Positions 1 to 39,628 of a stretch of 39,628 nt of DNA are shown piece after piece. The position numbers were made by a program, and so were the translations under genes. The DNA lies in contig JAHZJL010000240.1 in the NCBI GenBank assembly GCA_022600935.1, positions 1 through 39,628 of the forward strand, written 5' to 3'. Source of the stretch: Gammaproteobacteria bacterium (GTDB lineage Bacteria; Pseudomonadota; Gammaproteobacteria; Methylococcales; DRLZ01). The notes under the pieces are model-generated. The model saw only the letters and a list, made by a program, of their open reading frames with translations, ran no database searches and had not been told where the DNA came from. How positions within the stretch are numbered: the first letter of the stretch is position 1; each line of letters opens with the position of its first letter.

Positions 1-1
1 G

Positions 2-112
2 AATAGTCAAATCGATCTGCTTCAACGTATTGTTATTAATCGTTTTGGCAGTCAGCGTTTGCGGAATGAATCAACTGAAAATAAAGCCCGACTCTACTCG
101 ATGAGCAATTAA
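2..112 (+). CDS. C-terminal fragment of a protein truncated by the window edge
   Basis: Open frame from base 2: NSQIDLLQRIVINRFGSQRLRNESTENKARLYSMSN, then taa at 110-112; no start in window. Confidence 0.3.
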   Translation, partial: NSQIDLLQRIVINRFGSQRLRNESTENKARLYSMSN

Positions 113-779
113 CAACCTTGAATGTGAATTACAAAGCTAAGTGGCAAATGATTCCAGAAAAATATCGCAACCGCCAGTTGGCAAAAAACATGGACCATCA
201 ACCCCTGGAATGAGCCAACCTTCCTTACACATTCAATCCCTGTTTTTTCTTGATACCTGCCAAATAGTGTGTCAATCGGTGGGCGAACTCTGGAAACTGC
301 TGTTGATAGCCAGTGTTAATCTGCATCCAGGTCTTTTTGTCCTATGTGTTGTTTGACAGGTGTTAATACAGTCAACTTTTGTTGGTCTTTATTAGCCCCG
401 AATCTGGTCGATGGTATGCCTTATCGCCATTAAAATAGAATTTCTTCGTCGAACAGACCTGCTGTCAGCAATCTCGTTGGCTACGCACGCTTTGAAACGA
501 TGTCCTGGTTTTTTTGCGAGCGCAAAGGGAAAGGAGCCTGGCTAATAGCGCATTGCCATTACCATGCCTCGTTTGGTCAGATTGAATGATTAAGAAAATT
601 AAATTTCCGACTCAGGTTAAAACTAATTTACCTTGAATACTCTTAATCAATGAGTTGGATTAAATGTTTTAGTTAGCTTTATTTCATGATACATTGCAAA
701 TAAATAGCTAAACACTGAAAACATTCGTGTCTCTACCTGTTTTCAGCATTTTGCAACAATAAAAAATTTTGAGGGTAAT

Positions 780-1295
780 ATGAATAGATGTATAGTTTTT
801 TTACTTGTGCTGCTGGCCGGTCCGGTTATCGCTGAAGTGACTGTGCCAATGCATGCTGTCAAAACAGATGGTGCAGGCGAAAGCTTGGGTCAGATTTCAG
901 TGTCTGAGTCCAAATATGGATTGGTCTTTTCTCCGTCATTGAAGGGACTGTCACCAGGGTTGCATGGTTTTCATTTACATCAAAACCCAAGTTGTGATCC
1001 AAAACCAAAACAGGGCAAAATTGTTCCTGCAGGTGGAGCTGGGGGACATTATGATCCAGCTTCGGCAAACCTTCATGATACCCCCTGGGGAGCAGGTCAT
1101 ATCGGAGACTTACCGGCACTCTTTGTGGGTGCTGATGGGGTTGCACAGCATCCGGTCCTGGCTCCAAGATTGAAACTCAGTGATTTAAAAGCAAAAGCAC
1201 TGGTTATTCATGCTGGTGGCGATAATTATTCGGACAAACCAGCTGCGTTAGGTGGCGGCGGCGCACGGGTTGCCTGCGGAATGATTAGTCAGTAA
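780..1295 (+). CDS. sodC: Cu/Zn superoxide dismutase, secreted
   Basis: Signal peptide MNRCIVFLLVLLAGPVIA; GLHGFHLHQNPSCDP, GGHYDP, and C-terminal VIHAGGDNYSDKP..GGGGARVACGMI motifs. Confidence 0.95.
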   Translation: MNRCIVFLLVLLAGPVIAEVTVPMHAVKTDGAGESLGQISVSESKYGLVFSPSLKGLSPGLHGFHLHQNPSCDPKPKQGKIVPAGGAGGHYDPASANLHDTPWGAGHIGDLPALFVGADGVAQHPVLAPRLKLSDLKAKALVIHAGGDNYSDKPAALGGGGARVACGMISQ

Positions 1296-1347
1296 GCTTT
1301 CGCTGACTCAACATTGATCCTTTCGAAGCATTACAGTTGAGCAGGGT

Positions 1348-2196
1348 TTAGCTGTTGTGTACAGCATCATAAACACACGAGTAATCTTCTCTTTGGTGTT
1401 CCTGCCTGGCGTGTTGATAGAGATTGAGTAACACATTAATCAAATCTGTATTCATTTCACCTGATTCCCGATTGAACAGTTTAAGGTCTTTAATCAGATG
1501 TTCAGTCGGGAAATTTGGATTTTGATAGTTGTTGTCCAGCATTTTCGATAGTTTTTTATCGAAAGTTGGGGCATACAGAGCACTTTTTCTCAAAATCTCC
1601 ATAAATGTTTCTGTATCGACATGATGGTTTTGAGTAAATGCCAGACTGGTTGAAAAAGCGACTGTTAGCGAGCCAATGAGCTGGTTTAATGCCAGCTTTA
1701 AGGCTGACGCATGTCCAATTTCACCAATCAATCGAGGTTCAGGCCCGAAACAGGACAATAGGGGTTTTAACTGATTGAATAATGACTCTGAACCACCAGC
1801 CATTATGATCAGATTTCCTGTTTGTGCTTCCGGTATGCTGCCTAATACAGGCGCTTCAAGATAATAACCACCTCTTGTGCTGATATCTTCGGCAATTTGC
1901 TGGCTTTCATTAGGGCCAATTGTTGCCATTTGAATCAGTGTTTTATGCTTAAGATGAATTCCATCAAGAGTTGAACGAATGGCTTCAGCATCACTGAGCA
2001 TGGTGATGATGACTTTAGACGTTTCAATCGCTTGATCAGGGTTGTCTGCAATAAACAGATTATTGTGTTGCAGAGCTTCAGCCTTGGCACGTGTTCGATT
2101 CCAGACCTTGACATGGTAGTTTTGATGCAACAGTCTGTAAATCATCGGGCTGCCCATTAATCCTGACCCCAGCCAGGCAATCTGATTCGTTTGCAT
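1348..2196 (-). CDS. NAD(P)-dependent oxidoreductase, 3-hydroxyisobutyrate dehydrogenase family
   Basis: N-terminal Rossmann motif WLGSGLMGSPMIYRLL; EAPVLGSIPEAQTGNLIIMAGG; KLALNQLIGS. Confidence 0.9.
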   Translation of the reverse strand: MQTNQIAWLGSGLMGSPMIYRLLHQNYHVKVWNRTRAKAEALQHNNLFIADNPDQAIETSKVIITMLSDAEAIRSTLDGIHLKHKTLIQMATIGPNESQQIAEDISTRGGYYLEAPVLGSIPEAQTGNLIIMAGGSESLFNQLKPLLSCFGPEPRLIGEIGHASALKLALNQLIGSLTVAFSTSLAFTQNHHVDTETFMEILRKSALYAPTFDKKLSKMLDNNYQNPNFPTEHLIKDLKLFNRESGEMNTDLINVLLNLYQHARQEHQREDYSCVYDAVHNS

Positions 2197-2343
2197 TGTT
2201 ATGGTGAGTTTGTCTATATGATTGGACAGAAACTGACTTTGTTGGCTATATCAAGGAGTTGGATGGTTGCCAATTGGTCATTTGAGTTAGAAATGGTCAA
2301 TAGATTATGACATGAATGCCATGCAAGCGATTTAGGCGTGATA

Positions 2344-2559
2344 TCAATGCTTGAAAAACAGGTTAATAATAATCGAGAACACGATACTGACAACGATCAT
2401 TGAAGTGATTGGAAAAAAGAAAAAGGAGTTTTCTTTTTCGACACGGATATCACCGGGTAGTTTCCCAAACCAGTTGACGAGCCAGGGGGCATAATTCATC
2501 ACCAGCCCGATGACAAGCAATAACAGCCCAACAGTAATGAAAAGTTTGCTGAAATTCAT
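2344..2559 (-). CDS. DUF2905-type small membrane protein
   Basis: 71 aa with two TM segments and the motif WFGKLPGDIRVEKENSFFFFPITSMIVVSI. Confidence 0.8.
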   Translation of the reverse strand: MNFSKLFITVGLLLLVIGLVMNYAPWLVNWFGKLPGDIRVEKENSFFFFPITSMIVVSIVFSIIINLFFKH

Positions 2560-2618
2560 GGTTGTCTTATGTAGATCAGAGGCATCTTAAGAATGTCGAG
2601 CTTAGCCTGAAGTATCAA

Positions 2619-3014
2619 TCAATTGGTTAAGGCACAGTCCACCAGTAATTCTATTTTATAACCATCCGGGTCTTCAACAAAGGCAATCACAGTTGTTCCG
2701 CCTTTCATGGGTCCGGCATCGCGAATAATGTTGCCCCCATTGGCTCGTATTTTGTCACATGCTTTGTATACATCATCCACACCTATCGCGATATGCCCGT
2801 ATCCTTCACCAAGGTCGTATGACTCAGTATCCCAGTTATGGGTGAGTTCAAGCACTGCTGTTTCTTCTTCCGGCGCATAACCCAGATAGGCCAGGCTGAA
2901 TTGACCGTCGGGATAATCGTGACGGCGTAATAATGTCATGCCGAGAATATCGGTATAGAAATGTAAGGATTTTTCCAGATCACCAACCCGGATCATGGTA
3001 TGTAGTATGCGCAT
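2619..3014 (-). CDS. gloA: lactoylglutathione lyase (glyoxalase I)
   Basis: [31 protein letters not shown]...[11 protein letters not shown], canonical GloA. Confidence 0.95.
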
Positions 3015-3066
3015 GATTCAAACTCCTTATTGAGTGTACTCATTAGTATTGGTAACAGGTTTAACT

Positions 3067-4239
3067 TTAATCACCTGAGACAAGACCTTCTGTTTTTTTC
3101 GGTAGATTCATGGTGACCAGTGTTGCAAAGAACAGCACAACCAGTCCGGTTGCAATGACGGAGTGAACGACCGGAAATTCCAGGCTCTCTGCCAGGGTAT
3201 AGATTCCCACTGAAATTAACATACAGGTATTATTGCAGAAATTAAGTATGGCAACAGCCGATCCGCTGCCGATTGATTGATGTCCGATTTCCTGCAAGGT
3301 TGCGTTAATTGGCACGATGTACAGTCCACCGGCAATACCAATGACTAACAAGGTAATCTGTGCGGGAATCAATGAGGTCACAAAACCCAGTGCAAGGATT
3401 AAAAATCCAAGTGCGAATCCCGCAAATCGAACCCGTCGCAAGTGGTGCATAGGTATGAATTTTGGGGCCAGCGCAGCGCCAATGATAATGCCAATTGCCA
3501 GAAACAGGGTCAGCTGAGCCACATCACTGGCGTTGGTCATGCCCAGTACAATGGCTCCCCACGCGACCAGCATGACCCGCAGAACTGCTGCTGCCGACCA
3601 AAATAAAGCAGCGCTGAACAAGCTGAATCGCGCAATAGGTTTTGCGACAAACAATTTTATATCCTTGATGAAGTCCATCGCAGTCGGTTTGATCGATCCG
3701 CTATGCATGACTGATGGCAGCATCAAGGTCGCTGCAGCAGACAGGAAAAACAAAACAATCGTCATCTGTAAAGCCAGTGGTATGGAATGGTCAGCAACTT
3801 TGGCACCGACCACCATGCCCAACAGGATTGCGACAATCGTTGAACCTTCTACCCAGCTGTTAGCCTTAACCAGCTCATCTTCATCAACAAGTTCCGGTAA
3901 GATGCCATATTTTGCCGGGCTGTACAAAGCCGCACCAGCACCGACCAGTATGAAAGCAATTAATGGTTCGACCTTGATCAGGATCAACATGGCTCCCAGC
4001 GCTTTTAATACATTTCCGATCAATAATACGTAACGTTTTTGGTGTTGATCGGCAAACGGCCCGGCAAACGGCGCCAGGGCAATATAGGCAAAAATAAATA
4101 CCGATTGAATGGCAGGAATATACCAGCTCGGCAAATCGCTGTGTTGCATAACCAGTGCAACAACGGCAAACAAAATGGCATTATCGCCAAATGCTGATAA
4201 AAATTGGGCAAAGATTAACGCAACAATGGATTTATTCAT
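3067..4239 (-). CDS. lplT: lysophospholipid transporter LplT (MFS)
   Basis: 12-TM MFS protein; NKSIVALIFAQFLSAFGDNAILFA start; stop overlaps aas start by 4 bp. Confidence 0.9.
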   Translation of the reverse strand: MNKSIVALIFAQFLSAFGDNAILFAVVALVMQHSDLPSWYIPAIQSVFIFAYIALAPFAGPFADQHQKRYVLLIGNVLKALGAMLILIKVEPLIAFILVGAGAALYSPAKYGILPELVDEDELVKANSWVEGSTIVAILLGMVVGAKVADHSIPLALQMTIVLFFLSAAATLMLPSVMHSGSIKPTAMDFIKDIKLFVAKPIARFSLFSAALFWSAAAVLRVMLVAWGAIVLGMTNASDVAQLTLFLAIGIIIGAALAPKFIPMHHLRRVRFAGFALGFLILALGFVTSLIPAQITLLVIGIAGGLYIVPINATLQEIGHQSIGSGSAVAILNFCNNTCMLISVGIYTLAESLEFPVVHSVIATGLVVLFFATLVTMNLPKKTEGLVSGD

Positions 4240-6455
4240 GAGTTCAGTTTCTGCGCGGCTAGTTGTAATACAGCAGGATAATCGACTTTCCCGGAGGCCA
4301 GTAACGGTACTTCTTCAGTGGTGATGACGTGTTTGGGGATGTTTAATTCAGAGTAGCCCTTTGCTGAACTGGTCAACTCCGCACGCTTGGCATCGAGTCG
4401 GGTAGTCATTAATACGATACATTCTCCCTTGGCAGCGTCCGGCAAGTTGACAGCGGCGTGAATTGCATCCGGCCAGGTCGAAGTTGCCAACTGTTCGGTC
4501 ACAGTGAGCGAGACCATTTCACCACCGATTTTGGCAAAGCGTTTGGCGCGCCCCAGAATGTGCAGAAATCCGTTCTCATCGATGGATACGATATCTCCGG
4601 TATCATACCAGCCATCGCCAAATATGGATGTTGGCGGAACCAGTCGATCGGGATTGTCGTGCAACCGGTAACCAAGCATGATATTGGGACCGGCAACATG
4701 TAAACGTTGACCATTTGCGATACCTTCAACTGTTTCCAGCTGATATTGAATGCCGGGCAGCAAGCGACCGACCGAGCCGGATTGATGATACATCGGAGTG
4801 TTCAGCGACAGGGCAGGGGCGGTTTCTGTGGCACCATAACCTTCAAAAATGCGGATGCCGAATTTGTCCATCCAGATATCCCGGGTATCCTGTTGCAGTT
4901 TTTCCGCTCCGGCAAATACATAGCGAACCGCATTGAAATCATAAGGATGTGCGTGTTTGGCATAGCCGCGTAAGAAAGTGTTGGTGCCAAAAAATACAGT
5001 CGCGGCACTTTCATAAGCAAATTCGGGAACGATTTTATAGTGCAACGGTGATGGATACAGAAAGACTTTCATCCCATACAATACAGGCAGCAGGGTTCCA
5101 GCCGTCAAGCCGAATGAATGAAACATGGGCAGGGCGTTGAGTACAATGTCTTGCCCGCTGAAGTCGCAGCATGTCGAAATCTGTTCACGGTTGGCAAGCA
5201 GATTAGCGTGCGATAGGACAACACCTTTGGGTTTTCCTTCCGAGCCTGAAGTAAACAGAATAACTGCCGGGTCATCAGGTTGAATCGATTGTCTTGAATA
5301 CCAGAACCGGGCTGTTTTACTTTTGGCCAGGTATCTCAATTTGTCTTTAGTTGTGATACCCGTACATAATTCCTCGAGATAGACAATTTCGACCTGTTGC
5401 TGCAACGCCTCGATCAAGTCATGAATTTTAGCGGCTTCAACAAATGCCCTGGAAGTGACAATGTGTTGCAACCTGGCAATTTCGCAGGCCGACAATAATG
5501 AGTGAATACCAACGCTGGTATTGAGAATCGCTGGAATTCTGTTGTTGGCAAACAAGCCGAACAATACACAGGCATGCGCTGTTGCATTCGGTAGCAACAC
5601 ACCAATCCGTTCACCGGGGTTGACCAGGCCACATAATTGATCACCGACCAGTAAACTGCGCGCGATGAAATGATCGTAACTCAGTGGCTCGCGTTTTATG
5701 TCTTCGATGATGTAGGATTTGCCGCCATGGATTTGCCGCGCTTCCAGCAATGCTGAAAAAATATCCTGACGATAATGACTGGTTTGGAACATCATCTCCG
5801 CCATCAGATCAGCCAGAAGCTGGCTGGCGGCTTCCCGCCGTTCTCGATTGTTGGTAATTTCAGCAGGTGGATGAATAGAACGGGCCGGTAGAATAGACAA
5901 GGTGATTTTTGGAAACCAGCGTGTACGGAAATGAAGACCGCATTTTGCAAACGGCGTATATTGCGCACCATCGACCCGCACCGGAAGCACTTTGGCCCCG
6001 GCTTTTTCCGCGATCATCCCGGTGCCATCATAAATTTTCATCAATGTGCCGGTTGTGGAAATGCGTCCTTCAGGAAAAATTATCGCGCGATGACCTTGTT
6101 TAAGATATTTGATCAGTGCTTTTGACGACAATGGATTAGTTGGATCCATTTCAAAAACATTGGCCAGTATCGAACAGGAAAATTTTATAAACGGTTGTTG
6201 AGCAACGCGGGTATTGATGGCATAAGTTGGCGTTAAGGGTAGAAAAGAACCAAGTAACACCGGGTCCAGAAAAGAGACGTGATTGGCAACGATGACAAGC
6301 GGTGTTTGTGCCTGATGGTAATGTTCCAGGCCTTTGATTTCGACCCGGTACAAGCATCTGAACACAATACGCAGAAAAAACTTGACGACCCTGGTCAGTA
6401 AAGGCCAGCGAACCGTGGTGACGTTGTGTTGAAGATCCGTTGTTGTCATTGACAC
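4236..6455 (-). CDS. aas: bifunctional acyl-ACP synthetase / 2-acylglycerophosphoethanolamine acyltransferase
   Basis: PlsC-like acyltransferase (NHVSFLDPVLLG, FPEGRISTTG) fused to AMP-binding domain (ILFTSGSEGKPKGVVLSH, GYGATETAP, DGWYDTGDI). Confidence 0.92.
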   Translation of the reverse strand: MSMTTTDLQHNVTTVRWPLLTRVVKFFLRIVFRCLYRVEIKGLEHYHQAQTPLVIVANHVSFLDPVLLGSFLPLTPTYAINTRVAQQPFIKFSCSILANVFEMDPTNPLSSKALIKYLKQGHRAIIFPEGRISTTGTLMKIYDGTGMIAEKAGAKVLPVRVDGAQYTPFAKCGLHFRTRWFPKITLSILPARSIHPPAEITNNRERREAASQLLADLMAEMMFQTSHYRQDIFSALLEARQIHGGKSYIIEDIKREPLSYDHFIARSLLVGDQLCGLVNPGERIGVLLPNATAHACVLFGLFANNRIPAILNTSVGIHSLLSACEIARLQHIVTSRAFVEAAKIHDLIEALQQQVEIVYLEELCTGITTKDKLRYLAKSKTARFWYSRQSIQPDDPAVILFTSGSEGKPKGVVLSHANLLANREQISTCCDFSGQDIVLNALPMFHSFGLTAGTLLPVLYGMKVFLYPSPLHYKIVPEFAYESAATVFFGTNTFLRGYAKHAHPYDFNAVRYVFAGAEKLQQDTRDIWMDKFGIRIFEGYGATETAPALSLNTPMYHQSGSVGRLLPGIQYQLETVEGIANGQRLHVAGPNIMLGYRLHDNPDRLVPPTSIFGDGWYDTGDIVSIDENGFLHILGRAKRFAKIGGEMVSLTVTEQLATSTWPDAIHAAVNLPDAAKGECIVLMTTRLDAKRAELTSSAKGYSELNIPKHVITTEEVPLLASGKVDYPAVLQLAAQKLNS

Positions 6456-6662
6456 ATTTCCCGACTTGTTAAAAGTAAGTTCCGAACAGGATGAGCAGTT
6501 ATCAATTCAGTATTCTGTATTGTTAAATGTCACCGTCGGATACATTGTCTGGTAAGAAAAAATTGCTCAACATTGTACATGAGTTACTTATACAGAGATT
6601 AAAGCTTTTGCAGATGATTCTCCTGGCAATAAACAAAACAGCTCTGGTTCCGGGCTTTGGAT

Positions 6663-7466
6663 TCATAAAAGAAGCTTTATTGCAATAATCAATAAAAACA
6701 GTGCAAACAGTCGTTTAAAGAGTTTGACCGGTAACCGTTTGGCCAACCTGGCTGCCAGTGGTGCCACAAAAACACTGGTTGCGATAATTGTCAGAAAAGC
6801 TGGCACATAAATGTAACCAACAGTGTATTCAGGTAAGTCTGAATGCGTGCTTGTCAAAAAAGCATATCCCAGGCTGCCTGCCAGAGCAATTGGAATTCCA
6901 CAGGCTGCAGATATCGCAACCGCATTACGCATGGCAAATCCGTAATAATTCAAAAACGGAACCGTTAACGTTCCACCACCGATACCCAGCAACGCAGATA
7001 TGGTCCCGATCAGCATGCCTGCAACAGATAATACTGATTTGTTCATCTGTTTGATGTATTGTGCCGGGATGTTCTGGGTCCACATTTTGAATGCGACCAG
7101 CAGCAGATAGATGGCAAACATTGATTTAAGATATTGTCCGGGTAGATATCCTGCAATGTAAGACCCGATCAACCCGCCAGCAAACATCCAGGGAGCAAGG
7201 GTTATCACGTCGCTGATTGTTAACGTCCCCAGACGATAATGTGCCGTTGCAGAGGACAGTGATGTCGGGATTATTGTCGCCAATGATGTGGCTATAGCGA
7301 GATGCACGACACTGTCAGCGGCAAAACCGGACACGTTGAACAACCAGATCATCATCGGTACCAGGATAATTCCTCCACCAATGCCGAATAAACCTGACAG
7401 CAATCCGGCTAATATGCCTGATATCGACAGATAGATTAACAGTCGGATCAATTCCGCTTCAGACAT
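6663..7466 (-). CDS. TSUP family permease (TauE/SafE)
   Basis: ISGILAGLLSGLFGIGGGIILVPMM and repeated GTISALLGIGGGTLTVPFL half. Confidence 0.9.
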   Translation of the reverse strand: MSEAELIRLLIYLSISGILAGLLSGLFGIGGGIILVPMMIWLFNVSGFAADSVVHLAIATSLATIIPTSLSSATAHYRLGTLTISDVITLAPWMFAGGLIGSYIAGYLPGQYLKSMFAIYLLLVAFKMWTQNIPAQYIKQMNKSVLSVAGMLIGTISALLGIGGGTLTVPFLNYYGFAMRNAVAISAACGIPIALAGSLGYAFLTSTHSDLPEYTVGYIYVPAFLTIIATSVFVAPLAARLAKRLPVKLFKRLFALFLLIIAIKLLL

Positions 7467-7608
7467 ACACTTGTGTTGACAGTTTCAACGGTGTTGTTTT
7501 GATGCGAGCAGAGTAAATATTGTCATCAGACAAACTCCGTTTTGTTAATAGCGTTGATATCAAATGCCCTGAAATAGCAACTCATAATCAGAACAGCTAT
7601 GATGAGGG

Positions 7609-8088
7609 TTAACGGCTGGCAGGATTCAAGTTGATCTGGCCATCGTAATCAAAAGGAATTCTCTGGTCCCAGTTACCGACATTGACATCGCCGATCAGCC
7701 GATATTCGAAATTGCCGTTACCTTTCAGCGCAAAATCCTGGATTTGGCTGAACAGGGAGACAGTACTGCTGATCACTTCAGTTTCAATGATTGCGCTGTC
7801 ATAGGCAGGAACAGTAACATGTTCGCGACTGACGCCATTGGCAAACCGGCTGCCGTTCAATTCCAGAACATAGTTCATTGCCTCCAGAGGCAGATCAAAA
7901 TCATTGGGATTCTGAACGCGTAACTGGAGTCGGTAAGTTTGTTCAAACAAGGTCATGTTAAGTGGCTCGATTCCTGCCAGCGTAATCGTCGGAGGTTCGA
8001 TTCTGGAAGGGAAATGCGAACACGACGCCAGGAAAAAGCACAGAGCGATCAGGAAAGTATGAATTAACTGACGTATTGAGAAAATCAT
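7609..8088 (-). CDS. LEA type 2 family lipoprotein
   Basis: Lipobox LASCS; YRLQLRVQNPNDFDLPLEAMNYVLELNGSRFANGVS pattern of LEA2/WHy domain. Confidence 0.8.
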   Translation of the reverse strand: MIFSIRQLIHTFLIALCFFLASCSHFPSRIEPPTITLAGIEPLNMTLFEQTYRLQLRVQNPNDFDLPLEAMNYVLELNGSRFANGVSREHVTVPAYDSAIIETEVISSTVSLFSQIQDFALKGNGNFEYRLIGDVNVGNWDQRIPFDYDGQINLNPASR

Positions 8089-8373
8089 GGTTCATAATAC
8101 CTGTTAAATATAGTGACATCTAAAATACCTTGTATTGAGCCAATGAACAACCAGTGCCATGACTGGAATCAATCAAATCATGATTCCGTGACCGCCAGGT
8201 TCAACACTTATGCTTCAACAAGCCATCAGATACAACCTAAATTGTGTAAAATGTGCGCTGTTTTTATTGATAAATCAGGTTAGACACTCATGCGAAATCG
8301 TTTTGTTAATCTCGTTGAGTATCTGGCTTAAGACATTGTGAAAAACTGTAAATCATTGAAGGAATAACTGAAT

Positions 8374-9570
8374 ATGGATGTGATGGATCAATTTGAGCAA
8401 CTGGCTCGTGGCAGTGATGAAATACTGATCGAGGATCACTTCAAGGAGCGCCTGGCCAGTGGACGTAAATTACGAGTCAAGGCAGGATTCGATCCGACTG
8501 CGCCTGATTTGCATTTAGGGCATACTGTGTTGCTGAACAAGCTCAAGCAGTTTCAGGATCTTGGCCATGAAGTGATTTTTCTGATTGGTGATTTCACCGG
8601 TATGATCGGCGATCCCACCGGTAAGAATGTCACACGCAAACCCCTGTCAAAAGAGGATGTGCTGGAAAACGCTCAAACCTACCAGAATCAGATCTTCAAA
8701 ATCCTCGACCCGGAACAAACAACAGTTGCTTTTAACTCACAATGGATGGGGCAGTTCGATGCGTCTCAACTGATCCAGCTTGCAGCTAAACATACAGTGG
8801 CGCGGATGCTGGAACGCGATGATTTCAACAAGCGTTACACCGGTGGTCAGCCAATAGCGATTCATGAATTCCTGTATCCGCTGATTCAGGGCTATGATTC
8901 AGTTGCTCTGGAAGCGGATATTGAACTGGGCGGCACAGATCAAAAATTCAATCTGCTGGTCGGCCGTCATTTACAAGAGCATTACGGACAGAAACCGCAA
9001 ATTATTCTGACCATGCCGATTCTCGAAGGGCTGGATGGTATCCAGAAAATGTCAAAATCGCTGAACAATTATATCGGTATCACTGACAAACCCAATGACA
9101 TGTTCGGCAAATTGATGTCAATTTCTGATGATTTAATGTGGCGCTATTTTGAGTTGTTGAGTTTTCGTCCCATGTTTGAAATCAATCAATGGAAAACACA
9201 ATGTGATCAAGGCGCCAATCCACGGGATATTAAGGTCAAGCTGGCGCAGGAAATTATTGAACGGTTTCATGACAAGCACGCAGCTGAGCAAGCACTAGCT
9301 GCTTTTGAAGCCCGTTTTAAGCGCGGCGAACTCCCGGATGATCTGCAGGTTAAGGAAATTCAGACACCAGAAGACGGATACCCAATTGCCAACTTACTCA
9401 AAGATGCAGGATTGACTCAAAGCACGTCCGAATCACTACGAATGTTAAAACAAGGTGCAGTGAAAATTGACTCTGAAAAAGTCAGTGATACAAAACATCG
9501 TCTGCAAGCAGGCACAGAACATGTCTACCAGGTTGGTAAACGCCGGATTGCAAAAATCAGACTTGTTTAG
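8374..9570 (+). CDS. tyrS: tyrosyl-tRNA synthetase
   Basis: [34 protein letters not shown]-terminal S4 domain. Confidence 0.97.
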
Positions 9571-9594
9571 TCAATGGATTCACCTTTATCTGAC

Positions 9595-10320
9595 TCAACT
9601 GATCGATTTAACAATCAGTACAATGCCGGAAACAAACAAAAACCCACTGAACAACAAACGGTATTGCTGGTTTTCAATAGAAATGTAAATCGCTTCCTCG
9701 GCAACAACATAGATAAACAGGGCGAAAATCAGATAAGACACGATATGCAACAACATGATATCCGTATTCTGATTGGTAACATACAATGTGGCGATCTGAA
9801 ATATAGCAAACGTCGCATAGGCCGCGGCAACAGTCACGCGTGTTGCATGTTTTTCCAGATGTTTGCTGTGGACTATTGCAGTCAATAATGAGCCGCCGAG
9901 GTTTGTCAGCCCGTGAATAATCCCCATTGTCATTAAATAAAGCTTTTCGTATTTGACTAAAACCTGCAACATTTCTGCAATTTTGGACGAATAATTCTGC
10001 AATCCGACAAAAATCAGGAACACGCCGACAATGGCCCCGACGTTAACATTTGATGTTGTAAGCAGAAACAAGGAGAGAACGATTAAAGGCACTGTAAACA
10101 GCAAAACCTTGAAGTAAAACGATTGATCGATCTCTTGATAGTATCTTGCGATTTGTATGGCGTTAATGGACAGGGATACCGGGAGCAATATCGTCAATGT
10201 CTCGATAAAACTGTGTCCGAACAGCAACAGTAAAGGGGTTCCGAACAGCAGCACCCCAACGCCGAATACTGATTGAATGATTGTGGTTATCAGTAATGTC
10301 AATATAATATCGATTGCCAT
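9595..10320 (-). CDS. TSUP family permease (TauE/SafE-like)
   Basis: Multi-TM protein with IQSVFGVGVLLFGTPLLLLFGHSFIETL and GIIHGLTNLGGSLLTAIV half-repeats. Confidence 0.75.
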   Translation of the reverse strand: MAIDIILTLLITTIIQSVFGVGVLLFGTPLLLLFGHSFIETLTILLPVSLSINAIQIARYYQEIDQSFYFKVLLFTVPLIVLSLFLLTTSNVNVGAIVGVFLIFVGLQNYSSKIAEMLQVLVKYEKLYLMTMGIIHGLTNLGGSLLTAIVHSKHLEKHATRVTVAAAYATFAIFQIATLYVTNQNTDIMLLHIVSYLIFALFIYVVAEEAIYISIENQQYRLLFSGFLFVSGIVLIVKSIS

Positions 10321-10439
10321 TGTTTTTCCTTGGTTTTAATTGTTATTGACTGAATAAAAATATTTTGATTGATTGTCCGGTTAATTAAATTCAAACTATC
10401 AGGAATTGAATTAAACAAAGAGAAGGATATGATGCAGTG

Positions 10440-11255
10440 ATGTCAGATTTTCTAAACAGGGTTCAGAGCTATTCCCGATACTTGTTGCGGACCTATACCA
10501 AAAAGCACAGGGACAAGAAAAGCGAGCTGCTCATCATATCATATCCGAAAAGCGGCAGAACATGGTTGAGAATGCTGTTGTGTCGGTACCTGTCTCAGAA
10601 ATACATGCTCAAAAATGATCTTGATTTGTTCAGGATGACTTCAAAACTGAACCACTTGCTGATCTCCGATTTTCAACACGAACAGGCCAACCACAGATTA
10701 AAACTGAATCCATCCGAGCTGAAATTTAACCATGACAAGTATCAACACAAACGCGTTGTTTTTCTTTCACGCGATCCCCGCGATACTGCAGTGTCCATGT
10801 ATTTTCAACTCAAGAACAGGGAGACTGTGGATGTCAGCGGCTATTATCAGGGAACACTGTCAGAGCTTTATCAGGATCCGAGATTTGGTCTTGAAAAAAT
10901 TGTCGCATTCAACAAGATGTGGACAGACAACATCACCAGTCTCGAGCATCAGCTGTGCTTCACTTATGAGGACATGTTGAACGACGCTGAACATGTTGTC
11001 TCCCTGATTCTTGGTTTAATGGGCGAATATCCAGTTGATCTGAAAGCCTTACAGGAAGCAGTGAATTATTCCAGATTCGATAATATGAAAAAACTGGAAA
11101 AGAAAGGGGAAATCAATCATTTCAGTATGAAAACTGCTGATAAAGCTGAAACCAATACAAAAGTACGCAAAGGTGGTTCGGGTGGTTATGTCGACTATTT
11201 AAGCCAGGATGATTTGCAATATACCGCACAGGTATTCAAACAGTACAACGTTTAA
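10440..11255 (+). CDS. sulfotransferase domain protein
   Basis: PAPS-binding signatures IISYPKSGRTWLRMLL and RVVFLSRDPRDTAVSMYF, plus C-terminal VRKGGSGGYVDYLS; start ambiguous between the track's 10437 and ATG 10440. Confidence 0.9.
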   Translation: MSDFLNRVQSYSRYLLRTYTKKHRDKKSELLIISYPKSGRTWLRMLLCRYLSQKYMLKNDLDLFRMTSKLNHLLISDFQHEQANHRLKLNPSELKFNHDKYQHKRVVFLSRDPRDTAVSMYFQLKNRETVDVSGYYQGTLSELYQDPRFGLEKIVAFNKMWTDNITSLEHQLCFTYEDMLNDAEHVVSLILGLMGEYPVDLKALQEAVNYSRFDNMKKLEKKGEINHFSMKTADKAETNTKVRKGGSGGYVDYLSQDDLQYTAQVFKQYNV

Positions 11256-11274
11256 AACAGCGAAATATCATCCA

Positions 11275-12768
11275 GTGTCCACCAAAAAAAATCTGATTGC
11301 TATCAATGCAATCACTTCGATCAATTTACTGATTGGTCTCGTCAATAACTCAGTGATCGCATATCTTTTCGGGTTAACCGCCAAACTCGATACTTATTAT
11401 GTGGCATTGATCATCCCAATGCTGTTCATGTCGTTATTTGTCGATTTTGTGGGAAAAAATTTTCTGCCGGTTTACAGCCAGGAGATCAAAGACAATCAGT
11501 TCGACAAGGCATCTGTTTTTGCATCGACAATCATTAACTCGATCACTGTATTTTCCGTCGTAATCATCCTGGTGCTTTTAGTGTGTTCGCCAGCACTGTT
11601 TAAACTGATTTCGCCGGGTTTGAACGCTGATACCATAGACTCTACTGACTCCATGTTTCAGATTCTATCTGTCGCCATGGTGTTCATGGGTGGGGCGACT
11701 TTTCTGGAATATATTCTTCAGTATCATTCCCAGTACATTAAAGTTGTTGTGGCAAATCTGATCACCTCGCTGACAATACTGGTTGCATTGTTGGTTTTCA
11801 ATGAACGTTATGCAGAATTTTCACTGGCCATCGGTTATATGGGCGGGCAGATACTAAGGTTTGTTGTGTTGGCTTTTCGGATACCGCATCGACACTCACT
11901 GAGTTTCGATTTTGGTAGTGAATCGTTTAAGCGAGTGTTGAGAAATACCGCAACATTGGTTGGATCGGGTCTGATCACACGGTTTAAACCGGTGATTCTG
12001 CGTTATTTTGCTTCCATGCTGGCACCCGGCTCGATTTCAGCCTATTCAATGGCACAAAAACTCAGCTCGCCAATCCATCAGACATCAACAATCGGCGTCA
12101 AAATGATGTCGTTTTCCAAATCAAGCAAACTCTATTCAGACGGAAAACATCAGGAGCTGGGGCAGTTCTATACCCGGGTCGTCAGTAGTGTCATGTTTTT
12201 TATCATCCCTCTCACAGTCTGGCTGGGCCTGTGTGCTGATGAGATTATCACCATTTTATTCGAGCGAGGTGAGTTCAACAGGGAAATGCATGATTATGTG
12301 TATTTCGCGCTGTTGGGGTTGTTGCCTTCCATCGTCTTTTTAAGCATTTGTCCGCTCATGTCAAATGGTTTTTACGTGATTGATAAAATCAAAGTGCCCG
12401 CGATTCTGGGTCCGATCGATACAGTGCTGTATATTACCGTGATCTGGTTGCTGGTTGGACAATATGAATTATTAGGGCTGGCACTTGCGAATTCATTGGT
12501 CTTCCTGATTCGGTTTGTTGTTTTCGCTATATTTCTGGGGCGTTACATCGACAGTTTTTGTACTCTGCTGATATTCGCAAAATTGCTGTCTTATACTTTT
12601 ATCTCGATTTCAGTGTTTGGACTGGCTTATTTGCTGCTGTCTCAAATCAGCCTTGAATTGATCAGGGTGGGATTGATTTTGATTGCCGGTTTTTTGATGT
12701 ATCTGGCGATTTACTACATTAAGCGTGACAGGTCGCTTCAGTATATCCTGAGTATTGCAAGCCGTTAA
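11275..12768 (+). CDS. MurJ-like polysaccharide/lipid flippase (MVF family)
   Basis: Many TM segments; NNSVIAYLFGLTAKLDTYYVALIIPMLFMSLFVD; FERGEFN motif typical of MurJ/MviN. Probable GTG start at 11275, just after the sulfotransferase stop. Confidence 0.8.
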   Translation: MSTKKNLIAINAITSINLLIGLVNNSVIAYLFGLTAKLDTYYVALIIPMLFMSLFVDFVGKNFLPVYSQEIKDNQFDKASVFASTIINSITVFSVVIILVLLVCSPALFKLISPGLNADTIDSTDSMFQILSVAMVFMGGATFLEYILQYHSQYIKVVVANLITSLTILVALLVFNERYAEFSLAIGYMGGQILRFVVLAFRIPHRHSLSFDFGSESFKRVLRNTATLVGSGLITRFKPVILRYFASMLAPGSISAYSMAQKLSSPIHQTSTIGVKMMSFSKSSKLYSDGKHQELGQFYTRVVSSVMFFIIPLTVWLGLCADEIITILFERGEFNREMHDYVYFALLGLLPSIVFLSICPLMSNGFYVIDKIKVPAILGPIDTVLYITVIWLLVGQYELLGLALANSLVFLIRFVVFAIFLGRYIDSFCTLLIFAKLLSYTFISISVFGLAYLLLSQISLELIRVGLILIAGFLMYLAIYYIKRDRSLQYILSIASR

Positions 12769-12780
12769 GACTATCGGCAG

Positions 12781-13878
12781 TTATCTGCTATTCGAGAAAT
12801 TCAGTGGATCAACATCGTTGTATCGATCAATGCCCTGGGCAATGCGTAATGAATCCAGATAACTGATGCGAACCGCCGGATCGATGGTTGGGTAGTCGTG
12901 CTTGTTTCTCCAGCTCCACTTATAACTGCCCGCCTTGAAATACGACCCTCTTGAGTCATTGTAAGTGGTTCGGATATTGGCTTTGTTGTAGATCAGATCA
13001 CCGTTTTTCCAGATTTCAACAAAACCATCTTGCACATAGGTATGCTTGAAATGCAACACCCATGTCACCCAGCGTCCGATATCCTGTTTAACTGGTGATA
13101 AGGGTGCAATCATTTTGGTCATTTGAGTGCGGTCTGTGGTATCTGATGAGACTTTGCGCTGATCACCGTTAATCGAGATGGTCCAGTAGGGCTGGTCGAT
13201 TTTCAGTTTTTTATTGTCAAGATCACCACTAACAGATAACGACAAAACCGGGTATCTGTAACCTTCCCCCAGCAGTAAATCAGGTTTTCCATGAACCTGA
13301 AAAATGATATCACTCAGCCGTGGAATCTGGTAACTGTTATCCAGAAGTATTGCAAAACCGACCCAGTATTCCTTGCCGTATTCCAGCTCGATAAATTTTT
13401 TGTCATACAGTGTCGGGCTTAAAATAAATTCTGTACGGTATTCAACCGGGCTGTTGCGACGATCGATGCAGACTTTCAAAGACTGGCTGCCTTCAAAAAT
13501 ATAGTCTGGATGATGGTTGATTTGTGGAGGATTACCGGAAGAATGCAAACCGTTTTTATCGAGATCCTCGTTTTCAAACCCGATTTCAATCAGATCCACA
13601 GTATTTCGAAAGGGTCTAATGTTTAACCAGTTTAACAGCAGGTCGGTTTCGAAAATAACGCTGTCTATAAAATCTCCAACATTGTCGGATTCCTGACGCG
13701 CGCAGGACACATTATTTCCCAGTGAAACATGATGTGAAATTCCTGAACCAGAATGTTGTTCAGTTGCACTTTGCTTATCCGGTTTTAAGTGAGTACTGGA
13801 TGCTGATAAATCAAATATCACCCCGGTTACCAACGTGGCTGATAAAATTATGCCAACCACAAGAATTGATTTAAGCAT
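12781..13878 (-). CDS. heparin-lyase-I-family-like polysaccharide lyase, secreted or membrane anchored
   Basis: N-terminal hydrophobic segment; FEGSQSLKVCIDRRNSPVEYRTEF, GKEYWVGFAILLD, GRWVTWVLHFKHTYVQDGFVEIWKNGDLIYN, FKAGSYKW as in this jelly-roll lyase family. Confidence 0.75.
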   Translation of the reverse strand: MLKSILVVGIILSATLVTGVIFDLSASSTHLKPDKQSATEQHSGSGISHHVSLGNNVSCARQESDNVGDFIDSVIFETDLLLNWLNIRPFRNTVDLIEIGFENEDLDKNGLHSSGNPPQINHHPDYIFEGSQSLKVCIDRRNSPVEYRTEFILSPTLYDKKFIELEYGKEYWVGFAILLDNSYQIPRLSDIIFQVHGKPDLLLGEGYRYPVLSLSVSGDLDNKKLKIDQPYWTISINGDQRKVSSDTTDRTQMTKMIAPLSPVKQDIGRWVTWVLHFKHTYVQDGFVEIWKNGDLIYNKANIRTTYNDSRGSYFKAGSYKWSWRNKHDYPTIDPAVRISYLDSLRIAQGIDRYNDVDPLNFSNSR

Positions 13879-14001
13879 TCAGTCACTCGACTAAGTTGTT
13901 AATTATTGGGAGCAGAATGAATCAAATTGAATGAATTTCATTTCTTCAAACGTTTGATTTAGGCTATCATACAGCCTTAAAGCTAGCAAACGAGGTGAGT
14001 C

Positions 14002-14241
14002 ATGGAAAAATCTGTTGTTGCCGGTAAAGAACCGATTGCTGTCGAAGTTGAACAAGGAAAGGATTACTGGTGGTGCTCATGTGGCCAAAGTAATACCCAG
14101 CCATTTTGTGATGGCTCCCACTCCGGAACCAGCTTTACACCTGTGCAATATACCGCTGAGAAAAGTACCACAGTCTATTTTTGCGCGTGTAAACAGACAA
14201 AAAACACACCGCTATGCGATGGTAGTCATTCTTCTCTGTAA
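14002..14241 (+). CDS. double CDGSH iron-sulfur domain protein
   Basis: Two motifs: CSCGQSNTQPFCDGSH and CACKQTKNTPLCDGSH. Confidence 0.93.
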   Translation: MEKSVVAGKEPIAVEVEQGKDYWWCSCGQSNTQPFCDGSHSGTSFTPVQYTAEKSTTVYFCACKQTKNTPLCDGSHSSL

Positions 14242-14331
14242 TATCAGGCTCGCGTGTTGACTGTATCATAAGGTATCTGGGTATTGTTGACAGGTTACAG
14301 CAGTGAAATATTTATCTAACCGGTTGTTGCC

Positions 14332-14715
14332 ATGCAGATCGTGTTTAACAAAAAGAATGGATTTCCAGTGAGTCGTTTACTTTTTTTTAACCTGCCAGGG
14401 TTGTTATTGCTAATGCTAGCGAGTTCGTCTGTGTTTGCTGCAGACGATAATTCAGGTTTACCGTTACCTCCTGATATTCCACCACCTGTCGAAGATGGTG
14501 AACCGATGGATCAGGATGTTCGTATTTATCGTGAAGAAGACAAGACAATTTACGAATACAGTATCAATGGTGAGCTGTATATGATTAAAGTCGTTCCTGA
14601 AATCGGTCCGACGTATTATCTGACTGATGCAGATGGCGATGGCGTTGTTGGAGAACGGGTTCAGGGCCCTCAAAGTGGCATGAAGATTCACCAGTGGAAA
14701 ATATTCAGCTGGTAA
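14332..14715 (+). CDS. DUF2782-type exported protein
   Basis: Signal peptide; DQDVRIYREEDKTIYEYSINGELYMIKVVPEIGPTYYLTDADGDG. Confidence 0.8.
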   Translation: MQIVFNKKNGFPVSRLLFFNLPGLLLLMLASSSVFAADDNSGLPLPPDIPPPVEDGEPMDQDVRIYREEDKTIYEYSINGELYMIKVVPEIGPTYYLTDADGDGVVGERVQGPQSGMKIHQWKIFSW

Positions 14716-14805
14716 GACTTTATATGACACGTGAGATCGATGTTTTCTCCCAGCTTGATATACAAAGCCCAGAGTTAATGGTGAACCAACCGGTATGTCT
14801 GATTT

Positions 14806-15300
14806 ATGATCCGTAAATTCCCTGATTGTCATAAACAATCCCCGCTGATTGTTCTACCTCTCATTTTTTTTCTTGCTCTACCTAATCTTACAGCAGCTGA
14901 ATTGAAACACAATCAACCACCAACAGGTTTACCGTCCTGCCCGGATTCACCGAATTGCGTGAGCAGTCTCAGTAACGACAATAAACATCGGGTTCAGGCC
15001 CTACAATATCACGATGTGTCGGCTCAAGAAGCAATGTCAATTCTGTATCAGGTTTTGACTGATATGACCAACCCGGTTCGACAGGTTACTGAACATCAAT
15101 ATTACCATGCACAATTCAATTCAACAGTTTTCGGTTTTGTTGATGATGTGTACTGTTTGCTAAACACCGGGAAAACCCACATCGACATCTATTCTGCATC
15201 CAGAACCGGGTATTATGATTTCGGGGTCAACAGAAAGCGGGTAGAACAGATACGCACACAGTTTAACCAGAAACTTGAGCAAGCAACCTCCAAACGGTAA
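14806..15300 (+). CDS. DUF1499 family protein
   Basis: GLPSCPDSPNCVSSL motif, exported. Confidence 0.8.
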   Translation: MIRKFPDCHKQSPLIVLPLIFFLALPNLTAAELKHNQPPTGLPSCPDSPNCVSSLSNDNKHRVQALQYHDVSAQEAMSILYQVLTDMTNPVRQVTEHQYYHAQFNSTVFGFVDDVYCLLNTGKTHIDIYSASRTGYYDFGVNRKRVEQIRTQFNQKLEQATSKR

Positions 15301-15336
15301 TCATCAAGGAATTCATTAATCAGGATCACAATCAAC

Positions 15337-16152
15337 ATGCTTCCTTATTCCAATCCGGATTTTAAACAACAACTCTATACAATCATTTACGACAGTCATA
15401 CCAAAGCCGGGCGCTGGTTTGATATCGTTCTGATCATTGCGATTCTGGCCAGTGTCGTCGTGGTCATGGTTGACAGTATCGAAGCGATTAATCAGGACTA
15501 CGGACAACTGCTGTTTGTTCTTGAATGGGTATTCACTATCATATTCAGTATCGAATACGGTTTGCGAATTTACTGTAACCGGTATCCCCTGCAATATGTA
15601 TTCAGTTTTTTTGGAATTATCGATTTACTGGCGATACTGCCAGCGTATTTGCTGGTTTTTGTCAGCGGTGCAAAATATATGATGATGATTCGTTTGCTAC
15701 GCATTCTGCGAGTCTTTCGAATTCTCAAACTGTCTCATTATGTCACCCAGGCTAATCTGTTGCTTGTCGCAATTTCAGCCAGCAAAAGCAAAATACTGGT
15801 GTTTCTGTGTTTTATGCTGACCATAACATCTTTGTTTGGCGCTTTGATGTACATGCTGGAAGGGCCGGAACATGGCTTTACCAGTATCCCCAAAAGTATT
15901 TACTGGGCAATTGTGACCGTCACTACAGTCGGGTATGGCGATATCTCACCCCAAACTGCATTAGGCCAGGCCTTGTCGTCGTTGATGATGTTAACCGGAT
16001 ATGCGATCATTGCCGTTCCCACCGGGATTTTTACTGCAGAACTCTCCAAAACCATGAAAGACCATCTATCGCACAGTGCATGCCCGTCCTGTCAAAAATC
16101 CGGGCATAGTGTTGATGCCAATTATTGCTATCACTGCGGGGCAAGGCTGTAA
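15337..16152 (+). CDS. voltage-gated potassium channel with C-terminal zinc ribbon
   Basis: S4-like MIRLLRILRVFRILKL; selectivity filter TVTTVGYGD; C-terminal CPSCQKSGHSVDANYCYHCGARL. Confidence 0.9.
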   Translation: MLPYSNPDFKQQLYTIIYDSHTKAGRWFDIVLIIAILASVVVVMVDSIEAINQDYGQLLFVLEWVFTIIFSIEYGLRIYCNRYPLQYVFSFFGIIDLLAILPAYLLVFVSGAKYMMMIRLLRILRVFRILKLSHYVTQANLLLVAISASKSKILVFLCFMLTITSLFGALMYMLEGPEHGFTSIPKSIYWAIVTVTTVGYGDISPQTALGQALSSLMMLTGYAIIAVPTGIFTAELSKTMKDHLSHSACPSCQKSGHSVDANYCYHCGARL

Positions 16153-16504
16153 CTAACCGTTTCCAACATCAACTGTCCTTGCCCGGTTCAAACGACTTAA
16201 ATAGCCCTCTTTTTTTAGTCTCCTGTCAGTTAGTCAACAAAATTGAACACTGAACTGGATCATCATGGTCCGGCTATGGGATAATGAATCTCTTTGGAAA
16301 CTGGTCGTGGTTTTTCAATTTGATTCAGATGCCATGTTGATTTCAACCCTGAATCAGGCATCTTAAAGCAGGAAGCGTCAATAAACACCATCATTGTGTA
16401 TCGCTATTCTGCCTCACTCAGGTGTTAACATACAATGCATCTGAATTATTGAACTCCTCACAATTTCCTGTCATACAAATTTTGTCAACTTTACCGGTAA
16501 TATA

Positions 16505-17572
16505 ATGGACGACAACAAACGAAAAGCCCTGTCAGCAGCATTAAGTCAGATTGAGAAGCAATTTGGTAAAGGCTCGGTGATGCGGCTCGGTGATGGCTCT
16601 CAAATGCGAGACATTCAAACTGTCCCCACTGGCTCCCTGGGTCTGGATATTGCTCTCGGTTGCGGTGGTTTGCCACGTGGCCGCGTTGTAGAAATTTACG
16701 GTCCTGAATCTTCCGGCAAAACAACGTTGACCTTGTCGGTTATCGCTGAAATGCAGAAGCTCGGTGGCACCGCAGCGTTCGTCGACGCCGAACATGCGCT
16801 GGACCCCCAATATGCAGAAAAAATCGGGGTCAATATTGATGATTTACTGGTCTCACAGCCTGATACCGGCGAACAAGCCCTGGAAATTACCGATATGCTG
16901 GTCCGTTCAGGAGCCGTCGATATCGTCGTTGTCGACTCTGTAGCAGCATTAACGCCAAAAGCCGAGATTGAAGGGGAAATGGGTGATACCCATGTCGGGT
17001 TGCAGGCGCGTCTGATGTCACAGGCACTAAGAAAGCTGACTGCCAATATCCAGCGTGCCAATACGCTAGTCATTTTCATTAATCAGATTCGCATGAAAAT
17101 CGGAGTGATGTTCGGTAGCCCGGAAACCACAACAGGTGGTAACGCACTTAAATTCTATTCATCTGTGCGTCTTGATATCCGTCGGATCAGCTCCATCAAA
17201 CGCGGTGATGAGGTGATCGGTAATGAAACTCGTATTAAAGTGGTCAAAAACAAGGTCGCTCCACCGTTCAAACAAGCTGAATTTGAAATTCTTTATGGGG
17301 AAGGCATTTCCTTGCATGGCGAATTGATTGATCTCGGTGTTAAACACGGATTTGTCGAAAAATCCGGTTCCTGGTACAGCTATGGAAGTGAACGCATCGG
17401 TCAGGGTAAGGATAATGTGCGTCAATATCTCAGGGATAACCCCGAGATAGCTGAAAAACTCCATGAAAAAATTCGCAATGAAGTGTTTGGAACTGGTTCA
17501 AAAACTGAAACCGAACTGGATGCTAAAACACCAAAAAGCGCTGATTCCGGCAATAAGGATGCGATTGCCTGA
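16505..17572 (+). CDS. recA: recombinase A
   Basis: [28 protein letters not shown], canonical RecA along the whole length. Confidence 0.99.
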
Positions 17573-17688
17573 ACGTGTTAACGACTGATCAGCTTGGACA
17601 AACCTTAGGTCAACAGACGATGTATTTGTCTGAAACTGAGAGCATAATATCCTGACCAAACAATGATTTGTCTGGTTAATGACAATCG

Positions 17689-18156
17689 ATGATGTCGCAC
17701 CCTGACTCTACGCAAATCAAAACTAAATGCCTGGAATTGCTTGCCAGACGGGAAATGACCCGTTTGGAGCTGGTCAATAAATTGACCCAGCGAGGATTTG
17801 ATGTGGAAGCCGTGCATGCCGTCATTGATGAATTGCACCAGCAAGGCTGGCAAAGCGACCAGCGTTTTACCGAACAGTATATTGCCATGCGTGCGAGTAA
17901 AGGTTACGGTCCGGTGCGTATCAAACAGGAATTGCAAGAGCGCGGAATTGAACAAACCGATGTTGAACAATCGTTACCAAGTCAGGACTGGCAGATTTAC
18001 ATGCTTAAAGCATACCGCAAAAAATTCAGTGATACTCATATTATTGACTGGCCGGAACGCGCTAAACGTATGCGTTTTTTAAGTTATCGAGGGTATACAG
18101 CAGAACAGATCAATACGTTGTTAAATACTGAGTACGCGACTGAATTACATCAATAA
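17689..18156 (+). CDS. recX: recombination regulator RecX
   Basis: Directly downstream of rec[55 protein letters not shown]. Confidence 0.93.
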
Positions 18157-18182
18157 CCGTTTCAAAAAATGATTGGATATCA

Positions 18183-20792
18183 ATGAAAAAAATGACTTGC
18201 GCAGAATTGCGTTCGAGTTTCCTGGATTATTTTGTCAACAACGGGCACACACTGGTTGAGTCCAGTCCTCTGGTTCCCGGTGACGACCCGACCCTGTTAT
18301 TTACCAATGCCGGGATGGTGCAGTTTAAAGATGTTTTTCTGGGTCATGAAAAACGCAATTATACCCGCGCCACCAGCAGCCAGCGTTGTGTCAGGGCAGG
18401 GGGTAAACATAACGATCTGGAAAATGTCGGGTATACAGCTCGTCATCATACATTTTTTGAAATGCTTGGTAATTTCAGTTTCGGTGATTATTTCAAGGAA
18501 GAAGCCATTCGTCTGGCCTGGAATTATTTAACCAAAGAGTTGAACATCCCACAACAGCGCTTATGGGTGACGATATATCACGATGATCAGCAAGCTGAAG
18601 ATATCTGGTTAAACACTGTCAAGGTTGATCCTGTGCGTTTTTCCCGACTTGGCGAGAGCAGTAATTTCTGGTCAATGGGCGATATCGGACCATGTGGTCC
18701 ATGCTCGGAAATATTCTATGACCACGGCGAACACATAGAAGGCGGACCACCCGGATCGGAAAATGAAGACGGTGATCGCTTTGTCGAAATCTGGAATCTG
18801 GTGTTTATGCAATATGACCGCGATAAGCAAGGCAAACTGACGCCATTGCCAAGCCCGTCAGTAGACACCGGAGCTGGTCTGGAACGACTGGCCGCTGTCA
18901 TGCAAGGTGTCCATGAAAATTACCAGATCGATCTGTTTCAAAAGCTGTTGAAGGCAGTCGCGCAACTGGCAAATACTCAGGACTTGAGCCACAGCTCGTT
19001 AAAAGTCATTGCTGACCATATCCGTTCTTGTTCTTTTCTGATTTGCGATGGCGTGATGCCATCCAACGAAGGGCGTGGTTATGTATTGCGACGCATCATT
19101 CGCCGCGCAATCCGTCATGGTTACCGGTTGGGTATTCGTGAGGTGTTTTTTTACCGTCTGGTGGACACCTTGTGTCTAGTCATGGGTGATGCCTTCCCCG
19201 ATTTACGCCAATCACAGCAGCGCATTGAACAAGCCTTGCAACAAGAAGAACAACGCTTTGCCGAAACTCTGGAACAAGGCATGAAAATTCTAGATGCCAG
19301 CATTACCGACCTGAAAGACAACGTGATTCCAGGAGATATCGTCTTCAAACTCTACGATACCTACGGTTTTCCTGTGGATTTAACGGCCGATTACGCTCGT
19401 GAACACGATCTGAGCATCGATCACAATGGTTTTGAATCAGCAATGAACGAGCAACGCAGCCGTGCCAGAGCTGCCAGCGGGTTTGATGCGACTCTTGATT
19501 CGCAACTGGATATCGAGTGCCATACTGAATTTCTGGGGTACGATACGTGTCAATCAGAAGCCAGAATTACTGCAGTGTTTGTGGATGGACACCCTGTTGA
19601 GCAGGCAGGTACAGCTCAACATGCGATAGTGGTTCTCGACCAGACACCATTTTACGCTGAATCCGGCGGCCAGGTCGGCGATACCGGCGTGATTGTTTGT
19701 GGAGACAATGAATTTACTGTTGATGACACCCGTAAACAGGCCAACGGCGTCATTGTGCATCTGGGAACAGTCAGCAAAGGAACCATACATAACCAGTCAG
19801 ACTGCGAAGCCATTGTCGATTCCAAGCGCCGCACTGCCATCGCGCTCAATCACTCTGCAACGCATTTGCTCCATGCAGCGCTACGCCAGGTTCTGGGGTC
19901 ACATGTCACCCAGAAAGGCTCGCTGGTTGATGCTGAACGTTTGCGATTCGATTTTTCCCATAATCAACCACTAGACGCTAATCAATTGCGTGACATCGAA
20001 CGCATCGTCAATCGTCAAATTCGCAACAATACTGAAGTCCAGGCAGATTTAATGGACAAAAATGATGCCTTGAAAGCCGGAGCAATGGCTTTGTTTGGCG
20101 AAAAATACGGCGATACAGTCAGAGTGCTGCGCATTGGGGATTTTTCAACTGAATTATGTGGTGGAACGCATGTCAGCCGGGCCGGAGATATCGGCGTGTT
20201 TAAAATTATCAGTGAATCCGGTATTGCTTCAGGTGTGCGTCGTATTGAAGCAGTCAGCGGAGAAGGCGCTGTGCAGCGCATCGAGCAAACTGAATCCATG
20301 CTTGAACAAATCGCCGATTGTTTGAAAAGCGACCGTTCCAGCCTGTCGGAAAAAGTTGAAATAATACTTGAAAAAAACCGGCAACTGGAAAAACAACTCG
20401 AACAACTCAAATCCAAAATGGCCAGTGAATCAGGGTTGGCCCTGACAGATCAGGCTGTTGATGTAGCCGGAATCAAAGTTCTGGCTGCCAGGGTTGAAGC
20501 GACCGAGCCCAAAGCATTGCGAGAAATTGTCGATCAACTGAAACATAAACTCGGTAGTGCTGCCGTGGTGATTGCGACAGTCAATGGCAGTTCTGTCAGT
20601 CTGGTTGCCGGGGTCAGCAAAGACCAGACCAGTCGCATTAAAGCCGGGGATCTGGTCAATCGTGTTGCATCCAAAGTTGGCGGCAAAGGTGGTGGTCGTC
20701 CAGATATGGCCCAAGCTGGTGGTAACAATCCCGCTGCGCTGGATGAGGCTCTGGCTGCAGTTCCGGCCTGGATCGAACAACAGTTGGGCTGA
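18183..20792 (+). CDS. alaS: alanyl-tRNA synthetase
   Basis: Full-length AlaS with [16 protein letters not shown] and [13 protein letters not shown] motifs. Confidence 0.99.
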
Positions 20793-20795
20793 TTC

Positions 20796-22031
20796 ATGGC
20801 ATTACACGTGTATAAATTTGGCGGCACATCAGTCGCCAATTCCGAATGTATTGAACTGGTCGCGGATAAAATTGTCACTGCTCATAACACTGGCGACGAT
20901 CTGGTTATCGTAGTCTCGGCCATGAGCGGCGAAACCAATCGACTGATTCAACTGGCAACGTCCTTACAGCAAACTCCGGATCCGAACAATCTCGATGTGC
21001 TGGTTTCAACCGGTGAGCAAGTCACCATTGCCTTGCTGTGTATGGCCCTGGAACAACGTGGTGTGTCAGCAACCAGTTATACTGGAGCGCAAATCAGAAT
21101 TGTTACCGATGACAGTCATGGCAAAGCGCGCATTGTCGACATTGAAACAGAACGTATGCGTAACGACCTGGAACAGCGTAAGGTTATTGTAGTTGCCGGC
21201 TTTCAGGGAGTGACTGAATCAGGACGCATTACCACGCTGGGTCGTGGTGGTTCGGATACGACAGCAGTCGCGCTGGCGGCAGCTTTAAATGCAGACGAAT
21301 GCAGAATTTACACTGATGTCGACGGGGTATATACCACCGATCCGCGAGTGGAACCCAAAGCCCGGCGGCTGCATCGAGTGACGTTTGAAGAAATGCTGGA
21401 AATGGCCAGTCTCGGGTCCAAGGTCTTACAGATACGATCCGTCGAGTTTGCCGGGAAATACGATGTGCCGTTACGGGTCTTGTCAACATTCAAAGACGGC
21501 GAAGGAACGCTGATCAGCAAAGAGGATACTGCAATGGAGCAAGCATTAATATCAGGAATCGCTTTTAACCGAGACGAGGCGCAATTGATCCTCACCGGGG
21601 TTCCTGACCGGCCAGGTATTGCCGCGCAAATCCTGGGACCGGTTGCCGATGCCAATATCGAAGTCGATATGATTGTGCAAAATACTGCCGAGGACAATAC
21701 CACTGATTTCAGTTTTACCGTGCATCGTAATGACTGCGCCAAAGCGCTGGATATCCTGCAATCCATTTGCGATACTTTGGGCGCCAGACAAGCCAATAGT
21801 GATGACAACATTGTCAAGGTATCGCTGGTCGGTGTCGGTATGCGTTCCCATGCAGGAATAGCCGCCCGGATGTTCAGAGACCTTGCCAGAGAAAATATCA
21901 ATATCCGTATGATTTCGACTTCAGAAATCAAGATTTCTGTGGTGATTGACGAAAAATATCTGGAACTGGCAGTACGAACATTACATCAATCCTTTGGGCT
22001 GGACTCGGAGCCGGTTCAAAAATCTGCCTGA
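20796..22031 (+). CDS. lysC: aspartate kinase with ACT domains
   Basis: VYKFGGTSVANSE, TLGRGGSDTTAVALAAAL; C-terminal ACT repeats. Confidence 0.97.
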   Translation: MALHVYKFGGTSVANSECIELVADKIVTAHNTGDDLVIVVSAMSGETNRLIQLATSLQQTPDPNNLDVLVSTGEQVTIALLCMALEQRGVSATSYTGAQIRIVTDDSHGKARIVDIETERMRNDLEQRKVIVVAGFQGVTESGRITTLGRGGSDTTAVALAAALNADECRIYTDVDGVYTTDPRVEPKARRLHRVTFEEMLEMASLGSKVLQIRSVEFAGKYDVPLRVLSTFKDGEGTLISKEDTAMEQALISGIAFNRDEAQLILTGVPDRPGIAAQILGPVADANIEVDMIVQNTAEDNTTDFSFTVHRNDCAKALDILQSICDTLGARQANSDDNIVKVSLVGVGMRSHAGIAARMFRDLARENINIRMISTSEIKISVVIDEKYLELAVRTLHQSFGLDSEPVQKSA

Positions 22032-22048
22032 CACAGCGAGGTTGTGGT

Positions 22049-23011
22049 ATGAAACACCAACAGCAACAATTGTCCAAAAACATCGTTAGCCATCAGCGAG
22101 GCGATACGCTGGTCAATGTCGTCATCGTTCTTGCGCTGCTCATATTGATATTCATTTTATGGCAATACTGGCAGGATTCAGATTCGGATACCGATACGGA
22201 AAATGTGCCAACCAGCACAATTGAACCAGCTATAAACTCTGAGCCGAGTGATGATGCCAGACAGTTAACCCAGCAACAACAGTTAGGGTTGAATAACCAG
22301 GACGATACTCAGTCAACATCAAATCAAACTGGTGACGAAACAGCGTCTCAAAATTTGTCGCCTGATACAACAAATTTACCCTCTCTTGAACAAAGTGACT
22401 CATTGGTTCGTGAATCTCTGTCGACATTGTCAAACGGATCAATCTGGCGCTCCTGGCTGAAAACTCCACAACCGGTTCGCAAATTTACCCAGTTTGTTGA
22501 AAATCTGTCGCGCGGTAAAGTGCCGCACAAATATTTTCAGTTTCTGAAGCCATCCGGTGCGTTTTCTGTCAGATCTGAAGGTGATGATCGGTATTATCTC
22601 GATCCGGCCGGTTACAAACGCTACAATGCCATTGCAAAAACCATTGATGCCCTAGACACGGAACAGGTCGTCAGCGTTTACACCACTCTGGAACCTTTGC
22701 TGGATACAGCCTGGTCAGAATTAAAGCCTCAACAGGCAGCGAGTGCTTCTCATGACTTCGATAATGTTCTGCTCGCGGCCATAAAAAAAGTACGATCTGC
22801 GCCAGTCATTCATGAACGTATTGAGCTGACGCGTCCATCGGTCATGTATCAATATGCTGACTCAAGACTGGAAAAACTCAATGCAGTGAGTAAACAAATG
22901 CTAAGAATGGGGCCGAAAAACACCCGGATGATCCAGAAAAAACTGGATGACATTGAACAGCGCTTGCTGGACCATAACCAGACTGAACTGCAAAGCCCGT
23001 CCAGCGAATAA
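22049..23011 (+). CDS. DUF3014-type membrane-anchored protein
   Basis: N-terminal TM helix, low-complexity linker, then RKFTQFVENLSRGKVPHKYFQFLKP..YYLDPAGYKRYN. Confidence 0.7.
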   Translation: MKHQQQQLSKNIVSHQRGDTLVNVVIVLALLILIFILWQYWQDSDSDTDTENVPTSTIEPAINSEPSDDARQLTQQQQLGLNNQDDTQSTSNQTGDETASQNLSPDTTNLPSLEQSDSLVRESLSTLSNGSIWRSWLKTPQPVRKFTQFVENLSRGKVPHKYFQFLKPSGAFSVRSEGDDRYYLDPAGYKRYNAIAKTIDALDTEQVVSVYTTLEPLLDTAWSELKPQQAASASHDFDNVLLAAIKKVRSAPVIHERIELTRPSVMYQYADSRLEKLNAVSKQMLRMGPKNTRMIQKKLDDIEQRLLDHNQTELQSPSSE

Positions 23012-23019
23012 CACAACAG

Positions 23020-23931
23020 GTGAATGTGATGAAATACCGTGTTTTTATTCACACTAATCATAAACAACACATTGGTGCTTTGGTCGCCAAATATTCCATT
23101 GAACGCAATTCCAGGCATAACGACCGGTTTGATGTCCAGTTTATTCACACTAAAGATCATTCATTTTTACATGCCAGAGAAGGTCAGTATTATCTGAGAG
23201 CAGGGCAACGCCGACTCTGGTTAAATGATGATTTGCAATCGTTTACGCCATTGCGTTTTATGCCGCCAGAATTAATGGGATACGAGGGCAGGGCAGTGGT
23301 GATGGATCCTGATATTTTTGCAGTCGGTGATATCTGGGAATTACTGTCCCGTGATATGCAGGGATCGGCAATCATGTGCCGAACTCGTGCAGGTCGAAAA
23401 GGTCGGAGTGGTGCGCTTGCCAGCAGTGTAATGTTATTGGATTGTGCAAAGCTCAAAAGCTGGAATTGCGCACAGCAATTTAACGAAATGTTCGAATTCA
23501 AGCGTGATTACATGCCCTGGATCGGCTTGAAGCTGGAGCAGCGTGACAACATCAGCTTGTTCGAAAATTACTGGAATGATTTTGATCAACTCAATGATCA
23601 AACTAAATTGCTGCATAACACCAAACGCAAAACCCAACCCTGGAAAACCGGTCTGCCAGTTGATTACCGCCCGGCTGAAAACGAAGCCAAATGGTCCCCA
23701 TTGTTATGGGTTAAAAAAGCCAGAAGAGCTTTTTTCGGTGAATACGGATTACTCGGACACTATAAACCTCATCCAGACCCGGCACAGGAAGCATTTTTCT
23801 TCGGATTACTCAAGGAATGTTTAGAGCGTGGGATCGTTACAGAAGCGATGTTACAAACTGAAATGAGCCAGAACAACGTCCGCCACGATGCATTTCAGGT
23901 ATTGGAGCGTACCCAGCCACTGGCTGCTTAA
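23020..23931 (+). CDS. GT8-like glycosyltransferase-fold protein
   Basis: DxD-like VVMDPDIFAVGDIWEL, SSVMLLDCAKLKSWN, LLHNTKRKTQPWKTG resemble the order of GT8 motifs. Confidence 0.55.
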   Translation: MNVMKYRVFIHTNHKQHIGALVAKYSIERNSRHNDRFDVQFIHTKDHSFLHAREGQYYLRAGQRRLWLNDDLQSFTPLRFMPPELMGYEGRAVVMDPDIFAVGDIWELLSRDMQGSAIMCRTRAGRKGRSGALASSVMLLDCAKLKSWNCAQQFNEMFEFKRDYMPWIGLKLEQRDNISLFENYWNDFDQLNDQTKLLHNTKRKTQPWKTGLPVDYRPAENEAKWSPLLWVKKARRAFFGEYGLLGHYKPHPDPAQEAFFFGLLKECLERGIVTEAMLQTEMSQNNVRHDAFQVLERTQPLAA

Positions 23932-23939
23932 CCAGGATA

Positions 23940-24125
23940 CTAACCGGCTAACACCTCAGAATATCTCCTGGAGCCAGGATTTATCGGGATTAATCCCTTT
24001 TCCTGATTCCTGAAACAGATCAATTCCACATTGCAATCAAATTTTCCCGCCCACAGATCCGGCTGACAGTTCACTTTTTCCTGCTGCTGACAACCACTCG
24101 TTAGTGACTGAACTAAACTTAACAC
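23940..24125 (-). CDS. possible small Cys-rich lipoprotein, or a decayed ORF
   Basis: 61 aa MLSLVQSLTSGCQQQEKVNCQPDLWAGKFDCNVELICF; weak lipobox-like SGC; divergent from 24147. Confidence 0.3.
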   Translation of the reverse strand: MLSLVQSLTSGCQQQEKVNCQPDLWAGKFDCNVELICFRNQEKGLIPINPGSRRYSEVLAG

Positions 24126-24146
24126 TGGTCAAGAACGAGGTGTCAG

Positions 24147-24912
24147 ATGTTAAACAAATGTCCGAAGTGCGAGCACTCACAATCCAGAGACAATATCAGT
24201 TGTGAATCCTGTGAAATTGTTTTTGAGAAATATTATAAATATCATTCCGAGCAAACCAATCAAATCCGCTATCAACCAGACCAGGATACTGACTCACAAG
24301 ATTTAATATTTGAAGTAGACAGTCTCTATTCTCAAATCAAACAAATTATTTTACCTGAGCCCAGCGAACGACCGTTCTTTATTGGGAGAGCGTTATTACT
24401 GTTAGTCTTCGTGGTCTGGGGAGTGCGTTTAATGTCAACCAGCATTGCCAGTAACGCTGTTGGTGAGTCATTTTTACACATGATCAACCTCCCCATTCCA
24501 TGAAGCCGGGCATGTTATCTTTAGCCCGTTTGGCTCATTCATCCAATCACTGGGAGGTACACTCGGGCAAATACTGATGCCTTCAATCTGCACAGTCGTC
24601 TTGTTGATCAGGCACAATGACGCATTTGGCGCAAGCATCACATTCTGGTGGGTGGCAGAGAATTTTCTTGATATTGCGCCTTATATCAATGACGCAAGAG
24701 CCGGTATTTTACCTTTAATAGGTGGTAATTTCGGCCACACAGCCCCATACGGGTTTCATGACTGGGAATATCTGCTGACTGAAACCGGGCTGATCAATTA
24801 TGACCATCAAATCGCTTCCCTGTCTTTTTTTAGTGGTTCAGTCCTGATGATTTTAAGTTACATTTGGACGGCAACATTGCTGTATCGTGAATATCAACTG
24901 TCAAATACGTGA
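24147..24912 (+). pseudogene. zinc-ribbon membrane protein with HEAGH (M50-like) motif, interrupted by a frameshift at about 24495-24501
   Basis: ORF 24147-24503 (CPKCEHSQSRDNISCESCEIVFEKYY..HMINLPIP*) and ORF 24577-24912 are joined by removing one C: INLPI-HEAGHVIFSPFGSFIQSLGGTLGQILMPSICTVVLL. Confidence 0.75.
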
Positions 24913-25009
24913 TTTATTCAATTGATAACAGAAAAAGAGTCTAAACAAACAAAGATTTTTTGACTGCGTTCAAATTGACAGTTTTTATGCATGCGAATAC
25001 AGAGCAAAT

Positions 25010-25444
25010 TTATACTGGAGCCAGAATCAAAAAAACAATGCCAAGAAGAAATGCGTTATAAAAACAAAGATCCGTGATATAGCGAGTGTAAATATGACGA
25101 TTTGTCAGTCCAAATACGCGACAATTGTATTCGTTAACATCCTGTTGTTGGACATATTGCTTCAGAAATCCTGGCATGTGTCTGACTAAAACCCAAAGAC
25201 ACATTGCATGAAGCGCACTCAACAACAATATAAAGCATGACATTAATATCGGGTGACACGCTCTTTGAATGAATTCGACAGTTGATGTATTAAAAATTCT
25301 GATATAGCCAACGACTATTAGGGTCAATAGAACAATGCAGCAGAAGGTAATATGAATCACGTAATAGCGTGAAACCAACTTGCTATATATTCCATCCATA
25401 TTAATTGACCTGACTATATGAAACGGGTGATTTATAACCAACAC
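25010..25444 (-). CDS. hypothetical multi-TM membrane protein
   Basis: 144 aa with three to four hydrophobic segments. Confidence 0.55.
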   Translation of the reverse strand: MLVINHPFHIVRSINMDGIYSKLVSRYYVIHITFCCIVLLTLIVVGYIRIFNTSTVEFIQRACHPILMSCFILLLSALHAMCLWVLVRHMPGFLKQYVQQQDVNEYNCRVFGLTNRHIYTRYITDLCFYNAFLLGIVFLILAPV

Positions 25445-25649
25445 GTCTTATTATATCTTAATTGCATCAATTATGCATGTACTACGATTCAATCCTTAAA
25501 ATACAAACGTTAAATTTACTTTAACTTATTTATTTTGTTACACTTTTAATTCCATTAATGAATTCAATATATCATTTTCATCTGGTGTCGAATATATTTT
25601 AATGTCAGATTGATTTTGTTATAATCATTTGAAAAATATGAATTTATCC

Positions 25650-25689
25650 AACTAAACAACCATCGGCTTTGGCTGATGGTTGTTTAGTT
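25650..25689. repeat. perfect 15-bp inverted repeat, long hairpin
   Basis: aactaaacaaccatc-ggctttggct-gatggttgtttagtt; arms are exact reverse complements. Confidence 0.85.
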
Positions 25690-25813
25690 AAGGGAATTTT
25701 CAATCACTTAAGCAATACATTCTAAGCAACAAAGTCAGCATATTTTACGGGCATTTTAGCCAGCACATGATACGTATTTGCTAACAGGTTTGAATGGCTC
25801 AAGCTTGAAGATA

Positions 25814-26305
25814 TTAACCTGCTCTGTCACGCAAGCTTTTGGATATTTTGAGAAAAAAGAATGACGCCAGCAAATAGAGTATACCCAGGCTGATGGCAAT
25901 AATTGGTACCCATTGAATACTGTCTTTCAGGATGCTTTTCGATAAGAAGATCACTGAAAAATGACTCAGTGACAAAAAGGCCATGAAGTTGCTTAAATAT
26001 TTGATGAGTCTGGCCAGTTTTCCAAGCACAGCTTTGTTTTGCATAGACGTTGTTGTCTGTGCGTCTGTAGCGTTCTCCTGTTTTTTCTTTTTCTCATTTT
26101 TCGAGCGCTCCCGGGCTTTTGCTTTTTCCTGTTTTTTGTAAGCTTCAATGCCTTTGGCAATACCCTGGGTGATCAGTTTTGTTTCACTTTTGGTCTGCCC
26201 TGGAGCCTGAGTGGCATTGGCAATTTTCTCAGCTTCTTCCTTGATAGACTGAGCGGCTTGTGCTTCAAATGATTGAGTGTTTTCTGACTGTTTATTTTTA
26301 CTCAT
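25814..26305 (-). CDS. DUF2956-like protein
   Basis: AEKIANATQAPGQTKSETKLITQGIAKGIEAYKKQEKAKARERSK, then C-terminal TM segments. Confidence 0.7.
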   Translation of the reverse strand: MSKNKQSENTQSFEAQAAQSIKEEAEKIANATQAPGQTKSETKLITQGIAKGIEAYKKQEKAKARERSKNEKKKKQENATDAQTTTSMQNKAVLGKLARLIKYLSNFMAFLSLSHFSVIFLSKSILKDSIQWVPIIAISLGILYLLASFFFLKISKSLRDRAG

Positions 26306-26566
26306 TATTACACCTGTCTGTAAAGGATTTTAATTTTAGGTGTCAATTTAAGACAACTCTAGTGTATCGCGAATTGATGATAATTCATCGAAGCAATGCA
26401 AGATACAAAGGGTCTTAATGGAATTCATTGCCTGTCAACAAGAGCAAGACTAAGGAGAAGATTTGCAAACTTTATGCAATTTCAATGGTTATGGCTATCA
26501 TTGGCCTCCAACAACTCGATATAATAACCAGTTTTTCAAAAATTATACTATACCAGCGGAAAATCA

Positions 26567-29500
26567 ATGAGTAAGCTATCAGTGCGCTCCGAGTTAATTG
26601 TGGAATTGCTTGGACAACGAATATTAATTCTGGATGGTGCAATGGGCACCATGATTCAGCGTTACAAGCTGGAAGAAAATGATTACCGGGGAGAGCGATT
26701 TGCTGACTGGCATTCGGATCTAAAAGGCAATAACGATTTATTGTCGTTGACTCGACCGGATATCATTCAATCGATCCATCGTGCATATCTTGAGGCTGGC
26801 GCTGACATTGTAGAAACCAATACATTCAATGCCACCAGTATTGCCATGGCAGATTATTCAATGGAACATCTGGTTCGGGAAATTAATGTCGAATCGGCAC
26901 GATTGGCCAGAGTTGTTGCTGATGATCTCACTGAAAATCAACCGGATAAACCGCGATTTGTAGCAGGTGTATTAGGTCCAACTAACCGCACTGCTTCGAT
27001 TTCGCCGGATGTCAACGATCCTGGCTATCGCAACATTGATTTCGATACGCTGGTTGAATCGTATACAGAAGCGATTGATGGTTTGATCGAAGGTGGCGCT
27101 GATCTGCTGTTGGTTGAAACCGTGTTTGATACGCTCAATGCAAAAGCGGCTTTGTTTGCGATTGACAGTTATTTTGAAGCCCATTCAATCCGCTTACCGA
27201 TCATGATTTCCGGAACAATCACCGATGCATCGGGGCGCACCTTGACTGGTCAGACTGGAGAAGCGTTCTGGAATTCCCTGAATCATTGTAATCCGTTGTC
27301 ATTTGGCTTGAACTGTGCGTTGGGCGCAAAGGAATTACGTCCACATATTGAAGAATTCTCTGCAATCTGCAATACCCATGTTTCAGCGCATCCGAATGCC
27401 GGGTTACCCAATGAATTTGGCGAATACGACGAGACTCCGGAAAATATGGCAGCTGATGTCGAGGACTGGGCTGCCAATGGGTTTCTCAATATCATCGGTG
27501 GTTGCTGTGGCAGTACACCCGATCATATCAAGGCGATTGCTGAAGCTGTCGCGAAATACCCCCCCAGGCAACTCCCTGAAATTCCCAAAGCCTGCCGATT
27601 GTCCGGTTTAGAAGCACAGAACATCGAAAAAGACAGTTTGTTTGTTAATATCGGCGAGCGAACCAATGTGACCGGCTCAGCACGATTTCGAAAACTGATC
27701 GAAGCGGAAGATTATGAAGCCGCTTTGGAAGTCGCCTTGCAACAGGTCGAAAATGGCGCTCAAATCATTGATGTCAATGTTGATGAGGGCATGCTGGATT
27801 CCAAACAAGTTATGGTGCGTTTTCTCAATCTGCTGGCCTCTGAACCTGAAATTTCCAAAATCCCGGTAATGATCGATTCCTCCAAATGGGAAGTGATTGA
27901 AGCCGGACTTAAATGCGTTCAGGGCAAATCTGTGGTGAATTCGATTTCCATGAAAGAGGGTGAAGACATTTTCCGCCATCAAGCCCGATTGATTCGTCGT
28001 TATGGCGCAGCCGCAGTGATTATGGCGTTTGATGAGGAAGGCCAGGCCGATACCTGCGAACGCAAAGTCGAAATCTGCACACGCGCATACAAGATACTGA
28101 CTGAGGAGCTCGGTTTTCCTCCAGAAGATATTATCTTCGACCCTAATATATTCGCTGTCGCGACAGGTATCGAGGAGCATAATCGTTATGGCCTGGATTT
28201 TATCAATGCTGTTGAAATCATTAAACAAACGCTTCCCCATGCCTTAACGTCTGGTGGCGTGTCCAATGTTTCGTTCTCATTTCGCGGTAACAATTTTATG
28301 CGTGAGGCGATTCATGCGGTGTTTTTATACCATGCAATCCGGGTCGGGTTTGACATGGGAATTGTCAATGCTGGCCAATTGTCAATTTACGAGGATATCC
28401 CGGAAAAACTTAGAGATTGTATCGAAGATGTGATACTGGCACGTGATGCTGATGCGACCGAACACCTATTGGTGCTGGCAGAATCGTATCGGAATAAATC
28501 GTCCAGACAAGACGATCAGACTGATCTGGAATGGCGTCAGTGGCCTGTCGAAAAACGGATGGAGCATGCTCTGGTAAAAGGGATTACGGAATACATTGAG
28601 GTGGACACTGAGGAAGCGCGTATTGAGCTGAACAGCCCGTTAAGCGTCATAGAAGGTCCATTGATGGCTGGAATGAATGTAGTCGGGGATTTGTTTGGAG
28701 CGGGTAAGATGTTTTTACCTCAAGTCGTTAAATCTGCCAGAGTCATGAAAAAAGCAGTCGCGTATTTGATGCCGTTTATGGAGCAGGATCAGCACAGTGA
28801 CAATCAATCTGCCGGAAAAATACTGATGGCGACTGTTAAAGGTGATGTACACGATATTGGAAAGAATATCGTTGCCGTAGTGATGCAATGCAATAACTAT
28901 GAAGTACTTGACCTGGGCGTCATGGTTCCTTGTGAAAAAATCCTCAAGGTGGCACGAGATGAAAACGTTGATATGATCGGTTTGAGCGGTTTGATTACCC
29001 CGTCGCTTGATGAAATGGTCCATGTCGCCAAAGAAATGCAACGCCAGGAGTTTAGTATTCCATTATTGATTGGCGGTGCGACAACTTCGCGCATTCATAC
29101 AGCGGTCAAGATTGATCCAAATTATAAACAACCTGTGGTGTATGTTACGGATGCATCACGCAGCGTAGGTGTGGCATCCGCTCTGTTAAGTGACAGCAAG
29201 CAAGATTATCAGACAAAAATTCAACAGGAATACGAGCAGCTCAGAACCCGTCATGCCGGCCGTAAATCATCGGTAAAACAACTCAGCCTGGACAAAGCAC
29301 GCAACAATGCAAAGAAAACTGAGTGGTCGAAATATCAACCGGTTAAACCACACATATCCGGAACAAAGGTTTTTGATTCGTATAGTCTGGGAGACATCGC
29401 TGAATATATCGATTGGTCACCGTTTTTTCAAACCTGGGAATTGGCTGGAAGCTACCCAAAAATTCTCGATGATGACATCGTTGGCAAACAGGCAGCAAGT

Positions 29501-30256
29501 CTGTTTGAGGATGCGCAAAACATGTTGAAGCAGATTATAGATGAACAGTGGTTAACAGCACGAGCAGTCATCGGTTTTTTCCCGGCCGCAGGGCAGGGTG
29601 ACGATGTGTTGATCTATAATGATGAGACCAGAAAACAGGTTGGCGAGACCCTGTTTTTCCTGCGTCAGCAGGCTGACAAGCCGCCTGGTCAGGCCAATCA
29701 CTGCCTGGCCGATCTGGTTGCACCAAATGGCAAAGGCGATTACATTGGTGGTTTTGCAGTAACCACAGGGATCGGCATTGAAGAGCATTTGCAGAAATTC
29801 GAGCTGGAACATAATGATTATGATTCGATCATGCTTAAGGCGTTGGCCGATCGACTGGCTGAAGCATTTGCAGAATTAATGCACCAGCGGGTCAGAACCG
29901 AGTTCTGGGGATATGTTAAAGACGAATCACTCGGCAGGCAGGAATTAATCAAGGAAAAATATCTCGGTATCCGGCCTGCACCAGGTTATCCGGCCTGTCC
30001 GGATCATACCGAAAAAACCACATTATTCAAACTATTAAATGTCGAACAATCCATTGGCATCGAGCTAACTGACGGATATGCCATGTATCCAGCGTCTTCA
30101 GTGAGTGGATGGTATTTTTCACATCCTGAATCACGTTATTTCAATGTCGGGCGGATTGCCAAAGATCAGGTTGAAGATTATTCACTGCGTAAACGTCAAT
30201 CAACGACTGATACTGAGCGTCATTTGGCTTCAATATTAAGTTATGATCCTGATTAA
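26567..30256 (+). CDS. metH: cobalamin-dependent methionine synthase
   Basis: [38 protein letters not shown]-terminal activation domain [19 protein letters not shown]. Confidence 0.99.
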
Positions 30257-30304
30257 CTCCAGTTCCAGGACGATAACCGTTAACAACAATCAATCACTGT
30301 CTGC

Positions 30305-30580
30305 ATGACAACACCGATGACTCAACAGATAGTCCTTTATGGAACTGAAGGTTGTCATTTATGCGATGAAGCCAGAGATATTCTGGATATGGAATTAGCT
30401 GGGAACAACAGGAATATCGACTATCCCTATATTGATATTGTTGAAAATGATGAATTGCTGGAACGTTATGGACAATCAATTCCTGTGATACAGTTCATAA
30501 AATCCGGCCATGAGCTATTCTGGCCATTCGATATTAACGATGTAAGGAGTTTTTTAAGAAAAGAGATAGAGGATGGTTAA
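30305..30580 (+). CDS. glutaredoxin family protein
   Basis: LYGTEGCHLCDEARDIL; DIVENDELLERYGQSIPVIQF. Confidence 0.85.
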   Translation: MTTPMTQQIVLYGTEGCHLCDEARDILDMELAGNNRNIDYPYIDIVENDELLERYGQSIPVIQFIKSGHELFWPFDINDVRSFLRKEIEDG

Positions 30581-30688
30581 CTATAGTCGTAACTGATTGA
30601 ATATTAGAATAATATTATGAAGTTAACTGATAATAAAAAATGTAAATTGCCGCACATCCAAGCGCTGTTCAGCTTGGATTAACTAAAG

Positions 30689-30705
30689 TGCGACAATTTG
30701 CCACA
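30689..30705 (+). promoter_or_regulatory. upstream direct-repeat element of sRNA copy 1
   Basis: TGCGACA-ATT-TGCCACA; 19-nt TGCGACAATTTGCCACATT is identical in copy 2, 22 nt between the repeat and TATAAT in both. Confidence 0.65.
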
Positions 30706-30727
30706 TTTTCTATTGGCAGTGAATTGC

Positions 30728-30733
30728 TATAAT
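30728..30733 (+). promoter_or_regulatory. -10 box of sRNA copy 1
   Basis: TGCTATAAT (extended -10), 7 nt before the conserved GACTGAGTT. Confidence 0.7.
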
Positions 30734-30740
30734 TACTATC

Positions 30741-30834
30741 GACTGAGTTGAAGCAATATTATTTTTGTTGCTTCTTTGCACGAAAGTGCATTTCCTCCTC
30801 TTGATGGCAGGGCGAAAGCTCTGTCATTTTTTTT
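30741..30834 (+). ncRNA. putative small RNA, copy 1 (about 94 nt)
   Basis: GACTGAGTT start; stem GAAGCAA/TTGCTTC; GCAC-GAAA-GTGC hairpin; open TTTCCTCCTCTTG; terminator TGGCAGGG..CTCTGTCATTTTTTTT; near-identical second copy downstream. Confidence 0.8.
30804..30834 (+). terminator. intrinsic terminator of sRNA copy 1
   Basis: ATGGCAGGG-cgaaag-CTCTGTCAT then T-tract; two G-U pairs. Confidence 0.8.
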
Positions 30835-30871
30835 GTCTTTTTTTCAGCTCAGGCTGTATTGCCTGATCTCA

Positions 30872-30888
30872 TGCGACAATTTGCCACA
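30872..30888 (+). promoter_or_regulatory. upstream direct-repeat element of sRNA copy 2
   Basis: TGCGACA-ATT-TGCCACA, identical to copy 1. Confidence 0.65.
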
Positions 30889-30910
30889 TTCCATCTTTTT
30901 TTTCAATTGT

Positions 30911-30916
30911 TATAAT
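30911..30916 (+). promoter_or_regulatory. -10 box of sRNA copy 2
   Basis: TGTTATAAT (extended -10), 7 nt before the conserved GACTGAGTT. Confidence 0.7.
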
Positions 30917-30923
30917 TTTAACC

Positions 30924-31012
30924 GACTGAGTTAGAGCAATGTGAATTGCTTGTTTGCACGAAAGTGCATTTCCTCCTCTTGGTGGCAGGGTTGGGAAACC
31001 CTGTCATTTTTT
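30924..31012 (+). ncRNA. putative small RNA, copy 2 (about 89 nt)
   Basis: GACTGAGTT start; stem AGCAAT-GTGA-ATTGCT; GCAC-GAAA-GTGC; TTTCCTCCTCTTG; terminator TGGCAGGGTT..AACCCTGTCATTTTTT. Confidence 0.8.
30983..31012 (+). terminator. intrinsic terminator of sRNA copy 2
   Basis: TGGCAGGGTT-ggga-AACCCTGTCA then TTTTTT; loop-proximal stem differs from copy 1 with pairing kept. Confidence 0.85.
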
Positions 31013-31142
31013 ATCTTTTCAAGATTCAGTTGTTCGATTGAGAAAGGGCAAGTGAATTCAGCTCATGATCTGCCAGTTCTTGTTTTATTGTGCTGGCTCG
31101 ATTCCATAAGAAATTGAATACTTATGTACGTTTAGCAAATAG

Positions 31143-31160
31143 CCTCCTCTTGACAGCAGG
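31143..31160 (+). repeat. degenerate third trace of the sRNA repeat
   Basis: CCTCCTCTTGacaGCAGGG matches CCTCCTCTTGRTGGCAGGG of copies 1 and 2; spacing 171 nt versus 178 nt between copies 1 and 2. Confidence 0.6.
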
Positions 31161-31204
31161 GTAATATATTCAATATTAAACTGCTTGACAGAAAACACCT
31201 GCCC

Positions 31205-31816
31205 TCAGGACGAAAAAGATACTCCAGTTTTATGAAAACCGCAATACCCATTCGGGTTTTTTGCTAAATATTGTTGATGATCCTGCTCAGCAAAGTAGTA
31301 AACCAGGAGAGGGCGAATCACTGTTGTCACTTCACCATAACCCGCACTGGATAAACGTTTTTGATAGTGCAGCCTTGACTGCTCGGCCTGTTCCTGTTGC
31401 TCTGCATTGACAGTCAATAGTATTGAACGATATTGGCTGCCGTTGTCATTGCCCTGACGCATTCCCTGAGTCGGGTCGTGAGCCTCCCAGAAATGGACCA
31501 ATAAGTCCTGGTAACTGATGATGCCAGGATCAAATACAATACGGACAACTTCTGCATGACCGGTTTTACCAGTGCAAACTTCCTTGTAATTCGGGTGCGG
31601 AGTGCTTCCGCCGCTATAGCCGACTGAAGTTGAATAAACACCGTTTAATTGCCAGAAATAACGTTCCGGCCCCCAGAAACAACCCAGACCCAGAACAGCT
31701 TGCTGATAACCGTCAGGGAAGGGCGGAATAATGGTATTGCCATTGACAAAGTGTGTTTTGTGAATGGTGAGAGGTTCCCAACGTCCGGGTAATGTAGCAT
31801 CGCAGATCACTGACAT
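31205..31816 (-). CDS. msrA: peptide methionine sulfoxide reductase A
   Basis: AVLGLGCFWGPERYFWQLNGVYSTSVGYSGG; FWEAHDPTQGMRQGND. Confidence 0.95.
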   Translation of the reverse strand: MSVICDATLPGRWEPLTIHKTHFVNGNTIIPPFPDGYQQAVLGLGCFWGPERYFWQLNGVYSTSVGYSGGSTPHPNYKEVCTGKTGHAEVVRIVFDPGIISYQDLLVHFWEAHDPTQGMRQGNDNGSQYRSILLTVNAEQQEQAEQSRLHYQKRLSSAGYGEVTTVIRPLLVYYFAEQDHQQYLAKNPNGYCGFHKTGVSFSS

Positions 31817-31885
31817 GGTAAAGTAATCCCAAGATTAATTAAATGGTCAACACACAAGTCTTTTAGCAGGATTATACAGCGTTTC

Positions 31886-32647
31886 ATGCATTGCAAAACT
31901 CTTTTAAGTACCATCATTCTGCTATTGCTCTGTCTGTTATTGAGTGGTTGCGTCTATTTAAGACTGTTAGAGCTCAAAAACCAGTTCAATGAATTTGATG
32001 ACTATATAATCATCAAAAAAGATGCCGGCTTTTCACTGTATTTCAAACAACCGATACTGGAAAAAACGGATATTTTAAATTTATCCAAATTAAGTCCAAC
32101 CCAGATTCTGTCTGATGATGACGGTGAAATCTGGACTTACCATTTTGACAAGATTCACAACCCTGACCAACACATACACCAACCCGTATCACTAGTTTTT
32201 CGTTTTCGCTTCAATCAACAGGACAAGCTGCAGCAATGGTTTTTCCCGGATGAATTTCTGGCAATCGTTCCTGATGAATTTCTGGAAGCCTCGTTACGTT
32301 CTCTGGGGCAGGCGACAATATTTAAATTATCCAGAAAGATCAAGGCCGATGTTACACGTTTAAATACATCAGCCAGTCCGCCTGATCAAGCATCCGTGCA
32401 AAAAGTGTTAGGTCCAGCGTATGAGATTGTCAATGAAAACACCTTTCAGCGATTCCTTTACCGGTTCAAGCTGAAAACTGACCGCATTGAAGAAGGATAC
32501 GAGGATCGTCAGATTGCATTGGTAAAACTGGATTTTGTACCGCTTAAACAAATATTGTTCAAAGCATCGCCGCGTTTTGCCGGTTTAAAGATATCGGTCA
32601 ATTATTCAAAATTACTTGGGCAAGACTATTTCAATGAATCAAAATAG
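31886..32647 (+). CDS. hypothetical lipoprotein
   Basis: LLLCLLLSGC lipobox; 253 aa. Confidence 0.7.
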   Translation: MHCKTLLSTIILLLLCLLLSGCVYLRLLELKNQFNEFDDYIIIKKDAGFSLYFKQPILEKTDILNLSKLSPTQILSDDDGEIWTYHFDKIHNPDQHIHQPVSLVFRFRFNQQDKLQQWFFPDEFLAIVPDEFLEASLRSLGQATIFKLSRKIKADVTRLNTSASPPDQASVQKVLGPAYEIVNENTFQRFLYRFKLKTDRIEEGYEDRQIALVKLDFVPLKQILFKASPRFAGLKISVNYSKLLGQDYFNESK

Positions 32648-32656
32648 GAGTTGATT

Positions 32657-33220
32657 GTGCCAAAAATACTTGCATTCTCGGGCAGCAGCCGGACTGGATC
32701 ATTCAATCAAAAACTGGTCACAATAGCCGCAGATGCTGCACGAGAAGAGGGCGCTGATGTCACAGTTATCAATCTGGGTGATTATCAATTACCAATTTAC
32801 AACGCTGATGCAGAATCAAGCAATGGTCTTCCTGAACACGCCAAAGCGTTAAAGCAAATTCTGATCGATCATGACGGCTTCCTGATCGCATCACCTGAAT
32901 ATAACAGCGCATTCAGTCCATTGCTTAAAAATGCCATTGACTGGGCATCGCGAAAAGAGAACGATCAGGAGCGTCCACTGGCTGCCTATAAAGGTAAATA
33001 TGCAGCTATCATGTCAGCCTCACCAGGAGCCCTGGGGGGACTTCGCGGGCTGGTTTTCCTGAGAATGCTGCTTTCAAATATAGGTGTATTGGTATTACCT
33101 GAGCAACATGCCATATCAAATGCTCACAAAGCATTTGATGGAAATGGACAGCTGGAAAATCCTGTGCAGCAACAAGCCATTCGCCAACTTGGTTCACAAC
33201 TGGTTCGTATAATTGGCTAA
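32657..33220 (+). CDS. NADPH-dependent FMN reductase family protein
   Basis: KILAFSGSSRTGSFNQKL; IASPEYNSAFSPLLKNAIDWASR. GTG 32657 with aggag upstream preferred over TTG 32651. Confidence 0.9.
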   Translation: MPKILAFSGSSRTGSFNQKLVTIAADAAREEGADVTVINLGDYQLPIYNADAESSNGLPEHAKALKQILIDHDGFLIASPEYNSAFSPLLKNAIDWASRKENDQERPLAAYKGKYAAIMSASPGALGGLRGLVFLRMLLSNIGVLVLPEQHAISNAHKAFDGNGQLENPVQQQAIRQLGSQLVRIIG

Positions 33221-33541
33221 ATAATCCTGATCTGCAGCGTTCACTCACTGCAATAATTTCGACAGGACTTAAATCCTCACTTACCTGCCGCAGTATATTA
33301 TCAGTACGCAGGTATAAATCGAAATCTGCTTTTTCTCTGAAATTACTCTTATCTATCATTGAATTGTAAATTCAATAATCCTTGCTTTCCTCACTTTATG
33401 AAAAACTCCCGGTTATCTTGATCAATGGATACTGTACACTTGTTGCGGTATTGAGCTAGCTCCGAATTTAATCTGGACAGAGAGTTATCTGGATTTGAAT
33501 ATCAGATCCGAATGACCCGTATCGTATGAATTGAATATCGA

Positions 33542-34759
33542 ATGAATAATTTAACCCAAACCATAATCCTTGCCGGGGGCAGGGGGAATCGCTTGTCTCC
33601 TCTGACTGAAGAACGCAGCAAACCGGCTGTACCGTTTGGCGGAAAATATCGAATTATCGATTTTGCTCTGGCCAACTGCCTGCACTCGGGGTTACGTAAA
33701 ATCCTTGTTTTAACCCAATACAAATCGTTTTCTCTGCAAAAACACTTACGCGATGGCTGGTCGGTTTTCAATCCTGAGCTTGGTGAATATATCACCTCTG
33801 TTCCACCACAAATGCAAGTCGGTAACCACTGGTATCGAGGAACAGCTGATGCGGTGTATCAAAATCTGAATCTGATTAAAAACAGTGGCGCTCAATGGAT
33901 TTTGATTTTATCCGGAGATCATATTTACCGCATGGACTATGCCGCCATGATCAAATATCACCGTGAGCATTCTGCCGACATGACGGTTGCCTGTATGCCC
34001 GTCAAAGTAAATGAAGCTCATGCTTTCGGGGTTATTTCAGTCGACCAGAATAATACAATCACAGCGTTCAGTGAAAAACCTGATTCACCGGCTGTTATTC
34101 CTGACGATCCCGATCACTCACTGGCATCGATGGGTATTTATGTGTTTTCAACTGAATTACTGATCGATGCATTAGAATCCGATTCCAGAAATGAAACATC
34201 TTCACACGATTTTGGCAAAGATATCATTCCGCAATTGATCAATGACTCGTCGATATTTGCCTATCGTTTCGGAACCACTGAAGGTCGAGTGACGCCGGAT
34301 CGCTATTGGCGAGATGTTGGAACAATTGACAGCTACTACAATGCCAACATGGATTTGCTGGCCACGATCCCTCCGCTGGATTTATACCAGTCCGACTGGC
34401 CTATCCGCAGTTATTCGGCCAAAAATCCACCCTTCAGAGCGATTCAAGGCGCATCGGCCCATGAAGGTGTGTTAATCAATTCAATGGCTGCCGGCGGAGT
34501 AATTATTTCAGGAGGTGGAGTCCATCACTCCATACTGTTTGCCAATGTTTTTGTTGATGACAAGGCCATGGTCAACAACTCCATTTTATTTGAAAATGTG
34601 CATGTCGGCCCAGATGCCCAACTGGTCAATTGCATCGTCGATAAAAACGTTACGATTCCAGCAGGTGAAACAATAGGCATCGATTCGGAAAAAGATGCAC
34701 AACGGTTTACAGTATCAGAGAATGGGATAGTCGTCGTACCCAAGAACTATCAGTTTTAG
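33542..34759 (+). CDS. glgC: glucose-1-phosphate adenylyltransferase
   Basis: TIILAGGRGNRLSPLTEERSKPAVPFGGKYRIIDFALANCLHSG; GTADAVYQN; LSGDHIYRMDY. Confidence 0.97.
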   Translation: MNNLTQTIILAGGRGNRLSPLTEERSKPAVPFGGKYRIIDFALANCLHSGLRKILVLTQYKSFSLQKHLRDGWSVFNPELGEYITSVPPQMQVGNHWYRGTADAVYQNLNLIKNSGAQWILILSGDHIYRMDYAAMIKYHREHSADMTVACMPVKVNEAHAFGVISVDQNNTITAFSEKPDSPAVIPDDPDHSLASMGIYVFSTELLIDALESDSRNETSSHDFGKDIIPQLINDSSIFAYRFGTTEGRVTPDRYWRDVGTIDSYYNANMDLLATIPPLDLYQSDWPIRSYSAKNPPFRAIQGASAHEGVLINSMAAGGVIISGGGVHHSILFANVFVDDKAMVNNSILFENVHVGPDAQLVNCIVDKNVTIPAGETIGIDSEKDAQRFTVSENGIVVVPKNYQF

Positions 34760-34885
34760 CTCAGTCAACTGACTTGCATACAATAAAAATGAATGCGCAT
34801 AATGTATATTATGTTAAATAGTGTACCTGGAATTGGATTGCCACTGGTCAGCTTCTGTTCGTTTAATCTCTAGAGTCTGCGCATA

Positions 34886-35203
34886 TTATTGCTCACGAGC
34901 CTTGCGTCGTTGTTTTGCTGCTTCGTACGCTTTTAATTGTTCTTCTGTAGCCGGTGTCTGGTAACGTTTCTTCCATTCTTCATACTTCATACCGTAAACT
35001 TTCTCACGTGCTGCATCATAGTCGATATCAATCTGACGGGTCTCAGCTTCCTGCTGATACCATTTAGCTAAACAGTTTCTGCAAAAATCGGCGAGAATCA
35101 TCAAATCCATATTCTGGACTTCTGTATGAGATTGGAGATGATTTAATAAACGTCTGAAAGCTGCTGCTTCCAGTTCAGTTTCAGTTGCTGATTTTTTGTC
35201 CAT
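34886..35203 (-). CDS. DUF1244 family protein
   Basis: AAAFRRLLNHLQSHTEVQNMDLMILADFCRNCLAKWY. Confidence 0.9.
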   Translation of the reverse strand: MDKKSATETELEAAAFRRLLNHLQSHTEVQNMDLMILADFCRNCLAKWYQQEAETRQIDIDYDAAREKVYGMKYEEWKKRYQTPATEEQLKAYEAAKQRRKAREQ

Positions 35204-35323
35204 GGTTTAATTCCGGTTGTAGTGATTGAGTCAATGAAAAAACAAGATAACTTGCATGTTTTTGTATGCCAAGAGATAATTAACTGTTTTGACAATTAAT
35301 TTATCAGGGTCATTAGTCAGTCT

Positions 35324-35884
35324 ATGAAAAAACTGTTATGGGATTTCTTTCCTATTGCGTTGTTTTTTATTGTCTATAAACAATTCGATATCTATACAGC
35401 AACGGCGACCCTGATGGGCGCATGTGCAATTCAGGTGTTATCCGGATGGATCATTAACCGAAAAGTCGAGACAATGCATATTGTCACTCTTGTTCTGGTT
35501 ATTGTACTGGGTTCTGCAACGCTATTTCTTCAGGATGAGCGTTTTATCAAATGGAAACCCTCTGTGGTCAATTGGTTATTTGCACTTGTGTTCTTTGGCA
35601 GTCATTTTATTGGCGAACGCCCGATAATTCAACGCATGATGTCCGGACACATTGAAATGCCGGATTTTGTCTGGTTTCGTTTAAGTATGAGCTGGATCGC
35701 CTTTTTTATTATCAGCGGGATTGCCAATGTCTATGTCATGTTTAATTTTGACACAGATACCTGGGTCAATTTTAAATTATTCGGAATGCTGGGTATGACC
35801 CTGATTTTCGTGATTCTGCAAACAATTTTCCTGTCAAAATATATCAAGGAAGACTCAGAAAATTCTGATATTGAAGGAATTTGA
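35324..35884 (+). CDS. yciB: septation protein A / inner membrane protein YciB
   Basis: [33 protein letters not shown]; multi-TM. Confidence 0.93.
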
Positions 35885-36189
35885 CTGTGTTGTATGTCAT
35901 TGTTGCTGAAGATACTGATCATAGTCTTGAAAAAAGGCTGGCTGTCCGTCCAGCACATTTGCAACGTCTTGTTAAACTTCAGAATCAAGGCCGTCTGATT
36001 GTTGCTGGTCCCAATCCGGCTATCGATAATAACGACCCGGGTTCAGCAGGATTTACCGGCAGTGTCATTATTGCTGAATTCGACAATCTGGAACATGCAG
36101 AGTCATGGGCAGCTGATGACCCTTATCAAACAAGCGGTGTTTACAAAAATGTCACTGTCAAACCGTTTAAAATGGTGTTCCCACAATGA
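35881..36189 (+). CDS. yciI: YciI family protein
   Basis: [49 protein letters not shown]; start TTG 35881 or GTG 35887. Confidence 0.92.
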
Positions 36190-36464
36190 CAAACCGGGTT
36201 GATCAAATCAGAACGCTACTCACCCAGGCACTTGAACCAATCAGTCTGGAAATTGTCGATGATAGTGCAGCTCATGCAGGACATGCCGGAGCAAGGGACC
36301 ACGGGGGTGGGCATTTTCAAGTCCATATTGTTTCTAATAAGTTTAATACACTCTCAACAATCAAGCGACACCAACTAGTGTATCAGGCATTACAGTCAAT
36401 GATGCCATCCGATATTCATGCATTGAGTATTCAAGCCATCTCACCCCACGAATCAAAACCATAA
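36186..36464 (+). CDS. BolA family protein
   Basis: [55 protein letters not shown] overlap with yciI. Confidence 0.93.
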
Positions 36465-36494
36465 ATCAATCATAACATTAGAGGAAAACCTAAT

Positions 36495-37448
36495 ATGAAA
36501 CAAACATTTATCAAGGCATGTGTGTTAGGCAGCCTGACATTAGTTTCAGCCTGTAAGGAAGGTGGAGACGAAGGCTTCTCAGACGCGTTTGTTACCGAGG
36601 GGACAACTGTACTGGCTACTGTCAATGAGCAGCCAATTACCAAACAAGCTGTTGATACCGTCAAGGATGAATTCAACAAGCGCAGCCGGCAGCCTGTCAA
36701 TATCCCGGATGAACGATGGACAGAAGAGCTTGTTAACAGGGAATTATTGTATCAGGAAGCGAAAAAACAAGGTGTTTATAAAAACCCGGATATTCGCACT
36801 AAACTGGCCCTTTCAGCTCGAAGCATACTGTCCGACGCATATGTCCAGGATTACATGAAAGATGTTCAGGTTTCCGAGGCTGATATTCAAAAAGAATATG
36901 ATGCCTATGCAGACAAAATGAAGTCACCGGAATTCAAAGCCCGACATATCCTTGTCAAGGAAGAACAAACCGCAAAAGACATCATCGCAAAACTTGATAA
37001 AGGCGGTGATTTTTCCAAGCTGGCCAAAGAAAAATCTACCGGACCATCTGCCAAAAAAGGTGGTGAATTGGGCTGGTTTGTTCCCAAGCAAATGGTCCCT
37101 GCCTTCTCTGATGCTGTTGCAACACTGAACAATGGCGAATATACAAAGACACCAGTTAAAACACGATTTGGCTATCATGTCATTATCCGTGATGACTCCA
37201 GAGAAAAGCAGCCACCTTCACTGGACAAGATGAAAAATTCCATTGAATCTATGATCAAACAGAAAAAGCTTCAAGAACACGTCAAACAGTTACGTGAAAC
37301 ATCTAATGTCGTAATCAACAAAACAGAACCTGCACCTACAGCAGGAACACCTGCACAACCACAACCTGGTGCAGCAGGAACAACACCCCCACCAGTAAAA
37401 GTTGAACAGAAAGCACCTGCTCAACAACAAGCGCCAACACCAAAATAG
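36495..37448 (+). CDS. peptidyl-prolyl cis-trans isomerase, PrsA/parvulin type, lipoprotein-like
   Basis: EFKARHILVKEEQTAKDIIAKLDKGGDFSKLAKEKSTGPSAKKGGELGWFVPKQMVPAF; TRFGYHVI; Pro/Gln-rich tail. Confidence 0.93.
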   Translation: MKQTFIKACVLGSLTLVSACKEGGDEGFSDAFVTEGTTVLATVNEQPITKQAVDTVKDEFNKRSRQPVNIPDERWTEELVNRELLYQEAKKQGVYKNPDIRTKLALSARSILSDAYVQDYMKDVQVSEADIQKEYDAYADKMKSPEFKARHILVKEEQTAKDIIAKLDKGGDFSKLAKEKSTGPSAKKGGELGWFVPKQMVPAFSDAVATLNNGEYTKTPVKTRFGYHVIIRDDSREKQPPSLDKMKNSIESMIKQKKLQEHVKQLRETSNVVINKTEPAPTAGTPAQPQPGAAGTTPPPVKVEQKAPAQQQAPTPK

Positions 37449-37467
37449 CGCCCCCTGCCCTTCAATC

Positions 37468-37498
37468 AAAAAAGCCCTGTTGATACAGGGCTTTTTTT
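37468..37498 (+). terminator. intrinsic terminator after the yciB-yciI-bolA-foldase operon
   Basis: aaaaaaGCCCTGTtgatACAGGGCttttttt. Confidence 0.92.
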
Positions 37499-37843
37499 AT
37501 GCATATTCATTTTGTGTTGATTAAGTGTACCGAAAGTTACGGTCGTGAGATTAAAGTGTCTGGCAATACCAAGTATCTTTGTTCCAAATCAAATCCGAAC
37601 CCTTTGGTTCAAGGAGACATTGACGGCAAACTAAATTGGTGCGGACTTATTCGAACCTAATGGAATATTCTTTTATCAAGTTGGCTGACACTTTCACTTA
37701 ATGTGATCTGGATATATCTACTACACTTCATAAAAGTATTAACCCGTTTAAAACCATTGAACTTATTCGCTCTTAGAAACAAAGGGATTTTAAAATAGTT
37801 CTGATCAACAGATTGCTAGACTCTTAAATTTCAAGGGATCATC

Positions 37844-38761
37844 ATGATTAAAGCTAAAACCGTAAAATTTATAAAACTTGGACGATCCGGTGGCTGGGAA
37901 AAACGCTGTATCGTAAGTAATAAGCCAATGATAAGGCTTGGTTTTAACAACCCGCATCATCAAAAATGTTTAGATGGCGACTGGGATTTTATAAATCGTT
38001 ATTGGCTTGATTCGAAAACGAAAAAAAAGGCGACAGAAACCACAAACCAAATAAAAAATTTTTATACGCAACCTTCTACAACCATGTGGGTCACTTTTTT
38101 CAAACGCAAGCTTTATTGGTGCTTTGCTAAGGAGAGCGTGATACAGCTTGAGGATGGAAGTAGAATCAGAGAGGTTGATGGTCAATGGCAATCTTGCAAC
38201 ATAAAGGGTGAGCCACTATACATTGAAAATTTAAGTGGTAAGCTGACCAAAACCCAAATGTTTCGGGGCACAATTTGCTCTGTCAAAGAATCCAATTACC
38301 TTCTTAACAGAATTAATGCCTTAGAATTGCCAGAAGTTCAAAAGGCAAATGACTGTCTAAGTAACCTAGTTTCCAACATAAAGCCAGTGATCAAAAATCT
38401 TGGTTGGCAAGACTTTGAGCTGCTTGTTGACCTCGTTTTTTCTAATGCTGGTTGGCAACGAATAGCTACCCTAGGAAAAGCAGAGAAATCCATTGATCTT
38501 GATGTTATTTTTCCTGTGACTGGGCGACGTGCCTTTGTGCAAGTTAAATCGCAGTCTTCAAAAAATGAATTCAAGGACTATATTGAGCAATTCGAAGGTA
38601 TGCCGCAGTACGATGAAATGTATTATATCTGCCATACAGGAACTTCTGCTTTTAATGAAATGAAGCTTCCTAATAATATCCAACTCATCGGTTTGGATCA
38701 TATGGCAGAACTTACAGTTAATGCAGGACTTGTAAAATGGCTTATTACAAAGGCATCTTAA
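37844..38761 (+). CDS. solitary Mrr-like (PD-(D/E)xK) restriction endonuclease with separate N-terminal domain
   Basis: C-terminal WQDFELLVDLVFSNAGWQRIATLGKAEKSIDLDVIFPVTGRRAFVQVKSQ gives D..QxK; N-terminal region MIKAKTVKFIKLGRSGGWEKRC..LYWCFAKE. Confidence 0.75.
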   Translation: MIKAKTVKFIKLGRSGGWEKRCIVSNKPMIRLGFNNPHHQKCLDGDWDFINRYWLDSKTKKKATETTNQIKNFYTQPSTTMWVTFFKRKLYWCFAKESVIQLEDGSRIREVDGQWQSCNIKGEPLYIENLSGKLTKTQMFRGTICSVKESNYLLNRINALELPEVQKANDCLSNLVSNIKPVIKNLGWQDFELLVDLVFSNAGWQRIATLGKAEKSIDLDVIFPVTGRRAFVQVKSQSSKNEFKDYIEQFEGMPQYDEMYYICHTGTSAFNEMKLPNNIQLIGLDHMAELTVNAGLVKWLITKAS

Positions 38762-39269
38762 GCCTAACAAGCTCGCAGCTGTTACTAGAGCATTATACAA
38801 ACGAAGATTAAAAAAATTAAAGAGAACATCAAAATCATTTTTGTAACTTGTATGTTACTCAGCGAAAATACCTAATAAAGTACTTAACAGATTTTTTGTG
38901 CGTTTTTGCCCATATTCAGTTGTTTAATAACAACCCCTGAATAATAGCCACTGTTGAGCCATCATTAGTTGCACTGGCGTGTATTGATGATGAGAGATTG
39001 CTGGCCACTGACACAGTATTAACGCCTGATTCAGGCTTCAGTCATTGACAACATTGACGTTTTAAAATCGGTGAGATAATACTGTTTGTTGAGTAAGATC
39101 AGTTGTCTTCAGTTATGATTGTCAATTCCATTGATGTCGACAAAGCCATCCAGAATGCCAAAGCATGATCGTATTCAAAACTAGATAGATTTTGAGGACA
39201 CATTACATAACTCATCAATTCGGTTATATTTTAATCGTGATAACAGATAACAGAAAATGAGCATCAATC

Positions 39270-39578
39270 ATGAAGCCAAAGCAACGTGAACAGATAGTAG
39301 ATTTGAGCAATAAGATAGATATTTTGGACCACTTTATCTGTAGTCTTAGACAACAGTTTCTTACGTTTTCTGAAAACTTTGATTCAGCTCTTACCGAAGA
39401 TAAAGGTGAATTTACTACTGATGAGATCAGTCAACTTCTATGCTTTAACCAAAGATTATCCGACATTGAAGCGTATTTATGTGATTTGGGAGAAAAAGAA
39501 AGGGCATACCTAAAAGCTCGCGTTGCCAAGCCCAATGATTCATTAGACGATTACGAAATCGAAGCAACGCTTTATTAG
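39270..39578 (+). CDS. hypothetical protein
   Basis: 102-aa ORF MKPKQREQIVDLSNKIDILDHFICSLRQQF; no recognised family. Confidence 0.5.
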   Translation: MKPKQREQIVDLSNKIDILDHFICSLRQQFLTFSENFDSALTEDKGEFTTDEISQLLCFNQRLSDIEAYLCDLGEKERAYLKARVAKPNDSLDDYEIEATLY

Positions 39579-39598
39579 TCTCTCGTAAGGTTAAAACC

Positions 39599-39614
39599 TC
39601 CGCCTTTAGGCGGA
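39599..39614. terminator. terminator-like hairpin downstream of the 39270-39578 ORF
   Basis: TCCGCC-TTTA-GGCGGA; T-tract weak. Confidence 0.45.
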
Positions 39615-39628
39615 TAGATTTATCATTA

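What the first reader, a model, noticed from the sequence alone, without database searches (positions are those of the whole stretch)
30689..31012. Tandem sibling small RNAs between the metH/glutaredoxin genes and msrA
Two adjacent units (transcripts about 30741-30834 and 30924-31012) share discrete elements in identical order. These are TGCGACAATTTGCCACATT, TATAAT, CGACTGAGTT, TTTGCACGAAAGTGCATTTCCTCCTCTTG, a GGCAGGG..CTGTCAT terminator and a T-tract. Sequence between the elements diverges while structure is kept. SL1 is GAAGCAA/TTGCTTC in copy 1 and AGCAAT/ATTGCT in copy 2. The terminator is GGCAGGG/CTCTGTC in copy 1 and GGCAGGGTT/AACCCTGTC in copy 2. No credible ORF lies in the region. This pattern is what selected duplicated sRNA genes look like. 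I do not recognise it as a named sRNA family.
Basis: partly seen in the sequence, partly recalled or inferred. Interest (0 to 1): 0.9.

Follow-up and report, generated by a model that had tools for sequence, protein, structure and literature searches.

The report
Redox-controlled twin small RNAs in methanotrophs
Two side-by-side genes for roughly 90-nucleotide regulatory RNAs, each with a promoter carrying a likely binding site for the redox regulator RegA and each exposing a sequence that can block ribosome-binding sites, belong to an apparently undescribed RNA family of methane-eating bacteria that in many relatives sits right beside the regulator's own genes.

Summary
Two units (RNAs about 30740-30834 and 30923-31013, + strand) share a 19-bp box, an extended -10, SL1, SL2, an exposed UUUCCUCCUCUUG and an intrinsic terminator. 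Rfam has no match. The genome belongs to the methanotroph order Methylococcales; its congener HyVt-476 has the same tandem pair, and a third intact copy lies elsewhere in the window's genome. Box plus CCTCCT recurs in 48 of 311 order genomes, with none for the reversed pattern. A box-independent search for the RNA's 3' half finds the box upstream in 23 of 24 hits. Stem sequences differ between families while hairpins persist. The box resembles RegA/PrrA sites, and the genome encodes RegB/RegA. In 15 genomes of four other families the box-driven sRNA-like gene is the divergent neighbour of regB-regA (0-211 bp). Most likely these are RegA-controlled (probably activated), trans-acting sRNAs that mask Shine-Dalgarno sequences, like the Neisseria sibling sRNAs. 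Shown: sequence, conservation, promoter anatomy, regBA linkage in relatives. Inferred: transcription, RegA binding, sign of control, targets (glnA the best candidate). It looks like a new sRNA family of a known kind, unusually tightly tied to a redox two-component system.

The parts
30689..30707 (+). RegA/PrrA-type box of copy 1 (TGCGACAATTTGCCACATT), centre about -44
30725..30733 (+). extended -10 of copy 1 (TGCTATAAT)
30740..30834 (+). sRNA copy 1 (predicted transcript)
30750..30774 (+). SL1 of copy 1 (GAAGCAA..UUGCUUC)
30777..30790 (+). SL2 of copy 1 (UGCAC-GAAA-GUGCA)
30791..30803 (+). exposed anti-Shine-Dalgarno stretch UUUCCUCCUCUUG, copy 1 (putative targeting region)
30805..30834 (+). 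intrinsic terminator of copy 1 with U-tract
30872..30890 (+). RegA/PrrA-type box of copy 2
30908..30916 (+). extended -10 of copy 2 (TGTTATAAT)
30923..31013 (+). sRNA copy 2 (predicted transcript)
30934..30951 (+). SL1 of copy 2 (GAGCAAU..AUUGCUU)
30955..30968 (+). SL2 of copy 2 (identical to copy 1)
30969..30981 (+). exposed anti-Shine-Dalgarno stretch UUUCCUCCUCUUG, copy 2
30983..31013 (+). intrinsic terminator of copy 2 (UGGCAGGGUU..AACCCUGUCA) with U-tract
31142..31162 (+). remnant of a decayed third copy (GCCTCCTCTTGACAGCAGGGT), no box; the counterpart in HyVt-476 is better preserved

Best explanation
The region holds two sibling genes for about 90-nt trans-acting regulatory RNAs of a methanotroph (order Methylococcales). 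Each has a sigma-70-type promoter with an extended -10 and a RegA/PrrA/RoxR-type box centred near -44, so the redox two-component system RegB/RegA controls, most likely activates, both. Each RNA ends at its own intrinsic terminator and exposes UUUCCUCCUCUUG between SL2 and the terminator. By pairing with purine-rich Shine-Dalgarno regions (complement CAAGAGGAGGAAA) it is expected to block translation of target mRNAs, as the sibling sRNAs of Neisseria do. Shown here: sequence, conservation, promoter anatomy, structure, and linkage of family members to regBA in relatives. Inferred: transcription, RegA binding and the sign of control, pairing and targets.
For: Box plus CCTCCT: 67 matches in 48 of 311 order genomes, 0 for the reversed pattern; box-independent 3'-half pattern: 23 of 24 hits carry the box. 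Fixed spacing of box and extended -10 over 75 unique instances. Hairpins kept with different stem sequences; SL2 outer pair kept in 23 of 27 against 15.0 expected. Box resembles RegA ChIP sites such as cydA GTGACAATTTGTCCC (PMC5359404) and ranks 4th-5th of 39,614 window positions under a matrix from those sites. RegB/RegA-family pair in the same genome. Box-driven sRNA-like gene is the divergent neighbour of regB in 15 genomes of f2, f3, f5, f8. Closest functional parallel validated in Neisseria; a RegA orthologue controls the sRNA PcrZ.
Against: No transcript data. In the window's genome and its congener regBA is not adjacent to these genes. Three other window positions score higher on the RegA matrix, so the matrix alone is not specific. 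Covariation within the close family does not exceed shuffles. One genome (G004) has boxes but no detected RegA. Strict boxes were not found at FeoA loci of probable Methylomonas genomes although RegA binds the feo promoter in strain DH-1 (PMC13274454). Anti-SD motifs give poor target specificity.
Confidence: 0.75

Rival explanations
1. The sRNA genes are real, but the box is read by a regulator other than RegA (another response regulator or Fis-type protein), so control is not by RegB/RegA.
For: RegA matrix is weak; G004 has boxes without detected RegA; no strict box at feo loci.
Against: Repeated divergent neighbourhood with regBA in four families, co-absence of RegA and box in G007, G013, G033, similarity to RegA ChIP sites, and a RegA-type HTH with the conserved MHRRTLQRKL segment in this genome.
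Confidence: 0.13
2. The RNAs act mainly by sequestering a protein or the ribosome (protein sponge or general anti-SD decoy) rather than by base-pairing with chosen mRNAs.
For: The motif is the complement of a generic strong Shine-Dalgarno sequence, and few strong sites precede ATG codons (12 in two genomes, 5 control matches).
Against: The conserved stretch extends past the core (UUUCCUCCUCUUG) and is single-stranded; the known parallels in Neisseria pair with specific mRNAs. No CsrA-type GGA loops are seen.
Confidence: 0.07
3. The units are not genes but cis elements, small repeats or terminators with chance promoters.
For: Tandem copies and a decayed third copy show that the locus duplicates and decays.
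Against: Each unit has its own promoter and terminator and no + strand gene of at least 60 aa follows until 31886. Conservation over several families with divergent stems and positioned promoters; no match to an Rfam leader.
Confidence: 0.03

Closest known systems
Neisseria sibling sRNAs NmsRA/NmsRB = NgncR_162/163 (PMC5362039, PMC9973317)
   Same: Tandem, 70-78% identical siblings in an intergenic region, three stem-loops, single-stranded UC-rich anti-SD sequence, intrinsic terminator; known targets repressed at the ribosome-binding site
   Different: Anti-SD lies between SL1 and SL2 and in the SL2 loop (here between SL2 and the terminator); expression tied to the stringent response, no RegA box reported; no family relation shown
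alpha-r14 / NfeR1 / cuckoo RNAs and CcsR1-4 of Alphaproteobacteria (PMC10746234, PMC10253847)
   Same: A fixed CCUCCUC-type anti-SD motif in unpaired regions while stems drift in sequence; homologous copies in one genome
   Different: CCUCCUCCC repeated in several hairpins; CcsR copies are processed from one transcript with ccaF1; NfeR1 is controlled by LsrB and NtrC
PcrZ of Rhodobacter sphaeroides (reviewed in PMC8139620)
   Same: An sRNA whose synthesis depends on the RegA orthologue PrrA, with a PrrA consensus site in its promoter
   Different: No tandem siblings, CCUCCUC linker or linkage to prrBA is described in the text read; another class of bacteria
RegB/RegA of Methylomonas sp. DH-1 (PMC13274454)
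   Same: Same two-component system in the same order of methanotrophs; responds to methanol-induced redox stress
   Different: That paper names feo as direct target and mentions no sRNA

Membership tests
Any Rfam 15 family | Covariance-model score at or above the gathering score | tested here: not met
   No hit in the window or at the RNA loci of relatives
Tandem sibling anti-SD sRNAs (functional class, NmsR/NgncR-like) | Two similar, adjacent, separately transcribed units | tested here: met
   Two units, each with its own promoter and terminator; discrete transcripts not testable here
Tandem sibling anti-SD sRNAs (functional class, NmsR/NgncR-like) | Single-stranded UC-rich sequence complementary to Shine-Dalgarno regions | tested here: met
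   UUUCCUCCUCUUG unpaired in the centroid folds
Tandem sibling anti-SD sRNAs (functional class, NmsR/NgncR-like) | Represses target mRNAs by pairing at the ribosome-binding site | not testable with these tools
   Only candidate targets: glnA in both congeners
NmsR/NgncR family (by descent) | Same order of elements: anti-SD between SL1 and SL2 and in the SL2 loop | tested here: not met
   Here the motif lies between SL2 and the terminator (PMC5362039)
alpha-r14 / cuckoo RNAs | CCUCCUCCC motif repeated in unpaired regions of several hairpins | tested here: not met
   One CCUCCUCUU motif, in a linker; definition from PMC10746234
RegA/PrrA-controlled sRNA genes | RegA-type site in the promoter | tested here: met
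   Box resembles RegA ChIP sites and is positioned at about -44; sequence match only, binding not shown
RegA/PrrA-controlled sRNA genes | RegB/RegA encoded in the genome | tested here: met
   L060: best NCBIfam matches are the RegA and RegB families, below the equivalog cutoffs
RegA/PrrA-controlled sRNA genes | Expression depends on RegA | not testable with these tools
   Needs a regA mutant; only co-occurrence and gene neighbourhood were tested

The most novel reading that the evidence does not exclude
In Methylococcales the RegB/RegA system is ancestrally a three-part module: sensor kinase, response regulator and a divergently encoded, RegA-driven sRNA with an anti-Shine-Dalgarno stretch. 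Much of RegA's indirect effect on C1, nitrogen and iron metabolism would run through these RNAs, which have duplicated, moved and changed sequence (the window's pair is a relocated example) while promoter and mode of action were kept.
Probability: 0.4. Interest if true: 0.8.

Novelty: new member of a known kind. Interest (0 to 1): 0.68.

Why it matters
No regulatory sRNA of this kind was found described for Methylococcales in the papers searched. The family links a redox sensor that responds to methanol-induced NADH stress to post-transcriptional control, and offers a testable explanation for RegA effects that look indirect: in Methylomonas sp. DH-1 only the feo promoter of three tested was bound by RegA (PMC13274454). 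Linkage of the sRNA gene to regBA in culturable genera such as Methylococcus and Methylocaldum makes it testable at once.

Tried and rejected
Rfam at gathering and relaxed thresholds gave no meaningful hit. One MAFFT alignment of all families misaligned the stems, so a covariance model from the four f1 copies was used instead. Classical covariation in close relatives is weak; one or two compensated pairs were seen in other groups. Strict boxes at FeoA loci of probable Methylomonas genomes: none. Target search by AGAGGAGG plus ATG found only 12 sites in two genomes (5 control matches), glnA being the one shared gene. Hits in Dechloromonas, a Rhodobacteraceae and an Acidobacteriota MAG (L036, L049, L050) were judged chance: GC-rich, no promoter or terminator. 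Considered and rejected: leader or attenuator function (own promoters and terminators, no following gene) and a coding function (no conserved ORF).

Full report
Observation. Each has the 19-bp box, an extended -10 (TGnTATAAT), the 5' element CGACTGAGTT, SL1, SL2 (UGCAC-GAAA-GUGCA), an exposed UUUCCUCCUCUUG and an intrinsic terminator. Fold energies beat all 200 dinucleotide shuffles. They stand on the + strand between a small thioredoxin/glutaredoxin-like gene (30305-30580, +) and an msrA-like gene (31205-31816, -); those identities are read from the sequence, not tested. No + strand ORF of at least 60 aa lies between 30581 and 31885, so they are not leaders. Rfam has nothing.

Host and spread. 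The genome (G000) belongs with Methylococcales: its only held congener, G001, is HyVt-476 ('Crenotrichaceae', L047) and carries the same tandem pair next to msrA, 77% identical. A third complete copy in G000 (L059, contig C198) has different SL1 and SL2 sequences but the same kind of box, a CCTCCT motif and a terminator. A scan of 85,462 species genomes for box plus CCTCCTC gave 37 stretches, almost all Methylococcales or Nitrosomonas. In 311 genomes of the order, box plus CCTCCT gave 67 matches in 48 genomes and none for the reversed pattern. The reverse test did not use the box: CCTCCTCTT followed by a GCAGGG..CCTGC hairpin gave 24 matches, 23 of them the same box-bearing genes (one search compared with 38).

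Promoter. Over 75 unique box instances aligned without gaps on the box, the main conserved downstream signal is an extended -10 (T at 36, G at 38, TAnnnT at 40-45 from the first G) with a weak C/A preference at the expected start. This puts the box centre near -44 with a poor -35, a place typical of an activator that contacts RNA polymerase, and predicts starts at 30740 and 30923. The activator role is inferred from position only.

Structure. Families f1 to f5 share SL1, SL2, CCUCCUC and terminator while stem sequences differ: own SL1 GAAGCAA..UUGCUUC, others GGUAAU..AUUACC, GUUCGG..CCGAAC, CCCGCUGAGG..CCUCACGCGGG. Sixty-one sequences gave a mean z of -2.1 for the region upstream of CCTCC and -4.6 for the terminator. 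They are related and include some non-members (Nitrosomonas loci with z near or above 0), so this is not a clean probability. With SL2 anchored on its conserved core, the next outer pair is kept in 23 of 27 against a shuffle mean of 15.0, none of 2000 shuffles as high. Within the f1 family covariation is not significant. Model R1, built from the four f1 copies, reaches other families at E 4.7e-7 to 0.01; those loci had been preselected by the box pattern.

Regulator. The box core GCGACAATTTGCCAC resembles ChIP-defined RegA sites of Rhodobacter capsulatus, for example cydA GTGACAATTTGTCCC (PMC5359404 Table 2). Under a matrix from those 33 sites both boxes score 12.98 and rank 4th-5th of 39,614 window positions. 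The genome encodes a RegB/RegA pair (L060, contig C36): the best NCBIfam families are ActR/PrrA/RegA (2e-56) and ActS/PrrB/RegB (6e-74), both below the strict equivalog cutoffs, and the PrrA DNA-binding domain 1umq is among the PDB matches. The strongest link is gene order. In 15 genomes of families f2, f3, f5 and f8 the box-driven sRNA-like gene is the divergent neighbour of regB, 0-211 bp away, and in two more (G099, G237) regA lies 2-3 kb off in the same arrangement. In f8 the RNA beside regB has another core (AACUUUUAAGG..AAAGUUGCGUUAUAUCCUUCCU) with terminator arms that vary in step. In G000, G001, G022, G039, G131, G194 and G215 the box is not next to regBA; in G009 and G029 the contig ends there. 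In 35 chosen genomes RegA and box were both present in 30, both absent in 3 and discordant in 2 (Fisher P 0.002, phylogeny not corrected and the set hand-picked).

Mechanism. Inferred chain: a redox signal (in Methylomonas sp. DH-1, methanol-induced NADH stress; PMC13274454), RegB, RegA~P, binding at the box, synthesis of both siblings, pairing of CCUCCUCUUG with Shine-Dalgarno regions, repression of selected mRNAs. A search for AGAGGAGG before ATG gave 12 sites in the two congeners, and glnA (AAGAGGAGG) is the only gene found in both. Predicted duplex energies are -15.6 and -18.2 kcal/mol against a mean of -5.6 for 30 window start regions. Because the motif is the complement of a strong Shine-Dalgarno sequence, this is only a candidate, and those sites were chosen for that sequence.

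Comparison. Functionally closest are the Neisseria siblings NmsR/NgncR. Alpha-r14/cuckoo RNAs share the logic of a fixed anti-SD motif with drifting stems but differ in motif number and place. PcrZ shows that a RegA orthologue can control an sRNA. I therefore call this a new sRNA family of a known kind, with unusual linkage to its presumed regulator. No earlier description was found in the papers searched, but subscription literature is not covered.

Noticed in passing
L204:1690-1862, L205:1730-1904, L206:1738-1911, L207:1758-1933, L208:4045-4217, L209:3859-4030, L210:1880-2052: A second sRNA-like class with the same box, divergent from regB in family f8: conserved AACUUUUAAGG..AAAGUUGCGUUAUAUCCUUCCU core and terminators whose arms change in step (GGCGGUU/AACCGCC, GGCAGUU/AACUGCC, GACGACU/AGUCGUC). 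No Rfam match.
   Followed up: partly
L039:2890-2999, L040:4324-4434, L053:6582-6694 (Nitrosomonas): The same box and -10 precede a unit in which two CCUCC motifs lie in the loop of a long GC-rich hairpin followed by T's; ammonia oxidisers may have their own RegA-linked anti-SD RNA.
   Followed up: no
L011, L013, L018 (family f6), about 50 nt after the box: Same box and -10 followed by a CAACUCUUA.. transcript-like unit with a GCCCUC..GAGGGC terminator but no CCUCCUC motif.
   Followed up: no
L059:1370-1467 (G000 contig C198): Third complete family member in the window's own genome, with different SL1 and SL2 sequences.
   Followed up: partly
G004 (L028:3226 and 3520): Genome with three box promoters, two of them in tandem, but no RegA-type HTH found at 94% completeness.
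   Followed up: no

Follow-up and report, generated by a model that had tools for sequence, protein, structure and literature searches.

The occurrence of two tandem small RNAs (sRNAs) in a contig of a Gammaproteobacteria bacterium of the order Methylococcales (GCA_022600935.1, JAHZJL010000240.1) raises the question of which regulator recognises the sequence element shared by both of their promoters and what follows from its binding. The stretch analysed, hereafter referred to as the window, comprises 39,628 nucleotides, and TGCGACAATTTGCCACATT is present in it twice, ahead of two homologous terminator-ended sRNAs. Its recurrence, symmetry and genomic neighbourhood suggest that the element is quite probably a class-II-type binding site for the response regulator RegA, predicted to drive the twin sRNAs.

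Promoter architecture in the window

The 17-mer TGCGACAATTTGCCACA is located on the forward strand at positions 30689-30705 and 30872-30888, and the gap to a TATAAT hexamer (30728-30733 and 30911-30916, respectively) is 22 nt in both copies, as reported in the initial annotation of this locus. Both -10 hexamers carry an extended TGn (TTGCTATAAT and TTGTTATAAT; TGC-TATAAT for sRNA 1 and TGT-TATAAT for sRNA 2), and a usable -35 element at 17 bp is found in neither copy (ATTTTC and ATTCCA), which upholds the earlier view of an extended -10 promoter devoid of a good -35. The identity between the two copies spans 19 nt (..CATT), which define box 1 (30689-30707), an imperfect dyad TGCGACA-ATT-TGCCACA with a conserved TT, and the identical box 2 (30872-30890); beyond these the spacer has diverged, again as first described. 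Box 1 is assigned from its sequence, its exact conservation in other families and the dyad consensus discussed below, box 2 from its sequence, and the two -10 elements from sequence and spacing, the spacing being fixed across genomes. With the transcription start of sRNA 1 placed by inference at about 30740, the box would be centred at about -43/-44.

The 17-mer pattern has two matches in the 3.9-Mb host genome, both of them in the window, against none for the reversed control, and the exact 17-mer recurs in other families of the order before unrelated terminator-ended transcripts; its occurrence is therefore far beyond chance. When up to two mismatches were allowed, 25 matches to the box were obtained in the host genome against 23 for the reversed control, and the only further near-match that looks real belongs to a third sRNA on contig C198, which carries a perfect palindrome (TGCGACAAATTGTCGCATT) and TAGACT at the same 22-nt gap. 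A genome-wide scan had been put forward as a way of defining a regulon, and in the host this delimits an exact regulon consisting of the two window sRNAs and this one paralogous sRNA.

Recurrence of the box across genomes

Comparison of the region with 60 relatives using BLAST identified the sRNAs in one genome of the same genus, and in five other relatives just about 26 nt of the box, ahead of unrelated sequence. A scan of named genomes was performed with TGCGACAATTTGYCACATT, in which selection was by the 19-mer alone and no -10 element was demanded, and at least 117 stretches were retrieved. Among the matches listed, box stretches are found in Nitrosomonas, Nitrosospira, Gallionella, Methylotenera, Methylococcales, Cycloclasticus, Porticoccaceae, Pseudoalteromonas, Amphritea, Mariprofundus and Desulfobulbaceae, among others, and a few isolated matches, such as those in Flavobacterium and Prevotella, are probably due to chance.

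An unselected T41 A42 nn A45 T46 is visible in the alignment of the listed box loci. TANNNT occurs at offset 41 in 79 of the 118 distinct sites among the matches listed, all selected by the 19-mer, at offset 40 (the class of the window) in 11, and at any other offset in 0-6. Since the -10 emerges at one fixed offset without being selected, the box and the -10 constitute a promoter architecture, in which the box is centred near -44 in place of a -35 element. The initial annotation had staked its reading on the motif occurring at promoters elsewhere and in relatives, and the genome scans bear this out: the same word and spacing recur across other families, classes and phyla before unrelated genes, and at least one box-promoter is present in 114 of the 151 genomes of the order. 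Tandem box arrays also recur, since other genomes of the order hold box-promoter pairs about 170-220 bp apart (G512, contig C33, 3867/4039; G514, C143, 17929/18100; G504, C1, 196245/196465).

Association of the box with regB and regA

The open reading frames of the at least 117 listed loci, which had been fetched by the 19-mer alone, were clustered, and two regulator clusters were found among the three largest, one of RegB-like kinases and the other of response regulators dominated by RegA, regBA being the recurrent regulator pair near these unselected loci. On reading, regB and/or regA were observed in about 21 of the 117 listed loci, and in most of these regB is divergent, with its start 20-165 bp away from the box. 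Across a fixed set of 229 genomes, RegA was detected (E < 1e-30) in 71 overall, in each of the 10 that have the exact box (p 5e-6) and in 26 of the 32 box-promoter genomes (p 3e-10), these p values ignoring the relatedness between genomes, with the sets drawn evenly. Among these 26 genomes, 13 have the box no more than 5 kb from regA, mostly at about 1.4 kb, which is the length of regB. Both co-occurrence and linkage across genomes are thus as expected of a RegA-family operator. A full RegA was not detected in six of the 32 box-promoter genomes, one of which (G255) has a RegA C-terminal fragment, and some box matches in genomes without RegA may have arisen by chance.

The host itself encodes a RegB/RegA pair, a 181-aa RegA and a 474-aa RegB, on contig C36 and hence on another contig than the window sRNAs; the best NCBIfam matches are ActR_PrrA and ActS_PrrB, at scores below the curated cut-offs (190.6 against 250 bits and 249 against 350, respectively). 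For the host RegA, a full-length alignment was obtained with 3rqi (E 4e-47), and its C-terminus aligns to 1umq, the effector domain of Rhodobacter sphaeroides PrrA (E 5e-11). Visual inspection of RegB indicated that the H-box AHEMGTPLGTM is retained, that the quinone motif is near-canonical (GGASNPV against the published GGXXNPF) and that a cysteine is located after the H-box. No box with fewer than three mismatches was found near the host's own regBA. A pmoA-family gene is present in the same-genus genome G001 and was not found in the host assembly, which is 85% complete.

Symmetry of the box and identity of its regulator

The element had initially been described as two direct half-sites with a 10-bp period, a description that did not withstand a wider survey. 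A pattern combining the fixed left half, a right half open at bases 13-15 and TANNNT at offset 41 was run against 369 Gammaproteobacterial genomes and listed 74 matches, against four for the reversed control. Every one of the 74 listed sites has C at base 14, and the right half reads TGTCGCA in 34, TGTCACA in 20, TGCCACA in nine and TGCCGCA in eight; the true direct-repeat right half, TGCGACA, was found in none of the 74. Given the invariant C at base 14, and with TGTCGCA, the most frequent right half, exactly mirroring the left half TGCGACA, the element is, on the sequences of these sites, an inverted repeat (dyad) and not a direct repeat; the window copy (TGCCACA) is an imperfect dyad, and its direct-repeat look is incidental. 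The flank CATTCC emerges unselected in the listed box-promoters. The odd spacing of TGYGA-N7-TCRCA does not fit a CRP/FNR-type site (TGTGA-N6-TCACA).

Comparison with the published RegA-family sites provides a second line of evidence. The RegA consensus is SSGNVRDNHYSNCSS (PMC5506826, PMC5359404) and that of RegR is GNGRCRTTNNGNCGC (quoted in PMC5506826), which the window box fits at 9 of 11 fixed positions, in line with a RegA-family operator. The ChIP-seq table for RegA of Rhodobacter capsulatus contains GTGACAATTTGTCCC at cydAB (PMC5359404), and an 11-nt core, GACAATTTGTC, is common to this cydA site and the consensus dyad; a literal search of papers for the box sequence returned incidental matches, this ChIP paper excepted. 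Like the sites of RegA, RegR, PrrA and RoxR, the box is a dyad of odd length, and its symmetry centre coincides with theirs. Unlike the alphaproteobacterial RegA sites, it is far less degenerate, with a near-invariant stretch of about 17 bp followed by CATT, and unlike the published RegA-family sites in general it is locked 22-23 nt from the -10 and is seen in Gamma- and Betaproteobacteria and some Desulfobacterial lineages. The published RegA motifs are degenerate and vary from one species to another, for which reason a motif search in Acidithiobacillus failed (PMC5506826). What appears to be new here is thus a sharp, putatively RegA-type box whose geometry is rigid and whose output is a new sRNA family. 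RegB/RegA is a global redox regulator; if the assignment is true, a box of this kind, which can be recognised in Gamma- and Beta- as well as some Desulfobacterial lineages, would make RegA regulons predictable by a simple sequence search.

The box might instead belong to a different regulator, for example a copper or redox sensor that simply accompanies regBA and copper genes, as many of the downstream genes are metal-related, RegA is undetected in six of the 32 box genomes and the RegA sites in the literature are degenerate; however, with regBA as the recurrent regulator pair near the listed unselected loci, a box symmetry like that of the RegR sites in the literature and the same core in a RegA ChIP site, this is unlikely. 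It is also improbable that RegA binds the box and represses both sRNAs. There are precedents for repression by this family, such as the cbb3 genes of R. capsulatus, repressed by RegA (PMC5359404), and coxB of Pseudomonas aeruginosa, repressed by RoxR according to the literature, but the lack of a -35, the rigid spacing to the -10 and the centre near -44 are all as for a class II activator. The initial suggestion had likewise been an extended -10 promoter with an activator site; its fixed distance and missing -35 are observed, and on their strength activation is the probable mode.

An OmpR/PhoB-type winged-helix response regulator on two direct, 10-bp-phased TGCSACA half-sites would account for the 10-bp period of TGCGACA/TGCCACA in the window copy, and regulators of this type often stand in for the -35 element. 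The direct-repeat/OmpR model was nevertheless rejected on the half-site statistics, half-sites in the same orientation being found in none of the 74 listed sites, in which the invariant C at base 14 and the commonest right half point to inversion; the recurrent neighbours, moreover, are RegB/RegA, with a Fis-type HTH and not one of the OmpR type, and the model is considered very unlikely. That the box identity is a functionless leftover of a recent duplication has next to no probability, clear as the tandem duplication of the two units is, since the 19-mer has stayed identical next to a diverged spacer and the word and its spacing recur across families, classes and phyla.

Structure and conservation of the sRNAs

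The two sRNA units are clear tandem duplicates, both on the forward strand and with inferred starts. sRNA 1 (30740-30835) consists of two stem-loops, an unpaired UUUCCUCCUCUUG and an intrinsic terminator, and sRNA 2 (30923-31013) has the same architecture; both fold better than every shuffle (z -5.0 and -3.7, respectively). A covariance model was built from five founding copies (two from the window, two from G001 and one from host contig C198), and it matches three sRNAs in the host and two in G001, with scores of 112.6 bits for sRNA 1 and 103.2 bits for sRNA 2. In another family, it has one match per genome in five genomes (E 5e-5 to 8e-3), all of which possess two tandem sRNAs, each with a box and a -10, adjoining a divergent regB; the RegB of this family and that of the host are 46-48% identical across 394-427 aa in the four alignable genomes, and in the fifth (L232) the RegB start was read in the DNA. 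Covariation lends support to the structure: in the alignment, which was fitted to the model, 89% of the cells are paired against 35-48% when it is slid, and 14 pairs have changed on both sides.

The unpaired UUUCCUCC is invariant in the five founding copies, and the unpaired UUUCCUCCUCUUG segments at 30791-30803 in sRNA 1 and 30969-30981 in sRNA 2 are candidate seeds by virtue of the fold and this invariance. Many non-homologous box-driven transcripts of the Methylococcales likewise carry CCUCC or UCCUUCC before the terminator. Rfam families above the gathering score were absent from the window and limited to CRISPR repeats in 20 box loci. The predicted transcripts have their own promoter, a conserved structure, a terminator and no long open reading frame, as do trans-acting sRNAs. 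A search of the genome with the 13-nt seed complement CAAGAGGAGGAAA, allowing up to one mismatch, revealed no convincing ribosome-binding site close to a start codon.

The C198 copy (L133, 1369-1519, reverse strand) looks functional and lies beside a gene for a small membrane protein, to which no family was assigned. A third, decayed copy (CCTCCTCTTGACAGCAGGG), devoid of a box or proper terminator, comes after the two sRNAs in both genomes of the genus (window 31110-31195; L004 1041-1122, reverse strand), with about 73% of the columns in agreement. On the opposite strand, a glutaredoxin-like gene (30305-30580) and an msrA-like gene (31205-31816) border the sRNA pair, both recognised by eye and both with thiol-redox functions.

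PcrZ of Rhodobacter sphaeroides is an sRNA dependent on PrrA and FnrL (PMC8139620), and the present sRNAs resemble it in having a promoter with a site, here a predicted one, for a RegA-family regulator. Unlike PcrZ, they are tandem, have a CCUCC loop and lie beside regBA in relatives, the likeness drawn here being one of regulator. RyhB and PrrF are metal-sparing sRNAs, and PrrF is a tandem near-identical pair. The sRNAs described here are like them in being placed, by prediction, under one regulator and in having a conserved single-stranded segment, and unlike them in regulator, signal and sequence. A literature search for RegA-driven sRNAs in methanotrophs retrieved no reports.

Proposed mechanism

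With RegA as the preferred regulator, the 17-19-mer (dyad consensus TGCGACANNNTGYCRCATTCC, near -44) would be a high-affinity class-II-type site for RegA, the Fis-type response regulator of the RegB/RegA (PrrBA/ActSR/RoxSR) redox two-component system. The quinone pool or the redox state of a cysteine would activate RegB, and phosphorylated RegA would then bind the box, replace the missing -35 element and recruit the sigma-70 polymerase to the extended -10. Both terminator-ended sRNA copies would consequently be transcribed and expose the unpaired UUUCCUCCUCUUG, which may pair with purine-rich ribosome-binding sites and act as an antisense; such pairing at ribosome-binding sites is predicted to proceed through UUUCCUCCU.

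Other genes preceded by the box

A TonB-receptor plug domain was found in 32 of 77 proteins encoded downstream of the boxes. TIGR01778 ('TonB-copper') is matched by 18 downstream proteins, none of the three members examined in detail reaching the cut-off, and SCO1/SenC, NosL, PepSY_TM, YtkA-like and MbnH-like proteins are also encoded downstream. This repertoire suggests that the outputs of the box concern respiration and a metal, which is probably copper, the substrate of the receptors being putative. The two kinds of output, namely the terminator-ended sRNAs of methanotrophs, some of them beside regBA, and the metal-acquisition genes, were not found described together in the literature consulted. 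It is possible, if doubtful, that RegBA and the tandem box-driven CCUCC-loop sRNAs represent an ancestral module of methane-oxidising Gammaproteobacteria, in which redox or copper stress, sensed at the quinone pool, would through one and the same box elicit both the transcription of metal-uptake genes and the sRNA-mediated silencing of costly cuproenzymes; if true, this would be a respiratory/copper counterpart of the iron sparing by RyhB and PrrF.

In the Nitrosomonadaceae, boxes (L066, L021, L097, L012 and L048) precede a gene for a small, possibly bufferin-like protein and genes for YcnI-like, MbnH-like di-heme and BNR-repeat proteins, in part recognised by eye, and a copper regulon is suggested by this set. 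In Desulfobacterial/deltaproteobacterial genomes, the boxes (L033, L044, L062, L098 and L122) stand ahead of nitrate-reductase-delta-like, C_GCAxxG_C_C and NosL genes, which represent another kind of output of the box. A CRISPR array (CRISPR-DR4; L121, 5337-7954, reverse strand) was also observed near a box locus in a metagenome-assembled genome of Nitrosomonas.

What the first reader, a model, noticed from the sequence alone, without database searches (positions are those of the whole stretch)
30790..30803. Invariant TTTCCTCCTCTTG segment resembles an anti-Shine-Dalgarno seed
Between the GCAC-GAAA-GTGC hairpin and the terminator, both copies (30791-30803 and 30969-30981) keep a predicted unpaired TTTCCTCCTCTTG. 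Its complement CAAGAGGAGGAAA is a ribosome-binding-site sequence. C-rich CCUCC seeds that mask SDs are known from several trans-acting sRNAs (e.g. alphaproteobacterial CCUCCUCCC 'cuckoo' RNAs, Xanthomonas sX13). Homology to those is not claimed. The seed is also the part kept in the degenerate third trace.
Basis: partly seen in the sequence, partly recalled or inferred. Interest (0 to 1): 0.72.

Follow-up and report, generated by a model that had tools for sequence, protein, structure and literature searches.

The report
Redox-box-driven anti-ribosome-site small RNA twins
The conserved CCTCCTCTTG stretch is the exposed, probably pairing segment of a previously undescribed small-RNA family found throughout the methane-oxidising order Methylococcales, which is probably switched by the RegB/RegA redox sensor and probably silences messages by covering their ribosome-binding sites.

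Summary
TTTCCTCCTCTTG is exact at 30791-30803 and 30969-30981, in the mostly unpaired linker of two tandem sRNA-like units, each with a promoter, 5' hairpin, linker and terminator. Relatives turn this into an order-wide sRNA family in Methylococcales: stems diverge, but a CU-rich linker (UCCUCCUCUU, CCUUCC or GCCUCCUCA) stays in the same place. In the window's genome it occurs three times, all driving copies of this sRNA. Across 61 genomes it is strongly enriched over a reversed-pattern control. In about 20 genomes the sRNA lies divergently beside regB-regA, the box resembles the RegR/PrrA/RegA site, and RegA-less genomes have almost lost it. Best explanation: RegA-controlled sibling sRNAs that mask Shine-Dalgarno sequences. 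The RegA link is strongly inferred; SD masking is plausible but unproven. Target candidates include pmoB (rank 1/81, 1/67, 2/92 in three genomes; not found in the window's genome) and glnA. A seed-target co-evolution test was inconclusive. No Rfam match and no published report of this sRNA was found.

The parts
30689..30705 (+). 17-bp imperfect palindrome TGCGACAATTTGCCACA of copy 1, probable RegA site
   Evidence: matches B. japonicum RegR consensus GNGRCRTTNNGNCGC at 14 of 15 positions (consensus quoted in PMC5506826)
30725..30733 (+). extended -10 element TGC-TATAAT of copy 1; predicted start of transcription near 30740
   Evidence: sequence; box-to-hexamer spacing 22 nt, same as in relatives; not found by the strict two-hexamer scan
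30740..30834 (+). sRNA copy 1, about 95 nt (start inferred from the -10)
   Evidence: fold z = -5.3; conserved in G001 and other families
30750..30774 (+). 5' hairpin of copy 1
30777..30790 (+). hairpin UGCAC-GAAA-GUGCA just upstream of the linker, copy 1
30791..30803 (+). exposed CU-rich linker (proposed anti-SD seed) UUUCCUCCUCUUG, copy 1
30803..30834 (+). intrinsic terminator (stem 30803-30828 plus T run) of copy 1
30872..30888 (+). 17-bp imperfect palindrome of copy 2, probable RegA site
30911..30916 (+). -10 element TATAAT of copy 2; predicted start of transcription near 30923
   Evidence: sequence; spacing 22 nt
30923..31010 (+). sRNA copy 2, about 90 nt (start inferred from the -10)
   Evidence: fold z = -4.1
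30955..30968 (+). hairpin UGCAC-GAAA-GUGCA, copy 2
30969..30981 (+). exposed CU-rich linker, copy 2 (identical to copy 1)
30981..31012 (+). intrinsic terminator of copy 2
31140..31190 (+). degenerate third trace: seed-like TAGCCTCCTCTTG without box, promoter or terminator; kept in the sister genome

Best explanation
The segment is the single-stranded targeting linker of a tandem pair of trans-acting small RNAs. Each sRNA is transcribed from its own promoter, whose upstream palindrome is most likely bound by RegA, the response regulator of the RegB/RegA redox two-component system. The sRNA ends at an intrinsic terminator and probably works with Hfq. The CU-rich linker pairs with purine-rich Shine-Dalgarno sequences (in some cases also the start-codon region) of a set of mRNAs and blocks their translation. 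Shown by computation: the architecture, its order-wide conservation, the fixed box-promoter geometry, the linkage to regBA and the near-complete co-loss with RegA. Inferred: transcription, direct RegA binding and its sign, Hfq dependence, and target repression.
For: Twins with promoter, stable fold and terminator. Same architecture in several families of the order, scan hits all labelled Methylococcales-type organisms. Box present 3 times in the own genome, each driving this sRNA. Box in 50 of 61 genomes with very few sites for the reversed control, and 22-23 nt before the -10 in 48 of 51 box-plus-terminator units. RegA-type regulator in 56 of 61 genomes; the five without keep one strict box between them (Fisher p = 0.003). 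sRNA unit divergent from regB in about 20 genomes. Own RegB and RegA have ActS/PrrB and ActR/PrrA as best NCBIfam hits. Hfq in the own genome. RegB/RegA works in Methylomonas DH-1 (PMC13274454). AAGAGGAGG-ATG sites about 3 times the control; pmoB ranks 1/81, 1/67 and 2/92 for its own sRNA.
Against: No transcript data. RegA binding to the box is untested; RegB and RegA score below the curated NCBIfam cut-offs. The box also precedes TonB-dependent receptor and HMA-domain genes in relatives, so it is not exclusive to sRNAs. In the window's own genome the sRNAs are not beside regBA. SD complementarity is expected for any CCUCC stretch. The swap test for seed-target co-evolution was inconclusive: pmoA, taken as control, did as well within families, and the pmoB site of RegA-less G029 pairs equally well. 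One family's sRNA-like units have no clear CCUCC.
Confidence: 0.7

Rival explanations
1. The RNAs are real and box-controlled, but the box belongs to another regulator (for example a metal- or oxygen-responsive factor); the sRNAs then belong to a metal-uptake or metal-sparing response, in role like PrrF or RyhB.
For: In relatives the same box precedes TonB-dependent receptor genes and an HMA-domain gene. RegA-less G033 keeps one box.
Against: Adjacency to regBA in about 20 genomes, co-loss with RegA, fit to the RegR consensus. In Methylomonas DH-1 TonB-system and feo genes are themselves RegA-dependent, so metal genes fit a RegA regulon too.
Confidence: 0.13
2. The linker is not an mRNA-pairing seed. 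It is a protein-binding or structural element, or it titrates something (ribosome or RNA-binding protein), and its resemblance to an anti-SD is incidental.
For: Complementarity to SD words is easy to get; the co-evolution test was inconclusive; family-specific variants differ in sequence.
Against: The exposed position, conservation while stems diverge, and persistence as CCUCC or CUUCC variants all fit an SD-pairing seed; analogous C-rich sRNAs act that way.
Confidence: 0.13
3. The repeats are remnants of a mobile or repetitive element without function.
For: Tandem repeats with a decayed third copy.
Against: Conserved across families with diverged stems, fixed promoter geometry and synteny; only three boxes in the genome.
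Confidence: 0.02

Closest known systems
RoxS/RsaE (Bacillus, Staphylococcus)
   Same: sRNA induced by a redox/NO-responsive two-component system (ResDE, SrrAB) with C-rich regions that can pair with SD sequences (PMC4409812)
   Different: Firmicutes; several C-rich regions; unrelated sequence, promoter box and regulator; single gene
PcrZ (Rhodobacter sphaeroides)
   Same: sRNA dependent on PrrA, the RegA orthologue, with a PrrA consensus site in its promoter; redox-driven repressor (review PMC8139620)
   Different: Alphaproteobacterial; targets photosynthesis mRNAs; homology not tested here
sX13 (Xanthomonas)
   Same: C-rich motifs needed to repress mRNAs with G-rich motifs at ribosome-binding sites (PMC3771888)
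   Different: Motifs lie in loops of three stem-loops; Hfq-independent; no RegA-type box described
CCUCCUCCC anti-SD sRNAs of Rhizobiales (SmelA075, SmelA099)
   Same: anti-SD word kept while stems diverge (PMC3927594)
   Different: word is CCUCCUCCC in the loops of three or four hairpins; here it is UCCUCCUCUUG in an open linker before the terminator

Membership tests
any Rfam 15 family | covariance-model score above the gathering cut-off | tested here: not met
   no match in the window; only chance-level matches at E up to 10 in 30640-31210
Rhizobiales CCUCCUCCC sRNAs | CCUCCUCCC in hairpin loops | tested here: not met
   the word here is UCCUCCUCUUG in a linker between two hairpins
sX13 | C-rich motifs in hairpin loops | tested here: not met
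   the CU-rich stretch lies in the linker, not in a loop
RoxS/RsaE | sequence and structure homology to RoxS/RsaE | not tested
   not compared directly; the Rfam scan found no family match in the window, but I did not check which families cover RoxS/RsaE
RegA/PrrA-controlled sRNAs (functional class, as PcrZ) | RegA-type site in the promoter | tested here: met
   box fits the RegR consensus at 14 of 15 positions, fixed spacing to the -10, linkage to regBA
RegA/PrrA-controlled sRNAs (functional class, as PcrZ) | expression depends on RegA | not testable with these tools
   no expression data available
trans-acting anti-SD sRNAs (functional class) | exposed CU-rich segment, own promoter, intrinsic terminator | tested here: met
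trans-acting anti-SD sRNAs (functional class) | seed-dependent repression of an SD-overlapping target | tested here: inconclusive
   pmoB ranks high but the co-evolution control failed; no experiment possible

The most novel reading that the evidence does not exclude
These sibling sRNAs are the post-transcriptional arm of the RegB/RegA redox switch in gammaproteobacterial methanotrophs: when the quinone pool or NADH is over-reduced, RegA turns them on and they block translation of pmoB and other C1, carbon or nitrogen assimilation genes, setting methane-oxidation capacity by redox state.
Probability: 0.22. Interest if true: 0.82.

Novelty: new member of a known kind. Interest (0 to 1): 0.64.

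Why it matters
Post-transcriptional control in methanotrophs is almost undescribed: searches of a library of 5.39 million open papers found no report of this sRNA, and the 2026 paper on RegB/RegA in Methylomonas DH-1 does not mention an sRNA. An sRNA family shared across the order, often sitting beside its probable redox sensor, gives a directly testable route from redox state to translation of central metabolic genes, possibly including the methane-oxidising enzyme itself.

Tried and rejected
Rfam: nothing. One strict composite pattern over 369 Gammaproteobacteria found only one genome, itself in the order; it missed several known Methylococcales members and, being strict, does not exclude diverged forms elsewhere. 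Seed-target co-evolution: the apparent covariation of linker and pmoB site (14- and 20-bp helices in two Methylothermaceae genomes) looked compelling, but permutation with pmoA as control and RegA-less genomes as negative control did not support it as specific. pmoB as the target in the window's own organism: rejected for now, since pmoB was not found there or in its sister genome. A MAFFT alignment for formal covariation counting proved unreliable because stem sequences diverge and gaps shift, so I rely on hairpins of different sequence at the same position; no covariance model was built.

Full report
WHAT IS THERE. Both copies of TTTCCTCCTCTTG are exact. They lie between metH plus a small glutaredoxin-like reading frame (named from its CxxC motif; no NCBIfam hit) and msrA, in two tandem units with a promoter, a 5' hairpin, the GCAC hairpin, the linker and an intrinsic terminator. 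The folds are far more stable than shuffles, and the linker is mostly open. The third trace at 31140 keeps the seed only. The sister genome G001 (contig DRLZ01000418.1, labelled a Crenotrichaceae MAG) has the same gene order, the same twins and the same trace.

FAMILY. A DNA search of 61 genomes of the order found the twins in G001 and weaker matches centred on the linker in other families. Reading those loci showed the same architecture each time. A pattern scan of 84,980 species genomes returned eight stretches, all labelled as Methylococcales-type bacteria (Methylothermaceae, Methylococcaceae, Methylococcales, Crenotrichaceae), which places the window in Methylococcales. Wider reading showed family-specific linkers: UCCUCCUCUU in several families, CCUUCC or CUUCC in another, GCCUCCUCA in part of a third, exposed and followed by a terminator. 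One family's sRNA-like units lack a clear CCUCC. The third copy in the window's genome has an unrelated hairpin sequence at the same position, followed by TTTTCCTCCTTCTTGA and a terminator, so structure and linker are kept while stem letters change.

CONTROL ELEMENT. Each unit begins with TGCGACAATNTGYCRCA, an imperfect palindrome, 22-23 nt before an often extended -10 (48 of 51 box-plus-terminator units; some loci overlap in origin). Its centre would lie near -43, where activators overlapping the -35 region bind (inference). In the window's genome this box occurs three times and all three drive this sRNA. Of 61 genomes, 50 have it, with very few sites for the reversed control pattern. In 19 genomes a strict box lies within about 2 kb of regA. 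Reading these loci showed an sRNA unit diverging from regB in about 16 of them, plus four genomes whose box differs by one letter. Full-length RegA-type regulators occur in 56 of 61 genomes. The five without keep one strict box between them, and that one is of the type that elsewhere precedes an HMA-domain gene (Fisher p = 0.003; genomes are not independent). The box fits the RegR consensus at 14 of 15 positions (consensus). The own genome encodes RegB and RegA (best NCBIfam hits NF033792 and NF033791, below the curated cut-offs), and its RegA matches the DNA-binding domain of the photosynthetic apparatus regulatory protein 1umq (PrrA, from my own knowledge). RegB/RegA works in Methylomonas DH-1, where it controls iron uptake and methanol growth; that paper mentions no sRNA (PMC13274454).

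TARGETS. Hfq is present. AAGAGGAGG upstream of ATG is about three times the reversed control in 12 genomes, as expected for any strong SD word. Genes behind such sites include glnA (both genomes of the window's genus), pmoB, a PQQ methanol dehydrogenase, a cytochrome-c-peroxidase-like protein and fructose-bisphosphatase (families confirmed for GlnA and the dehydrogenase and for pmoB, the others named by eye). Scored against sampled genes of the same genome, pmoB was the best or second-best partner of the sRNA in three families (1/81, 1/67, 2/92), while pmoA was ordinary. pmoB was first noticed in one of these families, so the other two are the independent tests, and its strong SD is a confounder. 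The swap test does not establish co-evolution: own pairs beat 19,995 of 20,000 free permutations, but that is confounded by descent; within families p is about 0.05, pmoA does as well, and pmoB in a RegA-less genome has a similar site. pmoB is therefore a candidate, not a demonstrated target, and it was not found in the window's genome.

MECHANISM. Most likely RegA controls the sRNAs and they repress translation of SD-overlapping targets. By analogy to PcrZ (PrrA) and RoxS/RsaE (ResD/SrrA) this would be a redox-driven repressor arm. The sign of RegA control is unknown.

NOVELTY. No Rfam match and no report in the searched literature. It is a new sRNA family, but of a known kind: a two-component-system-controlled sRNA with an anti-SD-like seed.

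Noticed in passing
L022:1501-1517 (G000:C198:2552-2568), sRNA on the minus strand: Third full-length copy of the sRNA in the window's genome, with the same box, a different hairpin sequence and a one-base insertion in the seed.
   Followed up: yes
window 31140-31190, minus strand: The degenerate third trace lies just past the msrA stop codon; the antisense strand there reads GTCAAGAGGAGGC, complementary to the seed, so an msrA 3' UTR could carry a target or sponge site. Kept in G001.
   Followed up: partly
L030, L083, L084, L086 and other loci of family f6: The same box precedes genes that look like TonB-dependent receptors (confirmed by Pfam for L030 only).
   Followed up: partly
L114 (G021), with the same box variant in other f5 genomes: A box about 100 nt before an HMA-domain (heavy-metal) gene; the same variant is the only box left in RegA-less G033.
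   Followed up: partly
L319:1773 (G057) and L328:1180 (G022): A box lies about 2-2.5 kb upstream of pmoB, possibly upstream of the whole operon, so direct RegA control of methane or ammonia monooxygenase-type genes is possible there.
   Followed up: no
L176:487-505 (G000:C215) and L146 (G001:C46): glnA ribosome-binding site AAGAGGAGGCTTAAATG identical in both genomes of the genus; candidate target.
   Followed up: partly
G000 and G001: No pmoB was found in the window's genome (85% complete) or its sister (91%), so these may not be methane oxidisers or the operon is missing from the assemblies.
   Followed up: no
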